The notes under the pieces: generated by a model
Told to the model about the DNA's origin: nothing
Seen by the model: only the letters and a program-made list of their open reading frames with translations
Databases searched by the model: none
DNA from: Acidobacteriota bacterium
GTDB taxonomy: Bacteria > Acidobacteriota > Terriglobia > Terriglobales > Acidobacteriaceae
DNA length: 64,000 nucleotides
NCBI GenBank assembly: GCA_003225005.1
Contig: QIAN01000162.1
Coordinates: forward strand, 62,001 to 126,000
Direction: 5' to 3'
In this document: positions 1 through 64,000 of the stretch, piece by piece
Numbering within the stretch: position 1 is the first letter of the stretch
Layout: each line of letters starts with the position of its first letter
Made by a program: the position numbers and the translations under genes

Positions 1-1109
1 ATGGGCTGCGCCTTTTTCGCGTCCAAGGTAGAGTTCTGGACTACTGCCGCAGGCACCGGCGTTGTTGAAAGAGGCACAGATGGGGCTGGCGGAGTCAGGG
101 ACGCAGTTTGTCGACCGAACCCCATCCTGTCATCCCACTTGCCGAAAATCATCTTTCCGGCGGTCGTCTGCAGTACGGAGGTTACGGAGACGTCTATTGT
201 CTTTCCGATCATCTTCCGGGCATTGTCGACCACCACCATGGTGCCGTCGTCGAGGTAAGCAACCCCCTGGTTATATTCCTTGCCTTCCTTGAGGATAAAC
301 ACGCGCATGGTTTCGCCCGGGAGCACGATCGGTTTGAGCGAGTTGGCGAGCTCGTTGATGTTGAGCACTTCCACGCCCTGCAGTTGCGCGACCTTGTTCA
401 GATTGAAGTCGTTGGTGATGATCTTGCCCTCGTAGAGCTTTGCCAGCTCAATGAGCTTCAGGTCCACTTCACGGACAGAGGGGAAGTCGTTCTCCACAAT
501 CTGAATCTGCAGGGTGGTCATCTTCTGCAGGCGTTGGAGGACATCGAGGCCTCGGCGTCCGCGGTTACGTTTTAAGGAGTCGGCTGAATCGGCCACAAGC
601 TGCAGCTCACGCAGCACGAACTGCGGAGTGACGACAATTCCGTCGAGGAAACCGGTCTCGGCGATATCGGCGATGCGCCCGTCGATGATGACGCTGGTGT
701 CGAGAATCTTGTAACTTTTCTTCGACTGCTTTTCACCACCGAAGATTCCGCCCAAGGCAGCCAGGTTGAGCAAGTCGCCTTTGTTGGCGCCTACGATCAA
801 ACCGACGTAGGCCATCAGCAGCATGACCAATATCTGTAGGAAGCTTTGGGTATGGCTTGCCGGCACGCTGTTTCGGATCACCAGCGCGAACAAGTAGGCA
901 CCGCAGATTCCAAGAATGCTTCCGATCGCCGCGCCGATGAGGCGAGTCAGCCTAACCCGCCGCAGCCTCCATTCGAAGAGCACGATGCCGAGCCCCACTA
1001 GGGCGCCTACTCCGGCATCCAGTTTGCTAGGGAGCCCGAAAGGCTCGATTACATAACAGGTAACTGCAACCACCAGGACGAAAAGAAGACGTACAAGAAT
1101 TAAATCCAC
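1..1109 (-). CDS. PIN/TRAM domain membrane protein (YacL-like), C-terminus cut by window edge
   Basis: The start is a GTG at 1109 preceded by GGAGG at 7 nt, and the gene runs off the left edge. The first ~115 residues contain about four hydrophobic segments. A PIN nuclease-like domain begins near residue 135 (ILDTSVIIDGR) and keeps the acidic residues of the fold, including LRELQ and TNDFN. A TRAM-like segment follows (PGETMRVFILKEGKEYNQG). This order (four TM, PIN, TRAM) is that of the YacL family, possibly a membrane-bound RNase or RNA-binding protein; the substrate is unknown. The tail after TRAM is Pro/Thr-rich. Family assignment is confident, function is not. Confidence 0.85.
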   Translation of the reverse strand, partial: MDLILVRLLFVLVVAVTCYVIEPFGLPSKLDAGVGALVGLGIVLFEWRLRRVRLTRLIGAAIGSILGICGAYLFALVIRNSVPASHTQSFLQILVMLLMAYVGLIVGANKGDLLNLAALGGIFGGEKQSKKSYKILDTSVIIDGRIADIAETGFLDGIVVTPQFVLRELQLVADSADSLKRNRGRRGLDVLQRLQKMTTLQIQIVENDFPSVREVDLKLIELAKLYEGKIITNDFNLNKVAQLQGVEVLNINELANSLKPIVLPGETMRVFILKEGKEYNQGVAYLDDGTMVVVDNARKMIGKTIDVSVTSVLQTTAGKMIFGKWDDRMGFGRQTASLTPPAPSVPLSTTPVPAAVVQNSTLDAKKAQP

Positions 1110-1390
1110 GTATGGACCTCCCCGCATGGCATGCCGCCGGAATTCCGGAGTGCGCTACCATCCGTGCCCGCTCCTCGCCGCCCCCGGCGGGAACCGGCAT
1201 TCCTGTCATGCGGGGCGCGCATGAATTAGGGGAATGAATGAACGCCCCGTCCCGGCCGCTGGGGCTGCCGGGAAACGGTAATTCAACGCCAAGAGTATAT
1301 ACCGGAGTGGCCAGCTGACGCAGGCAAAAAAATGGATCCGCCGAGCAAGACGCGGGTGGAGAGCGCAGATTGGGCTGGTAGACTCTCCAC

Positions 1391-2356
1391 GTGAAAGCCT
1401 TGGTTATTACGCGTACGGGTGGTCCCGAGGCGCTTGCGCTTCAGGACGTAGCCGAGCCATCGCCACAACCTGGACATAGGATCGTCCGGGTCGCCGTCGG
1501 GGGACTCAATTTCGCTGACATCATGACCACTGCGGGCGGATATCCCGGCACCCCGGCACCGCCCTTTGTGGCGGGTCGTGAGTTTGCCGGCGTCGAAGAA
1601 ACTACTGGACGCCGTGTGATGGGCTATGTGCAGTGGGGCGCCTTCGCCGAAAAGATTGTGCCGAAATCTGAGTTGGTATGGCCGGTACCGGAACCTTGGA
1701 CCGACGAGCAGGCAGCGGCATTTCCGGTGAATTATTTCACGGCATATCTGGGCTATTGGCAGGCGGGGATGACGCAGACGGCTGCCCGGGGACGAACTCA
1801 CCGCGTCCTCATCCACGCAGTTGCGGGTGGCGTGGGGACGGCGGCCGTGCAGATGGGAAGGATTTTAGGGATCGAGATGTACGGCACATCGTCTTCGAAT
1901 GAGAAACTGACGCGGGTGAAGAGTCTGGGGCTCGAACACGGCATCAACTACAAGGAATCCGACTATGAAGAGGTCATCAAAGAACTCTCTGGTGGCGAGG
2001 GCGTGGATGCCGTTTTCGAGATGCTCGGCGGTGAGCATACTGCCAAAAGCCTGCGTTGCCTGCGCGACTTCGGGCGAGTGATTCAGTATGGCACCGCAAC
2101 CGGGAAGCAACCACAACTGGATGTCCGCGCGCTCTATGCCAAGTCCGCGATGGTGCAAGGTTTGTGGCTGACTTATCTGGCGGGAAAACGCGACATTATG
2201 GAGGCAGCGTGGCACCAGCTATCCACCTGGATTGAAGAGAGCAAGCTTATCCCGGTCGTGGGACATGTCTTGTCTTTAGACCGGGCTGCTGAGGCCTATC
2301 GGCTACTGATGGAGCGCAAGAATTTCGGCAAGGTCGTGCTGAAGATTTCAGGTTGA
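1391..2356 (+). CDS. Zinc-independent quinone oxidoreductase / MDR-family dehydrogenase
   Basis: A 321-residue medium-chain dehydrogenase/reductase starting at GTG. The N-terminal GroES-like half (residues 1-120) has the pattern of NADPH:quinone oxidoreductases (VGGLNFADIM, PPFVAGREFAGV). The Rossmann half carries the nucleotide loop HAVAGGVGTAAVQMG near residue 145. No structural zinc Cys cluster is seen, which fits the zinc-free quinone reductase branch rather than alcohol dehydrogenases. It likely uses NADPH to reduce quinones or enones in the cytosol. It is divergent from the PIN/TRAM gene and stands alone. The substrate cannot be told from sequence. Confidence 0.88.
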   Translation: MKALVITRTGGPEALALQDVAEPSPQPGHRIVRVAVGGLNFADIMTTAGGYPGTPAPPFVAGREFAGVEETTGRRVMGYVQWGAFAEKIVPKSELVWPVPEPWTDEQAAAFPVNYFTAYLGYWQAGMTQTAARGRTHRVLIHAVAGGVGTAAVQMGRILGIEMYGTSSSNEKLTRVKSLGLEHGINYKESDYEEVIKELSGGEGVDAVFEMLGGEHTAKSLRCLRDFGRVIQYGTATGKQPQLDVRALYAKSAMVQGLWLTYLAGKRDIMEAAWHQLSTWIEESKLIPVVGHVLSLDRAAEAYRLLMERKNFGKVVLKISG

Positions 2357-2392
2357 GCTCATTGCCTGAAGGGCTGCGAATAGATTGCGTGA

Positions 2393-2848
2393 CTACTGGT
2401 CTCGCTCTGCAAAGACAAGTCGATCGCTGACCACAAAGTTTACAACAGAGCACGCCGGAATCGTGATGGCGTTGGCCATTAAGTAATTCAGGTGTGCGGC
2501 GTCTACCAGTAACTTCGTGAGCGCCACATGGCCGAGGAGCGAGACCGCTCCGGTGGTGAAGTTAAATCTCAGAAGGCGCAGCATGGATTGCCGCCAGGTT
2601 ACGTGCACCCGGTCCGCCCAGGTAAACCGTTCATGCCACAAGAAGTTATGTACCACCGCCGCTTCCACCGCCAGCGCAGTCGCCAACAGATAGCTGAGAT
2701 GGAATCCGCTCTTCAGAGAGAGCAAGACGGCCAATTGCACGCCGATCCCGATTCCGCCCACGACATTGAACTTCATCCAGCGGGCTGCGGAGCATCGGCG
2801 ATCCCAGGTTGGAGTTTTCGCCGTTTTCTTTGGCAATGCGGCTTTCAT
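2393..2848 (-). CDS. GtrA family membrane protein
   Basis: A 151-residue protein with four hydrophobic segments and the GtrA-like hallmarks FNVVGGIGIGVQL near the start and NFLWHERFTW in the middle. GtrA proteins are small polytopic proteins thought to help move lipid-linked sugars across the inner membrane. The ATG overlaps the TGA of the upstream CDP-alcohol phosphatidyltransferase by 4 nt (ATGA), so the two are translationally coupled. Longer upstream readings of this frame only shadow that gene. Pairing with a phospholipid synthase suggests a lipid-glycan modification pathway, which is inference. Confidence 0.85.
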   Translation of the reverse strand: MKAALPKKTAKTPTWDRRCSAARWMKFNVVGGIGIGVQLAVLLSLKSGFHLSYLLATALAVEAAVVHNFLWHERFTWADRVHVTWRQSMLRLLRFNFTTGAVSLLGHVALTKLLVDAAHLNYLMANAITIPACSVVNFVVSDRLVFAERDQ

Positions 2849-3579
2849 GGCTCGATGCTTGCTTGGCGATAGAGTCGAACCGTGTTGTGTGCCGTGAAGA
2901 ACACAAGGATGAGTGTCATGCCTATCAGGCCGATGGTTCCGCCTACATCGAACAGGCGGTATTGTCCGCCGAGAAAAAGCACCCTTGGCTTCCAAAAAAG
3001 CACCCCGTTTCCAATTGCTAGCAGGATTCGCAGTTCGGTGGGCCCAAATCGCCAGAATGACAGGCGAAACTCTCCCAGCGTGAGAGTCGCCAGATAAGAC
3101 TGGAGGGAGAGCATGAGGAATCCGATGAGCAGGCCGATCGCGACCTCTGGACGTATGTACCCTGACATCGCCAGTCCGCCCATCAACGCCACGGCGCCGA
3201 AGCTGTCGGTCATGTGGTCGACATAAAACCCGTAGCGCGGACGCTGCCTGTTTCGCGCCCGCGCCAGCGTGCCGTCGAGGCTGTCGCCTAGCCAATTCAG
3301 TGCCAGGCAAGCGATGACGCCCAGCAGCGCATATCTATTTGAACCGGCCAGCAGGTAGCAGATGCCGGCTCCGATCTGCGCCACTAAACCTAGGGCCGTC
3401 AGGTGATCAGGACCGATCCATTCCGGCGTCCGTGCCGCCAGCCTTATGAGCGCCCACTTCTCTGCACCAGCCACCCAACTCTGTTGGATTCGCCGGATTT
3501 CGGTATCAGGGCATGTGCGCTTTTCCTGCGACATTTGCGGGTTGACCGGTTCAGAAAACCACGCCATTGGGCTCGCCAT
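2845..3579 (-). CDS. CDP-alcohol phosphatidyltransferase family protein
   Basis: A 244-residue membrane protein with the family signature near residues 95-120: DGTLARARN followed by YGFYVDHMTD, giving the D-G-x2-A-R...G-x3-D-x3-D metal/CDP motif with its aspartates intact. Several hydrophobic helices follow. Enzymes of this family move a phosphatidyl (or related) group from a CDP-alcohol to an acceptor alcohol in the membrane; the acceptor here is not identifiable. The start has a strong GGAGG 5 nt upstream. The gene heads a two-gene unit with GtrA. Confidence 0.88.
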   Translation of the reverse strand: MASPMAWFSEPVNPQMSQEKRTCPDTEIRRIQQSWVAGAEKWALIRLAARTPEWIGPDHLTALGLVAQIGAGICYLLAGSNRYALLGVIACLALNWLGDSLDGTLARARNRQRPRYGFYVDHMTDSFGAVALMGGLAMSGYIRPEVAIGLLIGFLMLSLQSYLATLTLGEFRLSFWRFGPTELRILLAIGNGVLFWKPRVLFLGGQYRLFDVGGTIGLIGMTLILVFFTAHNTVRLYRQASIEP

Positions 3580-3913
3580 ATTGCCTCCTCATTTTTTTTG
3601 TCCGACGGAACGCCCGTCATCGGAGGACACCTTGAGGCAAAAGGCGAGGAACGGCAATGCACTGCCAGTCAAATGCATCTCAAACCGACATCAACCGGCA
3701 AGCCATTGGTCTACATATAGTTGGGCTGGAGAGTCATCGGTTAAATATTTCCCCTAATTCTTGGCTTCTGGGCGAGATGCGGTGACCGACCAGCCAGGGT
3801 AACGGATTCTCGAACCAAAACGGAACCGTCGACCCTGGCTTTGTGCGGATTCACGCTGACAAAAACTCGGGCGCTTGAGATTCTTATAAGATCATCACTC
3901 CGATCGTCAGACC
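3580..3913. other. Divergent intergenic region with a 9-bp inverted repeat
   Basis: No gene is seen in this 334-base spacer between two divergent genes. It holds a perfect 9-bp inverted repeat, AGCCAGGGT at 3792-3800 and ACCCTGGCT at 3832-3840, separated by 31 nt. There is no T-tract, so it is not an obvious terminator; it could be an operator or a repeat element. A TATAAG sequence near 3884 could be a -10 box for murJ, but no convincing -35 is present. Confidence 0.4.
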
Positions 3914-5548
3914 ATGACCAGGTTCCTGCGCTTCTTTCGGCCGTCGCATCAGCACACAGCCTTCTCGGCCACAGTGTTGCTGATGGGCGCGGTGATGCTC
4001 TCGCGCGTGGTTGGCTATCTTCGCGAGGCCTACATTGCCTTCGCTTTCGGCGCTGGACCGCAGACCGACGCCTACGTTGCCGCCTTCACCCTGCCCGACT
4101 GGCTCAACTACATTGTGGCCGGTGGAGCGGCCTCCATTACATTCATTTCCATCTATACGCGATTCCTTGCCGAAAAGCGTGACGCTGACGCGCAAAAGGC
4201 TTTTTCCATCATCATCACGGTCATGACAGTGGTGATGATTGTCGGAACAATGGTTACTGAGATTTTCACTCCCCAGTTCGTGCGCTGGATGTTTAACGGT
4301 TTTTCGCCTGAGCAAGTCGAGCTTTGCGTGTATCTCACGCGCATTCTGTTGCCCGCTCAGATTTTCTTCTACGTCGGCGGCGTGGTTTCCGCCGTCTTGT
4401 TGTCGCACCGTCTGTTCCTGTTCCCTGCCTTTGGCCCGTTGCTTTATAACGTGTTCATCATTCTGGGAGGCGTGCTCGGCGGCCGCCATTTCGGTATTGC
4501 ATCGCTGGCTTACGGCGCATTGGCTGGTGCTTTCGCGGGCCCCTTTCTGGCCAGTGTGATTGGGGCGGCCCGCATAGGGACGGGCTATCGTCCATCGTTC
4601 GACGTTACAAATCCTGCATTCCGCGAATGGGTGAAGCTTTCCGTGCCGCTCATGCTGGGAGTTTCGCTGGTGACCGCCGACGACTGGATTCTGCGGCATT
4701 ATGCGTCGAGCGGCATCGGCGATATTGCCCGGCTCAACTACGCGAAGCGCCTGTTCGCAGTACCTATAGCAGTCCTAGGACAGGCAACCGGACAGGCATC
4801 TCTACCCTTTTTTGCCCGGCTTTTCAACGAAAAGCGCCTGAGCGAATTTGCCGCCACAGTCAACGACTCGGTGTACCGGGTTGCGGCTGCCTCATTTCTG
4901 GCCACAGGTTGGATGATGGCGGCGGCCCTGCCGCTCATTGATCTGGTGTACCGGCGCGGGCGCTTTCTTTTTTCTGACAGCCAAACTACCGCGACCTACT
5001 TTTTCTGGTTTTCGCTTTCACTCGCTCTCTGGTCGGCGCAAGGGCTCTACGCACGCGCCTTTTATGCCGCCGGAGACACCCTCACGCCTATGGTGGCAGT
5101 AAGCCTCATCACCGCCGCCTCCTTGCCAATCTATGCTCTCCTGTTCGGGAAATTCGGAGTCGTCGGGTTGGCCATTGCATCAGACATAGGAATTGGAATC
5201 AACCTGCTCGCTCTGGCGTGGCTGCTCGATTACCGTAAGCTGGTTTCGCTGGGAGAACTGCAGTGGGGTGAGCTGGGAAAGTCCGGACTAACCGCGATTG
5301 TGGCAGGAGGGCTTGGTTTTCGAGTGGCCCAGATTGTGCCTCTGTCCACTTCCGGGCACGGCAGCCGTGCCGCCGATCTGCTTCGGTTGGGCATGATCAC
5401 GGTGACGTGGGCGGCCGCAGTTGCCGGTGGTCTTTGGCTGTTGCGCTCGCGGCTGCCGCTCGACCTTCGCCGCCGCAAAGCCACTGCTTACCCGGGCGTG
5501 GCCCAAGGGGAAAGCACGGAAATCATCAGGACGGGGGCGCAGCCGTAG
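3914..5548 (+). CDS. murJ: Lipid II flippase MurJ (MviN family)
   Basis: A 544-residue polytopic protein (about 14 hydrophobic segments) of the MOP/MviN superfamily. The N-terminus has the MurJ pattern GAVMLSRVVGYLREAYIAFAFG followed by TDAYVAAFTLPD, and an internal LPFFARL motif marks the second half. MurJ flips lipid-linked peptidoglycan precursor to the periplasmic face for cell-wall growth. Length is slightly above the usual ~510, with a basic C-terminal tail. No clear Shine-Dalgarno precedes the ATG, but the protein alignment supports this start. Confidence 0.93.
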   Translation: MTRFLRFFRPSHQHTAFSATVLLMGAVMLSRVVGYLREAYIAFAFGAGPQTDAYVAAFTLPDWLNYIVAGGAASITFISIYTRFLAEKRDADAQKAFSIIITVMTVVMIVGTMVTEIFTPQFVRWMFNGFSPEQVELCVYLTRILLPAQIFFYVGGVVSAVLLSHRLFLFPAFGPLLYNVFIILGGVLGGRHFGIASLAYGALAGAFAGPFLASVIGAARIGTGYRPSFDVTNPAFREWVKLSVPLMLGVSLVTADDWILRHYASSGIGDIARLNYAKRLFAVPIAVLGQATGQASLPFFARLFNEKRLSEFAATVNDSVYRVAAASFLATGWMMAAALPLIDLVYRRGRFLFSDSQTTATYFFWFSLSLALWSAQGLYARAFYAAGDTLTPMVAVSLITAASLPIYALLFGKFGVVGLAIASDIGIGINLLALAWLLDYRKLVSLGELQWGELGKSGLTAIVAGGLGFRVAQIVPLSTSGHGSRAADLLRLGMITVTWAAAVAGGLWLLRSRLPLDLRRRKATAYPGVAQGESTEIIRTGAQP

Positions 5549-5687
5549 AGCCGGTGGTCTGCCTTCTGTAGCACGCGCCAATGCTGGACCGTATCCGCCG
5601 CAGGTCTGTTCTGTTTTTGGCGCATGGGGGCAGAAGGTTCAAAGACGAACACCGGACAAATCGCAGTCTGTTGATTTCGAACGGGCT

Positions 5688-6437
5688 CTACGGCTGTCGC
5701 AAGCCATTGGTGAAGTGCTGCATGGCGAAGTAGCATTCGCATGCAGCGTTTTCAAGTCCGGGACGGTTGAGGATCTTCACCGACCCGCGCATGTTCTCGA
5801 TCAGGCCACTGCGCTGCAGAATGCCCGCCGCCAAGCTTACGCTGGGGCGCCCGGTGCCCAACATTTGAGCCATGAATTCGTGAGTGACGAATATGGTTTC
5901 AGACTCGACGCGGTCCTGGCACATGAGCAGCCAGCGCGCCAGGCGCTGCTCGATTTCATGAAGACGGTTGCAAGCCGCGATCTGAGCCACCTGCAAGGCC
6001 TGAATCAACACGTAGCGATTCCATTTCACCTGCAGTTCTGGCGTGGAATTCAGCACGTCCATGAGCACACTGGATTTCACCCTGAGCCCGATGCCCGGGA
6101 TTTGCATGACGGCGCGTTGGGGACCGAGTTCCAAACCCACGGATAACGGCGTCCCGACGATGCCATCCTTGCCGACGATGGCAACTTCGACGCTTCTACC
6201 ATCACTGGTGAGGACGACCAATGAAGCCATGCCGCCATTCAAGAAATACGCAAACTCGATCTTTGCGCCAGCCTCCTGCAAGATGTGGTGTTGCGGGAAC
6301 TCGATGTGTTCGAGATGCCGCTGCAACAAGTTGTATTCGTTATCTGGGATGGACAGCAAAATCGCGTTGTGAACCGCCCTGCCCGTAGAATCAAGACGCA
6401 TGGCGGTTTGATGCCTTCGTGTGCTTCTGTCTTTCAC
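5688..6437 (-). CDS. Crp/Fnr family transcriptional regulator (first of a tandem pair)
   Basis: A 249-residue regulator: an N-terminal cupin-like cyclic-nucleotide-binding fold (about residues 25-140) and a C-terminal Crp-type winged helix (residues 175-230, with HEFMAQMLGTGRPSVSLAAG as the helix-turn-helix). The phosphate-binding cassette of true CRP (G-E...R-S/T) is not recognisable; the equivalent stretch reads GKDGIVGTPLSVG. There is no FNR cysteine cluster. The ligand is therefore unknown. Start chosen at GTG 6437; ATG at 6401 is an alternative. It lies 117 nt downstream of a closely similar gene. Confidence 0.88.
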   Translation of the reverse strand: MKDRSTRRHQTAMRLDSTGRAVHNAILLSIPDNEYNLLQRHLEHIEFPQHHILQEAGAKIEFAYFLNGGMASLVVLTSDGRSVEVAIVGKDGIVGTPLSVGLELGPQRAVMQIPGIGLRVKSSVLMDVLNSTPELQVKWNRYVLIQALQVAQIAACNRLHEIEQRLARWLLMCQDRVESETIFVTHEFMAQMLGTGRPSVSLAAGILQRSGLIENMRGSVKILNRPGLENAACECYFAMQHFTNGLRQP

Positions 6438-6554
6438 ACCTCTTCCCCTGCCCGCTTGTTTGCTGAGTGCTGACGTGTTTTCACGGGTGCGCGTAGGCTA
6501 TTTGCCGCAGAAAGCCCTGTCAGTTCGACAGCGAACGGAGAGCTGCTGAAGCGG

Positions 6555-7361
6555 TTACTTGAGGCCAAGTCCGCAGTTATAGTCGTGGACGACGCGGTAA
6601 CATTCGCAGGCTGCTTGTTCCAATCCTTGTCGATTCATGATTCGCACCGCCCCGCGGACGTTCTGAATCAACCCAGCCCGCTGCAGAACGCCAGCTGCGA
6701 GAGTAACGCTGGGTCTCCCCGTGCCGAGCATCTCCGCAAGGAACTCATGCGTTAGAAACAACACCTGGGAGTCGACACGGTCCTGGCACATGAGCAGCCA
6801 GCGCGCCAGTCTCTGTTCGATTTCATGTAGCCGGTTGCAGGCGGCGATTTGCGCCACTTGAAACCCCTGAAGAAACACGTAACGAAGCAGCTCTTTCTTC
6901 AGTTCTGGACAATTTGCCAGCACGTTCTCCAACGCAGAGGCCGTGACTCGGAATCCGTCTCCTGGTACCTGCATGATGGCGCGATAAGGGGCTTCGCATA
7001 TATCCACCGCAAGGCAGGCGCTCACCATGCCTTCCCTGCCCAGAATGCCTACTTCACAACTCTTGCCGGTGGTGGTTTGAACCACGAGTGAAGTCATGCC
7101 GGAATTCAGGAAATATGCGAGTTCGACTTTTTCTCCGGGCTCATGGAACAGGAAATGCCGGGGAAGATGCACGTATTGGAGATGGGGCCGAAGCAAACTG
7201 AACTCATGCCCAGGCATGGAGAGCAGCATCACGTTGTTGATTGCCTTGTCGGTCGCGTCTGTGCGCGTGTCCGGATGTAACGGGCTGACCTTGACCACCG
7301 CGGGGCGCTTGCCCACCGGTGCGACGTCGTCTTCGATTGGGGGTTTGATGGCCACGGCCAT
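6555..7361 (-). CDS. Crp/Fnr family transcriptional regulator (second of a tandem pair)
   Basis: A 268-residue paralogue of the downstream gene. The block AACNRLHEIEQRLARWLL is identical in both, and the helix-turn-helix (HEFLAEMLGTGRPSVTLAAG) differs at only a few positions, so both may bind similar DNA. The sensor halves diverge more, and the cyclic-nucleotide pocket motif is again absent (GREGMVSACLAVD). An extra ~35-residue Pro/Lys-rich N-terminus is specific to this copy. Tandem duplication with divergence of the sensor is the simplest reading. Confidence 0.88.
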   Translation of the reverse strand: MAVAIKPPIEDDVAPVGKRPAVVKVSPLHPDTRTDATDKAINNVMLLSMPGHEFSLLRPHLQYVHLPRHFLFHEPGEKVELAYFLNSGMTSLVVQTTTGKSCEVGILGREGMVSACLAVDICEAPYRAIMQVPGDGFRVTASALENVLANCPELKKELLRYVFLQGFQVAQIAACNRLHEIEQRLARWLLMCQDRVDSQVLFLTHEFLAEMLGTGRPSVTLAAGVLQRAGLIQNVRGAVRIMNRQGLEQAACECYRVVHDYNCGLGLK

Positions 7362-7468
7362 ACGATGCCCGCGAGCGGGCCACCGCTGTTTCGAGAATCC
7401 TGTAGGTCGCAGCTTTATTTCGGGGACTTGTGTCTAAGGGAACTTACGGAAGCAGAACCAAATGCAGC

Positions 7469-7497
7469 GGGGTCTCCCGGCTCTTCCAGGAGACCCC
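7469..7497 (-). terminator. Hairpin downstream of the bactofilin gene
   Basis: A perfect 9-bp stem, GGGGTCTCC/GGAGACCCC, with an 11-nt loop lies 20 nt after the bactofilin stop codon. No strong T-tract follows on the minus strand, so it may act as a factor-dependent terminator or 3' stabiliser rather than a classical intrinsic terminator. Confidence 0.5.
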
Positions 7498-7516
7498 ACC
7501 AGAGTCTTCTGAAAAG

Positions 7517-8059
7517 CTACGCCCTTGCCGCCGCGACCGCTGGCTCGGCGGAGGATAGACCCTTGGTTTCCTCGCCGTTAACCTTCTGTCCGACCTGGCC
7601 GCCTTTGCGGATGTCGATGCCGCCCTTGAAATAGGCGCCGTCTTCGATCGAGATGCGAGCCGCGACTACATCGCCGGTGAGCGATCCGTCGCTGCGGATG
7701 TCGACCCGGTCGCTAGCGGTCAGATTGCCGCGCACCTTACCCAGTACTACGATTTCGCGGGCATTAATGTTGGCCGCAACCACTCCATTGCGACCTACGG
7801 TCACGCGGTTGCCCGAAAGGTTGATGGAGCCTTCCACGCGGCCGTCGATGTACAAAGACTCAGAACCGGTTACTTCGCCCTTGATGACCAGCGATTTGCC
7901 GATAGTCGCCTGGTCTGCCGTAGTGGTAGTCGCCGGGCGCGGCGCAGCGGGGGGCTCGTGCGATGACATCGGAGGGGCGCTCGGTGTGGAAATGGTTGGA
8001 CGCTCTGGTTCGGTTGGCCGAGTAGGCGTCGTACTAGGCTGATTCGTGGGCTTCCACAT
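7517..8059 (-). CDS. Bactofilin family polymer-forming cytoskeletal protein
   Basis: A 180-residue protein with a Pro/Thr-rich, probably disordered N-terminus (to about residue 45) and a beta-helix core from about 48 to 155 (GKSLVIKGEVTGSESLYIDG, GRVEGSINLSGN, VTVGRNGVVAANINA), the repeat pattern of bactofilins. Bactofilins polymerise without nucleotide into membrane-associated filaments used in cell shape, polarity or cell-wall modification. A TACAAT hexamer at 8124-8129 on the minus strand is a plausible -10 box. It is monocistronic, with the hairpin at 7469 after it. Confidence 0.92.
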   Translation of the reverse strand: MWKPTNQPSTTPTRPTEPERPTISTPSAPPMSSHEPPAAPRPATTTTADQATIGKSLVIKGEVTGSESLYIDGRVEGSINLSGNRVTVGRNGVVAANINAREIVVLGKVRGNLTASDRVDIRSDGSLTGDVVAARISIEDGAYFKGGIDIRKGGQVGQKVNGEETKGLSSAEPAVAAARA

Positions 8060-8357
8060 GGGGTAAACAGTCCTTTCCTCTTTGGGATTGGGGTCACGAG
8101 CCGCATTTCCGTGACCAAATGCTATTGTACTCCGCCGCTTTCCCTTAGGCGCTGTGGAAAAAACGTGTTTCTAAAGGAGTTTCCTCGGAAGGTACGTGCT
8201 TTCGTGCTTCGCCAAAGATCTTTTGCAGTTATCAGTTTGGGCGTTTGCTGCCGACACTATGTAAACATTCCAGGCAGAAAATTCTCGGCAGGACTCAATC
8301 CGTCGGTCGCCATGGGAGTATCCTCAGGCAGGAACTTTATCGCCATTGGAGAACACT

Positions 8358-8918
8358 ATGTTAGGAGAAATCGCCGCCTCCTCGACCCTCACCATCGCCC
8401 CGCCGCAGCCAGCGGAGTGTTCGCCGTATTACCACCGCTACATTTCGCTGGTCGCGGGCAATGACATTCTGGCCAGCCTCGATGAGCAGCGCCGGCGGAT
8501 GATCCTGCTGCTTTCCAGCCTGAGTGAGGCTGATGGAGAGTTGCGCTATGCACCCGGCAAATGGAGTGCAAAAGAAGTGCTCGGACACGTCAACGACGCC
8601 GAGCGGATTTTTGCCTACCGCGCCCTGCGCATCGCCCGCAACGATTCGACGCCCCTCGAAGGTTTTGAGCAGGATGACTACGTCCGCAACAGCCCCTTCG
8701 GACAACGCCCGCTGGCTGATTTGATTGAAGACTTCATCGCCGTGCGCCGGGCAACTCTGTCGTTACTTAGGACTCTTGACGTAGCTGCCTGGTCGCGTCG
8801 CGGCATCGCCAACAAGAATGAAGTCACGGTCCGCGCAATTGCCTACATCGTTGCCGGCCATGAACTGCATCACCGGGGGATTCTGGAAGAGAAATACTTT
8901 ACCGCGAACCGCGGATAG
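8358..8918 (+). CDS. DinB superfamily protein
   Basis: A protein of 186 residues from ATG 8358, which has GGAG 6 nt upstream; a TTG at 8346 in frame is less likely. It has the DinB_2 four-helix pattern: YAPGKWSAKEVLGHVNDAER around residue 65 and HELHHRGILEEKY at the end, giving the three histidines (LGHV, HEL-HH) that bind a metal in this family. Some members are thiol-dependent transferases, but the substrate here is unknown. Monocistronic. Confidence 0.85.
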   Translation: MLGEIAASSTLTIAPPQPAECSPYYHRYISLVAGNDILASLDEQRRRMILLLSSLSEADGELRYAPGKWSAKEVLGHVNDAERIFAYRALRIARNDSTPLEGFEQDDYVRNSPFGQRPLADLIEDFIAVRRATLSLLRTLDVAAWSRRGIANKNEVTVRAIAYIVAGHELHHRGILEEKYFTANRG

Positions 8919-9101
8919 ATCCTTGCCCGCACCGGTTGAGATCGCGCTCGGAGGCTAAGCCGGACAGTATGCCGCAAGGGATTGGCAGGTGGCGGTCAAC
9001 AGCAATCCGCGCGACAGATCGCGCTGCTGCGCCGTGCGCTGCGAGCGTGGCCTGGGGGGGCGGCGGAGATACCTGGTAGGCGCTATTCACATTCGTTAGG
9101 C

Positions 9102-9116
9102 CTCAGGTATCCTGAG
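9102..9116. promoter_or_regulatory. Short palindrome upstream of rnr
   Basis: CTCAGG-TAT-CCTGAG, 6-bp arms with a 3-nt spacer, lies 30 nt before the RNase R start codon. It is operator-sized, but no regulator can be named and the site is short enough to occur by chance. Confidence 0.3.
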
Positions 9117-9146
9117 AGCGGAACCCCGCTAGCCGACAGTACTTTC

Positions 9147-11780
9147 ATGCTCTCCGATTCCACCATCCTTGAACATATTACCCACCAGCCAAACCGCTCT
9201 GCCGGCTTCAAGCAGTTGGTGCGAGAACTCGGACTACACGGAAGCGCCCGCCGCGAGCTTGACGATCGCCTGCAGAAGCTGGTCGCCAGCGGACAACTTA
9301 CCCGATCCGATTCCGACCACTACGCTCTGCCGCAAGCCAGTACCAACAAGAATTTGGTGGCCGGCCGTTTGACCATGCACCGCGATGGCTTCGGCTTCGT
9401 CATTCCCGACGCCAATTCGATCAGCCCATCTTTCAGATCGCGGCTGGTGGGCGACATCTTTGTCGCGCCCCATCAACTCGGGAACGCCATGCACGGCGAT
9501 CAGGTACTGGTCGACATTGGCGCGATCCGTCCTGATGGACGCGCGGAAGGCCGCATTGTGCGATCGGTCGAGCGCGCGCACTCCACGGTGGTCGGCATTT
9601 TTCACTATGACAGCCGGCACAATTACGTAAAGGCGATCGACAGCAAGATCACTCAGGAAATTATTATTCCGCCCGGCATGGAGATCCCGCCGGGTCAAGT
9701 CGGTCAAATTTCTTCGGCGTCGTCGGTCACCATTGTGGCTGGTTCTGAGGGTGATGCCCGACAAGCGCACCGGACAGACGGTACCAAGAGGAAGACCGCG
9801 AACACGCGATCCGTCGACCGCGTGCTAGGCGAGGAAGCTGCGCGGCGTCTCGAATGGAACGACCTTGAAGGCGTCGTAGTCGATGTCCAGATTATCGACT
9901 GGCCGACGACCACGCAGAATCCGCGCGGACGTGTGATCGAGATTCTTGGCCGCGAAGACGATTTTGGCGTCGATGTCGAAATCATGATCCGGAAATTTCA
10001 TCTTCCGCACCGCTTTCCCGAGGAAGTTCTCGAACAAGCTCGGTCCGTCCCTGCCGTTATTCCAGGTCACGAACTTCATCATCGCCGCGATTTCCGAAAT
10101 CTTCGTACGGTTACCATCGACGGCGAGACGGCGCGCGACTTCGATGACGCGGTCATGGTGTCCACACTGCCGAATGGCAACTTCGAATTGCAAGTTCACA
10201 TAGCGGACGTCGCCCACTACGTGACGCCGGCCTCGCCGCTGGACCAGGAAGCTCGTTTGCGGGGTACCAGCGTTTACTTCCCCGACCGTGCCGTGCCCAT
10301 GCTGCCGCTGGAGCTTTCCACCGATATCTGCAGCCTCCGACCGCAGAGTGACCGGCTCGTCATGTCGTGCGTGATGGAGATCGACCATCGCGGCGAAATC
10401 GTGCGCTACGAGTTGTCGAACGGCGTAATTCGCTCGGCCGAGCGCATGACGTATACCGCGGTCAACGCCGTGCTCCAGGGCGATGCCGTTGTGCGCGAGC
10501 GTTATGCCGCTCTGGTGCCAAGGTTCGAACTCATGCGTGACCTGGCTTTGATCCTGAACCGCAAACGCCATCGGCGGGGATCCATCGACTTCGACCTGCC
10601 AGAGCCGGTGATCGAATTCGACGAGTTCGGACTGATGAAGAGCATCACGCGCTCGGAACGCAACATCGCACATCGGCTGATTGAGGAATTCATGCTCTCA
10701 GCCAACCAGTGCGTCGCCGGATATATCGAGTCGAAACACACGGCTTCGCTCTACCGCGTTCACGAAAAGCCGGACGCCAAACGGGTTTACGACTTCGAAG
10801 TCATCGCAGCAACCTTTGGGTATTCGTTGGGCGTAGGTCCGCTGCCCATCCAGCGGGTACAGCTGAAAGCCGACCGGCGATCGTCTTACGGTACCGGCAA
10901 GCGCGTCCGAGAGATCGAAGTGCCCAAGGAAGTTCACATCACGCCGCGCATGTATCAGAAATTGGCGGAGAAGATCGCGGGAAAGCCGGAGGAGCGCATT
11001 TTAAGTTACCTGATGCTGCGGTCGCTCAAGCAGGCGCGGTATTCGGAAGAAAATCTGGGGCACTTCGCGTTGGCGGCGACTCGTTACACGCACTTTACTT
11101 CGCCGATCCGACGCTATCCGGACCTCATCGTGCACAGGGTTTTGAAAGATGTGCTGCGCGATTCAGCGGAAAAGCGAGAAGGCGATGTAGTGGTGGGAGC
11201 CTGGCCTCGCGATGGAAACGTCGCTACGCGGGGCACGGCTACACGTCATGCAGGCCCGGACCGTGATGCGCCCTCTCCCTGGTCGAAGCGTCGCGATCAT
11301 GCCGCTGATCGCGAATCCCCCGAACCGCTCGGCGGACCCATTACGCTCGACGAACTTCACAACATCGCCGAGGAGTCCAGCCAGTCCGAGCGCCGCTCCG
11401 ACGACGCCGAACGCGAACTCATGGAATGGAAGAAGGTGAAGTTCATGCAGGAACGCGTGGGAGAGGATTTCGACGGTCTCATCACCAGCGTTACCAAGTT
11501 TGGTTTCTTCGTCGAACTGACCGACCTTTTCATCGAAGGGCTGGTCCCACTCAACACCCTCAGCGACGACCGTTACATGTATCACGAGAACACGCGGCAG
11601 ATTATTGGACAACGCACCCGCAAAACTTACAGCATGGGCGACCGCATAGGGGTGCTGGTCGACCGCATTGATCCGGTGGAGAAGAAGATCCAGTTCGCCA
11701 TACTCGACGATGCGCCTCCCCTGCGATCTCGTGCATCAACGGGAAAGTCTTCCCGAAAATCGAAGCCCAAGCGAAAGTAA
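9147..11780 (+). CDS. rnr: Ribonuclease R (3'-5' exoribonuclease)
   Basis: An 877-residue RNase II/R family enzyme starting at ATG 9147 (the frame is open further upstream, but homology begins here). Order: N-terminal winged helix (1-70), cold-shock domains (75-260), RNB catalytic domain (from about 310) with the Asp cluster DGETARDFDDAV, the SPIRRYPDLIVHR motif near 655, and a C-terminal S1 domain (about 765-850, DFDGLITSVTKFGFFVEL). It degrades structured RNA processively. A ~60-residue low-complexity, charged insertion (about 672-730) sits between RNB and S1. A Lys/Ser-rich tail ends the protein. Confidence 0.93.
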   Translation: MLSDSTILEHITHQPNRSAGFKQLVRELGLHGSARRELDDRLQKLVASGQLTRSDSDHYALPQASTNKNLVAGRLTMHRDGFGFVIPDANSISPSFRSRLVGDIFVAPHQLGNAMHGDQVLVDIGAIRPDGRAEGRIVRSVERAHSTVVGIFHYDSRHNYVKAIDSKITQEIIIPPGMEIPPGQVGQISSASSVTIVAGSEGDARQAHRTDGTKRKTANTRSVDRVLGEEAARRLEWNDLEGVVVDVQIIDWPTTTQNPRGRVIEILGREDDFGVDVEIMIRKFHLPHRFPEEVLEQARSVPAVIPGHELHHRRDFRNLRTVTIDGETARDFDDAVMVSTLPNGNFELQVHIADVAHYVTPASPLDQEARLRGTSVYFPDRAVPMLPLELSTDICSLRPQSDRLVMSCVMEIDHRGEIVRYELSNGVIRSAERMTYTAVNAVLQGDAVVRERYAALVPRFELMRDLALILNRKRHRRGSIDFDLPEPVIEFDEFGLMKSITRSERNIAHRLIEEFMLSANQCVAGYIESKHTASLYRVHEKPDAKRVYDFEVIAATFGYSLGVGPLPIQRVQLKADRRSSYGTGKRVREIEVPKEVHITPRMYQKLAEKIAGKPEERILSYLMLRSLKQARYSEENLGHFALAATRYTHFTSPIRRYPDLIVHRVLKDVLRDSAEKREGDVVVGAWPRDGNVATRGTATRHAGPDRDAPSPWSKRRDHAADRESPEPLGGPITLDELHNIAEESSQSERRSDDAERELMEWKKVKFMQERVGEDFDGLITSVTKFGFFVELTDLFIEGLVPLNTLSDDRYMYHENTRQIIGQRTRKTYSMGDRIGVLVDRIDPVEKKIQFAILDDAPPLRSRASTGKSSRKSKPKRK

Positions 11781-11820
11781 ACTCTTCGAACCATCCCCAC
11801 TTCTGCTATCGTTTTCTCCT

Positions 11821-13722
11821 ATGCGCCACAAACTCACTACTTTGCTGCTCATTCTCACTTGTGCGTCTATTGCCTTGGCAAAAGATAAATACCAGCACGC
11901 GGGGCCGCTCCGCCTGGAGCGCAGCGGCGAGAAGTGGGCGGAAAAGACTCTGCACAAGCTGACGCTCGAAGAAAAGATCGGCCAGGTCTTCATGATCTGG
12001 TGCCGCGCCAGCTTCCTCAACGTGGAGAATCCCGAGTATCTGCAATTGCGCGAGGCCATGCAGACCTACCACGTCGGCTCCTTCGCCATGACGGTGCACG
12101 TGGACGGTCCCTATTTGTTGCGCAGCGAACCGTTTGAAGCCGCCGATCTGCTTAACCGGCTCCAGCAGGATTCCAAGCTTCCACTCTTGTTCGCGGCTGA
12201 TTTTGAACGTGGCGTTTCCATGCGGTTGCTGGGGAGCACCGTCTTTCCTCACGCCATGGCTTTCGGCGCGGCCGGAATCGAAGAGTATGCCCAGACATTC
12301 GGCCGCATCACGGCTGAGGAAGCGCGCGCCATCGGCATCCATTGGAATTTTTTCCCTGACGCGGACGTGAACTCCAATCCGGCCAACCCCATCATCAACA
12401 CCCGTTCTTTCGGTGAGGATCCCAAGCAAGTGGGCGATCTGGTGGCTGCCTACATCAAGGGCGCGCACGAAGGGGGGATGTTGGTCACCGTGAAACATTT
12501 TCCCGGGCACGGAGATACGGCCACGGACTCGCATCTCGGCGTGGCAAGCGTCAACGTAGACCGCGCGCACCTTGACTCGATCGAACTGCCTCCATTCCGT
12601 CACGCCATTGAAGCCGGCGTCGACTCGGTCATGGTGGCACACGTTACCGTGCCCGCGCTCGATTCTGACCCCAATCATGTGGCTACGATTTCGGCGGCCG
12701 TGGTCTCAGATCTGCTCGAAAAACAGCTCGGCTTCAAAGGCCTCATCGTTACCGACGCACTTGACATGGCGGGCCTGACACACCTGTTCCAAACCAACAT
12801 TGGCCGCGCAGCGGTGGAGGCCTTCAAGGCGGGAAACGATTTGTTGCTGATCCCGGCCGACCTCGGCGCATCCTACAGCGCCATGCTCGACGCTGCACGG
12901 TCGGGAGAAATTTCGCGCGAGCGCCTCGACCACTCGGTCCTCAAGATATTGAAAGCAAAGGCATCCCTTGGTTTGCAGAACGCCCGACTCGTGGACGTCA
13001 AGGCGATTTCGAGGCTGGTGGGCAAGCCCGAGCATCTGGCATTTGGCCAGCAGGTTGCAGACGCGGCCGTAACCCTGGTGCGTGACAACGGGAAGATCCT
13101 GCCACTAAAACGGGGGGGAACTGTTCAGTCAGGACTTCCGTATATGACAGTGGAGGAAACGCACAACCGTGTCGTGGCTGTGCTTTTCTCCGATGATGTG
13201 CGCACCGATTCAGGGCGGGCGTTTGGACGCGAGCTTCGGGCTCATGTGCCGGATGCGCGCCTGCTCTATGTCGATCCGCGAATCGCTGCCGGCATGAGTG
13301 GCGACGTCTTGAAAGCGGCAGACGAAGCACAGAGCGTGGTTGCGGCAGTGTACGTGGTTCCGACCGCAGGCAAAGTCGCCAGTTCTCCGGCAGCGGGGGC
13401 GCCCGGAAGTCCCCCGCAGGCAGCTATGAAAAATTCTGTTTCGCTTAGCGACGCCACAGGAGAGCTGTTGCAGCAATTATTGGATCGGGCAGCCGAAAAA
13501 ACCGTGGTGGTTGCCGTGGGCAACCCGTATCTTGCGTCGGACTTTCCCGCGATTCAAAATTACATGTGTACGTTTTCCAACGCGAATGTTTCTGAAGTGA
13601 GCGCCATAAAGGCGCTGTTTGGAGAGATCGCGATTCGCGGACATCTTCCGGTAACCGTTCCCCATGTCGCACAGCGCGGCGCCGGAATTGAGCGCCCGCT
13701 GCAAGTTGCCCGTAAGGAGTAG
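11821..13722 (+). CDS. Secreted glycoside hydrolase family 3 (beta-N-acetylhexosaminidase-like)
   Basis: A 633-residue protein with a Sec signal peptide (to about residue 19, ASIALA). The GH3 catalytic barrel carries KHFPGHGDTATDSHLG (about residues 225-240), the NagZ-type His/Asp dyad loop, and VTDALDM (about 315) with the nucleophile Asp. A C-terminal GH3_C-like domain with a Pro/Ala-rich linker follows. NagZ-type enzymes release N-acetylglucosamine from cell-wall fragments; the signal peptide places this one outside the cytoplasm, so scavenging or wall remodelling is likely. The stop codon overlaps the ribosome-binding region of the next gene. Confidence 0.9.
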   Translation: MRHKLTTLLLILTCASIALAKDKYQHAGPLRLERSGEKWAEKTLHKLTLEEKIGQVFMIWCRASFLNVENPEYLQLREAMQTYHVGSFAMTVHVDGPYLLRSEPFEAADLLNRLQQDSKLPLLFAADFERGVSMRLLGSTVFPHAMAFGAAGIEEYAQTFGRITAEEARAIGIHWNFFPDADVNSNPANPIINTRSFGEDPKQVGDLVAAYIKGAHEGGMLVTVKHFPGHGDTATDSHLGVASVNVDRAHLDSIELPPFRHAIEAGVDSVMVAHVTVPALDSDPNHVATISAAVVSDLLEKQLGFKGLIVTDALDMAGLTHLFQTNIGRAAVEAFKAGNDLLLIPADLGASYSAMLDAARSGEISRERLDHSVLKILKAKASLGLQNARLVDVKAISRLVGKPEHLAFGQQVADAAVTLVRDNGKILPLKRGGTVQSGLPYMTVEETHNRVVAVLFSDDVRTDSGRAFGRELRAHVPDARLLYVDPRIAAGMSGDVLKAADEAQSVVAAVYVVPTAGKVASSPAAGAPGSPPQAAMKNSVSLSDATGELLQQLLDRAAEKTVVVAVGNPYLASDFPAIQNYMCTFSNANVSEVSAIKALFGEIAIRGHLPVTVPHVAQRGAGIERPLQVARKE

Positions 13723-13726
13723 GAAC

Positions 13727-14320
13727 ATGCGCATCCCAATCCGGCTGTTGGCTAGAATGCACCTGAGCTTCGCTGTCTTCGCAGCGTTATTGCTCTTGCC
13801 CGCCCGCCGTGCCGCCGCACAGAACACAAACAGCGACGACCAAGACAAAAATCTCGACATCCAGCTCCATGTGGGCAAAGACGCCGACGCCCAGAAAGTT
13901 GGATTACCTTTGTATCCGGGCGCGCGCCTGAAGCACGACGAAGAAAATCAGAAACGCGCCAATTTTGCGCTTCTCACCGGCGCGTTCGGCATGAAGCTGG
14001 TGGTCGCCAATTATGATTCCGGCGACGCTCCCGGCAAGGTCATCGCTTATTATCGGGAGCAATTGAAGCGGTACGGCCGAGTGCTCGAGTGCCGTACCCA
14101 AGAGTCCGGCGGCGATGTTCACGCAAGCGTTCACACTCAGGAATCTCAAGATTCCAAACAGCTCAAATGTGACGGCGACAATGCCGGCAACATCGTGGAA
14201 TTGAAAGCGGGCACAGAAGACAACCAGCACGTTGTCTCCGTCGAGCCCTCGGAAACCGGCAAAGGATCGACTTTCGCCCTCGTCTATCTGTTCACCCGGG
14301 GAAAGCAAGGAGACATCTGA
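13727..14320 (+). CDS. Secreted protein of unknown function, first of a duplicated pair
   Basis: A 197-residue protein with a signal peptide (cleavage after about residue 32, RRAAAQ). The mature part has the pattern VGLPLYPGARLKHDE, then VVANYDSGDAPGKVIAYYREQLKRYG and LECRT..KCDG, shared with the next gene. Two conserved cysteines may form a disulfide. AAGGAG overlaps the TAG of the GH3 gene, so it is co-transcribed and possibly coupled. I do not recognise a biochemical function. Confidence 0.8.
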   Translation: MRIPIRLLARMHLSFAVFAALLLLPARRAAAQNTNSDDQDKNLDIQLHVGKDADAQKVGLPLYPGARLKHDEENQKRANFALLTGAFGMKLVVANYDSGDAPGKVIAYYREQLKRYGRVLECRTQESGGDVHASVHTQESQDSKQLKCDGDNAGNIVELKAGTEDNQHVVSVEPSETGKGSTFALVYLFTRGKQGDI

Positions 14321-14336
14321 AGTAGAGGATCTCAAT

Positions 14337-14945
14337 ATGCCGATTGCAAGACCTCCAAACACTGCTAATTCTCGATGGTTGTTCGCCGCCTCAGTTGTAA
14401 CGCTGCTGCTGCTCCTGCCCGCCTGTAGTGTCAACGTGAAGAAGGAGGCGAACGGCGAGGACAAGCAGGTTGACATCAAGACTCTAGTCGGGGGCATTCA
14501 CGTCAGTAAGCAGGCCAACGCTTCCGATGTTGGCCTGGCCATTTATCCCGGCGCGCGACTGAAGCTCAAGGACTCCGACGGGGACGACAAGAGCGCGAAC
14601 GTTAACATCTCCGGCTTTGGCTTCGGTGTGAAAGTCGTTGCTTTGGAATATCAGACTGACGACGCGCCCGCCAAGCTCATCGCCTTCTACAAGGACCAAC
14701 TGAAGAAATATGGAAGCGTGCTCGAATGCCACAGCTCCAAGCATATGAGTGTAGACGCGGAGTTTTCTGGCAAATCTGGCGGTGAATCCCACGAACTGAC
14801 CTGCGACAGTACCAGCGGCAACCACGTCGAGCTCAAGGTCGGCAGCAGAGAGAATCAGCACATTGTGGCGGTCGAGCCGGAGGGTAAGGGATCAAGCTTT
14901 TCCTTGGTCTACGTGCGCACTCACGGAAAAGGCGCCGATATTTAG
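14337..14945 (+). CDS. Lipoprotein of unknown function, second of a duplicated pair
   Basis: A 202-residue paralogue of the preceding gene. Here the N-terminus ends in a lipobox (LLLPAC, Cys 30), so this copy should be membrane-anchored, whereas its neighbour looks secreted. Shared motifs: VGLAIYPGARLKLKD, DDAPAKLIAFYKDQLKKYG, LECH, HELTCDS and HIVAVEPEGKGSSFSLVYV. It starts 16 nt after the previous stop with AGAGGA upstream. The two products may act at different sites on one target. Confidence 0.8.
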   Translation: MPIARPPNTANSRWLFAASVVTLLLLLPACSVNVKKEANGEDKQVDIKTLVGGIHVSKQANASDVGLAIYPGARLKLKDSDGDDKSANVNISGFGFGVKVVALEYQTDDAPAKLIAFYKDQLKKYGSVLECHSSKHMSVDAEFSGKSGGESHELTCDSTSGNHVELKVGSRENQHIVAVEPEGKGSSFSLVYVRTHGKGADI

Positions 14946-15101
14946 CCGGGATTCGTAACCGGTTGGAATGATCCGGGCCTTCAAGGTTGCGCGTTTCTTG
15001 ATCTGTGGACCGGACGACGACGTACCGGTGCACCCTTGAGTTTTCTTGTCTGCCGTCGTGCATGCGATACTTTTCACTCCAGTCCTGACGCTCTGCTTAC
15101 G

Positions 15102-15767
15102 ATGGAACATCCTTGTCACAGTTGCCATCAAGCGGTCGAAGATGGTGTGCCTTTCTGTCAGCATTGTGGAGCGCCGCAGATTCGTGTGGCGACGGTAGAG
15201 CCGCTGCTGGCGAGCGAGTCCGCTGGCCCCGAGGGTCAATCACCGGACTTGGACGCTTTTCCAACCACCCCGCATGTTTCCCAAGTCGCTTCGCCCATCG
15301 AATGGTCGAACGCCTTGCCCGCATGCGCCCTTGCTGCTGCAATCGCCGCCGTGCTGATGGCTCTGGGTTTAATGGTCCCCTTTCTGGCGGTGGTCGGAGC
15401 CGGATTTCTCGCCGTCGGCTTCTATCGCCGGCGCAATCCGGGTGTCCTGATCAAGGCAGGAGCGGGAGCGCGGCTTGGCGCCGTGAGCGGACTGCTCTGT
15501 TTCGGAATGTCGGCTGTCCTCGAAGCGCTAGCCCTGGCGATATTTCATAAGGGGGCAGTGCTCCGCGACAAAATGCTCGAGGCCATCCAGCAGGCGCGCA
15601 CCACCGACCCCCAGGCTGTGGCCATGCTCGATTACCTTAAATCTCCGGCAGGCATGGCAGTAATGACAGTGTTTGTGCTGATTTTCGCGTGTATTGCCTT
15701 CGTGGTTCTGGCCAGCTTGGGCGGGGCTTTGGGAGGGATCCTTCTCGGCCGCGCGAATCGCCGGTAA
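15102..15767 (+). CDS. Zinc-ribbon membrane protein
   Basis: A 221-residue protein that begins with a zinc ribbon (CHSC...CQHC, residues 5-24), followed by a Pro/Ser linker and about four hydrophobic segments from residue 70. A region of ~40 polar residues (KMLEAIQQARTTDPQAVAML) lies between the last two. The fold occurs in many uncharacterised bacterial proteins that pair a cytoplasmic zinc ribbon with a membrane domain. Function unknown. Confidence 0.75.
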   Translation: MEHPCHSCHQAVEDGVPFCQHCGAPQIRVATVEPLLASESAGPEGQSPDLDAFPTTPHVSQVASPIEWSNALPACALAAAIAAVLMALGLMVPFLAVVGAGFLAVGFYRRRNPGVLIKAGAGARLGAVSGLLCFGMSAVLEALALAIFHKGAVLRDKMLEAIQQARTTDPQAVAMLDYLKSPAGMAVMTVFVLIFACIAFVVLASLGGALGGILLGRANRR

Positions 15768-15854
15768 CTCCCATCGTGGTCTCGTGGATCGTCAGCTCGC
15801 CCTTGCCGCACGCGACGCCGCCCGCGTATGATGCAGCGTTCGTGACTCTCGCAA

Positions 15855-16769
15855 ATGAACAAGCCTGCACGCGGTTCGCTGCTCGGTATCGAATACCTCG
15901 AGGCGAAAGACATTCGCGCTCTGCTGAAGTTGGCGCGCAGGATGAATCCCCTCAAGGCTCGACCGCTGCTGCGCAACAAGCGCATCGTGTTGCTGTTTTA
16001 CGAAGCATCCACGCGCACGCGATCGTCGTTTGAGTTTGCCGCCAAAGCGCTGGGCGCGATGACCACGCTCGTGCAATCGGCTGGATCCAGCATCGAGAAA
16101 GGCGAATCGCTGCTCGACACCGGCTATACCTTGCGCGCCATCGGCGCGGATGCGATCGTGATCCGTCATCCCTCGGCGGGGGCGCCGCTGCTGATGGCGA
16201 AGCATCTTGACATTCCGGTCATCAATGCGGGCGATGGCATGCACGAGCATCCCTCGCAGGCGCTGCTGGACGCGTTTACGATCCTGAAACACAAGCAGGC
16301 TTTCAAGGGACTGCAAGTCGCGATCATTGGAGACATTTACCATAGTCGCGTGGCGCGGTCGGCTTGCCATTTACTCAGCAAATTCGGGGTGAAGATTACG
16401 CTTTGCGGTCCGCCTGAATTCGTGCCCGAGGTTGCGGCAACGCTTGCTCCCGGGCTCCGCGTGTCTCGCTATATTGAGGATGCGCTGCGGGGCACAGACG
16501 TGGTGATGCTGCTCCGGCTACAGAAAGAGCGCCTCGCCGGCCAGAAGATCCGTTTGCAGGACTACATTGCGCGCTATCAAATGACGTCGGCACGATTGAA
16601 ACTTGCCCGCCGTGATGCCATCGTTATGCATCCCGGGCCGATTATCCGCGGCCTTGAGCTGACTGCCGAGGTGGCGGACGGTGCGCAGTCGGTGATCGTG
16701 GATGAGGTTCAGAATGGCGTGCCCACGCGCATGGCGATCCTGGCGCGAGCGTTGGGAAAGGCACGATAG
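15855..16769 (+). CDS. pyrB: Aspartate carbamoyltransferase catalytic subunit
   Basis: A 304-residue enzyme that joins carbamoyl phosphate and L-aspartate in pyrimidine synthesis. Visible motifs: STRTRSSFEFAAKALGA (carbamoyl-phosphate loop, about residue 52), HEHPSQALLDAF (about 132) and MHPGPIIRGLEL near the C-terminus. Length is usual. No regulatory subunit is nearby. pyrC follows after 241 nt, with a gene relic and palindromes between them. No clear ribosome-binding site is seen; the ATG matches the family start. Confidence 0.95.
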   Translation: MNKPARGSLLGIEYLEAKDIRALLKLARRMNPLKARPLLRNKRIVLLFYEASTRTRSSFEFAAKALGAMTTLVQSAGSSIEKGESLLDTGYTLRAIGADAIVIRHPSAGAPLLMAKHLDIPVINAGDGMHEHPSQALLDAFTILKHKQAFKGLQVAIIGDIYHSRVARSACHLLSKFGVKITLCGPPEFVPEVAATLAPGLRVSRYIEDALRGTDVVMLLRLQKERLAGQKIRLQDYIARYQMTSARLKLARRDAIVMHPGPIIRGLELTAEVADGAQSVIVDEVQNGVPTRMAILARALGKAR

Positions 16770-16771
16770 CC

Positions 16772-16897
16772 ATGGAGGCGGGTATTTCCCGATCGAAACG
16801 CGTTGTCATCGGCGATGCCGGACATTTGATGTATCGGGAAAAACCCGCAGAATTCAGCCATCAGGTGATCGGTTTCATTGAATCGAATCGCTCCTGA
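16772..16897 (+). pseudogene. Relic of the C-terminal end of an alpha/beta hydrolase
   Basis: An open stretch of 41 codons directly after pyrB reads VVIGDAGHLMYREKPAEF and then QVIGFIESN, which matches the classical end of alpha/beta hydrolases, where the GH supplies the catalytic histidine. Nothing upstream encodes the rest of the fold, since pyrB occupies it. It is either a leftover from a deleted gene or, less likely, a short coding gene. Confidence 0.6.
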
Positions 16898-16930
16898 GGT
16901 GGACGAGGCAATCTTGTTGCGGGGATTTTG

Positions 16931-16989
16931 GGTGGCGCAGCGCTTCCGCGCCGCCATAGGCGATTCGTGAGGCTTGGGGCTCCAGCCCC
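16931..16989. repeat. Palindromic intergenic element between pyrB and pyrC
   Basis: Two GC-rich hairpins lie in tandem: GGTGGCGC/GCGCCGCC (16931-16955) and GGGGC-TCCA-GCCCC (16976-16989). The layout resembles REP-type elements, but no second copy of this exact element is seen in the window. Confidence 0.45.
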
Positions 16990-17010
16990 TCAAGTTCTAC
17001 CAGCGTCAGC

Positions 17011-18327
17011 ATGCCGAAGGATAAATCCAAACCGGGTTCCCTGCTCATCAAAGGCGGCCACTTGATCGATCCTGCCGCCCACATCGATGGGCCCATGGAC
17101 GTGTTGCTGAGAGATGGGCGAGTAGCGGAAATTGCCCTCCCCAACGAGATCCCTGGCAGCGCGGATGAGAAATTCGATGCTCGCGGATTGATAGTCGCTC
17201 CCGGCTTCATTGATCTCCACGTTCATTTGCGTGAACCGGGACAAGGTTACAAGGAGACTATGGTCACGGGGACAGAGGCCGCAGCAGCAGGTGGCTTCAC
17301 GTCAGTTTGCACCATGCCCAACACCACTCCGGTGATAGATACACCCGAGTGGGTCGCCTGGCAGCGAGAGCCGGAGCGAGGAGCAGTGGTGAACGTGTTT
17401 CCCGTCGCCGCCGCCACCCGCGCCAGTCGCGGGGCCGCGCTCACCGACTTCGCCGCCCTGCGGCGAGCCGGGGCAGTGGGCGTGACTGACGATGGCAAAC
17501 CCATTCTCGATGATGAGATCATGCGCGGGGCTCTGCTGCTGGGAGCTGACTTGAACTTGCCCGTCGTGCAGCACGCCGAAGATACGCGCCTCACCGAAAA
17601 CTGTTCCATGCATGAAGGTCGTACCAGTTTCCGTCTTGGTCTGCGCGCCATGCCGAGCATCGCCGAGGCCAGCATGGTTGACCGGGATGTGTATCTTGCG
17701 CAGAGGATTCCCGGCTCGCGCCTGCATGTGGCGCATCTTTCGACCGCGGACGCTCTCAAAGCAGTGCGCCGCGGCAAGCGTGGGAATCATAAAGCCCGCG
17801 TCACTTGCGAGGTCACTCCGCATCACTTCACTCTGCTCGACGAGGATGTAGGCGAGTACAACACGAATTGCAAGATGAACCCGCCGCTGCGCTCGGCAGC
17901 GGACCGCGAAGCTATTCTGGTTGCGCTCGCCGACGGCACCGTTGATGCCATCGCCACCGACCACGCTCCTCACGCGACACACGAAAAAGAGGTCGAGTTC
18001 GACCGCGCCGCGTTCGGTGTCACCGGACTCGAAACCGCGCTCCCTTTAGCGATCACAAAACTACACCGCGAACAAAAGATTCGGTTGACCCGCATCGTTG
18101 AACTCTTCACCGCCGGACCCGCACGCGTCTTCAACCTCCGAGGACGCGGATCGCTCACGCGTGGCAATTTCGCCGACGTAACCATCTTCGATGCCAAGAA
18201 GCGCTGGACGTTCGAAGCTGCGAAGTCACGGTCGATGTCGCGCAACACGCCTTTCGACGGCTGGCCGTTAACGGGAAAGGTTGTCGCAACGATCGTAGGG
18301 GGGAAGATGATGTACGGCGCGGAATGA
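17011..18327 (+). CDS. pyrC: Dihydroorotase (class I)
   Basis: A 438-residue amidohydrolase closing carbamoyl aspartate to dihydroorotate. The metal-binding HVHLREPGQGYKET motif is near residue 70, and DHAPHATHEKE near 310 provides the catalytic Asp and its loop. Length and the GFTSVCTMPNTTP segment fit the class I (zinc, long) form often encoded beside pyrB. It ends with an ATGA overlap with a short doubtful frame that I do not annotate. Confidence 0.95.
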   Translation: MPKDKSKPGSLLIKGGHLIDPAAHIDGPMDVLLRDGRVAEIALPNEIPGSADEKFDARGLIVAPGFIDLHVHLREPGQGYKETMVTGTEAAAAGGFTSVCTMPNTTPVIDTPEWVAWQREPERGAVVNVFPVAAATRASRGAALTDFAALRRAGAVGVTDDGKPILDDEIMRGALLLGADLNLPVVQHAEDTRLTENCSMHEGRTSFRLGLRAMPSIAEASMVDRDVYLAQRIPGSRLHVAHLSTADALKAVRRGKRGNHKARVTCEVTPHHFTLLDEDVGEYNTNCKMNPPLRSAADREAILVALADGTVDAIATDHAPHATHEKEVEFDRAAFGVTGLETALPLAITKLHREQKIRLTRIVELFTAGPARVFNLRGRGSLTRGNFADVTIFDAKKRWTFEAAKSRSMSRNTPFDGWPLTGKVVATIVGGKMMYGAE

Positions 18328-18519
18328 AACGGGTAGCCTTGTTGCGGAGAGGATTAGGCTACGGTCTGAGACGCCAGTCGCAAGGCGTTTCCCAGGGCTT
18401 GGCCCAGACTTTCGCCCCCGACGCCGAGAGTGTCGTCCTTAACCTCGAAAATCATTTCACGAGACCCTTGCTCTCGCTTTTAGCCGCCGCGGCGCAACTC
18501 CGTTTCCCTGAGCTTTGAA

Positions 18520-19734
18520 CTAATTTACAATCCCCATTTTCCGCCCCACCCTCGACAGCACCTCCAGCGCCCGCTCCAGTTCCTCCCTTGTATGCGTCGC
18601 CGTCATGATGGTGCGGATGCGCGCTTTGCCTTCCGGCACCGTGGGAAACGCGATGCCCGTGCCGAGAACTCCCTCTTGGAAGAGTTCGCGGGAGAAGTCC
18701 ATGGTCAGCTTGCCGTCGCCGATGATGATCGGCGTGATCGGCGTCTCGCTGGCTGGCGTGGCATGCCCGCCGATATCGAAGCCGAGCCGTCCCAGTTCTT
18801 TTTTCCAGAAGCGTGTGTTCTCCCACAGTTTCTCCCCGCGCTCGGGTTCGTTTTCCAGAACATCGAAAGCAGCGATACAGGTCGCCGCGACCGACGGCGG
18901 ATGCGATGTCGAAAACAAAAAAGGCCGCGCCCGGTGATAGAGAAAATCAATCAGGTCGCGCGTCCCGCAGACATATCCGCCGAGCGCGCCAATCGCCTTA
19001 GACAAAGTCCCGACCTGAATATCGACGCGCCCGTGCACCTTGAAGTGGTCAATTGTGCCACGCCCGTTTCGGCCCAGCACGCCGGAAGCGTGTGCGTCGT
19101 CAACCATCATAATGGCGCCGTATTTCTCAGCCAGATCGCACAGCCCGGGTAGCGGCCCGATGTCGCCGTCCATGGAGAACACGCCATCGGTAATCAGCAG
19201 CTTCTTACCCGGTTGGTCCTTTACGCTGGCGAGTTGTTCTTCTGCGTGCGAGATGTCTTTGTGGCGGAAGACCAGAATCCTCGCCCGCGACAAGCGCGCG
19301 CCATCGATGATCGAGGCGTGATTCAGCGCGTCGGAGATGATGAAATCTTCCTTGCCCAGCACCGCCGAAACCGTTCCCGCGTTGGCGGCGAACCCCGATG
19401 GAAAGACCACGCATGCTTCCACATTCTTGAAGCGCGCAATCTTTTCCTCCAGCTCCATGTGAATCTTCATGGTGCCGGCAATGGTTCGCACCGCGCCCGA
19501 CCCCACACCATACTTGCGAGTCGCTTCCAAAGCCGCCTCACGCAGCTTGGGATGTGTTGTCAGCCCCAGATAATTGTTCGACGCTAGGTTGATGACTTTC
19601 TTGCCGTCGAACGTGCACACCGGCGCCTGCTCGTCCTCAAGCACGCGGAGCTTGAAGTGCGTGCCTTTGCTTTTGAGTTCGTCGAGTTGATCGGTGAGAT
19701 AAGACAGCGGATTTGTGCGGGTTGCGGTCGTCAT
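18520..19734 (-). CDS. kbl: Glycine C-acetyltransferase (2-amino-3-ketobutyrate CoA ligase)
   Basis: A 404-residue PLP enzyme of the alpha-oxoamine synthase family. Visible are DALNHASIIDGARLS, DDAHASGVLG and the PLP-lysine loop VGTLSKAIGALGGYVCG. It cleaves 2-amino-3-ketobutyrate with CoA to glycine and acetyl-CoA. The adjacent upstream gene tdh makes that substrate from threonine, which settles the assignment against KBL-like biotin or sphinganine synthases. GAGG lies 5 nt before the ATG. Confidence 0.94.
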   Translation of the reverse strand: MTTATRTNPLSYLTDQLDELKSKGTHFKLRVLEDEQAPVCTFDGKKVINLASNNYLGLTTHPKLREAALEATRKYGVGSGAVRTIAGTMKIHMELEEKIARFKNVEACVVFPSGFAANAGTVSAVLGKEDFIISDALNHASIIDGARLSRARILVFRHKDISHAEEQLASVKDQPGKKLLITDGVFSMDGDIGPLPGLCDLAEKYGAIMMVDDAHASGVLGRNGRGTIDHFKVHGRVDIQVGTLSKAIGALGGYVCGTRDLIDFLYHRARPFLFSTSHPPSVAATCIAAFDVLENEPERGEKLWENTRFWKKELGRLGFDIGGHATPASETPITPIIIGDGKLTMDFSRELFQEGVLGTGIAFPTVPEGKARIRTIMTATHTREELERALEVLSRVGRKMGIVN

Positions 19735-19843
19735 GTCGGCCTCGAAACTTCTTTTATCTGCGGAGTGAAGACTCTTCAGGACCAGTGGGGATCGGAATCA
19801 GGATCGGAACCACGGGCATTCTGACTGCGATACCGCTACATAC

Positions 19844-20896
19844 TTACCGAACCCCATTCGGATACACCAATATCTTGCTGGCCTCACCCGTCTTGAGCCG
19901 CTCCATGCCTCTGGAAAAATCCTTCATTGCGATGCGGTCCGTGATCACCGGATGCAGATCGAGTTTCCCGCTCTTGAGCAGAGCGGTCATCTGGTACCAG
20001 GTCTGATACATGCGGCGTCCATTGATGCCCTGCACCGTAATGCCTTTGAAAATAATGTCTTCGGAAAAGTTCAACGAGACGGGCTTCGAGGTCAGCCCCA
20101 GAAGGGAAATCCGTCCTCCGCGCCGCACGATATCGAAGGCGGTCCGAATCGAGTCTGGATGGCCCGCCATTTCGAGGACCACATCCACGCCCAGGCCTCC
20201 GGTCTTTTCCATGACCATCGCGCTGGCGTTTTCTTTGGAGGGATCGAGCACGTAGTCGGCCTTCATGTCGCGCGCGATCTTGCGCCGGTATTCATTCACT
20301 TCGATAGCGAACACGGTCGTCGCGCCCACTGCTCTCGCCACTGCGATGGCAAATAACCCAATGGGTCCGCAGCCGGTAATGGCGACGCTGTTGGCCGCAA
20401 TCTCGCCCGCCAGCACGCTGTGCACGGCATTGCCCAGGGGATCGAGAATCGAGGCATACTCCTGAGGAATGGCCGGGTCGAGCTTCCAGATATTTGACTC
20501 GGGGATCACAACATATTCGGCGAAGGCGCCGTCGGCATCGACGCCAATGATCTTCACATTCTGGCAAATGTGTGCCTCGCCGGTGCGGCACTGCAGACAC
20601 TTGCCACAGGCCACATGCATTTCGGCGGAAACAAAATCGCCCTGCTTGACGCTGGTGACCTCATCCCCATAAGCTGCGACCTCGCCGCAGAATTCATGTC
20701 CTGGAATCAGCGGAGGATGAATGCGGTTCTGCGCCCAGCGGTCCCAGTTGTAGATGTGCAGATCGGTACCGCAAATAGAGGCGACCTTGACCTTTACCAG
20801 CACATCGGTACGCCCAAACGCGGGAACTTTCACTTCGCGAACTTCCGCCCCGGGCGCGGCTTCTGGCTTGACCACCGCCAGCATGGATGTGGGCAT
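19844..20896 (-). CDS. tdh: L-threonine 3-dehydrogenase
   Basis: A 350-residue zinc MDR dehydrogenase oxidising threonine to 2-amino-3-ketobutyrate. The catalytic zinc region CGTDLHIYNWDRWAQ and GHEFCGEV, and the structural zinc cysteines CGKCLQCRTGEAHIC, are intact; the Rossmann loop is TGCGPIGLFAIAVARAVGA. Start set at ATG 20896 with GAGG upstream; ATG 20884 is possible. With kbl (109 nt downstream) it forms the threonine-to-glycine route. Confidence 0.94.
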   Translation of the reverse strand: MPTSMLAVVKPEAAPGAEVREVKVPAFGRTDVLVKVKVASICGTDLHIYNWDRWAQNRIHPPLIPGHEFCGEVAAYGDEVTSVKQGDFVSAEMHVACGKCLQCRTGEAHICQNVKIIGVDADGAFAEYVVIPESNIWKLDPAIPQEYASILDPLGNAVHSVLAGEIAANSVAITGCGPIGLFAIAVARAVGATTVFAIEVNEYRRKIARDMKADYVLDPSKENASAMVMEKTGGLGVDVVLEMAGHPDSIRTAFDIVRRGGRISLLGLTSKPVSLNFSEDIIFKGITVQGINGRRMYQTWYQMTALLKSGKLDLHPVITDRIAMKDFSRGMERLKTGEASKILVYPNGVR

Positions 20897-21047
20897 GAAG
20901 GAAAACCTCACGGCGGTAAAAAAGGAGGCCCTGCGGCCATTCTCGGCGCATAGCCCCCCTTTCAGCAAACGAAAGATTGTAGCACCGGAGCCAACCACGA
21001 CGGGCTGTCTCTGATTGCTCCGAGGATTTCTAGCAACCGCTGCGGGC

Positions 21048-21605
21048 CTATTTGTCCTCCGGCAATCCCCTGTCAAACCTTCGTGGCGAGTTAGTTTTGA
21101 CCTCCTCGGACCGTCCCCGCGGAATGCTCAGAGTCTGCCATTCACTCGATCGCAGGTGTTTTGCCAAAAACACAATCTGCCCGATGTGTTGCGCATAGTG
21201 CGCGATCTGCCGGTTTATGGCCTGCAGCACAGTGTGCGGCTCACCGCGAATCGTCACCGTGCGCATGGCGTCTTCTGGCTTGAGCGGATCGAGCGCCGCA
21301 AACACTCGCGCCCATCCTTCCTCCCACCAGCGCATCACCTCGCCACGCGTCGTCGCCGCATTCAGTGCAAACTCCTGATCACGATGGCGGTCGGGCTTCT
21401 CACCGTCGCTGGTGAGGAAATCCGTGAAGCGCGAGCGCATATTGCCCGCCAGATGCTTGACCAGGATCGCAACGGAGTTCGACTCTGGATCCATGGTGAC
21501 GAAAAAATCTTCGTCTGGAAGCTGCGACATTGCTCGTTCGCCCATGCGCTTGTGACCACGCAATTGGCGGCGGGCTTCATCCAAATAATGCGCTGCCATG
21601 TCCAT
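21048..21605 (-). CDS. DUF1572/DinB-like protein
   Basis: A 185-residue protein of the DinB-like helical superfamily: SNSVAILVKHLAGNMRSRFTDFLTSD (about residues 40-66) and a C-terminal AHYAQHIGQIVFLAKHL block. The histidines KHL and HYAQH match the expected metal ligands. It sits 56 nt after hyuB on the same strand, so the two may be one transcript, although no functional link is known. Biochemical role unknown. Confidence 0.8.
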   Translation of the reverse strand: MDMAAHYLDEARRQLRGHKRMGERAMSQLPDEDFFVTMDPESNSVAILVKHLAGNMRSRFTDFLTSDGEKPDRHRDQEFALNAATTRGEVMRWWEEGWARVFAALDPLKPEDAMRTVTIRGEPHTVLQAINRQIAHYAQHIGQIVFLAKHLRSSEWQTLSIPRGRSEEVKTNSPRRFDRGLPEDK

Positions 21606-21661
21606 GAATTACGAGACCGGCTTCGTTTCAAGATGGGATGCCGAAGACAAAGCTGGCGAAA

Positions 21662-23272
21662 TCACGCGCCCCATCCCCCGCCACCCGGGGACTCAACCCT
21701 AATTCTCTCGCCTTTGCGCAAGCGCGTGCTGAATTTGCCTGGCATCGGCTCGACCGACCCGTCGTTGCGCTGGACGCTAGCTTTTCCCGGCGCGCCAGCG
21801 CCACCACCGACCAAGCCCCAAGGACCATTGGACCGGCGGTCGGCAAGCAATGTGACTTCGCAGTCGGTGAGCACCTCAATTTCTCGGACGATGCCATTTC
21901 CCCCACGATGCTTTCCCCGTCCACCGCTTCCCGGGCGCAGTGAATATTGTCTGATCCTCAACGGATAGGCGTACTCCAGCGCCTCCGCGGGGGTATTCAA
22001 CGAATTCGTCATGTGGGTGTGGACGCCGGAGACGCCGGGCTTGACGGGTCGGGCTCCCATGCCTCCGGCGATGGTCTCGTAATAGGCAAACGGCTGTCCG
22101 GTACGTGGATCAATACCACCGATGGTGAGGTTGTTCATGGTGCCAGCAGCCGCGGCGGGAATTCGATCGGGGATTGCCTGAGCCAGCGCTCGCAACAGAA
22201 CATCGACAATGCGCTGCGACGTCTCCACATTCCCGCCCGCAACTGCGGCGGGCGGGCGGGCGTTGACCATCGTTCCCTCCGGCGCGATTACCTTGATCGG
22301 CCGCATTAGCCCGGCCGTGGCCGGCACATCTTCTGCAAGCAGGCAGCGGAGTACGTAAAAACAAGCCGAATAGGTGATTGCCTCGACCGCGTTCACGCTT
22401 CCCTGAACCTGAGGATCTGTGCCGGTGAAATCGATTGCAACCATTGGCTGAGAAGCAGGTTTCGGGCGGTCGTGTCTAACCTTCACCGTCACTGCAATCT
22501 TTATTGGCTTGTCGCTGATCCCATCGTTGTCGAGGAAATCCTCCGCGCGGTACGTTCCGGTGGGGACGCGCGCTAAGAATGCGCGTATTAATTCTTCGGA
22601 ATATTCCAATAGCTCGGATGCCGCGCGCTGGGCGCGCTCAACTCCATAACGGACACAAATTTCCTGCAGGCGCTCGGCGCCGGTGTGACAAGCTGCAATC
22701 TGCGCACCCAAGTCGCCCTCGCGCTCCTGCGGCGTGCGAACGTTGTTCAGCAGCAATGCCAGGATATCGCGCTCGATTTTGCCGGCGCGGATGATCTTCA
22801 CCGGAGGGATGCGCAGCCCTTCCTGATAGATCTCGCGGCAGAGTCCCATGGAACCGGCGTATGCACCACCCACGTCAGCGTGGTGGGCGCGCGCAGCCAC
22901 ATAAAAGTGAGGAGGCGGGGCTTCGCGCGCGCCAACACGGAGGTGCCCCACGTGGACAGGCGCTACCAGGGTGATGTCGGGTAAATGCGTGCCTCCGCGA
23001 AACGGATCGTTCAGCATGACCACATCGCCGGGGCCCATGTGGCACGCTCGAATCGCGGCGCGAACCGACATCGGCATCGACCCCAGATGAACCGGCATGT
23101 GGTCACCCATGGCGATAACTTCGCCATCGCTATCGAACACGGCACAGGAGTAGTCGCGCCGTTCTTTAATGTTCGGTGAAAATGCCGTCCGGCGTAGAAC
23201 TGCTCCCATCTCTTCGGCGATCGAATGGTAGAGATTCTTGAAGACTTCCAGTTCGATGGGATCGCGACTCAT
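21662..23272 (-). CDS. Hydantoinase B / oxoprolinase family protein
   Basis: A 536-residue protein homologous to HyuB (N-methylhydantoinase B) and to the C-terminal half of 5-oxoprolinase. Recognisable: the start DPIELEVFKNLYHSIAEEMGAVLRRTAFS, GDVVMLNDPFRGGTHLPDITLVAP, and a glycine-rich C-terminus (SGGRGKHRGGNGIVREIE). These act as the partner of the ATP-binding HyuA subunit in ring opening of hydantoin-like or oxoproline substrates. No hyuA lies beside it in this window, so its partner must be elsewhere or it acts alone. Confidence 0.9.
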   Translation of the reverse strand: MSRDPIELEVFKNLYHSIAEEMGAVLRRTAFSPNIKERRDYSCAVFDSDGEVIAMGDHMPVHLGSMPMSVRAAIRACHMGPGDVVMLNDPFRGGTHLPDITLVAPVHVGHLRVGAREAPPPHFYVAARAHHADVGGAYAGSMGLCREIYQEGLRIPPVKIIRAGKIERDILALLLNNVRTPQEREGDLGAQIAACHTGAERLQEICVRYGVERAQRAASELLEYSEELIRAFLARVPTGTYRAEDFLDNDGISDKPIKIAVTVKVRHDRPKPASQPMVAIDFTGTDPQVQGSVNAVEAITYSACFYVLRCLLAEDVPATAGLMRPIKVIAPEGTMVNARPPAAVAGGNVETSQRIVDVLLRALAQAIPDRIPAAAAGTMNNLTIGGIDPRTGQPFAYYETIAGGMGARPVKPGVSGVHTHMTNSLNTPAEALEYAYPLRIRQYSLRPGSGGRGKHRGGNGIVREIEVLTDCEVTLLADRRSNGPWGLVGGGAGAPGKASVQRNDGSVEPMPGKFSTRLRKGERIRVESPGGGGWGA

Positions 23273-23426
23273 GAAACCTGAATTTTACCCGAAGCAGGAA
23301 CCTGACGTGCGAACACGAACCACGCGGGGACTTCAGCGCCGGAGGCCCAGTCCCACACCAGGCTCTCCCCTGCTCAGAAATTTCCAAATGCCCATGGGAA
23401 AAACCCGATGCGCCCGAATAATTGTA

Positions 23427-23455
23427 TTGACACGTGGGGTGTAGTACCGCAATAT
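23427..23455 (+). promoter_or_regulatory. Putative sigma-70 promoter of the lysine-rich micro-gene
   Basis: TTGACA (23427-23432), a 17-nt spacer and CAATAT (23450-23455). The -35 is perfect; the -10 matches three of six positions. Predicted transcription would start about 100 nt before the small open frame at 23561. Confidence 0.5.
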
Positions 23456-23560
23456 CTTGGATCAAAGCAGCTGTCCCTACAATGCGTAGGGTTGCTTCAG
23501 GCAACCGGCCCGGGAGTTGAAAACATTTCCAAGGGAAAATCGTTCAGCGGAGGAATCTTC

Positions 23561-23599
23561 ATGGCAACCAAGAAAAAAGCAAAAAAGAAGAAACATTAA
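23561..23599 (+). CDS. Tiny lysine-rich peptide (12 residues)
   Basis: ATG to TAA encodes MATKKKAKKKKH, preceded by GGAGG at 7 nt. The frame is framed by a promoter-like sequence at 23427 and an intrinsic terminator at 23644, so the unit looks like a complete short gene. The peptide would be almost pure positive charge, resembling the tails of histone-like or ribosomal proteins. It may be a real micro-protein, a leader peptide, or the coding part of a small RNA. No function is assigned. Confidence 0.5.
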   Translation: MATKKKAKKKKH

Positions 23600-23643
23600 C
23601 CGCCCAGCGAGGCGGCGCCTCGCAAAACCGAGAAATCTCACTG

Positions 23644-23685
23644 GCCTCTCAGGGGAAGCACCTCTTGAGAGGCTGTTCCTTTTTC
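23644..23685 (+). terminator. Intrinsic terminator
   Basis: GCCTCTCA (23644-23651) pairs perfectly with TGAGAGGC (23666-23673), and the stem can extend inward. It is followed by a T-rich tract (TTCCTTTTTC). It ends the short transcript carrying the lysine-rich frame and insulates the MerR gene. Confidence 0.75.
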
Positions 23686-23759
23686 TGCCGGCATCCACGA
23701 ATTTTGCCATAACCGCGCCGTCGGATGTGTCACAATACACCACACGGGTTTTGACGGAA

Positions 23760-24164
23760 ATGAGCGCAAAGAAGAGAAATGCGAGTAAGGCCATGGGAGG
23801 GGAGATATTCATCCCGGATAAGCTTTACTTCCGCATCGGCGAAGTGGCGATCCTCTGCCGGCTGCCAGCCTATGTGCTACGTTTTTGGGAGACCGAGTTT
23901 CCGCAATTAAAGCCGGTGAAAAGCAGTACGGGCCAGCGCATGTACCGCAAACGCGACGTCGAAAATGTGCTGCGCATCAAGCAACTTCTGTATGACCAGG
24001 GATTCACCATCAGCGGGGCCCGTCAACACTTGCGATCGGAAATCAAATCCGATAAGAGCCAGAGCACGATCCCGTTCCCCGCGCAATCGGCGGCTGAGAT
24101 TCGGTATATCCGCCAGGGATTGCGCGAGATTTTGAACTTGCTTTCAACTCGCCGCACGGGATAG
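23760..24164 (+). CDS. MerR family transcriptional regulator
   Basis: A 134-residue protein. The N-terminal winged helix (YFRIGEVAILCRLPAYVLRFWETEFPQLKP, residues 18-47) is followed by the MerR wing (GQRMYRKRDVENVLRIKQLL) and a short C-terminal helix. It lacks any metal-binding cysteine motif and has no long effector domain. Such short MerR proteins are often found near ihf or pheT in other bacteria, but here the neighbours give no hint. Start at ATG 23760, where the homology begins. Confidence 0.88.
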   Translation: MSAKKRNASKAMGGEIFIPDKLYFRIGEVAILCRLPAYVLRFWETEFPQLKPVKSSTGQRMYRKRDVENVLRIKQLLYDQGFTISGARQHLRSEIKSDKSQSTIPFPAQSAAEIRYIRQGLREILNLLSTRRTG

Positions 24165-24246
24165 GCCGATTCCCACATTGCGACTCTCGACCCTGCCGTC
24201 AGCCCAGTATCGATAAGGTCCACGCAGCACGATCGCGATCGCGACT

Positions 24247-25098
24247 TCAGTGGTCATAATAAAGATCTTCCAAAGCCTTCTTAACTTTGGCCGATAGCGC
24301 CTCCATGTCTCGCAATTTCAGCCCTGCCGTCGAGATGGGCTCGCCTACCCGCATCTCCAGCGGGCGGGGCTTGATGTGGTAGGTATCCATGGGCAGCAGT
24401 TCGTAGGTGCCGACCAGCGCGACAGGAACGATATCCACTTGCGCCTTGATGGCCAAAAAGAAAGTTCCTTGCAGAAACGGCTTAATCTCTCCATCCGGAG
24501 TGCGGCCGCCCTCGGGGAAAATCACCAGCGGCATGCCTGCCTGCAGACTCTTCACTGCCGAGCGGATACTGGCAATCGATTTCGTGGGCTTTTGCTGATC
24601 AATGCAGACCTGTCCCGACCGCTTGAGGTGCCAGCCTACCACCGGATATGAGAGCAATTCCTTCTTGAACACAATGCGGAACTGAAACGGCAGGTTCACG
24701 TACAGGACTGGAATATCCATCGCCGAAGCGTGATTTGCGGCGTATACCTGCGGCTTCGAGGTATCGATCTTCCGCATACCGGTCACCTCGACCGGTGACG
24801 CGATCGTCTTCATGATCAGCCACGACCAGGCGCGCGAAAACCAGTGCAGCAGTCGTCCGCCCCGGTCAAATACACCCATCGGCAACGCCGCCAAACCGAG
24901 AACGAGTGTGTAAAGCCATATCAGCGGATCAAAAACCAAATAAGAACGGAGGCGGCTGAGCCAGCCGTATTTTTTTCCTGAATTCGCAGGGTGCGATCGG
25001 AGGTTCTGAACCGGCGGCGTGTCCCGATGCGCGGAACCAGCTGGCGCTGTCTCCGGAGTCTCCCCTAACTGATCAATCGATGAATTCGCTTCGACCAC
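24247..25098 (-). CDS. plsC: 1-acyl-sn-glycerol-3-phosphate acyltransferase
   Basis: A 283-residue membrane acyltransferase. The HX4D motif appears as NHASAMD (about residue 117), and FPEGGRTPDGEIKPF (about 197) is the second catalytic/substrate block. A hydrophobic stretch at residues 50-85 anchors it. It converts lysophosphatidic acid to phosphatidic acid. The ~45-residue N-terminus is longer than usual and polar. Start is GTG 25098. Confidence 0.92.
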   Translation of the reverse strand: MVEANSSIDQLGETPETAPAGSAHRDTPPVQNLRSHPANSGKKYGWLSRLRSYLVFDPLIWLYTLVLGLAALPMGVFDRGGRLLHWFSRAWSWLIMKTIASPVEVTGMRKIDTSKPQVYAANHASAMDIPVLYVNLPFQFRIVFKKELLSYPVVGWHLKRSGQVCIDQQKPTKSIASIRSAVKSLQAGMPLVIFPEGGRTPDGEIKPFLQGTFFLAIKAQVDIVPVALVGTYELLPMDTYHIKPRPLEMRVGEPISTAGLKLRDMEALSAKVKKALEDLYYDH

Positions 25099-25148
25099 AC
25101 TTCCATTTTAGGGGAAATACGTAGAAACTGCCGATTCCTCGCAAGGTA

Positions 25149-26585
25149 TCAAACTTTCGTTCCAAAGCTGCGCATGGCTTCGCCCACCACGTAGATCGAT
25201 CCGGTGATCACAACCACGGTTTCCAGCTTGGACAGCGCCCGCGCACGATCCAGGGCGGAGGCAACATTCTCGGCGGTCTCGATCTCCGTCGACGACCGCT
25301 TCGCCGCCTCACGGATCTCCTCTGGAGACGCCGATCGAGGATTCTCTGCTTGGACGGCGATGACCTGCTCCGCCAGCGGAAACAAAATCTCCGCCATCTC
25401 CGAAATGGACTTGTCGCGCATGGCGCCAAAGACAAAGATCAGTGGACGATCTTCGTATTGCGCTGAAAGAGCTGACCGTAGCGCCCACGCACCTGCCGGA
25501 TTGTGCGCCACATCCATGACGATTTCAGGCGCACCGGCCCGCGCCGGGATTACCTGGAATCTCCCAGGCCAGCGCGTTTCGCGAATCCCGCGCTCCATGG
25601 AGTCTGCCGTGATGCCAGAAGATCCCCGGTCACGCAATGCCTTCGCCGTCGCAATCGCCAGCGCCACATTCCGCAACTGGTGCCGTCCGACCAAAGCGTT
25701 CTCGACAAGAATCTGCTTTCCCATGACTTGCAGCGGGTACCGACAAATGTACCCTCGTCCGTGCTTCTCAGCGCTGTTCGCTGTACCCACCGCGATCTCT
25801 CGGTCGAGAGGCTGGTCTTCCCCGACATTCGGTACTCGGCACTCTGTACTCGGCACCAAGTATTGACTGCTAGCAGGAGAAAGCGGCGGCACGTACGGCA
25901 CCGCGCTCATGACCCGCGCACCCAGCTCGAGGACTGTGTCCCCGATCACATCGTTGGCCTCCGGGTGCTGGGGCAACGTTACTACCACGCCGCCGGGACG
26001 GATGATCCCCACTTTTTCCCCAGCAATCTCGCCCACCGTGTTGCCGAGAAACTTCTGATGGTCCAGTGCAATGTCGGTAATGACACTCACTTCGGGTTCG
26101 ACGACATTAGTCGCATCCAGTCGCCCGCCCATACCGACTTCCAGTACTGCCATTTCGACCGCCTCTTGGGCGAAGTGCTCAAACGCAATCGCAGTCATCA
26201 TTTCAAAAAAACTCGGATGCCTTGGCAGTTGGCCCTGCTCGACTAATCGCTCCGCTGCGCGATCGACTTTGCCATGCAACTCAGCAAAGTCGTGATCGCC
26301 GATCTCTGTTCCGTCCACCCGGATACGTTCATTGATCCGCAGCAAATGCGGCGAGGTGTACAGCCCGGTCTTGTAACCCGAAGCTCGCAGGATGGATGCC
26401 AACGTCGCCGCCGTCGAGCCCTTGCCGTTCGTACCCGCGATTAGCACGCTCGGGAATCGACGCTCCGGATTTCCCAGCGCTGCCAGCAGAACCCGCATGG
26501 CTGCCAAGTCGAACTTTTGCGACGGGGTATTCGTCAGTTCGTGCCCAAGGGCAAACATGCTCGCGATTGCAGTTTTGTAGGACAT
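25149..26585 (-). CDS. folC: Bifunctional folylpolyglutamate/dihydrofolate synthase
   Basis: A 478-residue Mur-ligase-family enzyme with the P-loop GTNGKGSTAATLASILRASG (about residue 50), the EVGMGGRLDATN block and the C-terminal ligase domain (MDVAHNPAGAWALRSAL). It adds glutamate to dihydropteroate and folates. About 40 residues (roughly 232-275) have no counterpart in the family; the DNA there contains two copies of GTACTCGGCAC, so a repeat element seems to have entered in frame. The enzyme should remain active if the loop is surface-exposed. Confidence 0.92.
   Translation of the reverse strand: MSYKTAIASMFALGHELTNTPSQKFDLAAMRVLLAALGNPERRFPSVLIAGTNGKGSTAATLASILRASGYKTGLYTSPHLLRINERIRVDGTEIGDHDFAELHGKVDRAAERLVEQGQLPRHPSFFEMMTAIAFEHFAQEAVEMAVLEVGMGGRLDATNVVEPEVSVITDIALDHQKFLGNTVGEIAGEKVGIIRPGGVVVTLPQHPEANDVIGDTVLELGARVMSAVPYVPPLSPASSQYLVPSTECRVPNVGEDQPLDREIAVGTANSAEKHGRGYICRYPLQVMGKQILVENALVGRHQLRNVALAIATAKALRDRGSSGITADSMERGIRETRWPGRFQVIPARAGAPEIVMDVAHNPAGAWALRSALSAQYEDRPLIFVFGAMRDKSISEMAEILFPLAEQVIAVQAENPRSASPEEIREAAKRSSTEIETAENVASALDRARALSKLETVVVITGSIYVVGEAMRSFGTKV
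25822..25866. repeat. Short direct repeat inside folC
   Basis: GGTACTCGGCACTCTGTACTCGGCAC contains two near-identical 11-mers. It is translated in frame as part of the extra segment of FolC. This class of short GTACTCGG repeats is, from general knowledge, seen between genes in acidobacterial genomes. Confidence 0.5.
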
Positions 26586-26748
26586 AGAAGCAGCCGTTGG
26601 CTGTTGGCTCTTCGCTTTCGGCTCAGGCCTCTAGCTTACCAATTCCAACTGAAAAGGTACGAGTCTGAGGGGAATGGCTCTGAGGGGATGGGGAGAAGCA
26701 CTTGCTAGGCCAGGATGATCCCAGTGCCCAGCTGACAGCGAAGAACTT
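26586..26748. other. Intergenic region with low-complexity repeats
   Basis: The spacer between accD and folC carries GTTGGCTGTTGGCTCTT near 26600 and two copies of TCTGAGGGGA-type sequence near 26665-26690. No gene is seen. Confidence 0.3.
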
Positions 26749-27591
26749 TCACGCCGTCATAAAGTCCAACGCTCGCACAATGTAGGGTTTCAGCTGCTTG
26801 CGATGCAACACGGCATCGAGCATGCCATGCTCCAGCAGGAATTCACTGCGCTGAAATTCGGGCGGCAACTTTTGCCGGATGGTTTGCTCAATCACCCGCG
26901 GTCCGGCGAAACCAATCAACGCTCCCGGCTCGGCAATATTCAGGTCTCCCAGCATGGCAAACGATGCAGTCACACCGCCGGTGGTCGGATCGGTCAGCAA
27001 TGAGATGTATGGAACTTTCGCCTTATCCAGGCGCGCCAGTGCCGCCGAAATCTTCGCCAATTGCATCAGGCTGACAACGCCTTCCATCATGCGCGCCCCG
27101 CCCGACGCCGACACAATAATCAGCGGGGTGTTCGTGTCCATCGCGCGCTCCACGGAACGCGTAATCATTTCGCCAACCACGGTGCCCATGCTGCCGCCTA
27201 TAAAGCCATACTCCATAACGCTCATGATTACCGTTCGCCCATCGACCTTACCTCGTGCATTGATCACAGCATCTTTCAAGCCCGTATCTTCTTGCGCCCG
27301 CCGCAGGCGCTTCGAATAGGGTTTCAGGTCCACGAACTTCAGCGGATCGGTGGAGACCAGATTCCCATCAAAAGTTTCGTATTGGTTATCGTCCAGCAGT
27401 TGCGCCAGACGAGTGCGGGCGTCGATGCGGAAGTGTTTTTCGCACTTCGGACACACGTTCAGGTTCTCTTCCAGGTCCTTCTTCCAGATAATCTGCCGGC
27501 AGCCGTCGCACTTTACCCACAACCCTTCGGTGCGGACTTTCTTCTCGCCCGAGGTATCCAGTTCGCCGGATTGTCGTTTGAACCAAGCCAT
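26749..27591 (-). CDS. accD: Acetyl-CoA carboxylase carboxyltransferase subunit beta
   Basis: A 280-residue protein with the N-terminal zinc finger (CDGCRQIIW and CPKCEKHF, residues 28-53) and the crotonase-like carboxyltransferase fold containing SASGGARMMEGVVSLMQLAK and PTTGGVTASFAMLGD. It transfers the carboxyl group from biotin to acetyl-CoA together with AccA, which is not in this window. The ATG at 27591 matches the family start (MAWFKRQ). The frame is open upstream but without homology. Confidence 0.95.
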   Translation of the reverse strand: MAWFKRQSGELDTSGEKKVRTEGLWVKCDGCRQIIWKKDLEENLNVCPKCEKHFRIDARTRLAQLLDDNQYETFDGNLVSTDPLKFVDLKPYSKRLRRAQEDTGLKDAVINARGKVDGRTVIMSVMEYGFIGGSMGTVVGEMITRSVERAMDTNTPLIIVSASGGARMMEGVVSLMQLAKISAALARLDKAKVPYISLLTDPTTGGVTASFAMLGDLNIAEPGALIGFAGPRVIEQTIRQKLPPEFQRSEFLLEHGMLDAVLHRKQLKPYIVRALDFMTA

Positions 27592-27695
27592 AGGAAAAAA
27601 ACCGTTGATGTGGGGATGTTGACTCGGTTGAGTAAGACCCAGAGGCCCGACCTGGCTTCGTGGGCTCTTCATTCAACAATCAACATTGATCCCCC

Positions 27696-28232
27696 TCAAT
27701 ATTCGATTCCTCTCTGCGCCATTACGCCCTTTTCGTAAGCGTGCTTTACCTGTCGCATTTCCGTGACCGTGTCAGCGGCCTCGATAATTGTGGGGTGTGC
27801 GTTCCTACCCGTCAATATTACATGCACCATTTCCGGCTTCTTTTTGAGGCTCTCCACCACCTTCGCGGGATCGAGCATTCCATAGCTTATGGCGTAATTG
27901 ATCTCGTCCAGCACCACCAAGTCCCACTCGCCTGACTGGACTGCCGTCTCGGCTTCCGCCCAAGCATCCTCGACCAGGCGGACGTCTTCCGGGTCCGGCT
28001 TCTCGGCACCGACCTTCACGAAGCCGCGTCCCATCGGCTTCATCACAAACTTGGTGCCGAACGCCTGCACTGCATCCAGTTCACCGTAATGCCACGATCC
28101 TTTTAGGAATTGCAGCATCAGCACTCGCATCCCCTGGCCCACGGCTCGCAGGGCTGTGCCCATGGCCGCCGTCGTTTTGCCCTTCCCCGGCCCGGTATTC
28201 ACAATAATGAGACCCTTACGAATGTCCGCCAT
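27696..28232 (-). CDS. cobO: Corrinoid adenosyltransferase (CobO/BtuR)
   Basis: A 178-residue P-loop protein (GPGKGKTTAAMGTALRAVGQG, residue 14 on) of the CobA/CobO/BtuR type, with FLKGSWHYGEL and LDEINYAISYGML. It adenosylates cob(I)alamin or cobyrinic acid diamide using ATP. No other cobalamin genes and no cobalamin riboswitch are visible nearby, so salvage is as likely as synthesis. It precedes accD by 104 nt on the same strand. Confidence 0.93.
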   Translation of the reverse strand: MADIRKGLIIVNTGPGKGKTTAAMGTALRAVGQGMRVLMLQFLKGSWHYGELDAVQAFGTKFVMKPMGRGFVKVGAEKPDPEDVRLVEDAWAEAETAVQSGEWDLVVLDEINYAISYGMLDPAKVVESLKKKPEMVHVILTGRNAHPTIIEAADTVTEMRQVKHAYEKGVMAQRGIEY

Positions 28233-28470
28233 GTGGAAATCGGAGGCTTGATTTTACTCGTTCCGGGCATTTCTTGGAAAAAAGCGGAACCAAGCGCCGG
28301 CTACAGCGGTCTTTACCACCGTGACAAAGCTTGAACCGTTCCGACCGCCTTCATAAATTGTGCGGGTGAACGTCAAAGTACTGAACTTTTCCACGGAACC
28401 GGCGCATCCAAGATTGCGTAACTGGGTCCAGCCGATCTCTGTCTCCTCGCGAATCTGCGGAGGTCTTGTC

Positions 28471-28947
28471 GTGACTAACAAATGTATCGTGTTATTGTGC
28501 TGCGCGCTTGCGGTCGTTCCAGCCTTTGGGGCGCAGCGTGTGGCCATGCGTCCCAGGCCGTCCGTCGATTCAGCCGATCAGGAACTGATTCGCGAGATTG
28601 TTGACCTGGAGCGCCAGGCCAAGGAGGCTTCCCTTCGTCGCGATGCTGAATTCTCCCAGCGCACCCTAGCCGATGATTATGTCGCGATCACTCCCTTGGG
28701 CCAGGTCACTACCAAGCAGGAAACGATTGGTGCGCGTAGGAGCGGCCAGCTCCGATATGAGGCTATGAATATTACCGACATGGTGGTTCGCGTCTATGGC
28801 GACACCGCCGTCGTCACCGCCCGCGCCGACGTGAAGGGCCATCAGCTCGGAGAAGATTTCAGCGGACCTTATCGCTATACCCGCGTCTGGGTCCGCCGCA
28901 GCGGGCACTGGCAGACGGTAAGCTACCAGGCCACTGTCACCGAGTAG
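28471..28947 (+). CDS. Secreted NTF2-like (DUF4440) protein
   Basis: A 158-residue protein from GTG 28471, which has a perfect GGAGG 7 nt upstream and gives a signal peptide (CIVLLCCALAVVPAFGA). The rest is an NTF2/SnoaL-like cone fold: an N-terminal helix (SADQELIREIVDLERQAKEA), DYVAITPLGQVTTK, and a C-terminal strand VWVRRSGHWQTVSYQAT. Members can be enzymes or binding proteins; no active site can be assigned. Confidence 0.8.
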   Translation: MTNKCIVLLCCALAVVPAFGAQRVAMRPRPSVDSADQELIREIVDLERQAKEASLRRDAEFSQRTLADDYVAITPLGQVTTKQETIGARRSGQLRYEAMNITDMVVRVYGDTAVVTARADVKGHQLGEDFSGPYRYTRVWVRRSGHWQTVSYQATVTE

Positions 28948-29101
28948 AACTGACCTCGAAGACGGCACCGGCATTTCCTTGTGCTTTTTCCCAGTTGGAG
29001 GCAAGGACCTGCGCCAGTCGAAACGACCCGTGCGTCTTTCGCGCGCCAGCATCCCTGTCGTTCTAAAATGGAAGCTCGTTTCCGCGTGGAGCCCTCAATT
29101 C

Positions 29102-30236
29102 ATGAAGCGACATCAAAATTCTGTACTTCGATTATTCTCTGCCCGGCTCCTGAACACGGCACTCTTGCTCGCCGTCCTGAGCGCGACCAGGTTTTCGTCA
29201 GCCCAGGAACCCAAACTCTCTCCCGAAAAGCAACCTCAGATCGAGGCCGCGATTTCAAAGTTCATGGCTAGCACCCACGTCCCTGGCCTCTCTGCCGCGG
29301 TGGTCGAAGACGGACGGTTCGAATGGGCCGCGGGCTTCGCCATGGCTGACCTGGAAAACAATGTTCCGGCCACTGAACATACTCTCTACCGGCTGGCATC
29401 CATTTCCAAATCACTCACCGCAACGGCTGCCATGCAGCTGTTCGAGCGCGGGCAACTCGATTTGGACGCACCCGTTCAGAAATACTGCCCATCGTTTCCG
29501 CAGAAGCCGTGGCCGATTACCACCCGGCAGGTCATGGCACATCTCTCCGGAATCCGGCATTACAAGTCCGGCTCGCAAGAACTTCGAAAAGCAGATCGAA
29601 GCTGGGCTGAACTTTTTTAAGGAGGATCCTCTCCTGTCCCAACCGGGTACGCAGTTTCACTATTCGACACACGGATTCACGCTGGTCGGGTGCGTGATCG
29701 AAGGCGCCTCCGGCAGCAGGTACGTTGATTTTTTACGGCAGAACGTTTTCCTTCCGGCGGGGATGGCGCAAACTCAGTTTGATGATCGCTTCGCTGTCAT
29801 TCCTTATCGCACTCGCTTCTATGACAAGACTGAATCCGGCGTTGTGAGAAATGCCGATTTCCTGGACTCGAGCTACAAGATTCCCGGCGGAGGTTGGTTG
29901 TCCTCAGCCGAGGACATGGCGCGATTCGAAGTCGCCATGGTTGACGACAAGCTCATCCGGCGCGCCACGCGCAACCTCATGTGGACTACGCTCAAGCCGA
30001 CCGACGGCTCCCAGGATGACTACGCGCTTGGCTGGGGTAGCGGTATTGAGAATGGCACCAAGGGAGTGGGTCACACTGGAGGCCAGCAGGGCACAAGCAC
30101 GGCATTTCTGATCGCGCCGGAACAGCGGGCCGGAGTCGTCGTGCTGACCAACATGGAAGGGGTGCCTGCCGACAAACTTGCTCGGCAGATCCTCACGATT
30201 GTTGTCGGTGCGCCGGGGAACAAACCGCGGCCCTGA
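29102..30236 (+). pseudogene. Serine beta-lactamase-like hydrolase, frameshifted
   Basis: Two overlapping frames together make one class C beta-lactamase/esterase-type protein. The first part (29102 to about 29575) has a signal peptide and the SISK nucleophile motif (YRLASISKSLTAT), followed by AHLSGIRHYKS. The second part is in the +1 frame from about 29575: FEKQIEAGLNFFKEDPLL, FHYSTHGFTLVG and HTGGQQGTSTAFLIAP. Homology switches frames between HYKS and NFEK (29565-29590), so an indel has broken the gene. Either the gene is dead or the assembly has an error here. Periplasmic peptidase-type activity would be expected from the intact form. Confidence 0.8.
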
Positions 30237-30356
30237 GACGGGTCAGTTTTCGACCACTGGCGCCCCGTTACGAGAGCCGCCGGCGACAGATCTCATCCTG
30301 TGGTTGGGGCGGGTCAATTCCCGCCAGTTTGGAGTTGGATCGAACTGGGTGCGATC

Positions 30357-30521
30357 CTAAGGTAGTTCCGCAGTTTTCCGCGGCATCTCCAGTGGAAGGT
30401 GTGGAGGCGCGGCGGACTCCCCTTCGAGCAAAGGCAGTGTAATACGCAGCGCTTCGATTTCCTTCTTAACCCGCACCAATTCCTGCTCTTTGACTCTTAG
30501 CACCTCGAACGGACTCTTCAT
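30357..30521 (-). CDS. Small coiled-coil protein
   Basis: A 54-residue protein starting at ATG 30521 with GGAGT close upstream. Residues 5-30 (EVLRVKEQELVRVKKEIEAL) form a heptad-like charged coiled coil, followed by a Pro-rich tail. It starts 123 nt after rlmH on the same strand. Short proteins of this type seem recurrent in acidobacteria near such clusters (recollection, not checked). Function unknown. Confidence 0.6.
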   Translation of the reverse strand: MKSPFEVLRVKEQELVRVKKEIEALRITLPLLEGESAAPPHLPLEMPRKTAELP

Positions 30522-30643
30522 CGCGACTCCTTTTGTTTGCAGGGTGTAGGACTCGGCTGGCGCGGCCGAACATTCACAACTGTAAGTCATGAGTTTACCC
30601 AAAAACATATCACGAAGGGGCAAGTGGAATATATTTGTTTGCC

Positions 30644-31111
30644 TCAATGCCCGGAATGGTACGGATGACCCTTCAGAATGGTGAGCGCTCTATAGACTTG
30701 CTCGAGCAAAACCACCCTCGCCAACCCATGCGGCAGCGTAATCTTTCCTAAAGACATCGTGTGCTGCGCCATAGCTTTTGTCGCCTCACTGAATCCGTCC
30801 GCGGGTCCGACTGCAAAGACCAGGGGCAGCGGATTGCGGTCCTGGTAATCGCGCAAAAAACGTGCAAACTGCTCGGACGAGAATTCCTTGCCTTGCGAAT
30901 CCATCAGCACCAGCGTGGAATTCGCACCCCTTGCCATTGTGCCGCGTCGAGAAGATGCCACCCGCCCACGAAACTCGAGCAGCGGCGCCTCGTCTCGCAG
31001 GGCTACCCCCTCCACGGCAGCATAGCGTGAAATTCGCTTGAGATACTCCGCGGTTAGCGCTTCGATCGCCGCTTCCTTGGTCTTGCCGATCCATGCAATC
31101 TTGATCTTCAC
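30644..31111 (-). CDS. rlmH: 23S rRNA (pseudouridine1915-N3)-methyltransferase
   Basis: A 155-residue SPOUT methyltransferase. The N-terminus KIKIAWIGKTK, the AdoMet knot region FAVGPADGFSEATK and the C-terminal EQVYRALTILKGHPYHSGH are the RlmH signatures. It methylates position 1915 in helix 69 of assembled ribosomes. It is the last conserved member of the obgE-nadD-rsfS-rlmH set. Confidence 0.94.
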   Translation of the reverse strand: MKIKIAWIGKTKEAAIEALTAEYLKRISRYAAVEGVALRDEAPLLEFRGRVASSRRGTMARGANSTLVLMDSQGKEFSSEQFARFLRDYQDRNPLPLVFAVGPADGFSEATKAMAQHTMSLGKITLPHGLARVVLLEQVYRALTILKGHPYHSGH

Positions 31112-31256
31112 GGGGTGGTTCGATCACGGCCTTGCGGAACCCACTGCGCGACCGGGTGCCTGGCGGTGAACGTTTCTCTGTTTCCCGCTCAAACCATTCT
31201 TGCCCCCGAACGGAAAATCGCGGAGGTTGATGGTGTGGCCTCTCCGGCGTTGGTGC

Positions 31257-31676
31257 TTACGCTCTCTTCCGCCGCGCGACGGTTGCCGCGCTACGCTGGC
31301 GACGCACAGCCAAGGGCTTGAGTTCGGCCGGTTGCAACCGCTTAGCTGATTTCCACAGGCGTTCCAAATCGTAAAACTTGCGCGCCTTCTCTGAGAAAAC
31401 GTGTACGACGAAGTCCACATAATCAATCAATATCCACTCGCCCTGGTTGTAACCCTCGACATGGGTCGGCGGAATGGCCGCCGCCTTGAGTCGCATCTCG
31501 ACTTCGTCGGCAATGGCCTGCACCTGGCGCGGATTGGTCCCGCTGCACAGCACAAAGTAATCGGTGAAGGCGCCCGACCCTTTTTCCATTTCCAGGATGG
31601 TGAGCTCCTCGGCTTTTTTGTCAAGGCAGGCGTTGATGGCTGCGGCTACTTGCTTCTTCAGATCATTCTTCTTCAT
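31257..31676 (-). CDS. rsfS: Ribosomal silencing factor RsfS
   Basis: A 139-residue RsfS/Iojap protein. Core motifs: AEELTILEMEKGSGAFTDYFVLCSG (the DYFV block), EGYNQGEWILIDYVDFVVHVF and FYDLERLW. It binds ribosomal protein L14 and blocks subunit joining when nutrients run low. A basic C-terminal tail (RRQRSAATVARRKRA) extends beyond the usual end. Start set at ATG 31676, where homology begins. Confidence 0.94.
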   Translation of the reverse strand: MKKNDLKKQVAAAINACLDKKAEELTILEMEKGSGAFTDYFVLCSGTNPRQVQAIADEVEMRLKAAAIPPTHVEGYNQGEWILIDYVDFVVHVFSEKARKFYDLERLWKSAKRLQPAELKPLAVRRQRSAATVARRKRA

Positions 31677-31847
31677 GCGGTGATGAGGTTGTCCTTGGTC
31701 GTTGCTTGTTAGCGGCGTTGAATGCTGGCTTGAATTCCATTGTAAATGACTGCAATGTTCCGCGTGGTTTAACTTGCCCAATGCTTTTCTCATGGCGTCC
31801 ATAAAGGTTCACAGCGCAGTCGGCCATCAACCGGCAACGTCGAATGG

Positions 31848-32543
31848 CTATTGATAGAGGCCCATCTTCTTGACGTACTCGGCTACGAGCGGGTCGAGGA
31901 AGCGTCCTAGCGGTTTCCCGGCGGATACGGCCTGGCGGATCGCGGTCGCAGAAACCGGTTGGTGAACCTCGTCTAGCAGATGGATCGCGGCTCCATGCAA
32001 AACCAAATCTCCTGTGGCGGCTTGCTTGCGAAATGGGCGCGTGACTTCCGGCTTGGGACGAAGGCTCTCAGGCAGCGCGTTGGCCACGTCGGCCAACGAA
32101 TATCCAGGGCGGCTTGCGACAACGAACTCGCACTCGCGGAACAACCCCGCCGCGTGGTGCCACTGGGCAATCTCGGCGAAAGCATCGATACCCATCAAAA
32201 GCAGGAGGCTGTCGCTTTTCTTGAGCGACTGCTTAAGCCGCTTAATGGTATCAATCGTGAAATTCGGTTTTGGCGGCCGCTCTCTGCCGCTCACGCCGGT
32301 AGCCAACTCGTCCGGCGCCTCCAGCAGGGACGGAATAAAAGCCCTTTCCTGAGCGGTGGCCAGTGCCAGCATGGCGTAACGGTGGGCGAATGGCGAAAGC
32401 GCCTGCTGTTGCTTGTGCGGGGGAACGCTGGCAGGCACGAAATAAATCCGATTCAGGTGGCATCGGTCAAGCGCTGCGCGTGCCAGGGCCACGTGTCCGC
32501 GATGAATGGGATCGAACGTCCCGCCGAACAGGCCGATCTTCAT
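31848..32543 (-). CDS. nadD: Nicotinate-nucleotide adenylyltransferase
   Basis: A 231-residue nucleotidyltransferase with GGTFDPIHRGHVALARAA at the N-terminus (HxGH) and the C-terminal PVSATAIRQAV (ISxTxIR variant). It makes deamido-NAD from nicotinate mononucleotide and ATP. It lies upstream of rsfS on the same strand, the usual order in many phyla. Its upstream partner obgE is separated by an inserted plus-strand kinase gene. Confidence 0.94.
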   Translation of the reverse strand: MKIGLFGGTFDPIHRGHVALARAALDRCHLNRIYFVPASVPPHKQQQALSPFAHRYAMLALATAQERAFIPSLLEAPDELATGVSGRERPPKPNFTIDTIKRLKQSLKKSDSLLLLMGIDAFAEIAQWHHAAGLFRECEFVVASRPGYSLADVANALPESLRPKPEVTRPFRKQAATGDLVLHGAAIHLLDEVHQPVSATAIRQAVSAGKPLGRFLDPLVAEYVKKMGLYQ

Positions 32544-32772
32544 GCCCGCCTAGTGTCTTGATTTGGGGTGCGATATGCAAGCGGTCAGTGGCGCAAGCTC
32601 ACGCCCGTGCGGTTCGTGACCACAAAGCCTTTCTGGAGCAGTACCAGAGTTCGAGATTATGAGGGTCATTGTCCGACCGGCCAATGACCTAGCGCTCAGG
32701 CCCATCCGGTGAATACCTGATGAACTCCTGTAACTCGATTGTTTCCTGTTTTGCACCTAGCATCGTTCTGGT

Positions 32773-35049
32773 ATGCGCGTGACCCTCCCCCTACTTCGCT
32801 ACGTTCCGCCTACTCGCGCCCCGATTTTGCGCTACGGCGTGGCGGTGCTGAGCACGACGCTGGCCCTAATTCCTTCGCTTTTACTGACCAACGTTGCGGA
32901 AAGCCGCCTCACCGTATTCGCTGTCGCGGTGATGGTGAGCGCGTGGTATGGCGGCTGGAAGCCCGGTCTGGTTGCCACTTCGTTTGCCCTCACCGTCAGC
33001 GCATATTTTACGCTCTCCGGACCGCACACACCGGCACAGTACCGCACGGCAGTCGTCCGGCTGGCGTTGTTCGTTTTTGTTGCGCTTCTCATCTGCGGGT
33101 TCAATGGCGCGTTGCGGGCCGCTCAAGAAAGCCTGCGCCGGTCAGAGCTCAATTTTCGCTCGCTGGTGACCAACGCTCCTTACGGTATTTGCCGCTGCGA
33201 TTTCACGGGCGAGGTGCGGGATGCGAACCCGGCGCTGTTGACGATGCTCGGCTACACAACAGCATCGGAGCTTGTGGGTCGGCATCTCGGAGGACTGTAC
33301 GCAGATACGCAACAATGGTTCGATCTCGCGGACTGTCTGCGCTCCACCGCGGTATTCAACGGCGTGAGCGCTGAATGGCAGCGCAAGGACGGCAGCACGT
33401 TGGTCGTGCGAGTTTCCGGACGATCAGTCGCCGACGGCGATCGCGGGAGGGTATTCGAGCTCTTTGCCGAGGACGTGACCGAGCGGCGCGCGTTGGAACA
33501 GCAACTGCGCCAATCGCAAAAGATGGAAGCCGTGGGCCGTCTGGCCGGCGGCATTGCGCACGACTTCAACAACCTCCTGATGGTGATCTCTGGTTATTCG
33601 GAATTCCTATTGGAGCACGTGGGTCCTGATCCCACTCTGCGCAACCCAACACAAGAGATTGCCAGCGCGGCTGAGAGGGCGTCGTCGCTGACACGGCAGC
33701 TTCTTGCCTTCAGCCGAAAGCAAATGTTGGTGCCCAGAGTGCTTGATCTGAATGTCGTGGTCAGGGAAAGCCTAAAGATGCTGACGCGACTGATTGGCGA
33801 GGATATCGACTTGGTAATGACTCCCGCCTCGAACCTGGGAGCCGTGAAGGCCGACGCGGGCCAGATGGAACAGGTCATCATGAATCTGGCGGTGAACGCC
33901 CGGGACGCCATGCCTTCTGGCGGGAAGCTGACGATTGAAACCGCCAGCGTCACTCTGGACGAAGACTATGCCCGCTTTCATGCGCCCCTAAAGCCCGGCG
34001 AATACATCATGTTAGCCATCAGCGATACCGGTGAGGGCATGGACGCGGAGACCCAGTCTCACCTCTTCGAACCTTTCTTTACCACCAAGGGGCTAAAGGG
34101 AACGGGGCTCGGTTTGTCCACAGTGTACGGAATCGTCAAACAAAGCGGCGGTTACATCTGGGTGTACAGCGAGCCTGGCAAGGGGACGGCGTTCAAGATC
34201 TATCTGCCGCGCGTGGCCGAGTCAAGCCAGAGTGAAGCAGTCGTGGCTACGTCCAGCAAAACTCCCAAGGCTGAAGGTGGCAAGGAAACAATTCTCCTGG
34301 TGGAGGATGAAGACACTCTGCGGCGCTTGGCCCGGGAATATCTCGAAAAGCAGGGATACAACGTCGTTGATGCCGCGGACGGCGCGATGGCGCTGCAGAT
34401 TGCCGTGGCGCACGAAGGCGTCGTTCACTTGCTGCTCACCGATGTCATCATGCCCGGAATGAATGGCCGGGAACTGGCTCAACGGATGCTGGAGATACGC
34501 CCCAACGTGAAAGTGTTGTACATGTCGGGGTACACGGAAAACGTGATAGCCCACAACGGCACACTGGATGCGGGCGTAAGCCTGCTCCAGAAGCCCTTCA
34601 ACCTTCGCGACCTGAGAGACAGAGTGCGCGAAGTGCTCGATTCAACCCCAATCCCCCGGGAGGTTCGAATGTCCACTCAAAGCGCTCAGACCAAGCACGC
34701 GGCGCAAGGAAAGGGGCAGTTCCCCCCTTCCCGCGCGCAACGATTCCAACTCCATTTGCCTTTGCGTTATCGCCGGCTCGGCGAAGAGAACTGGCACGAG
34801 GGCACAACCGAAAACATCAGCCGCTCCGGCTTGCTCTTCGAAGCAGAAGAATTGCTGCAGCCCAGTGCGCAGTTGGAAATCAACCTGGTGTTGCCAGCAG
34901 AAATTGCCGGCCTCTCAGCGACGGAAGTTGTTTGTCGCGGTGAAGTCGTGCGTAACATTCAACCGAAGGGTGATGCGGTGAGTCCAGCGCTGGCGGCAAA
35001 GATCTTGCAGTATCGCTTCCAGCACGGATCGAAGACTGCGCACGCTTAG
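32773..35049 (+). CDS. Hybrid sensor histidine kinase with receiver and C-terminal PilZ domain
   Basis: A 758-residue protein: a membrane region of the DUF4118 type (residues 18-115, about four helices), a PAS domain (120-235), HisKA with phospho-acceptor His 263 ([19 protein letters not shown]), an HATPase domain (about 370-485, DTGEGMD and [13 protein letters not shown]), a receiver domain with Asp 557 ([11 protein letters not shown]), and a PilZ-like domain from about 650. The PilZ keeps [11 protein letters not shown] (NxSxxG), but the RxxxR half is degenerate (RAQRF). Signalling to itself or through the PilZ domain is possible. It is inserted in opposite orientation between obgE and nadD. 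Confidence 0.9.
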
Positions 35050-35073
35050 TCCTTCTTAACTTCCTTGCATACG

Positions 35074-35106
35074 GTCTGCCTTCTGAAAGGCAGGCCCTTT
35101 TTCTTT
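35074..35106 (+). terminator. Intrinsic terminator of the kinase gene
   Basis: CTGCCTT-CTGA-AAGGCAG followed by a T-rich tract (CCCTTTTTCTTT), 25 nt after the kinase stop codon. It also separates the convergent obgE. Confidence 0.8.
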
Positions 35107-35123
35107 AGACAGAAGCTCTGATC

Positions 35124-36179
35124 TTAGGAGCTTTTCTCGGCCTGTTCGTCAGCCGCTTCTCGAGCCGATTCCCTTAACTTCCCCACCTCATCGGCGATCG
35201 CGTATTTCAACTGTTCGATGCCTTCGCCCGTGACAGCGGAAATCTCGTATAGCTTCAGCATTTGTTTCTTGCAGTACCGTTTCAGCTTGACGACCTTATC
35301 TTTGTTGGCCACGTCAATTTTCGATGCGATCATGATCATGAGCTTTTCTTCGAGATGGGCCCCGAAGCTGGCCAGTTCACCGAGAATAACCTCTACGTCC
35401 TTCACCACATCCGGACGGCCACTCGCATCCGAAATGTCTACCAGATGCACCAGCAGGCGCGTCCGTTCGATGTGGCGCAAAAACTGCGTGCCCAGACCCG
35501 CTCCCGTATGCGCACCCTCGATCAGGCCGGGGATATCGGCCACCACAAAGCTGACTTCATTCCTGGCATCGCCCACCGCGACTACTCCCAGGTTGGGCTG
35601 CAAAGTGGTGAAAGGGTAGTCCGCGATCTTGGGGCGCGCGGCGGAGATGCGAGAGATTAACGTTGACTTGCCCGCGTTAGGAAATCCTACCAGTCCCACG
35701 TCGGCCAGCAGTTTGAGTTCGAGACGGTAAGTATGCTCTTCGCCGGGACGTCCAGCCTCGTGTTCGCGAGGAGCCTGGTGCACGGACGTGGCGAAACGGG
35801 CATTGCCGCGTCCCCCCCGTCCGCCGCGAGCGATTACGATGCGTTGGTCCGGGCCTGTGAAATCAAACACTTCCTCGCCGGTGTCGTCGTCATAGACAAT
35901 CGTTCCTACCGGAACTTTGAGGAGAACATCCTCGCCTTCGCGCCCCGTCTTGTTCGAGCCTTCACCGTGACGTCCGCGCTGGGCTTTGTATTCAGGGTTA
36001 AAGCGAAAGTGCACCAACGTGTTGTGGCGTTCGCTGGACTCCATGATGATGTCTCCGCCCTTGCCGCCGTCGCCACCCGAGGGTCCGCCACGCGGAACGA
36101 ACTTCTCCCTGCGGAACGCCATGCAGCCATTGCCGCCGTCCCCCGCCTTCACCCGAATTTTGGCTTCGTCGATAAACAT
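35124..36179 (-). CDS. obgE: GTPase Obg
   Basis: A 351-residue GTPase. The glycine-rich Obg fold (residues 1-155, e.g. [22 protein letters not shown] and [14 protein letters not shown]) is followed by a G domain with the P-loop [26 protein letters not shown] and the ASKIDVANK recognition loop. Obg assists assembly of the large ribosomal subunit and responds to ppGpp. No C-terminal OCT domain is present, only a short charged tail. Confidence 0.95.
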
Positions 36180-36219
36180 GAAGCAGTTTGGTTAAGCGAC
36201 GCCGGATAGCTGAGCCAAC

Positions 36220-36246
36220 AAAAAAGCCTCGTCCCGAAGACGAAGC
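36220..36246 (-). terminator. Intrinsic terminator after rpmA
   Basis: On the minus strand, GCTTCGTC-TTCGG-GACGAGGC is followed by TTTTTTG; one pair is a G-U wobble, which favours the minus strand as the active one. It lies 100 nt after the rpmA stop, so obgE may use its own promoter or read-through. Confidence 0.75.
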
Positions 36247-36345
36247 TGTGGGTCGTAGATCATTCGCCGGCAGCCGCTGCACAGAGTTGGTCTACGTCAG
36301 TTTGTCCGAGTTACGCTTGCGACGGTGGCGAGTTCGCGAAGGGGA

Positions 36346-36609
36346 TTACTCCGCTTCAAGAGGCTCAACCGTCACGAACTTGCCCATCGAGCCTTTGTTC
36401 AGGAACTTGATGCGGCCGGTGATCTTGGCAAACAGCGTGTCATCTTTGCCTCGGCCAACATTCAGGCCCGGCTTTACCCGCGTTCCGCGCTGCCGCACGA
36501 TGATGGTTCCTCCGGGGACTACTTGTCCGCCGAATGCTTTGAAGCCCAGCCGCTGCGCGTTAGAGTCACGGCCGTTTCGTGAAGTGCCTTGTCCTTTTTT
36601 GTGTGCCAT
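36346..36609 (-). CDS. rpmA: 50S ribosomal protein L27
   Basis: An 87-residue protein beginning [20 protein letters not shown] and containing [19 protein letters not shown], the standard L27 sequence. No N-terminal extension needing cleavage (as in Firmicutes) is present. It follows rplU by 91 nt, the usual operon order. Confidence 0.97.
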
Positions 36610-36700
36610 AGAAACTCATTTGCCGGTGGCTAGTTGCCTATAAATTTTCTCGGGCGGGCGTCCAGCCCATCCTACGGGATCAAAGATCCAAGCTGCATCT

Positions 36701-37186
36701 CTACTTCTTTCTCTTCGGAGCAGCCTTCTGGGTCGCCTTCTTGGGAGCAGCTTTCTTCTGCGCCGAGCCCTTTGCCGATCTGGCATGAGCCTTGGGCGAT
36801 GCTTCGGTCTCTAGGTGGGCAGCCGCTACTTTCTTGGGCTTCGCCTCTCTCGTCGGCCGCTCAGGCGCCTTGAAGCTCTGCCCGTCGAAGGCGATTTCCG
36901 TGATGCGCACGGCGGTGAAGGCCTGGCGATGTCCGCGCAGCTTCTTGTACTGCTTCTTGCGCTTGTAATGAAAGACCAGAATCTTGGGAGAGCGGCCCTC
37001 TTCCACCACCTCGCCAACTACGCGAGCCTCTGACTGCGGCTTGCTGATCTGGCCCGCTTCACCAGATACAGCGAGCACGTCGGGGAATTCGACTGGGCCG
37101 TCGGTGCTCGTGAACTTCTCCACTCGAATGACATCACCGGGCGCCACCCGGTATTGCTTGCCACCGGCGCGGATGACCGCGTACAT
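36701..37186 (-). CDS. rplU: 50S ribosomal protein L21 with lysine/alanine-rich tail
   Basis: A 161-residue protein. Residues 1-103 are the normal L21 fold (MYAVIRAGGKQYRVAPGDVI, then HYKRKKQYKKLRGHRQAFT). Residues from about 105 to 161 form a K/A/P-rich tail absent from the usual ~103-residue L21, and likely reach over the ribosome surface. GGAGG lies 7 nt before ATG 37186. A promoter-like pair sits ~190 nt upstream, leaving a long leader. Confidence 0.96.
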   Translation of the reverse strand: MYAVIRAGGKQYRVAPGDVIRVEKFTSTDGPVEFPDVLAVSGEAGQISKPQSEARVVGEVVEEGRSPKILVFHYKRKKQYKKLRGHRQAFTAVRITEIAFDGQSFKAPERPTREAKPKKVAAAHLETEASPKAHARSAKGSAQKKAAPKKATQKAAPKRKK

Positions 37187-37372
37187 GCGTCTGCCTCCAT
37201 CAATATCGGTCGTAAAAGTCAGCTCACACAATCGTAAAGATCAAACCTCCGCGCACACGAGCGCGCTTGGGCAGCCCTGACTTTCTCTTGCTTGCTGTGT
37301 TTCCACCAAGGCGTTTCAGCAGCCACGGCAGGCGTTCCCAGAACGGGTCGGCAAGTACAGGCAAACTCAACT

Positions 37373-37402
37373 ATTCTAGCGTGCTGCGCGGAAGATGGTC
37401 AA
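37373..37402 (-). promoter_or_regulatory. Putative sigma-70 promoter of rplU-rpmA
   Basis: On the minus strand, TTGACC (37397-37402), 18 nt, then TAGAAT (37373-37378). Transcription from here gives a leader of about 180 nt before rplU, long enough for autoregulatory structure, which I cannot confirm. Confidence 0.55.
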
Positions 37403-37492
37403 TGAGCACTTTACGGAGTGTCACTTTACGGAGCCACAGAGTCTATGCGAGAATCCCGGGCGCCAGTCAGCAGCCTGCTCGGGAGGAATCCA

Positions 37493-37975
37493 ATGACGAA
37501 TCGCGATCGTACCGTTTTGCTAAGCCTGTTTATTCTCAGCCTTTGCGGCCTTGCGCAAACCAACCGGCCAACCACCAAGACATCATCCACCACCGGCGCG
37601 CCTGATAAAGCTTACATGCAAAAGATCTGGGACGCCTGGGGCACCCTGGACCCCGCCAATGTGGCGAACTTTTACGCGTCAGGCCCGCATACATTTTTTG
37701 ATATCGCCCCGCTGAAATATGGCGGCTGGGACGAGTATCAAGCAGGCGTAAAAAATGTCCTCGCCGGCTACAAGCGCGCAAAGTTCACCGTCAATGATGA
37801 CGCCGCCATGCACCAGCACGGAGACCTGGCATGGGGAACCGCCACAGTAAAAGAGGAGATGACCACGAACGCCGGGAAGGTTGAGATGGGAAACTTCCGC
37901 TGGACGGTGATCTGGGAAAAAGAAGACGGCAAGTGGGTGATCGTGCACGAGCACGTTTCGGCCCCGATAGGGTAA
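37493..37975 (+). CDS. Secreted NTF2-like (SnoaL-type) protein
   Basis: A 160-residue protein with a signal peptide (LLSLFILSLCGLAQ) and GGAGG 7 nt before the ATG. The mature part has an NTF2/SnoaL shape: DKAYMQKIWDAWGTLDPANVANFYA, YGGWDEYQAGVKNVLAGY and a terminal WTVIWEKEDGKWVIVHEHVS. It could bind or convert a small molecule in the periplasm; no catalytic residues can be named. It is the second of three such proteins in the window. Confidence 0.8.
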   Translation: MTNRDRTVLLSLFILSLCGLAQTNRPTTKTSSTTGAPDKAYMQKIWDAWGTLDPANVANFYASGPHTFFDIAPLKYGGWDEYQAGVKNVLAGYKRAKFTVNDDAAMHQHGDLAWGTATVKEEMTTNAGKVEMGNFRWTVIWEKEDGKWVIVHEHVSAPIG

Positions 37976-38561
37976 TTCGGCCAAGGGCCCCTACCGACGT
38001 ATACGACAAGCCTTCGGTATCTCCTTGCTCGTGACTGCTCTCTGGTGACGCAGGCAGCGTATACTCGCTGATAACATCTCTAACAATTTGTCTCGGACTC
38101 ACTCACAAAAGCACCTTAATTAATCCCTTCCACTCTACACAACATAAGACAATCCACCACTGTCCCCGAAATTAAAACGAACAGAAGTCATCTTCTTGCT
38201 AACCCAAGCAGGCAGCTCTCGTCCAAGGCATTATGAACAGCGCTGAAAAAGATTCGGGAACTTTCAGCGCCAGCAGTGCGTAGTCAGGAATGAGGGGAGT
38301 GGCGAGCCACCCAAGGCGCGAGCTCGATATAGTACCGGAAATTTTGCGGGGTTCAGGGGATCTTCCCACCCTAGGTTTGGCGGCCCAGGTGAGAAAATCC
38401 CCACTCGAAGCAGAACAGACCTTGCGGCTTGTTTGCCGAACCCCAGCGGCTGCATTGTAGGCCATTCGCGAGGAAACACAAGAGTTTTCTCACGAATGTC
38501 GTGAGCCGGGCCGCCCCAACCGCTTCCCGACGTACATTCGGGAAAGAAAAAAGGAGCACTC
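37976..38561. other. Gene-free region
   Basis: These 586 bases contain no supported gene. The composition is uneven: AT-rich near 38090-38200, and GC-rich hairpin-prone sequence (GGCGGCCC, GGGCCGCCCC) from 38370 on. The last 30 nt hold AAGGAG for the next gene. I see no RNA gene here. Confidence 0.4.
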
Positions 38562-38948
38562 ATGAAGTTCGCGACAGTGTCGAAGAGTCTGTTGATGGGG
38601 TCGGCTTTGTTCTTGGCGTCCAGCGCTTTTGCGGCCAACAAAGCCAGCATGCAGGTGCAATCCCCAGTAACCATTAACGGAGCAACGTTGAAGCCGGGCG
38701 ACTACACAGTCGAGTGGAATGGCAGCGGCTCCAATGTTGAACTCAGCATCACGCAGGGCAAAAAGGTGCTGGCGAAGGTACCAGCACATGTGGTCGATCT
38801 GCAGACCGCATCCAACAGCGATGCGACAGTCATCAGGAGAAACGACGACGGAACCAACTCTCTTACTGGCGTTCGCTTCGGCGGCAAGAAGTTTGCCCTG
38901 GAGGTGGGCGAGGCCGTCGACGGCATGCAGAGCGGTTCGAGTAAGTAA
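38562..38948 (+). CDS. Small secreted protein of unknown function
   Basis: A 128-residue protein with a signal peptide (LLMGSALFLASSAFAA). The mature part is mostly beta strand: VQSPVTINGATLKPGDYTVEW, LSITQGKKVLAKVPAHVVDL and VIRRNDDGTNSLTGVRFGG. The pattern suggests a small extracytoplasmic beta-sandwich; similar proteins appear common in acidobacteria (recollection). AAGGAG lies 6 nt upstream and a strong terminator follows, so it is monocistronic. Confidence 0.75.
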   Translation: MKFATVSKSLLMGSALFLASSAFAANKASMQVQSPVTINGATLKPGDYTVEWNGSGSNVELSITQGKKVLAKVPAHVVDLQTASNSDATVIRRNDDGTNSLTGVRFGGKKFALEVGEAVDGMQSGSSK

Positions 38949-38972
38949 ATGCAATTGAGAGAGACTAAAGCA

Positions 38973-39005
38973 GAGGGAAGCACCCAAGGGGCTTCCCTCT
39001 TTCTT
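38973..39005 (+). terminator. Intrinsic terminator
   Basis: A perfect 9-bp stem GAGGGAAGC/GCTTCCCTC, a 9-nt loop, and TTTCTTC after it, 25 nt past the stop of the small secreted protein. Confidence 0.85.
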
Positions 39006-39433
39006 CGAGCCGACGATGGGAAGCCGGCAATCGTACCCGGGTAGGCTAGTCCAGCGTAAAATCGTAACCTCTTCCATAGATACCCTTGATAGATACCCTT
39101 GATGGAATCCGCAGAGCCTACAACCTAACAATGTATTCACCTTTCTTGAGAGTATCGGTCGTAAGGTTGAACTAATTGCCCCCCACCCATCGGCGCGAAC
39201 TAGAGGTGGCCTCTGCCGGCGGCATTGTCGAAGGCAAGAGTGGAATCAGAGCCGAGGCAATTCGGAGAACTTCTGTGAAGGCCGGTATCGGCACTCTTCG
39301 ACCTATTTGGGATTTGAGACCGATCCCGCTCCGCAAGGGCTGAGGCCTGTCTTCCACGCGAACTTCAGCGGCTTAAAAGCCATGCCCTGGATACGAATTG
39401 CTCGTCGCACAATACAGCCGACTGAAAAAGCCT
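39006..39433. other. Intergenic region with a 13-bp tandem duplication
   Basis: There is no gene in this spacer. At 39077-39102 the 13-mer TAGATACCCTTGA occurs twice head to tail. This is probably a recent local duplication; a role as regulator binding site is possible but not supported further. Confidence 0.4.
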
Positions 39434-40606
39434 TTAATACTTCGGCATCTTCGGGTCCACGCGCTCGGCCCACGCGTTAATTCCCCCGGCGAGATTGTGG
39501 ATTTTCGTGAATCCTGCCTGGCGCAGGAAATCAACCGCCTTGGCGCTGCGCCCGCCCATCTTGCAGTGGGCGACGATCTCGCGGCTGGAGTCGAGTTCGT
39601 GCACGCGACTGGGCAGATCATTCAGCGGAATGAGCTGTCCCCCGATGTTGCAGATCTGGTATTCGTGTGGCTCGCGGACATCGAGAACAAATATGTCGTC
39701 GCCCGCATCCAACCTGCGCTTGAGCTCTTCAACCTGCATATCGGTAGGCGCGTTGGCCACCGATTTTTCCTCCCCGCGAATGCCGCAAAACTCGTTGTAG
39801 TCTATCAGCTTGGTCACCGTGGGGTGTGTGCCGCACACCGGACAGTCGCGGTTCTTGCGCAGCTTGAGCTCGCGGAACTTCATGTTGAGGGCATCAATCA
39901 GCAGCAGTCGTCCAATTAACGGTTCGCCTTTGCCCAGGATGAGCTTGATTACTTCCGTGGCCTGCATCACTCCCACCAGCCCAGGCAGGATGCCAAGCAC
40001 ACCGCCCTCGGCGCAGGAGGGAACCAGGCCCGGCGGTGGCGGTTCAGGATACAGGCAGCGATAGCAGGGACCTTGTTCGGTAGCAAACACGCTGGCCTGA
40101 CCTTCGAAGCGGAAGATGGATCCATAAACATTCGGCTTGCCCGTCAGCACGCAAGCATCATTGACCAGGTAGCGGGTGGGGAAGTTGTCGGTGCCGTCGG
40201 CGATGATGTCGAAATCACGAAAGAGTTCCAGAGCGTTCGCGCTGCTCAGCCGCGTATCAAACGTCCGTAGATTCAGAAACGGATTGATCGCCTTGAGCTT
40301 GTCCGCTGCGGAGTCGAGCTTCTTGCGTCCCACATCGGCGGTGGAGTGAATGATCTGCCGCTGCAGGTTGGTGTAATCGACGACATCAAAGTCGACCAGG
40401 CCCAGCGTCCCCACGCCCGCGGCCGCCAGATACAGAGCCAACGGTGATCCCAACCCTCCGGTGCCGATACACAACACGCGCGCCGCCTTCAGCTTCAACT
40501 GTCCTTCCATGCCGACTTCCGGCATTATCAGGTGGCGTGAATAGCGCAGGATCTCTTCATTGCTCAAGGTAGCGGTTGCGGGTTGGGTTTCAAGTGTGGT
40601 GGCCAT
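39434..40606 (-). CDS. moeZ: MoeZ-type sulfur-carrier adenylyltransferase with rhodanese domain
   Basis: A 390-residue ThiF/MoeB-family enzyme fused to a rhodanese domain. The E1-like part has the nucleotide loop GTGGLGSPLALYLAAAGVG, LVDFDVVDYTNLQRQI, and zinc cysteines CYRCLYP and CPVCGTHP. The rhodanese (residues 285-390) carries the active Cys in AHCKMGGRSAKAVDFL. Such proteins adenylate the C-terminal Gly of a small ubiquitin-like protein and sulfurate it to a thiocarboxylate. A MoaD-like carrier gene lies 109 nt upstream on the same strand, so they form an operon. GAGGA precedes the ATG. Confidence 0.92.
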   Translation of the reverse strand: MATTLETQPATATLSNEEILRYSRHLIMPEVGMEGQLKLKAARVLCIGTGGLGSPLALYLAAAGVGTLGLVDFDVVDYTNLQRQIIHSTADVGRKKLDSAADKLKAINPFLNLRTFDTRLSSANALELFRDFDIIADGTDNFPTRYLVNDACVLTGKPNVYGSIFRFEGQASVFATEQGPCYRCLYPEPPPPGLVPSCAEGGVLGILPGLVGVMQATEVIKLILGKGEPLIGRLLLIDALNMKFRELKLRKNRDCPVCGTHPTVTKLIDYNEFCGIRGEEKSVANAPTDMQVEELKRRLDAGDDIFVLDVREPHEYQICNIGGQLIPLNDLPSRVHELDSSREIVAHCKMGGRSAKAVDFLRQAGFTKIHNLAGGINAWAERVDPKMPKY

Positions 40607-40715
40607 GGAATCCTCGGGTGACGAATCGCGAATTGCTCGAGTTCGAATTAACGAATGAAACAGGTTACCAGTAGCGGCGACAACAGCGGCGATTTGTGGG
40701 GCTGGTTTTCAATTT

Positions 40716-41024
40716 CTACAATCCGTAAACCGATCCATTCGTAACCGTAATCCCGCCTCCGGCGATCGAAGGCACAATTGAAATGTTATCACTGTCAGTC
40801 ACTGCCGTGGCTTCTTTCTGCATGTAACGGATGTCTTCATCGTTCAGGTAAAGGTTCACGAACGCGCGCAGCTTGCCATCGTCAGTGTAGAGATGCCGCT
40901 TCAGATCTGGATGCTGCACCACCAGCGTATTCATGGCCTCACCCACGGTCGCGGCCTTCACTTCAACGGTGGCCTGCTTGCTCGCATACTGCCTCAAGGG
41001 CGTAGGAATATGGATCTTGCTCAT
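40716..41024 (-). CDS. Ubiquitin-like sulfur carrier (MoaD/CysO type) with C-terminal extension
   Basis: A 102-residue beta-grasp protein of the MoaD/ThiS/CysO group: IPTPLRQYASKQATVEVKA, VNLYLNDEDIRYMQ and the terminal SIVPSIAGGG. In working carriers the Gly-Gly is the C-terminus; here residues 89-91 are Gly and 11 more residues follow (ITVTNGSVYGL). A protease must remove these before adenylation, as QbsD (JAMM) does for QbsE. A JAMM protease gene is present at 47158. The carrier is best placed with CysO-like cysteine biosynthesis because of moeZ and cysM in the window. Confidence 0.88.
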   Translation of the reverse strand: MSKIHIPTPLRQYASKQATVEVKAATVGEAMNTLVVQHPDLKRHLYTDDGKLRAFVNLYLNDEDIRYMQKEATAVTDSDNISIVPSIAGGGITVTNGSVYGL

Positions 41025-41176
41025 AAGTTTAACAATATAGAGATGCCTCGCCCACAGCGCAAGATTCAGCCTCCTCCCATGTCGTGAAGTCCCATGCCTG
41101 ATTTCGCCCCAGCCTCTCCCAAGTTACTTATCCCATACCTTGACTCCGCCCTATGATCATCTGGGGGAGAACTGTC

Positions 41177-42022
41177 ATGACGATCTTTGATCCAGCTCGG
41201 GGACGAATTATCGAAGGCGGAGGCGGCCTCGGTTTGTTTCGCCTGGTAGGGTTGGGAGTTGCTGCATTCCTGCTTGTGATCCTTATGTTCAGTTCCGTGA
41301 CTCGGGTGGGCACGGGGCACGTCGGCGTTCTCACTCTGTTCGGAAGAGTCACGGGCGAGACTCTGGGTGAGGGCATCCATCTTATCAATCCGCTGAAGAC
41401 CAACAACGAAATGTCCATCCAGACGCAAACCATCAAGGAATCGGCGAATGTTCCTTCCAGCGAAGGCCTGATGATGAGCCTGGATACCTCGCTCATCTAT
41501 CATCTTAATCCCGACCGTTCTGCAGAAGTCTTTCAGAAAATCGGCGCCGACTACGAGAACGTAGTGGTAGAACCCACCTTGCGCGCAGCCATTCGCGAAG
41601 CCACCGCTTCGCACACTGCGAACGCGCTCTACACCGGTGAGCGGGAAATGGTCGCCAAGCAGATTTACGATCAGCTGGTTTCTGAGTTGAACAAGCGTGG
41701 GCTTACGGTGGAGAACGTTCTGCTCCGTGACATTCAATTACCAGCCACGCTGAAAGCCGCCATTGAAGCCAAACAGCAGGCCGAGCAGGAATCGCTGGCC
41801 ATGAACTTCCGCCTGCAAAAAGAGACGCAGGAATCCCAGCGCAAGCGTATCGAAGCGGCTGGCGTCCGCGACTTCCAGCAGATCGTAGCCCAGGGCATCA
41901 CGCCGTCACTGCTCGAGTGGAAAGGAATCGAGGCCACGGAGAACCTCGCCAAGAGTGCCAACTCCAAGGTTGTCGTGATCGGTAACAATAAGAATGGCTT
42001 GCCGCTGATCTTAGGCCAATAA
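41177..42022 (+). CDS. SPFH/prohibitin family membrane protein
   Basis: A 281-residue protein with one N-terminal membrane segment (about residues 17-40) and an SPFH domain (TRVGTGHVGVLTLFGRV, LMMSLDTSLIYHLNPDRS, VVVEPTLRAAIREATA), then a charged coiled coil (about 205-245). Prohibitin-like proteins oligomerise into rings on the inner membrane and often assist FtsH-type proteases. The ATG at 41177 has a GGGGGAG stretch upstream; ATG 41153 is possible. It is divergent from the sulfur carrier gene. Confidence 0.88.
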   Translation: MTIFDPARGRIIEGGGGLGLFRLVGLGVAAFLLVILMFSSVTRVGTGHVGVLTLFGRVTGETLGEGIHLINPLKTNNEMSIQTQTIKESANVPSSEGLMMSLDTSLIYHLNPDRSAEVFQKIGADYENVVVEPTLRAAIREATASHTANALYTGEREMVAKQIYDQLVSELNKRGLTVENVLLRDIQLPATLKAAIEAKQQAEQESLAMNFRLQKETQESQRKRIEAAGVRDFQQIVAQGITPSLLEWKGIEATENLAKSANSKVVVIGNNKNGLPLILGQ

Positions 42023-42034
42023 ATGCTCGGGGGA

Positions 42035-42054
42035 GACAGCCGCTGCCGGCTGTC
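42035..42054. repeat. Perfect 20-bp palindromic element
   Basis: GACAGCCG-CTGC-CGGCTGTC, 8-bp arms with a 4-nt loop, just after the SPFH stop and before the ABC ATPase. A near-identical arm sequence occurs inside the second ABC ATPase gene at 51762-51785, so it looks like a mobile REP-type element. A role as terminator is possible but there is no T-tract. Confidence 0.6.
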
Positions 42055-42100
42055 CATTCGCCCCAGGGCGAAGGTTTTTCCACGCTGCTACCATGACATC

Positions 42101-43141
42101 GTGTCCCCGCTTCTCGACCTCCGACACCTAAGCATTGAGTTTCCCACTGCCCTCCTGCGGGCGGCGGGACAGGCGAGGACGGCTGTTCCCACACAAACGC
42201 TTCCCGCGGTCCGCGACCTCAGCTTCTCCATCGCCCCCGGTGAAGTTCTGGGCCTTGTCGGTGAATCCGGCTCCGGCAAATCGATCTCTTCCTTGGCCAT
42301 CATGCGCCTGCTTCCGCCGCAAGCTCGGGTGTCGGGCGAAATTCTCTTCACCGAGAGCCAAACGAGAAGCGACAACCACTCTGTTACCCACGACCTACTC
42401 GCTGTTTCCAGCGAAACCATGCGTTGGTTGCGCGGCTCGCGCGTGGCCATGATTTTCCAGGAGCCGATGAGTGCGCTCAACCCCGTGATGCGCGTTGGCG
42501 ATCAAATCGCCGAAGCCGTATGGGCTCATACCGCCCTCTCAAAAAACGAAGCCCGGCAGCGGGCCGTCCAAGCCATGAATGATGTCGCCATCCCTGACCC
42601 CGATCGTCGCGCCCGTGATTATCCTCACCAACTCTCCGGCGGCATGCGCCAACGCATCGTAATCGCCATGGCGATCGTCAATCGCCCGCAGTTACTGATT
42701 GCCGACGAGCCCACGACCGCGCTCGATGTTACCATCCAGGCTCAGATTCTCGACTTGCTGGCAGAACTCCGCGCCAAGTTCGGCCTGGCTATGCTTTTCA
42801 TCTCGCACGATCTCGCGGTAGTTTCGCAGGTCGCCGACCGGGTTGCGGTGATGTATGCCGGCAATCTGGTGGAACTTGGCTCCAAGCACGACATTTTTCA
42901 ATCGCCCGCGCATCCCTACACTCGCGGCCTGTTGCGCGCCGTCCCCGACCTCAGGACCGACCGCGCCCGACCTCTCCAAACTATCGAAGGAACCGTACCC
43001 CCTCTGCAAGCTATGCCGCCGGGCTGCGCCTTCGAGCCACGCTGCGAATTTCGCATCGCGGATTGTGTGCGCGAACTGCCGCCCTTGGTCGAAGTCGCTG
43101 CAAAGCACTGGGCTCGATGCCCGGTGGTGAATGCAAACTAA
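42101..43141 (+). CDS. Opp/Dpp-type ABC transporter ATP-binding protein
   Basis: A protein of 346 residues from GTG 42101 (ATG 42023 also in frame; neither has a clear ribosome-binding site). Walker [22 protein letters not shown], signature [15 protein letters not shown], Walker [15 protein letters not shown], and the C-terminal oligopeptide-type cysteine motif [14 protein letters not shown] that binds an iron-sulfur or metal site in OppD/DppD proteins. It would power peptide or nickel uptake. No permease or binding protein is adjacent, and its probable OppF partner lies ~9 kb away on the opposite strand. Confidence 0.9.
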
Positions 43142-43250
43142 GTATTGCCTACCTCAAAATGGTCCTGCATTTCCCCGTCACGAATAAACCATCGCTACCC
43201 GGCACCGCCACGCCTTCCAGGTCTATAATCGGCAACTTGTCCGGTGACTC

Positions 43251-43959
43251 GTGCGCATACTTCTGCTTAGCGACATTCATGCCAATCTGGAAGCGCTGGA
43301 AGCCTCGCTGGCCGCTGCTCCATCTTTCGATTTGGTAGCGAATCTGGGGGACATTGTGGGTTACGGCGCGAGTCCTAACGAAGTAGCAGACCGCTCTCGT
43401 AGTCTTGGCGAAATCTTAGTCCGCGGCAATCACGACAAAGCCGCCATCGGCCTGATCGATTTGCAGGATTCTCACCGAGCAAAATCTGCAATGGCTGCAC
43501 GCTTTGCCGCAAGGGCCAGTTGCGCTGAAAGATCATCCTCAGGTGCAGTTGGTCCACGGGTCTCCCCTCGATGAAGATGAATATGTTGTTTCGCTGGGGG
43601 ATGCGCTCACCCCCCTCATGGCGTCTTCTGCGCTGATTACATTTTTTGGCCATACGCATCTCCAGGGAGGATTTTTTTTGAATGATTCTGCCGACGGGTT
43701 TCGCCCCGAATACCGCACTGTAGGCCAGGCTGAGTCTGCCTGTCTGCAACTGAAGCCTGACACTCGTTACATGATCAATCCCGGCTCTGTCGGCCAACCG
43801 CGCGACGGAGACTGGCGTGCTGCCTCTGCGCTGTTCGACACCGAAACGCAGATTGTCCACTTTCTACGCGCGCCGTATAACCTGAAAGCCGCCCAAGACC
43901 GCATATTCGACGCCAATTTACCAGCGCGCCTGGCCACCCGCCTGGCTGCTGGACGATGA
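43251..43959 (+). pseudogene. Metallophosphoesterase, internally deleted and frameshifted
   Basis: The first frame (from GTG 43251) gives LLSDIHANLEALEASL, LGDIVGYGASPNEV and VRGNHDKAAIGLIDL, the YfcE/MJ0936-type metal-binding motifs. The match then stops. In the +1 frame the family resumes as ILTEQNLQWLHALPQGP, then QLVHGSPLDEDEY and ITFFGHTHLQGGF. About 30 residues expected between the two parts are missing. So a deletion at about 43458-43470 removed a segment and the frame. The C-terminus overlaps the next frame by ATGA. Inactive unless the assembly is wrong. Confidence 0.8.
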
Positions 43960-43989
43960 CCAACCGAGAGCGATTGCCCTTCAGTCTGT

Positions 43990-44060
43990 TCCCCAAGTTC
44001 CCTCCGCGTCCTCTGCGGCCCTTGTTCGCCCCTCCGCGATTCAAGGTTTTTTGTCTACCT
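43990..44060. repeat. CTCTGCGG-type dispersed repeat
   Basis: CTCCGCGTCCTCTGCGG followed by CTCCGCG. The same family of short sequence occurs at 50281-50400 (CTCTGCGTTCTCTGCGG with CTCCGCG). These look like copies of a dispersed intergenic repeat. Confidence 0.4.
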
Positions 44061-44108
44061 CCTTGCCGGAGGCATCTGATTCCACTGCTCCGTTGTAAAC
44101 TTCTTTTC

Positions 44109-44729
44109 GTGCTCTCTTCTCGCAGGCCTGCAGAAGCCGATTTATTCACATCGCGGCGCACGGCGCCCGACTCGTACCTGGTAGCACACATCGACGGCGG
44201 CGCTCGCGGAAACCCCGGACCGGCCGGCTACGGAGTCGTCATCAAGGATCAGTCTGGCCGCAAAGTTGCCGCGCTGAGCGAGTACCTAGGCCACCAGACG
44301 AACAACTTCGCCGAGTATCAAGGATTAATCGCCGCGCTCGAATACGCGCTAGCCCACGGCCGGAAAACGCTCAAGGTGATCAGCGATTCCGAACTGCTCG
44401 TACGCCAGATCAAGGGCATCTACAAAGTGAAGAACGCCGTGCTAAAAGATCTTCATGCCCGCGCCAAAGAGTCGATCTCCCAACTGGATTGGTTTTCCAT
44501 CGACCACGCCCTGCGAGAGCACAACCGCCAGGCCGACGAATTGGCAAACCAAGCCATGGACAAAGGCACGGGACGCACCTCCGACTGCGCGGCGCGAGCA
44601 CTATCGCCCCCGGATTCCGTATCCCAAAACCCGCAAGAGTTCGAAGGGATCGTTCGTGGCGGAGTCGTGGAGCTACTGGATGGGGACCTGCCCGAAGGAA
44701 CCAGAGTCCAACTGCGGATAAAAAAGTGA
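44109..44729 (+). CDS. RNase HI family protein with C-terminal AF2212-like domain
   Basis: A 206-residue protein from GTG 44109; an upstream ATG at 43956 would add ~50 residues made of repeat DNA, so I reject it. The RNase H fold carries the catalytic acids in HIDGGARGNPGPAGYG, AEYQGLIAALEYA, VISDSELLVRQI and HNRQADELANQ. It cleaves RNA in RNA/DNA hybrids. The last ~40 residues (EGIVRGGVVELLDGDLPEGTRVQLR) resemble the AF2212/DUF104 small beta domain found in antitoxins, an unusual addition. Confidence 0.82.
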   Translation: MLSSRRPAEADLFTSRRTAPDSYLVAHIDGGARGNPGPAGYGVVIKDQSGRKVAALSEYLGHQTNNFAEYQGLIAALEYALAHGRKTLKVISDSELLVRQIKGIYKVKNAVLKDLHARAKESISQLDWFSIDHALREHNRQADELANQAMDKGTGRTSDCAARALSPPDSVSQNPQEFEGIVRGGVVELLDGDLPEGTRVQLRIKK

Positions 44730-44781
44730 ACGCCCTGACCTGAAGAATAACGAAAGAGCTAAAGGCTAAGAGCTGACTTTT

Positions 44782-45261
44782 TCACTCCGCCGCCGAAGTA
44801 TGATCATGCACAATCTTCCATCCATCGGGAAACTTGCGAAACACCAGCGTGAAAAGCCCATGCGGCGTCTTCCCATCCGACATCGTCAGATGCCACGCGC
44901 CGCGGACAAAGGCCGCGCCACTGCCTAGCATCTCGACACGCAGTCCGGAGAACTCCAGCTTTCCCATCTCATGACCAGGGCTGGCGTACGCAGCGCGATA
45001 GCGGTCAAGCGTGGCCTGCCAGCCCTTGTGTTCGCTCGCACCGGAGAAAAAAGTCAGCTCCGGCGAATTCCAGTAGCCCGCCATAAAAGCTTCGAGGTCC
45101 TGTCGATTCCACGCCTCCTCCTGAGTTCGCAACACACGCTCGACCGCACCCCTGCCCACGTCCTCCTCATTCGCGGATCGTTCTTTCGTGCCCGCCTGGA
45201 AAGGGGAGAGCGGCTGGACCGAAGCCCAGAAAAGCAAGAAGAAAAGGACACGGGCGCACAT
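44782..45261 (-). CDS. Secreted DUF4440 NTF2-like protein
   Basis: A 159-residue protein with a signal peptide (VLFFLLFWASVQPLSPF) and a GGAGG 7 nt upstream of the ATG. The core is a DUF4440 cone fold: RVLRTQEEAWNRQDLEAFMAGYW, GWQATLDRYRAAY and a C-terminal LVFRKFPDGWKIVHDHTS. The conserved HDHT end is typical of this family. Function unknown. Third secreted NTF2-like protein in the window. Confidence 0.82.
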   Translation of the reverse strand: MCARVLFFLLFWASVQPLSPFQAGTKERSANEEDVGRGAVERVLRTQEEAWNRQDLEAFMAGYWNSPELTFFSGASEHKGWQATLDRYRAAYASPGHEMGKLEFSGLRVEMLGSGAAFVRGAWHLTMSDGKTPHGLFTLVFRKFPDGWKIVHDHTSAAE

Positions 45262-45408
45262 GAAAATCCTCCAGGCGCATTAGTGTCGCATAGCCAGGGG
45301 AATTGAAGGGGGGGTTGGATGACGGGCGTGAGAGTGATTCTGTGGGAACGATGATTCGGACTCATGGGGGAACCGAGGATGTGGCCCAGCGGTGAACTGG
45401 ACTCGCTC

Positions 45409-45891
45409 CTAGGCTCGCCCTTTTTTCGCCGCGAGCGCAGCCGCTGCTCCCGCCACTTCCCAAGGCCGCTTCGGCCGATCAGTCGGCTTTTTGTCGCGAT
45501 CTTCGACGCGGTCGTATTGATAAGACTCGCTCACCGTTCCTAGAGATTCGTTGTACAGGCTGGGTAGGCCAAGCGCGACCTTGAGCTCTTCCGCAAATGA
45601 ATGCAGCGCCTTCAGGTGATCGGCAGTCGCCGGCACTTCTGTCTTGGACGTCTTAAGAAACTGCTGGTAGCCGCGGTTCACCAACTTTGAGATCTCGCTC
45701 CCTATCAGGTAGCCGGGGTAAGCGAAGATTTTCACTCCATCGTCGGGAGTCTTCTGAATGGCGGCAGATACATTGTATTTTCTGAGAAACACCCGTCCAC
45801 TCATGCCGGGGGCTTCGGTGAGGTCAAATCCCTGGTCACGCAACCAAGCCAGCGCTTCTTCATACGACCGTGCTTCCATCGTTTTGGCCAT
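45409..45891 (-). CDS. Conserved hypothetical protein
   Basis: A 160-residue soluble protein. The N-terminus (YEEALAWLRDQGFDL) is helical, followed by a strand-rich middle with DDGVKIFAYPGYLIG and a charged Pro/Lys/Arg-rich tail. GAGAGAA lies just before the ATG. I do not recognise a family or function. It is divergent from cysM. Confidence 0.7.
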   Translation of the reverse strand: MAKTMEARSYEEALAWLRDQGFDLTEAPGMSGRVFLRKYNVSAAIQKTPDDGVKIFAYPGYLIGSEISKLVNRGYQQFLKTSKTEVPATADHLKALHSFAEELKVALGLPSLYNESLGTVSESYQYDRVEDRDKKPTDRPKRPWEVAGAAAALAAKKGRA

Positions 45892-46076
45892 TTCTCTCTA
45901 CTCAAACCCTTTCTTCGTTCCTGCCGTCTTTGATGCGGACTTTGCCCGCAACGCTCCGCGCTTTGTATCATCCAAAGCAACATACTTTAGATACCGCGTT
46001 TCAGCCTTTGTAGCACATTACGATGGTCACGATAGTCCGGTTCGTGTAGTTGCTCGGCGTTACAATACCGCTTTGT

Positions 46077-47072
46077 ATGGCAAAGACTTCAAGCAAACTT
46101 GCTGAGAAGAATGCCGCGTCGCCTGCGCGCAGGCCAGAAGGTACAAAACCGCCGCTAGGCCAGAGCCCGCTGCAGCGGATCGGCAACACTCCGCTTCTCC
46201 GGCTCGACCGCCTGACACGCCACTTGCCCGGTGTTGAGATTCTGGGTAAGGCCGAGTGGTATAACCCCGGAGGCTCGGTTAAAGACCGCGCCGCCTCCAA
46301 CATCGTCGCGGAAGGCCGCCGTAGCGGAAAATTCCCCCGGGGCAAGAGTCTGCTCGATTCCAGCAGCGGCAATACTGGCATAGCCTACGCCATGTTGGGA
46401 ACGGCAGAAGGCTTCCCGGTGACGCTGTGCATGCCGGAAAATGTCTCCCTCGAGCGCAAACGCATTCTGCACGCTTATGGGGCCAACATTATTTATACCG
46501 ATCCCGCCGACGGTTCCGACGGCGCCATTCTCAAGGCCCGCGAACTAGTGGCGAGCCACCCGGACACATATTTCTATGCCGACCAGTATTCCAACGACGC
46601 GAATTGGAAAGCGCACTATCAGGGCACGGCCAACGAAATCTGGCAACAAACTGAAGGACGCATCACGCACTTCGTCGCGATGCTCGGTACAGGTGGCACC
46701 TTCGTCGGTACCACGCGGCGGCTTAAAGAACTGAATCCCGCGATTCAGTGCATCTCGCTGCAGCCCGATTCACCGTTTCATGGCATCGAGGGAACCAAGC
46801 ACATGGCCAGCGCCATCATCCCGAAGATTTACGACTCCCACCTCGCCGACCAGGACATGAGCATCCTGACAGAAGAGGCTTATGGGATGGCAAAGCGGCT
46901 CGCCCGTGAGGCAGGAGTCCTGGTGGGAATTTCAGCCGCAGCCGCGGTCGTCGGGTGCCTGAAAATCGCTGAAGGGCTGCGGCTGAAAGAGGCAGAGCAA
47001 GCTGTGATCGTCACTATCCTCTGCGACTCCGGTGACAAATACCTGAGCGAAAGATTCTGGACAGAAGAATGA
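46077..47072 (+). CDS. cysM: Cysteine synthase, CysM/CysK type
   Basis: A 331-residue PLP enzyme. The PLP-lysine loop is AEWYNPGGSVKDRAA (about residue 68), the substrate-binding SSSGNTGIAYAMLG (about 100) is intact, and GTGGTFVGTTRRLKE forms the phosphate cup. CysM uses a sulfide or a protein-bound thiocarboxylate to make cysteine from O-phosphoserine or O-acetylserine. A JAMM protease gene follows 85 nt downstream, the same adjacency as cysM-mec in Mycobacterium, which favours the CysO-dependent type. Confidence 0.9.
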   Translation: MAKTSSKLAEKNAASPARRPEGTKPPLGQSPLQRIGNTPLLRLDRLTRHLPGVEILGKAEWYNPGGSVKDRAASNIVAEGRRSGKFPRGKSLLDSSSGNTGIAYAMLGTAEGFPVTLCMPENVSLERKRILHAYGANIIYTDPADGSDGAILKARELVASHPDTYFYADQYSNDANWKAHYQGTANEIWQQTEGRITHFVAMLGTGGTFVGTTRRLKELNPAIQCISLQPDSPFHGIEGTKHMASAIIPKIYDSHLADQDMSILTEEAYGMAKRLAREAGVLVGISAAAAVVGCLKIAEGLRLKEAEQAVIVTILCDSGDKYLSERFWTEE

Positions 47073-47157
47073 ATGCTCGAGTTGTGATTCTCGATGACCG
47101 ATAGAAGATCGCGTCCTAGGCTTTGCCCTCAAAAATCAACAATCAACAATTTCATCC

Positions 47158-47592
47158 ATGCTGAAGATTAAGCAGACCGACCACGCCTCCATCCGACGCC
47201 ATGGCGAAGAAACCTATCCTAACGAATGCTGCGGCGTGCTGCTCGGCCGCGTAGCTGACGACGGCACGCGCATCGTGACCTCCACCGCCCGCTGCGGCAA
47301 CACCCGCACCGACTCGGCCCGCAATCGTTACAACATTGACCCCCGCGATCTGCTCCGCCTCCAGCGCGAGGGTCGCGAACGCGGCGAGGACATCATCGGC
47401 TTTTACCACTCCCACCCCGATCATCCTGCCCGCTGGTCGCCGACCGATCTTGCCGAGGCTCATTGGTTCGGTTGCTCCTACCTGATCACCAGCGTGCAGA
47501 AGGGCAGGGCGGTTCTCACGAACTCCTTCGAACTCACCGGCAACGGCGAGAGCGACAAGCAACTTTCGGATGAAACGATCGAAATCATCTGA
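47158..47592 (+). CDS. mec: Mec-type M67 (JAMM) metalloprotease
   Basis: A 144-residue zinc metalloprotease with the JAMM motif complete: Glu in PNECCGVLLGR (residue ~22) and HSHPDHPARWSPTD (HxH-x7-S-x2-D). In Mycobacterium Mec releases cysteine from CysO-Cys adducts; in Pseudomonas QbsD trims the tail after Gly-Gly of a carrier. Both reactions are plausible here because the carrier at 40716 has an uncut tail. ATG directly follows cysM in the same direction. Confidence 0.9.
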   Translation: MLKIKQTDHASIRRHGEETYPNECCGVLLGRVADDGTRIVTSTARCGNTRTDSARNRYNIDPRDLLRLQREGRERGEDIIGFYHSHPDHPARWSPTDLAEAHWFGCSYLITSVQKGRAVLTNSFELTGNGESDKQLSDETIEII

Positions 47593-48383
47593 CTCGGGAA
47601 AATTACCATCGCCCGACGTGACGCTGGAACTGCTCGATTTTCACAACCCTCAGTCATTTTGTCCAGGCGCACACCAATCAGCCGGAATCGGAAATCGCCG
47701 GAAACTCCGTGCCAGTCGCGGGTTTTGCGGAAGATTCCGCGGGGCTCTGCACCAAATCCGGTCACAGCCCTGTGGACGAGCTGCACTCGATTGAAAACAA
47801 ACGCGATAAATTGGCACGGATTTTGTTGACTCTAAAAACGAAAAGAGTAGAACTGAATCGTTCTTTGACAGCTTCTTAAGTTTTTCCGGTTGGCATTGCG
47901 TCCGGGGCTCAAGCGAGGTCACTCCCAGTCATTGCAAAATGAAGTGGGAGAGGGCTAGCGAGGGTCTATAGCAAAGCGCTGGTCGAGGAGAACGAGAAGT
48001 AAAGTCGAAGGCAGGATAGAGTTCCGAGGCGTTGGGTAGGTTTATCCGGTTGGCGGTGAGCCCGGAGCCCGAGCGAAGATCGCGCGCAGCGTCCCCGCAA
48101 GGGAAGCAGCGAGAGCAGGTCGAGCGAGGGTCTAAACGCGAGCTACTGGCTGAGACGAATGAACCCAACATTACCCCGGAACTCTTTATTTTTTCGCGTA
48201 CATTTCCCTCCACGCCCCAGCAGTTGTTCGGTCCTGAACCCCGTCGTCTGCCTCACATCGTCCTCAGATTGCACACGTCATTCTGAGATATGTCTCATGA
48301 CGTGCAGCCCTAAAACGATCTTCAACCTGATTCTGCAACCCAATCAACTATCCCAAGCTGTACTCTAACCTCCTGCTAGGCCT
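47593..48383. other. Gene-free region with degenerate repeats
   Basis: About 790 bases hold no supported gene. Two diverged copies of AGCGAGGGTCTA occur at about 47951-47972 and 48123-48144, each within CG-rich, hairpin-prone sequence. The stretch 47800-47880 is AT-rich. It may be decaying DNA; no RNA gene is recognised. Confidence 0.4.
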
Positions 48384-48600
48384 CAACACATCGGCATCGT
48401 CGCCTGCAGCGCCGGAGGTGCGGCCCTCTGCTGCCGCACTATTTCCTGGAAGGCGCCGATCTGCTGGGGCCGCACAATCATCCGGAAATCTCGATGCACT
48501 CCCGTCTTTTCGCGCAGTATGTGAACTGCATTTGCGCCAACAACTGGGCGGACGTGGCCGAACTGATGCTTTCCTCCACGCAAAAGCGGTGGAAGACTTA
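48384..48600 (+). pseudogene. Relic of an aspartate/glutamate racemase family gene
   Basis: One frame reads QHIGIVACSAGGAALCCRTI, the usual N-terminus of this racemase family (HIGIVACSAEGAALCYRTI). After a frame change near 48448 the match goes on as LEGADLLGPHNHPEISMHS and YVNCICANNWADVAELMLSS and then ends. The remaining two-thirds of the protein, including the second active cysteine region, is absent. No start codon or ribosome-binding site is evident. It is a remnant of a deleted gene. Confidence 0.65.
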
Positions 48601-48657
48601 ACCTTTGATCGAGGATAGCCGCCTCGCCTGTGCAGCCGAGCGCGGTCTCGGAGTGTC

Positions 48658-49137
48658 ATGAAAGAGGACAAGAACATGCCCGTAGCGTACGAGGAAGGCA
48701 AAAACCCCCAACACCCCGGTCGCCCCCAACTCAAGTTCCGCTGGCTTCCCGGCGCGTACGCCATCGTGCGCATGGATCCCGAGGCAACCGTTCCGGAGTG
48801 GGCGACCAAAGGAGTCTTTTCGTCCGTCACTCGCACCGCGGATGAACTGTCAATCGTGTGCCCGGCCGATAACCTTCCCGCGAACCTAAGCTCGGAATGC
48901 CACTGGATTTGCTTCAAGCTCGAAGGGCCATTCCCGTTCTCGCAAACCGGAGTGTTGCTCTCTTTCATCGAACCACTCTCCAATAACGGCGTTCCAATCT
49001 TCGCCATTTCGACTTACGACACCGACTACGTGCTGGTGCAAGAAGAGTTTATGGGCGGAGCCCAGCAAGCTCTCGGCACCGCAGGGCACGCCCTGATCTC
49101 CGACGATGACGAGTCCCGGCGCAGGCTGATCGAGTAG
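48658..49137 (+). CDS. ACT domain protein
   Basis: A 159-residue protein of the ACT_7/CASTOR-like type. Residues 25-80 contain [23 protein letters not shown] and [16 protein letters not shown], and 95-145 carry [21 protein letters not shown] and [17 protein letters not shown], the ACT core. These domains bind amino acids and can regulate enzymes or sense metabolites. GGAG precedes the start; ATG 48676 is an alternative. The stop codon lies 116 nt before the radical SAM gene. The ligand is unknown. Confidence 0.82.
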
Positions 49138-49253
49138 TGGCACATCCGAAGCAACTGCCGGGATTCACCATTCACCTCCCGATTTCCCCCGAATGCTGTG
49201 CCAACAATGCACTTAGTCCTCCTCTATGCTGTAATACAAGGACAATTCCAGAT

Positions 49254-50279
49254 ATGCCCGCCCGCCCGACATCTCTGCGCCGCCGTCTGAACTCGCTCCA
49301 CCGCAACCTGCGCGGAGCGAGCATGGTGGTGCGTGCGTTCGCTTCCACCGATCACCCGTTGCTTGCGCATATTATTCCCATTCGCCGTTGCAACCTCGCA
49401 TGTACCTACTGCAACGAATTTGATGACGTCTCCCAACCCGTGCCCACCGGCGAAATGTTCCAACGAGTGGACAAGCTCGCCGAGTTGGGCACGTCGGTTG
49501 TCACCATCTCCGGTGGCGAGCCACTGCTGCATCCACAACTCGACGACGTGATTGGCCACATCCGCCACAACGGCATGATCGCCGGCCTGATCACCAACGG
49601 CTATCTGTTGGTTGCGGACCGCATTAAGCGACTGAACCGAGCCGGCCTCGAGTGGCTGCAGATTTCCATCGACAACGTCAGTCCCGACGAGGTTTCCAAG
49701 AAAAGTCTGAAAGTTCTGGACAAGAAACTCCAACTGCTGGCCGAGCACGCCGATTTTCATGTGAACATCAACTCTGTGGTCGGTGGCGGGATTCCGAATC
49801 CTCAGGACGCGCTCACCATTGGCAAGCGCGCGGTCGAACTAGGGTTCAGTTCAACTATCGGCATCATTCACGATGGCACAGGCCAATTGCAGCCGCTCAA
49901 CCAGGAAGAGCGCCGCATCTACCACGAAATGAAGGCGATGGAAAAGAGCAGCTTCACCCGCATCAACGCCTTCCAGGACAACATTGCCCAAGGCCTGCCC
50001 AATGATTGGCGCTGCCGCGCGGGCGCGCGTTACCTCTATATCTGCGAAGACGGTTTGGTCCATTACTGTTCACAGCAGCGTGGCTATCCTGCGATCCCGC
50101 TCGCGAAATACACCCGTGATGACATACGTCGCGAGTACCTGACCGAAAAATTCTGCGCCCCCCATTGCACCGTTTCCTGCGTGCACCAGGTTTCAATCTT
50201 CGACTCCTGGCGAGCCCCGCAACATCCCGCATCGCCGAGCGTAAGCCCGGTGAATGGCGACCTTGTTCAAATCAAGTAA
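49254..50279 (+). CDS. Radical SAM protein
   Basis: A 341-residue radical SAM enzyme with the cluster cysteines in CNLACTYC (about residue 47). The SAM-binding glycines follow in [11 protein letters not shown], with the partial barrel continuing to about 250. The C-terminal part has further cysteines ([14 protein letters not shown] and [12 protein letters not shown]), consistent with a SPASM-like or accessory cluster. Overall it resembles HpnH-type hopanoid enzymes at the N-terminus, but no other hopanoid genes are present, so the reaction is unknown. Start ATG 49254. Confidence 0.85.
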
Positions 50280-50280
50280 G

Positions 50281-50400
50281 GCGTCTCCTCTGCGTTCTCT
50301 GCGGAAATTCCTCCGCGAACTATGCGATTGAATTGCAGGGTCTAAAACGATGAGCGCAGAGTGCGGAGAGGCGGTTCCGCAGAGCGCACCAAGGAAATCC
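50281..50400. repeat. CTCTGCGG-type repeat, second copy with inverted half
   Basis: CTCTGCGTTCTCTGCGG and CTCCGCG near 50285-50320 are followed by an inverse stretch GCGCAGAGTGCGGAGAGG near 50353. Arms pair imperfectly. It resembles the copy at 43990-44060. Confidence 0.4.
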
Positions 50401-50476
50401 GCGCAGCTCATCTGGCAGCAGTGAACCGGTTTCCAATTCGCAAAATCTTCATGCCATGCGAGTCGACCAGAGCCGC

Positions 50477-51082
50477 CTATTTTTTTGGTTGTGCTGACGG
50501 TGGCAGGATGTTATTCAAGCGCAAATACATGGCGGCGGCCGCGTAATGGTCGGCCCAGCCGCTGGCCAATCCCAGCGCGGCCATCGCGCGAGGAAACTGC
50601 CGGCCTCCAAATAGTTCGACGCTATCACCCAGCTTGGAGTCGTCCATTTTGGCCAGCGACTCGCCGCAGAAATCGAAAGAAGCCTTGGCGGCCGCGAGCA
50701 GCTTTTCTTTGGAATCCGTTTCTTTCGCCGCTTCATTCTTGGGCTCCGGCACATCCGCCGCTTTGGCGCAAAGAAAATAGTTCGATTCGATGATGTGCGT
50801 GATCAGGTGGCCAAAGCTCATCTGCTCGGCAGTGGGCTTGAACGCGAACTTGTCACCGGGCATGGCCTCAATCGCTCCCAGAATGTTTTTCTGCGACCGC
50901 GGCAAGAGCATCCGCACCGAGGTCGCAACGGGATCTTTCGTTGCCGCCACGGGGCTCGGCATGACGGCCGATTTTGGCGTGGCGGTCGGACTGGCGGGTT
51001 TTGCCGCAGGCATATCCTGTGCGTGCAACATGGTGAATAGACCGGAAGCTAGAAGAACAAAAAGCGCGAGAGCGTGTTTCAT
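50477..51082 (-). CDS. Secreted DinB superfamily protein
   Basis: A 201-residue protein with a signal peptide (ALALFVLLASGLFTMLHA), an Ala/Pro-rich linker and a DinB-type helical domain: PGDKFAFKPTAEQMSFGHLITHII (about residues 75-98) and ALGLASGWADHYAAAAMYLRLN. The HLITH and DHY histidines fit metal ligands. GGAG lies 8 nt upstream. It would act outside the cytoplasm, unlike the DinB-like gene at 8358. Function unknown. Confidence 0.8.
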   Translation of the reverse strand: MKHALALFVLLASGLFTMLHAQDMPAAKPASPTATPKSAVMPSPVAATKDPVATSVRMLLPRSQKNILGAIEAMPGDKFAFKPTAEQMSFGHLITHIIESNYFLCAKAADVPEPKNEAAKETDSKEKLLAAAKASFDFCGESLAKMDDSKLGDSVELFGGRQFPRAMAALGLASGWADHYAAAAMYLRLNNILPPSAQPKK

Positions 51083-51339
51083 GGAAAAGTCTCCAAGGCA
51101 GTCCCTAGCATACCTCTTCAACGGTCGCGGTTGTGGCCTTGACGATGGAAATGTCGTGGCAAAAGATTAGTTCAGCCGGACAGCGGGCGAAACCGGGCAG
51201 GAGCCGGGACATGAGCTAAGTATGGCATGGCCTTTGCCGGCATGAACATCGGGACGTTCCTGTTCCGATGCCATCGACGTTGCAGAAGGTCATCTGCCGC
51301 GCGGCGCTTTCGACGCATAAGACAGCGGTCTTCGAGAAC
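51083..51339. other. Gene-free region
   Basis: No gene or clear regulatory site is seen in these 257 bases between the DinB gene and the ABC ATPase. Confidence 0.4.
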
Positions 51340-52194
51340 TTAGACCTCCACTTGGGGAGTAGCATCGAGCAAGCTGCGGGTGTAAGGATGAGCAGGACGT
51401 TCGGTGATCTGCTCGGTCGATCCTATTTCAACAATCTTTCCGCGGTACATCACGGCAATACGGGTGGCCAGATAGCGCACCACCGGCATGGAGTGCGAAA
51501 TGAATAAATACGTCAGGCCGAAGTCGCGCTGTAGTTTCGCAAGCAGGTTGACGATCTGCGCGCCGACGCTGACGTCGAGCGCGGAGACCGGTTCGTCGGC
51601 CACGATGAACTTGGGCCTCAGCGCCAGGGCGCGGGCAATGGCGATGCGCTGGCGCTGTCCGCCGCTGAATTCGTGGGGATAACGGCGGAGCGCGGATTCA
51701 TCGAGGCCAACCGCGCGCAGCAACGCGATAACCCGAGTGCGGATGTCGAGCTTGGCTCGACCGGACAGCCGGGGGCGGCTGCCCCGACATGACCCTGCTG
51801 GTGCATCCTGTTCCTGGCCGTGGATGATCAGGGGCTCGGCGATGATGTCCTCCACGCGATAACGGGGATCGAGTGAGGCGAATGGATCCTGGAAAATAAT
51901 TTGCATGTCGCGGCGGAGACGGCGCATTTCGCCGCGGCCAGCGGCAAGCAGGTCCTGCCCCTGGAAGCGGATGCTTCCTGATGTCGGCTCAATGAGGCGA
52001 AGCGTCAGGCGTCCCAGCGTGCTCTTGCCAGATCCCGATTCGCCGACAAGACCTAGCGTTTCTCCGGCATGGATGTCAAGCGATACATCGTCTACGGCAC
52101 GCACATCATACGGGGAACCGCGCGTCTTTCCCGCGAAAACAGACTCGGCGTGCGGAAAGATCTTTTTCAGGTCACGGATTTCAAGCAGGGACAC
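51340..52194 (-). CDS. Opp/Dpp-type ABC transporter ATP-binding protein
   Basis: A 284-residue ATPase from GTG 52194. Walker [20 protein letters not shown], signature [15 protein letters not shown], Walker [14 protein letters not shown], and [12 protein letters not shown] at the end mark the OppF/DppF branch. Residues ~128-148 ([17 protein letters not shown]) form an insertion of low complexity encoded by the palindrome at 51762. No permease adjoins, so it probably serves the transporter of the 42101 ATPase or another locus. Confidence 0.88.
51762..51785. repeat. Palindromic element inside the ABC ATPase gene
   Basis: GGACAGCCG-GGGG-CGGCTGCCC, nearly the same as the element at 42035-42054. 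It lies in frame within the coding sequence and adds residues not found in related ATPases. Confidence 0.55.
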
Positions 52195-52364
52195 TGAGCG
52201 GATAGTAGCAGAGCTGGCAGAAATCAAGCGAGGGATTCATGCGACCTTGACGGATCCTCGGCTACCCGGGACGACTGCTGGGGACGCGAGTCGAGAAACG
52301 CTCAGCCACAAGGATCTATCAAACACAAAGAATCCGTGTTGGCCCAGCGATAATGTAGCCGGCT

Positions 52365-53228
52365 TTATCCCGCTGCGATCATGGGCACGGCTGCCAACGC
52401 CGCGATCAAGCCCACGAACTTCCACCGAGTGAAGTGCTCTTTGAGGAAGAGGCGCGCCAAAAGCACAGTCATAGCAGGATAAAGCGATGACATCACCACA
52501 GCCTCATCGAGGCGTCCGGACTGGCTGGCAAGGATGAAGAGCACGGTGCCGACTGAATCGATGCAACCGGTAAGCACTCCCCAGCGCAAACCGGCGGGAG
52601 TGATGTCTTGAAATCTCCGCTGCAACAGAACGATGAGCCCGGTAATCAGCAACCCTCCAGCCCGCGTCAGTGTCGCGATCCATAAAGGTGACGCCTGGCC
52701 AGCTTGTCGGATGCAAAGGTAAAAACCAGCGAAACCTATTCCAGCGAGAACCGCCAGTCCGACCCCTTCAGGGCGAGTGCCATCTTCACTGCGAGTGATG
52801 AGCCAGAGTCCGGTACCGGCGAACAGGAAGCCGGCGATTGCAAGGCGGCCGGGCAAACCCTCAGTGGCTATCGAAAAAAACGTCGGGATCGCGGCGCTAA
52901 TAACAGCCGCCACGGGCGCCGTAATTCCCATTCTGCCGGCCGCGAGCGCGCGATAGAAGATCGCGAGCGAACCGCCTCCCGAGATTCCGCCTGCCAAAAC
53001 CCAGTTCACGCTGCGGGCAGAGGGGAACGGAGCATGGCTCGCCCCCGCCAACGCGATCATCAAGAGCAGTCCGCCGCCATTCACGATGCTGGTGAACAAG
53101 AATGGGTTCGCGCGCCGAGTGGCATAGCCGCCCAGAAAGTCGCTGGTCCCCCAAGCCAAGACTACGGCCAAACTATAGGCAGCAGCTCCGAATTGTGGTG
53201 TGGCGGACATGAACGTCGAGGGTAGCAT
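52365..53228 (-). CDS. EamA/DMT family transporter
   Basis: A 287-residue protein with about ten hydrophobic segments and two EamA repeats: [21 protein letters not shown] in the first and [19 protein letters not shown] in the second, with [25 protein letters not shown] near the C-terminus. The substrate is unknown (amino acids, sugars or nucleotides are typical). Start ATG 53228 is chosen with MSATPQF (53210) as alternative. Monocistronic and divergent from rpe. Confidence 0.82.
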
Positions 53229-53407
53229 GAGGAGGATGCAACCACGACCATGCCCCTCTTGCACTGAAGTTGAAAGCACCTCCAGCACTCCGGGATACCG
53301 CGCTTCCGCATTCGCAACTCGGGACTCAGCAGCGGGCATGACCGTGTTAGAATTTCCACAAGCAGCTTCCTACGAGAGTCCCGCTTCTAGGTTCTGAGAG
53401 AACACGT

Positions 53408-54082
53408 TTGATCGAACTGGCACCGTCGATTCTATCGGCTGACTTTGCACGTCTGGCGGAGGAAGTGCGCGCCGCGAGCGAAGGCGGAGGAAGTGTCATC
53501 CATGTCGATATTATGGACGGACATTTCGTTCCCAACCTGACCATCGGACCTCCGGTGATGCGTTCGCTGCGCAAGGCCACAAAGCTGCCGCTCGACTGCC
53601 ACCTCATGATTGAGAATCCAGACCAGTTCATTCCTGACTTCGCCGAAGCCGGGGCTGATTGGATTTCGGTTCACCAGGAAGCTTGCCGGCACCTGAACCG
53701 CACTCTGCATCTGATCAAGAGCCACGACTGCCTGGCAGGGGTGGTGATCAATCCCGCAACGCCCGTCGATACCCTGGTTGAAGTGCTGGATATTGTTGAC
53801 TACGTGCTGGTCATGTCGGTGAATCCGGGCTTTGGAGGTCAGAAGTTCATTCCCTCCACGTTACACAAACTGCGAAGGTTAGCGGAGATTCGCAGCCAGC
53901 AGGGGCTGAACTTCCGCATCGAGGTGGATGGCGGGATCTCGCTCGACACGGTGGCTGATGTGGTCCACGCCGGCGCGGAAATTCTGGTGGCGGGCAACGC
54001 CGTGTTCGGCGGCGGCGATCCAAGAAAGAATGCGCAGGCACTGCTGAAGGCGGCGACCGAGGCGGCACTAGCCAAGGTATAG
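53408..54082 (+). CDS. rpe: Ribulose-phosphate 3-epimerase
   Basis: A 224-residue (beta/alpha)8 enzyme with TTG start. Motifs: APSILSADFARLAEEV at the N-terminus, HVDIMDGHFVPNLTIGP (metal His/Asp), MSVNPGFGGQKFIPS and EVDGGISLDTV near the C-terminus. It interconverts ribulose- and xylulose-5-phosphate in the pentose phosphate path. Single gene with no linked pathway neighbours. Confidence 0.95.
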   Translation: MIELAPSILSADFARLAEEVRAASEGGGSVIHVDIMDGHFVPNLTIGPPVMRSLRKATKLPLDCHLMIENPDQFIPDFAEAGADWISVHQEACRHLNRTLHLIKSHDCLAGVVINPATPVDTLVEVLDIVDYVLVMSVNPGFGGQKFIPSTLHKLRRLAEIRSQQGLNFRIEVDGGISLDTVADVVHAGAEILVAGNAVFGGGDPRKNAQALLKAATEAALAKV

Positions 54083-54083
54083 C

Positions 54084-54160
54084 AATTTTAATTGCCGATT
54101 GAAGACCCGGGCGGCGGCCTTTCAAATCGGAAATTGGCAATTGACGATTGAAAATTCTTG
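54084..54160. repeat. Imperfect inverted repeat between rpe and bamD
   Basis: AATTGCCGATTGAA (54090-54103) and TTCAAATCGGAAATT (54121-54135) can pair around a CG core (GACCCGGGCGGCGGCC); further AATTG/CAATT sequence extends the arms. It may be a stabilising hairpin or a dispersed repeat. Confidence 0.45.
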
Positions 54161-54167
54161 AGGTTTT

Positions 54168-55655
54168 ATGTCACATCGAATTCCGTTCGTTGCGTTTTTC
54201 GGAATACTGCTGTTGATCACGGCGGCTTGCACAAATAAGAAGTCAGTCAACCCGCTAGCTAACGTCGGTTCCAAGCAGCCGGATAAGGTCCTTTTCGACA
54301 AGGCCATGGACGCCATGAAGCACAACCGCTTCGACGTGGCCCGCATCACGCTGCAAACTCTCATTAACACCTATCCGGATTCCGAGTTTATCGCGCGTGC
54401 CAAGCTGGCGGTGGGCGATTCCTGGTATGCCGAAGGGGGGACGGCTTCGCTGGCTCAGGCGGAACAGGAATACCGTGATTTCATTACCTTCTTCCCCAAC
54501 ATGCCGGAGGCCGCCGAAGCCCAACTCAAAATCGCTAACATTCAATATCAGCAGATGGAGAAGCCTGACCGCGACTACACTCACGCCAAGCGTGCGGAAG
54601 AGGAATACCGGAACCTCATCTTGCAGTTTCCCGACAGCAAGCTGGTTCCCGAGGCAAAACAACGCCTCCTGGAAGTGCAGGAAGTGCTGGCCGAGCGCGA
54701 ATATGTAATCGGACGCTTTTACTATCTGCGTCCGTCATATCCCGCAGCCATCGCGCGCCTGCGATCGCTGGTCGAGCGCTACCCGCTGTACAGCCACGCT
54801 GATGAAGCACTCTATCTTCTGGGGCAAACCTATGAGGGCCAAATGGCGCAAGTCCGGTCGCGCCCCACCTGCACAAAGCCCAACCAGCCGCCAGGCTGTA
54901 TCGATGAAGGTACAAAGGCACGAATGTTGGACTCCTTCAGCAAGAGCGCTGCTGATGCCTACTCGCAGATCATCAAGCGGTACCCGATCATGAATCGTGT
55001 CGATGATGCGAGGAAACGTCTGGCCGCATTGCACCAGCCTATACCCAGGCCAACCAAAGCCGCGGTCGCCCAGAACAAGGCAGAAGATGCCAGCCGGCGC
55101 GACACGGGCACGTTCGGACGGCTGACTGGGATGTTCATGAAACATCCCGACGTAGCCCAGGCCACGAAAGTTGGAGATCCGGCGCTGGTCGATCCCACGC
55201 CCGTCAGTGCGACCGAGGTCGCGCGCGAAACCGTGCGAGCGGCGATGGGAGGATCCGGAGAGCACGACGTCAGTGTTGAAAAAGTGGAGGGCGGCACGCC
55301 GCCCCCCAACCAAGCGGCGCCACGCTCGGATACGCCGCCGGCAAACAGTTCTCCTTTCGCCCGGCCGAACACGGGAGCAGGCGGCAATGATCTGCAGCCC
55401 GCCGCACCCCGGCCCGCCAGCCCGACGTCCAGCCCAGCGGCTGATCCCAACGAACTTAAGCCCGACGCTCCCAGCACCAATGATCAGGCGCTTCCGCCCC
55501 CGGCGCAAGTCAACGAGATACAGCAGGGCGCAGGACAGCCGGGTAGCTCGGCCAGCGCCGACTCGAGCTCGCGCGATCAATTGGCGGACGACAGAGACCT
55601 ATCGAGCAGCAAGAAGAAGAAAAAGAAGGGGTTGAAGAAGATCGTTCCCTTCTAA
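54168..55655 (+). CDS. bamD: BamD-like outer-membrane assembly lipoprotein with long tail
   Basis: A 495-residue lipoprotein (LLLITAAC, Cys 21). Residues 40-270 contain TPR-like helices of the BamD/YfiO family (KHNRFDVARITLQTLINTYPDSEF, AEQEYRDFITFFPNMPEAAEAQ and SYPAAIARLRSLVERYPLYSHADEAL). BamD is the essential partner of BamA in beta-barrel insertion. Usual length is ~250-300; here residues ~300-480 form a Pro/Ala/Ser tail of low complexity, ending in a lysine run (SSSKKKKKKGLKKIVPF). No other bam genes are nearby. Confidence 0.88.
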   Translation: MSHRIPFVAFFGILLLITAACTNKKSVNPLANVGSKQPDKVLFDKAMDAMKHNRFDVARITLQTLINTYPDSEFIARAKLAVGDSWYAEGGTASLAQAEQEYRDFITFFPNMPEAAEAQLKIANIQYQQMEKPDRDYTHAKRAEEEYRNLILQFPDSKLVPEAKQRLLEVQEVLAEREYVIGRFYYLRPSYPAAIARLRSLVERYPLYSHADEALYLLGQTYEGQMAQVRSRPTCTKPNQPPGCIDEGTKARMLDSFSKSAADAYSQIIKRYPIMNRVDDARKRLAALHQPIPRPTKAAVAQNKAEDASRRDTGTFGRLTGMFMKHPDVAQATKVGDPALVDPTPVSATEVARETVRAAMGGSGEHDVSVEKVEGGTPPPNQAAPRSDTPPANSSPFARPNTGAGGNDLQPAAPRPASPTSSPAADPNELKPDAPSTNDQALPPPAQVNEIQQGAGQPGSSASADSSSRDQLADDRDLSSSKKKKKKGLKKIVPF

Positions 55656-55762
55656 GGGCGAGGTCAATCCGGTTTCGCCAAGGCCTGTCCCTTCGGCCCT
55701 TGCATTTTGATCACCCACCCACAATGGCCTCGCTGCGAAAGACGCAGTAGGCGCTGGCCACT

Positions 55763-55817
55763 GGTAACGTGGTTACCTGCTGTCTACTCATTGACTTACC
55801 TTGTGGCTCAGGTTACC
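55763..55817. promoter_or_regulatory. Operator-like palindrome upstream of the response regulator
   Basis: GGTAAC-GTG-GTTACC (55763-55777) is a perfect 6-bp inverted repeat with 3-nt spacer. A third half-site GGTTACC occurs at 55811-55817, 32 nt before the TTG start. The arrangement looks like a dimer-binding site with an extra half-site. Confidence 0.4.
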
Positions 55818-55849
55818 TTCGCGTTATCTCCCCTCATTAGAGGATTCCT

Positions 55850-57778
55850 TTGGCTAGGAAGATACTGCTCGCCGATGACAGCGTGACCGCCCAGAACATG
55901 GGGCGAAAAATTCTCGCGGACGCGGGCTACGAGGTCATTACCGTCAACAACGGCTCGGCTGCGCTGAAAAAGATCGCGGAGCAGAAGCCCGATCTCATCA
56001 TCCTGGATGTTTACATGCCTGGCTACAGCGGCCTGGAGGTGTGCCAGCGCCTCAAGGAAGCCCCCGAAACGGCACGCACCCCGGTCCTGCTGACTGTAGG
56101 AAAACTGGAGCCTTTCAAGCCCGAGGAGGCAAAACGAGTACGTGCTGAAGGCTTTATCGTCAAACCATTTGAAGCCAGCGAATTGCTGAGCGTTCTCTCC
56201 AAGCTTGAAGACAAGATCGTGCATAGAGCCGAGCCCTCCAAGCCGGGTCGGTTCGCGCGGGCAGTTGCGACCGTGGAGCATGCCGATCTTCCCGGCAGCC
56301 CACGCTCCGCGGACAAAGAAACTGGATGGGAAAGACGGTTCGCATTCCCATCGAAGAAATCGAAATCTCCTGAGAACGAAGACGACTCCGAAACTTACAA
56401 CTCGGTTAAACCGGATTTGCGCGGTGTCATCGAAAAGGACGAGAAGCAAAAAGAAGAACCATCCAAGCCCGCTCAAGACAAACTGCAGGTTGCGACAGCC
56501 CAAGTCCAAGCCAAGTTGGCCGCCGCGGATTTGGAGAAAGCGCATTCAGAGGCCGACATGACTGCCCTCACCGACGGCGTAGCCAAGACCGAAGGAAAGA
56601 GCGAGGCTGTCGAGGAAGCGAAGCCTTCGAGACGGCCTGAGGCAAAGTGGGACGCTCCCAGCCCGGCTTCGGCTGAGGCGAAGCTAGGTGCGGCGGAATC
56701 CAGCCGAGAATCCGCGGGGGCGACCTTTGCCGGGGGCGCCAGCGAAGAAACCGCCGACGCAGCACCACCGACCCGTGCCGAATACCGGAAAGATTCGCTA
56801 CCAGCGGCGGGCAGCGACGCCGAGGTAATAGCCGCGATCGCCGCTCTCGAGCCGGCGAATGGCCAGGCATGGGACACGGCGAGTTCAAGCCACGAAACGG
56901 CGAAAGCCGCCGAGGATCTTTCCCCCGTAGCCGCAACGGCGGAGGCATTGACCACCGTGACAGGGCCGCGATGGACCGCGGTGCCGGTTGCGACCAATGC
57001 GGATGAAGCGACACTTTCGCTCGAGCACGAGATGCACAAGGCGTATGCAGCGTTCGCGGCCGCCGACGCCGGGCACTCAACCCTAATTTCCTCCGTTCCT
57101 GTCGGACCGTCAATCGCGACTCCGAACTCACGAGAAGAAATTGAAACAGCGACGGCGGCTGAGATGCTGCCGGTAAGTGCGACTGAGACAGCTCTGCCGG
57201 TCAATGAAGACGCCCACGAAACGACGGCGCAGGCGGCTCCAGAAATGCCGCAGGCAGTAGAGTCCCGGCCCGCGACGCAGATCGGGGAAACGGCGCCACC
57301 GGACGAATCCGCCGCGCATGCAGTTCCTGAGGCGGAGGACGCTTCCGGCACGAATAGGTTCGAATCTGCGTCCGTGCCGGAGCTGGCCTCCGCTGTTGCC
57401 GAGCTCGCAGCCGGCTGGAACAATTCTGCGGACAGCGGGACGCATGAGACGGCGCAGAAGAAAGATTCGGAAATAGCCGCCACCACTGCGGCAGCCTGGG
57501 CAAGCTGGCGACAGATTCGCGGAACCGCCGACTCCGGCGCCAGCGAGAATCCGGAACGGGCGAAGCACTTCGAGGTCGAAAATCCTCCTGCCGCAGAACG
57601 CGAATCCGCCGCCATGGCGGTTGCCGCGGGCGCAGAAAAGAGTCCGGAGGAAGGCTCTGCCGCCGATTCCTCTGCCGAAGCTAAGAACATCGCAAGCCTA
57701 GTCGACAGCGTGATGGCCGAGCTGCGCCCAAAGATCATGGCGGAAATCTCCAAAAAGCTGGCAAGCGAAAAGAAATAA
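55850..57778 (+). CDS. Response regulator with long Ala/Glu-rich tail and conserved C-terminal helix
   Basis: A 642-residue protein starting at TTG with AGAGGA upstream. Residues 1-120 are a receiver domain: LLADDSVTAQNM, LIILDVYMPGYSGLEVC with Asp ~53, TVGK and VKPFEAS. The next ~480 residues are low-complexity (Ala, Glu, Ser, Pro). The last ~28 (SLVDSVMAELRPKIMAEISKKL) form an amphipathic helix that looks conserved in type with acidobacterial and myxobacterial proteins (recollection). It has no output domain, so the tail or end helix may dock to a partner such as a motility or polarity complex. Confidence 0.85.
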   Translation: MARKILLADDSVTAQNMGRKILADAGYEVITVNNGSAALKKIAEQKPDLIILDVYMPGYSGLEVCQRLKEAPETARTPVLLTVGKLEPFKPEEAKRVRAEGFIVKPFEASELLSVLSKLEDKIVHRAEPSKPGRFARAVATVEHADLPGSPRSADKETGWERRFAFPSKKSKSPENEDDSETYNSVKPDLRGVIEKDEKQKEEPSKPAQDKLQVATAQVQAKLAAADLEKAHSEADMTALTDGVAKTEGKSEAVEEAKPSRRPEAKWDAPSPASAEAKLGAAESSRESAGATFAGGASEETADAAPPTRAEYRKDSLPAAGSDAEVIAAIAALEPANGQAWDTASSSHETAKAAEDLSPVAATAEALTTVTGPRWTAVPVATNADEATLSLEHEMHKAYAAFAAADAGHSTLISSVPVGPSIATPNSREEIETATAAEMLPVSATETALPVNEDAHETTAQAAPEMPQAVESRPATQIGETAPPDESAAHAVPEAEDASGTNRFESASVPELASAVAELAAGWNNSADSGTHETAQKKDSEIAATTAAAWASWRQIRGTADSGASENPERAKHFEVENPPAAERESAAMAVAAGAEKSPEEGSAADSSAEAKNIASLVDSVMAELRPKIMAEISKKLASEKK

Positions 57779-58177
57779 AGCGACTGCTGGCTTTCCACAG
57801 TGGCTGCATCACCCACCCCCTCTCTCGCTTGACGGGATAGTAAGGACAGGACGGAAAAACGGCTGCACCCCACCCACTACCACAGCTGCCGGAATTGGGG
57901 TTGGGCCATTGGTACGTGCATCAATACTCTCCGCAACCGATCACCGAGTTCGTCACTTCGGTATGCAAATGGTCGGACCGAACCGGCTTGCTCCCACGGA
58001 TGAGCACTGACATCCGATCTCAAGGCACAAGTCATGACCCTGGGAAGAAGATTTGTCTGAATCCTGCATGAACGAGGATTGGCTGTGGAGGAAATGTCGT
58101 CAACAGGGTGGGATGACAGCATATCGCCCTCTTATTCATTGCTTGCTTTATGCCGCTCTTATCGCGCCCCATGCTTT
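57779..58177. other. Gene-free region
   Basis: About 400 bases between two convergent genes. I see no gene, no strong hairpin with T-tract, and no repeat that stands out. Confidence 0.4.
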
Positions 58178-60922
58178 TCAGCCAAAGGCTGGTACCGCCT
58201 CGCCTCGCAGTTTTTCGGCAACTTTGTCAACCGCCAAAGGTACGCTGAAGTAATAGCCTTGAATCTCGTCACACTGATGGGCCCGCAAGAATGACATTTG
58301 CGCTTCGTCTTCGACACCTTCGGCAATCACCTTGAGATTCAGGCTTTTGGCCATGCTGATGATTGCGGTTGTGATCGCGGCGTCATCAGGATTCACGGCG
58401 ACATCTCGAACAAACGAACGGTCTATCTTCAGTTTGCTAACCGGAAACCGTTTCAAATAGCTGAAGCTGGAATAGCCAGTTCCGAAGTCGTCAATCGCCA
58501 GCGTCAACCCCATGGCCTTTAATTCTTGAAGAACGGAAAGCGTGACGTCGGCATTACCTAGCAGGAGGGTTTCTGTCAGTTCCAGTTCGAGATAGTGAGG
58601 GGCGAGACCAGTCTCACGGAGAACTCTTCTAATGAGTTCGCAGAAACCCTGTTGACGAAACTGGACCGCTGATACGTTGATCGCTATGGAAACGGCGCGA
58701 AGCCCTTCGTCTTGCCATTTACGCGCCTGAGAACAGGCTGTCCTGAGTACCCATTCACCGATGGGCACGATTAGGCCGCTGTTCTCAGCAATTCGAATGA
58801 ACTTATCGGGTGGTACGAGGCCCAATTCCGGATGCTGCCAGCGAAGGAGCGCTTCCAGTTCGCTGATCTTTCCGGTGGCAATGTCCATTTGCGGTTGGTA
58901 CACGAGAAAGAGTTCTTTCTTGTCGAGTGCCGAGCGCAATCCGTTCTCTAGGGTCAATCGCTCCACAGCCTGAGCGTTCATGTCCGCGGTAAAAAACTGA
59001 AAGTTGTTCCTTCCACCGTCTTTGGCGCTATACATAGCAGCATCGGCATGCTTGATTAAGGTTTCGCTGTCCGCACCGTGTTCTGGGAAGATGCTAATGC
59101 CGAGACTGCAACCAATGCTAAGGGAGTGGCCTTGGATGACGAATGTGCTCGTCAGTGCATCCATAAACCGCTCGGCGGACACTGCGGCGCTGGGGATGTC
59201 GTTAACATGGGTGAGCACGATGAGGAATTCGTCTCCCCCTAATCGGGCTACGGTGTCTTCTTCACGCGCACAGCTTTTAAGCCGTTCTGCAACGTCTTGC
59301 AGAAGGAGGTCACCAACCGAATGCCCGAGCGAGTCGTTGATTATTTTGAAGCGGTCGAGATCAAAAAACAAAAGTGCAACTTTGTGTTTCTGTCGACGAG
59401 CAGTGGCGAGCGCCTTTGACAATCGATCGTGCAGAAGAATCCGATTCGGTAGCCCCGTCAGAGCATCATAGTAGGCCAGGGATTGAACTCGTTCCTCGGC
59501 GACCTTGCGCTCGGTGATATCGACGAGCATTCCCTCAACAATACCGGCGATGCCTGAATCGTCATCGACGAGACTTACATTTAACACCGCCCAGGCGGAC
59601 TCACCGTTCTTGCGTCGAAACTTCATCTCCTGGTTAGTAACGCTTTTCTCGGATTTGAGTTTTGTCAAAAACGCTTCGCGATCGGAGGCCGTGTGATACA
59701 AATTGGCGACCGGGACGGCCATGACTTCCTCTGGCGAGTCATAACCAAACATGCAAGCGGTGGCCTGGTTGCACTCGACGAAGCGGCCTGCAAGCGTGGT
59801 GCGAAAGACGCCCGCCAGGTTGCGCTCAAACAGGAGGCGATAGCGTTTCTCCGACTCGCGAATGCCCTGTTCCGCCCGCTTTCGCTCGGTGACCACTGCT
59901 CCCAGGCAAAGACCCGTCAGTCCTAGCGCTGACATGGCGAGTTGCAGCTTGGGGAAAGACCCACTTTGCGCCTGAGTGATCCAGGCTGCGAACGTCATTC
60001 CGCTGCTAATAGCGAATGTGGCCAGGATCGCTCCTGGTAGGCCACGCCGAACGGCAATCCAGATGACCGGGACAAATAGTAGATAAAGAGGTTGATAGGG
60101 AATCGCCGGCGCATAACCGAAGACAAACCAGATGGCAAATACAACAAATCCGGATTGTGCCGTCAGTTCGAGGATCTTAGTTGACGAAGCGCGAGCGCGC
60201 CAAGCCGGGGATAGGTGAGATTCACTTCCCAATCGCAACCAGCGACCCACCAGCGGAGCTACGTATACCAGCAAGAAAGGCGTGAAGGTGATGATCGCAA
60301 GTGCGTCGGTGGCCCACCAATCTGCCGCCGTCCTGAGAGCATCGGATCGGCTGATCAGGCCGTCTCCCAAGAGACTCAGCACTCCGAACAGAGCGCTGAG
60401 GATCGCCGCGCCGAGCGAAATTACGATGTAGCGTCCGACGTCGCGCAGAGTGCCGAGTTTGGGATCGATGCGCCAGCGCCGTCGCAATATTGCCGCAGCG
60501 CCCAAGTAGCCGAGATATATCGCAATCGACCCCGGCAGTCCGCACCACGAGAAAATCGGCCGGTGGTAGTTCACTAAGGCTGCGACCACGCTGGAGATGA
60601 ACACCGCGGGCACATAGCGGATGCCTCCACCCAAAAGCAAAGCCAGAGTCAGCCCGACCGGCAGATACGAAGGGGGCGCCCCCTCCCACCCCAGAGATGC
60701 TGTCGATGACCCGTCCAAGATCAGGAATGCGGCTCCGAAGAGTACCCCCAGCAGCAATTGTCTGTAGGCCAAAGCTCCAGGCCAGTCGTGCCCGAGACTG
60801 GAGGTCGCGCTGGGCAATGATTGGTCCACTTTAGAGACGTATTCGGTTCGATACAAAGATGCCGGTTTGTCATAGTGGTCATCCTCGCCAGGTTTGTATG
60901 ACGGTCCGGTGTTCAAGGTCAT
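58178..60922 (-). CDS. MASE1-PAS-GGDEF-EAL protein (c-di-GMP turnover)
   Basis: A 914-residue protein. An N-terminal MASE1-type membrane domain (about residues 50-330, LPVGLTLALLLGGGIRYVPAVF) precedes a PAS domain (345-465), GGDEF near residue 561 (ARLGGDEFLIVL) and EAL near 688 (ELEALLRWQHPE). GGDEF and the I-site RxxD (REED, five residues upstream) are intact. The EAL set also looks complete: DDFGTGYSS, LKIDRSFV, EGVED and CDEIQGYYFS. So it could both make and break c-di-GMP. Senses through the membrane or PAS domain. Start ATG 60922. Confidence 0.92.
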   Translation of the reverse strand: MTLNTGPSYKPGEDDHYDKPASLYRTEYVSKVDQSLPSATSSLGHDWPGALAYRQLLLGVLFGAAFLILDGSSTASLGWEGAPPSYLPVGLTLALLLGGGIRYVPAVFISSVVAALVNYHRPIFSWCGLPGSIAIYLGYLGAAAILRRRWRIDPKLGTLRDVGRYIVISLGAAILSALFGVLSLLGDGLISRSDALRTAADWWATDALAIITFTPFLLVYVAPLVGRWLRLGSESHLSPAWRARASSTKILELTAQSGFVVFAIWFVFGYAPAIPYQPLYLLFVPVIWIAVRRGLPGAILATFAISSGMTFAAWITQAQSGSFPKLQLAMSALGLTGLCLGAVVTERKRAEQGIRESEKRYRLLFERNLAGVFRTTLAGRFVECNQATACMFGYDSPEEVMAVPVANLYHTASDREAFLTKLKSEKSVTNQEMKFRRKNGESAWAVLNVSLVDDDSGIAGIVEGMLVDITERKVAEERVQSLAYYDALTGLPNRILLHDRLSKALATARRQKHKVALLFFDLDRFKIINDSLGHSVGDLLLQDVAERLKSCAREEDTVARLGGDEFLIVLTHVNDIPSAAVSAERFMDALTSTFVIQGHSLSIGCSLGISIFPEHGADSETLIKHADAAMYSAKDGGRNNFQFFTADMNAQAVERLTLENGLRSALDKKELFLVYQPQMDIATGKISELEALLRWQHPELGLVPPDKFIRIAENSGLIVPIGEWVLRTACSQARKWQDEGLRAVSIAINVSAVQFRQQGFCELIRRVLRETGLAPHYLELELTETLLLGNADVTLSVLQELKAMGLTLAIDDFGTGYSSFSYLKRFPVSKLKIDRSFVRDVAVNPDDAAITTAIISMAKSLNLKVIAEGVEDEAQMSFLRAHQCDEIQGYYFSVPLAVDKVAEKLRGEAVPAFG

Positions 60923-62079
60923 AGCACCTCACGTTGTACTTGCCACTTGACGGCAGGCTGCATCCGATGTGATTGGTTCCCAGCGCTGCCAAGAACTCCT
61001 GCGCAACTAACACTCGGTACCCGGTTGTTCATCGGTAAAGGACGCTCGACTCTAGTTCCGGTTTAGTTCCAACCTGCACAAGGAGAAGCAATCGGAACAC
61101 GAGTAACCCGAGCCACGGTCCAGAAGATGATGGCCGGATGGCTTTTCTAGAAATAATCAACAAACTGACCACCATTCACACTGAGAAGAAAGCCCTGCTG
61201 CACTTCAGCGAACGTAATCGTGCTGGCAGAAAGAGACCCAATGATCGGTGCTCGGCCGAGCACTGCGGCACAAGGGATTGACTGCGTTGCAGCCTTGACT
61301 AGCAAGGCGATCAAAAGCGCGCTGAGAGGTCGCAAGAAAGCGCCGATGGCTTTTCCCGTAGGTGTATACATATCCAAATCCTACGTCCGGTTGCTAGCCA
61401 GTGCCGTTCATTGAAGGCTCATCGGGTCAGCAACCAATGCCCATGGTTTCGGTAGCCGCGTGGTCCACCCACCTTGCGACGATGAAGCGAGTTAGAGAGG
61501 TTCTTTCGTTTTGCGTTTTGACGCATTACTGCTGGTGCTCGTCGTGCCGTGGGTGAGGCGACCAAAAACATGCTCGATGCTGCAAAGATTGGACGCCAAA
61601 CCGCGAACGGTCCTGAAGCCCGGAGCGAAGCGAGCGAAGACTCAACGCAAGAACGCTCTCGCTCAGCATTCTTGGACGCCGTCGGATCAGCCTGCATGAC
61701 TGACTGAGAAATCAAGCCGTTCAACTTCGCTGGGCATCTCACCTAGCAAAAAATACTATCCGGCTAATACATCTGTCATGACCCGAGCAGCGGTTTCGCT
61801 CTCGTGGCTTCTCGTAAGATCCCTACAACGGCTCGGCTTGGCATCCTACCGCTTACGACTAGCCACCTACAGTAATCGACAGCATTTCCTTGATTACCGA
61901 AGTAAGTCCTGCGGTTCGGTTCTGCTCACAGCCTGCGCGAGAAGTCCGATGACAATAAGAAAGGCGGAACTGGCGGAGAAGAGCGTCTTGTCAAGGCTCC
62001 ACCACCCCAAGATCGTTACAGCAGAACATTCTTCGAAAGTCGAATGGTATGAAGAGGGAACAAAAGAAGGAAGTGAAGC
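60923..62079. other. Mostly gene-free region with one doubtful small frame
   Basis: The 1.1-kb gap holds no clear gene apart from the weak minus-strand frame at 61147-61371. The stretch 61550-61690 has coding-like composition in one plus frame (GEATKNMLDAAKIGRQTA) but no homologue I recognise and stops on both sides. It may be a relic. Confidence 0.35.
61147..61371 (-). CDS. Possible small hypothetical protein
   Basis: A 75-codon frame from ATG 61371 with AGGA 7 nt upstream. The N-terminus has a hydrophobic stretch (AFLRPLSALLIALLVKAAT). No homologue is recognised, and the frame could be chance. Confidence 0.3.
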   Translation of the reverse strand: MYTPTGKAIGAFLRPLSALLIALLVKAATQSIPCAAVLGRAPIIGSLSASTITFAEVQQGFLLSVNGGQFVDYF

Positions 62080-62304
62080 GTGCGTTACAACCGGACGGCA
62101 ATTATACTGTTATTCCTCGCAAGCCTGAGCCATGCCCAAGACGCCACCCCGTCTGAACGAGAGACGATTCAACAGCTGGTTCAGCAGGTGACGGTACCAG
62201 CGAGAACGAAGACCGCTGCGATAAACGTGCTGAGGATTCGCCAGCACATTGTTCACCTCGGCACTTTGCGAAATTCATTCACCGCTAGCACCTCGCTAGT
62301 GTGA
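62080..62304 (+). CDS. Possible truncated secreted protein
   Basis: A 74-residue frame from GTG with AAGGA upstream. It begins with a good signal peptide (TAIILLFLASLSHAQ) and a helix (SERETIQQLVQQV), then becomes unlike a folded protein. It overlaps the 3' end of a minus-strand gene. It may be the leftover 5' end of a larger secreted protein. Confidence 0.35.
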   Translation: MRYNRTAIILLFLASLSHAQDATPSERETIQQLVQQVTVPARTKTAAINVLRIRQHIVHLGTLRNSFTASTSLV

Positions 62305-62507
62305 TCGGGATGTTCTCGCTTGAGCCGTTCTTGGAGTGTCGCTACGTTATCCTCAGGATTCGAGGGTCTGTAGCCGTACATTTCATAAGTACATTCGCAA
62401 CCAGCTAACGGACATGGCACGCGCTCTGGCTTGAGAGCATTACGCTGCCGGATTTCTTCTTGAAACTTCTTCTTGCCGACCACATCCGTTCTGTAAGCTT
62501 TTGCCAT
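62253..62507 (-). CDS. Small protein with C...C...H..H zinc-finger-like pattern
   Basis: An 84-residue protein starting at ATG 62507. The N-terminus is Lys/Arg-rich, and the middle has CPLAGCEC followed ~24 residues later by REHPDH, giving a Cys2-His2-like spacing suitable for zinc. No ribosome-binding site is certain (GGGGG 3-4 nt upstream). Function unknown; it could bind nucleic acid. Confidence 0.45.
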   Translation of the reverse strand: MAKAYRTDVVGKKKFQEEIRQRNALKPERVPCPLAGCECTYEMYGYRPSNPEDNVATLQERLKREHPDHTSEVLAVNEFRKVPR

Positions 62508-62611
62508 CTGCCCCCACTTGCCACAATTATAGGCTCTCCTGACACATTCGTAAGAACGATATAGAAATCCTGAGGTTTGGACCGGTCGACTGTTGATACG
62601 TCGCGGAGCAA

Positions 62612-63547
62612 CTATTCCGAGGTTATCCCGATCGTCTCTAGCCACCTCTCCACCAACTGAGGCCATTCCGTGATTGGAGACTTTGTGCGCCGCAGTCCGA
62701 AGCCATGCCCGCCGTGTGAGTACAAATGCATCTCCACTGGAACTCCCACGTTCTTCAGCGCAGCATAGTAAACCAGCGAGTTCTTCACTGTGTCGATCGG
62801 GTCATCCTCAGCCTGCAGCAAAAACATAGGCGGCGTCTGACTCGTGACCGGAACATACGGATTCAACTCGAACTGTTTCAACGTATTCTCCAGCATGTGT
62901 CCCGGATAAAGAGCCACGCCGAAATCCGGGCGGCAGCTTTCTTTGTCGGCCGCATCGACAGCCCGGTACAAACGCTGCTTGAAGTGCGTGCTCACTGCTG
63001 CCACGAGATGCCCGCCTGCCGAAAACCCTAGCACGCCAATCTTGTGCGGATCGATTCCCCACTCCGCAGCGTGGAATCGCACCAGTCCCACCGTTCGCTG
63101 CGCATCCTCTAATGCGACGGGTGATTTGGGGTACGCGCCCGACCTTGGAGACAGATGCTCGCCCGGTACGCGATACTTCAACAGCACACATGTGATTCCC
63201 TTGGACGACAGCCAGTCACAGACCTCCGTGCCCTCAAGATCCATATACAGAACCCAATACCCACCCCCCGGAAACACGACTACCGCAGCGCCCGTATTCT
63301 TTCCCTTCGGCGAATAGACCGTCATCGTGGGCCGCGAGACTCTGCCAACGACGGTAGCCGGAGGGTCGCCCGGGTTCTGCACCGTCGCCGTGCCCTCTGG
63401 CCCCGCGATAGGCACTGCATCCGGCGCCTTGCCAGGCCATATTGGCACTTGCGTATGTCCCGGCGATGGCTGCCAGTCGGGCGTCTGCGGGCGCAGAACG
63501 GCAAATCCAGAGACAACACAGAAAGCAAGGATCAAAGGCTTTATCAC
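62612..63547 (-). CDS. Secreted alpha/beta hydrolase (acetyl-esterase type)
   Basis: A 311-residue protein with a short signal peptide (LILAFCVVSGFAVL). The catalytic elements of the BD-FAE/acetyl xylan esterase group are present: oxyanion-hole strand VVVFPGGGYWVL, nucleophile GFSAGGHL (about residue 174), acid in QAEDDPID, and histidine in YSHGGHGFG. It probably removes acetyl or other acyl groups from plant polysaccharides outside the cell. The C-terminus is complete (ERWLETIG). It is divergent from the TonB receptor fragment. Confidence 0.88.
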   Translation of the reverse strand: MIKPLILAFCVVSGFAVLRPQTPDWQPSPGHTQVPIWPGKAPDAVPIAGPEGTATVQNPGDPPATVVGRVSRPTMTVYSPKGKNTGAAVVVFPGGGYWVLYMDLEGTEVCDWLSSKGITCVLLKYRVPGEHLSPRSGAYPKSPVALEDAQRTVGLVRFHAAEWGIDPHKIGVLGFSAGGHLVAAVSTHFKQRLYRAVDAADKESCRPDFGVALYPGHMLENTLKQFELNPYVPVTSQTPPMFLLQAEDDPIDTVKNSLVYYAALKNVGVPVEMHLYSHGGHGFGLRRTKSPITEWPQLVERWLETIGITSE

Positions 63548-63615
63548 AATTTACCTCGTTTGTAACCCGTGATTGCTTAGGGCAGCAGTCTAGAGGGCGG
63601 TAGGCTTCTTGCGAT

Positions 63616-64000
63616 GTGCAGCTTCACGTGCAGGACAGTGCGGGGATCAACTTCTCGCTCCAGGTTGGTTCCGTTACGCAGAGCGTGACAGTGACCGGTG
63701 GTGCGCCGCTTGTGAATACCCAAGATGCGGCGGTGAGCATGGTCGTGGATCGCAAGTATGTCGAGAACATGCCGCTGAACGGGCGGAGCTTTCAGGATTT
63801 GATTCTACTCACGCCTGGAATAGTCACAACGAGTCCACAAGCTGGCGCGTTCAATGGGAATAGCGGGGAATTCAGCGTAAACGGACAGCGCACGGAGTCG
63901 AACTAGATTCCGTAGACGGCGTTAGTGCAAACGTGGGTGCCTCTCCTGGGGCCCTACCAAACATTCCGACACCTGGGGTGAGCGGTTCTCTGGCCACATC
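63616..64000 (+). pseudogene. TonB-dependent receptor fragment, 5'-truncated and frameshifted
   Basis: The frame from 63616 reads FSLQVGSVTQSVTVTGG, then PLVNTQDAAVSMVVDRKYVE and MPLNGRSFQDLILLTPG: the plug domain of large Oar-like receptors of acidobacteria. A stop at 63598-63603 region lies just upstream, so the usual signal peptide and carboxypeptidase-like N-terminus are missing. At 63901-63912 the frame shifts: after QRTESN the expected VDGVSANVGASPGALP appears one base off. The gene is broken twice and runs off the window edge. Confidence 0.75.

Follow-up and report, generated by a model that had tools for sequence, protein, structure and literature searches.

The window, a stretch of 64,000 nucleotides from a contig of a soil acidobacterium (Acidobacteriota; QIAN01000162.1, positions 62,001 to 126,000), encodes a small sulfur carrier of the ThiS/MoaD family together with an E1 adenylyltransferase, a cysteine synthase and a JAMM metallopeptidase (Table 1). 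The carrier open reading frame (ORF; 40716–41024, minus strand) starts with ATG and specifies 102 amino acids, with a C terminus that reads SIVPSIAGG followed by GITVTNGSVYGL and the stop codon. The Gly-Gly motif ends at position 40755, the 12 tail codons occupy 40754–40719 and the TAG stop lies at 40718–40716. The Pfam ThiS model covers residues 4–90 and so reaches the second Gly (score of 44.9 bits against a cut-off of 22.5), and both the translation and this domain boundary confirm the tail after Gly-Gly that a preliminary description of the sequence had reported. Its statement that a JAMM gene lies in the same window is also correct, and the catalytic motif is intact. The closest solved relative of the carrier is 3dwg_C (E = 9e-15), which we take to be Mycobacterium tuberculosis CysO; chain A of the same entry is cysteine synthase B. 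CysO-type carriers end exactly at Gly-Gly, and the window carrier continues for 12 residues beyond it.

Table 1. Positions of the carrier, its extension and the associated genes in the window
Feature	Position	Strand	Basis
CysO-like ThiS/MoaD-family sulfur carrier core, ending PSIAGG	40755..41024	minus	ThiS Pfam, 3dwg_C, SAMP1
C-terminal extension GITVTNGSVYGL, 12 residues, plus stop TAG	40716..40754	minus	Sequence
Putative Cys leader ORF: TTG start, (M)KTSPTNRRCCRRYW, TAA	40665..40712	minus	Position and sequence similarity to relatives' leaders
MoeZ/MoeB-type E1 adenylyltransferase with C-terminal rhodanese (MoeBR)	39434..40606	minus	Pfam, NCBIfam MoeB/MoeZ models
CysM-like cysteine synthase	46050..47072	plus	ORF from TTG; domain from about residue 39–42; start provisional
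JAMM (Prok-JAB, Mec-like) metallopeptidase	47158..47592	plus	Adjoins cysteine synthase; motif E...HSH...S..D intact

The carrier stop is separated by 109 bases from the start of the MoeBR gene, whose product scores 282.5 bits against the Pfam model ThiF and 58.7 bits against the rhodanese model. The cysteine synthase and JAMM genes lie about 5–6 kb from the carrier on the opposite strand. The cysteine synthase scores 336.8 bits against TIGR01138, below the cut-off of 394.2; it matches solved cysteine synthases, the 3dki and 3dwg entries among them, and enzymes named for O-acetylserine as well as for O-phosphoserine. In the JAMM protein, the metal and catalytic motif residues E23, H84, S85, H86, S94 and D97 do not vary across 16 aligned sequences, that of the window included. 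JAMM and cysteine synthase genes, which share the window with the carrier here, are adjacent to it in many relatives, and the order CysM–JAMM–carrier–MoeBR recurs in many of them.

Two profile scores bear on a different identity for the pair, in which the carrier would be a ubiquitin-like modifier of the SAMP/Urm1 kind, the JAMM protein a desampylase and the tail a block to conjugation until it is removed. The carrier just passes the NCBIfam SAMP1 model (60.6 bits; cut-off 60), and desampylase is the best model for the JAMM protein. At 89.8 bits, however, the latter match misses the cut-off of 130, the nearest solved carrier is 3dwg_C, and the cysteine synthase beside the JAMM gene and the rhodanese domain on the E1 point to sulfur transfer. 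We regard a modifier function as very improbable.

A role in sulfur transfer would place the locus beside the CysO–CysM–Mec+/MoeZR system of M. tuberculosis, which has the same components (carrier, E1–rhodanese, cysteine synthase and JAMM protein) and in which Mec+ hydrolyses the CysO–cysteine adduct (PMC3227635). The two differ in that 3dwg_C ends at Gly-Gly, whereas the acidobacterial carrier is a tailed precursor or is fused to the E1. The same gene set also forms an operon class (ThiS/MoaD–E1–JAB–cysteine synthase) in row 4c of Iyer et al. 2006, with an acidobacterium (Susi) among its members, and these authors proposed that JAB proteins could free ThiS/MoaD carriers fused to other proteins (PMC1779556). 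The tails, their co-occurrence with JAMM genes, the carrier–E1 fusions of this operon and the Cys-rich leader ORF go beyond the accessible part of that work.

Extensions beyond Gly-Gly in homologous carriers

We took homologous loci in named genomes, the best 80 of the 90 that passed selection, and read each to the first in-frame stop. Residues past Gly-Gly or a fusion were present in 77 of these 80 loci: 73 carriers have a tail and four are fused in frame, three to MoeBR (L100, L102 and L114) and one (L115) to what appears by eye to be a rhodanese–E1 arrangement. Relatives that end exactly at Gly-Gly, which the preliminary description had named as evidence against its own proposal, account for only three of the best 80 of 90 (L108, together with L116 and L117, both labelled Chloroflexota). 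Because nearly all relatives read extend past Gly-Gly, the tail in the window is not a contig-specific stop-codon artefact, and a sequencing error as its source is ruled out.

The form of the extension is far less constant than its presence. Among the best 80 of 90 loci, tails range from 1 to 39 residues and have no common sequence (examples are AA, AV, C, R and L). Tails of one or two residues are the commonest, and Cys directly follows Gly-Gly in 27 of 155 distinct core-plus-tail pairs. No conserved tail motif emerged, and the 12-residue sequence of the window is absent from all of these best 80 loci. In a DNA alignment with nine relatives (the L016 row left out), the window's tail codons align to the spacer 3′ of the two-residue tails of sister species. 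Aligning homologues for tail conservation, as had been suggested, thus gave a divided answer: an extension is present in nearly all, and its length and sequence vary even within a genus. This variability gives no support to the idea that the window's tail is a special or dedicated switch. The tail is real, and its interpretation as a conserved module or specific switch is not supported by the sequences compared.

The position of the stop codon is biased as well. In a set of 81 unfused carriers with distinct cores and an adjoining same-strand JAMM gene, drawn from all loci, only two (L108 and L228) stop directly after Gly-Gly. The stop hazard at the next three codons is 18/79, 14/61 and 11/47, or 0.23 per codon, which makes stops directly after Gly-Gly about nine-fold rarer than at these positions beside a JAMM gene (p = 2e-7; 1e-6, 8e-6 and 0.009 with cores clustered at 90, 80 and 70% identity). 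The hazard is low once more at positions four and five after Gly-Gly (2/36 and 4/34), so that an alternative reading is that tails of one to three residues are favoured. Under either reading, an exact Gly-Gly end beside a JAMM gene is unusual. One possible reason for the deficit is that activation has been made protease-dependent. L108 and L228, which end exactly at Gly-Gly beside a JAMM gene, count against carrier maturation by the JAMM protein.

Short C-terminal extensions past Gly-Gly that are removed by a JAMM protease are known from the carrier–protease pairs QbsE/QbsD, which serve a siderophore, and HcyS/HcyD, which serve homocysteine. The window carrier shares with them both the residues beyond Gly-Gly and a JAMM partner. 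Unlike those pairs, the acidobacterial genes form a cysteine operon, the tails (1–39 residues) are of unconstrained sequence and some carriers are fused to the E1. No paper on QbsE or HcyS carriers was among the matches listed in our literature search.

Separately, four loci whose carriers are 58–65% identical to the acidobacterial one (L098, L106, L096 and L109) have odd labels (Bordetella parapertussis, Betaproteobacteria, Acidimicrobiia and Bacteroidetes) and are possibly mislabelled bins. Second tailed carriers lie directly 3′ of an ORF that by eye resembles threonine synthase in L214 (856–2461; G000:C498) and L207 (2188–3812; G073:C1), the one in L214 being 38–39% identical to the window carrier. 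Such a second carrier may feed sulfur to O-phosphohomoserine to give homocysteine; our literature search found no paper combining threonine synthase with a sulfur carrier.

Extensions, fusions and the JAMM gene in Acidobacteriota

In a sample of 197 acidobacterial genomes (requested completeness at least 90%), a carrier-core profile (A1) found matches in 100 and an operon-type JAMM profile (A2) in 88. We read 150 carriers among the matches listed and dropped four that had no Gly-Gly at the model end (L287, L288, L291 and L303), which left 146 carriers from 99 genomes, the hundredth genome (G071) being left out. Of these carriers, 45 stop exactly at Gly-Gly and 55 carry a tail; a further 45 form an in-frame fusion with a MoeB-type E1, and the remaining one continues in another long frame. 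An operon-type JAMM gene was present in the genome for 100 of the 101 extended carriers versus 20 of the 45 exact ones, among the matches listed (Fisher p = 7e-15, uncorrected for relatedness). Counted by genome, 75 combine an extension with JAMM, one (G163) has an extension without it, four have only exact ends with JAMM and 19 have only exact ends without it. The exceptional G163 (91% complete) encodes a fusion carrier, and its Prok-JAB match reaches just 20.5 bits, below the cut-off. The general Prok-JAB model gives some match in 12 of the 21 acidobacterial genomes scored as lacking JAMM, five of them above the cut-off, and the JAMM-less genomes mostly have other carrier subfamilies, which makes subfamily a confounder of the association.

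On the supported branches of the carrier tree, three independent pairs differ in extension, and JAMM co-changes in 2.2 of them on average and never in the opposite direction. Six pairs differ in JAMM presence, with the extension co-changing in 2.3 and unchanged in 3.7, and four differ in JAMM adjacency, with 0.7 co-changing and 3.3 unchanged. A phylogenetically independent association of tail and JAMM did not emerge, as none of these comparisons (three, six and four supported pairs) is significant and none runs against the association; the phylogenetic independence of the link is weak. Chloroflexota provide no independent contrast, because Prok-JAB is present in all 30 sampled genomes; the main carriers there have a tail in 19, an exact Gly-Gly end in 10 and an in-frame run-on in one. 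The ten exact ends, in genomes that all have a Prok-JAB, count against a maturation role of the JAMM protein.

Nearly all of the acidobacterial fusions (44 of 45) are found in genomes with JAMM. Among 53 distinct carrier–E1 fusions from all loci, Gly-Gly is directly followed by S, A or T in 50, the linker lacks ATG in 45, and in 13 it contains no ATG, GTG or TTG at all; at least these 13 can therefore hardly be two separately started genes. As a Gly-Gly within a chain cannot be adenylated, fused carriers, if they work, would require a cut.

These data also bear on whether the tails could be neutral read-through that another peptidase, such as a general carboxypeptidase, trims, with the JAMM protein serving only to release cysteine. 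The free drift of tail sequence and length would suit such an explanation, as would the carriers of paralogue B, which are short-tailed and have no JAMM gene found nearby. By contrast, the MoeBR fusions need an internal endoproteolytic cut, stops are depleted directly after Gly-Gly, and 25 of the 26 carriers from genomes without an operon-type JAMM gene have nothing after Gly-Gly. We consider neutral read-through unlikely. Removal of the tail by the JAMM protein is, on these comparisons, likely. The preliminary description had cast this removal both as a maturation step and as a possible switch: the JAMM protein is the best candidate for the protease, given operon adjacency, co-occurrence, the fusions and the few exact Gly-Gly ends beside a JAMM gene, and the tail as a dedicated switch is not supported.

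Several fusions have other arrangements. In L195, L196, L204, L209 and L115/L153, a domain that is rhodanese-like by eye directly follows Gly-Gly and precedes the E1, unlike the E1–rhodanese order of the window. The carrier in L248 (Chloroflexota, G252:C7) runs on in frame for 315 residues past Gly-Gly in a sequence that looks by eye like a cysteine synthase, and that in L282 (G160:C227) reads on in frame into sequence resembling the N terminus of a GTPase, which we take to be TypA/BipA.

A Cys-rich short ORF between carrier and E1 gene

In many close relatives the spacer between carrier and MoeBR contains a short ORF, for example MKPADTIRCCMCCPSCW or MKPSFTSRCCCCPRCR, each ending at a stop codon. 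Of the 44 named loci closest to the window (L038–L081), 28 have three or more Cys codons close to a stop within the 420 nt that follow Gly-Gly. In 25 of them the codons belong to a short ORF of their own ahead of the E1 gene, and in three (L054, L063 and L074) to the carrier tail; the other 16 of the 44 fail this three-Cys rule. The putative counterpart in the window starts 3 nt past the carrier stop and leaves 58 nt between its own end and the MoeBR start; it reads TTG AAA ACC AGC CCC ACA AAT CGC CGC TGT TGT CGC CGC TAC TGG TAA. With just two Cys codons it, too, fails the rule, and because two are not significant alone, its assignment as a leader relies on similarity to the relatives.

The enrichment in relatives extends to tails and spacers alike. 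Cys accounts for 80 of 653 residues in the 76 distinct tails of those carriers for which a downstream E1 start was located, and runs of at least four Cys in six codons occur in 25 of 81 intergenic regions (at least 60 nt) versus 0.19 expected from dinucleotide shuffles. Across 1.02 Mb of loci scanned on both strands there are 36 such runs: 21 immediately precede MoeBR, one (L113) immediately precedes CysM, and the other 14 have none of the six probed genes close by. The run in L113 (labelled Ignavibacteriae) belongs to a poly-Cys ORF at about position 6491 (ending in MSLSLRCICCCCC and a stop) and starts about 27 nt upstream of where cysM is extrapolated to begin. No poly-Cys leader was seen by eye before the window's own cysM gene in 45700–46120.

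Polycysteine leader ORFs have been described upstream of mycobacterial cys operons (PMC1262725; see also Canestrari et al. 2020 on mycobacterial Cys-run leaders, as cited in PMC13236596), and uORFC-8-2, a Cys-codon leader ORF, precedes cysS in Rhodobacterales (PMC8632094). Like these, the ORFs in the 28 loci above are short, have Cys codons near the stop and precede a cysteine-related gene; they differ in lying inside an operon, between carrier and E1, and in sometimes forming the carrier's own C-terminal tail. No report of Cys-leader peptides in Acidobacteria was among the matches listed in our literature search, most subscription papers being outside its reach.

Whether these ORFs are translated can be weighed on 34 leader examples, which have a median distance of 53.5 nt to the MoeBR start. 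The alternative is an untranslated motif conserved at the DNA or RNA level, for example a regulator site. Such a motif could account for the predominance of TGT (124, versus 33 TGC; n = 157 Cys codons) and for a leader stop that is TAG in 32 of 34, a uniformity that looks greater than chance and may be part of a nucleotide-level signal. It would also fit the finding that only 15 of the 27 separate leaders have ATG, TTG or GTG at the expected offset, eight codons ahead of the Cys run, and the lack of a conserved attenuator fold, the consensus being empty across the 34 sequences. The same start-codon count, however, also shows an initiation codon recurring at a single offset, and TGT and TGC are exchanged synonymously. 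Moreover, the runs are found in each of the three frames with respect to the carrier, and seven of the 34 lie in frame within the carrier tail. Pairing of the leader 3′ end with the MoeBR Shine–Dalgarno sequence was no better than in shuffles, falling below the shuffle mean in only 12 of 34. We consider an untranslated motif rather unlikely. As a translated leader, the Cys-rich ORF after the carrier may sense cysteine supply.

A precursor model for the cysteine pathway

We propose that the locus probably encodes a cysteine pathway of the CysO–CysM–Mec type in which the carrier would be made as a precursor and matured by the JAMM protein, with a Cys leader before MoeBR. The JAMM protein would cut the carrier after Gly-Gly, MoeBR would adenylate and thiocarboxylate the freed Gly, CysM would build carrier–Cys, and the same JAMM protein would repeat the same cut and so release cysteine. 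In chemical terms, a CysO–cysteine adduct amounts to a carrier whose tail is a single Cys, and removal of a tail and release of the product would therefore be the same cut. Because the protease would remove whatever follows Gly-Gly, the tail sequence would be free to drift, with at least one residue usually kept.

The Cys-rich leader ORF would add a regulatory layer. When Cys-tRNA is short, ribosomes would be slowed on the leader and MoeBR expression would be adjusted; in some species, the leader ORF would have become the carrier tail. The comparisons suggest that the role of a switch-like element falls not to the tail itself but to the separate Cys-rich leader ORF that directly follows the carrier and that, in some species, is part of the carrier tail. 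More tentatively, the arrangement could work as a self-erasing cysteine sensor, in which Cys codons in the tail or the adjacent leader report cysteine supply to the E1 gene and the JAMM protein removes the resulting peptide by its product-releasing cut; we see this as a possibility of fairly low probability. Gene content, tails, fusions, co-occurrence, the stop deficit and the Cys-run ORFs are read directly from the DNA, and from them we infer cleavage, the dependence of MoeBR on it, cysteine as the product and Cys-dependent control.

For the sampled Acidobacteriota, these observations yield a testable rule for the phylum: carriers of the cysteine pathway are mostly made as precursors, either tailed or fused to the E1, and such precursors should stay inactive until the JAMM protein cuts after Gly-Gly. 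Eukaryotic ubiquitin precursors are processed in a similar way. In the acidobacterial pathway, one protease reaction is suggested to serve both maturation of the carrier and release of the product, and cysteine-codon leader peptides, of which the matches listed in our literature search held no earlier report for this phylum, are suggested to occur in it.
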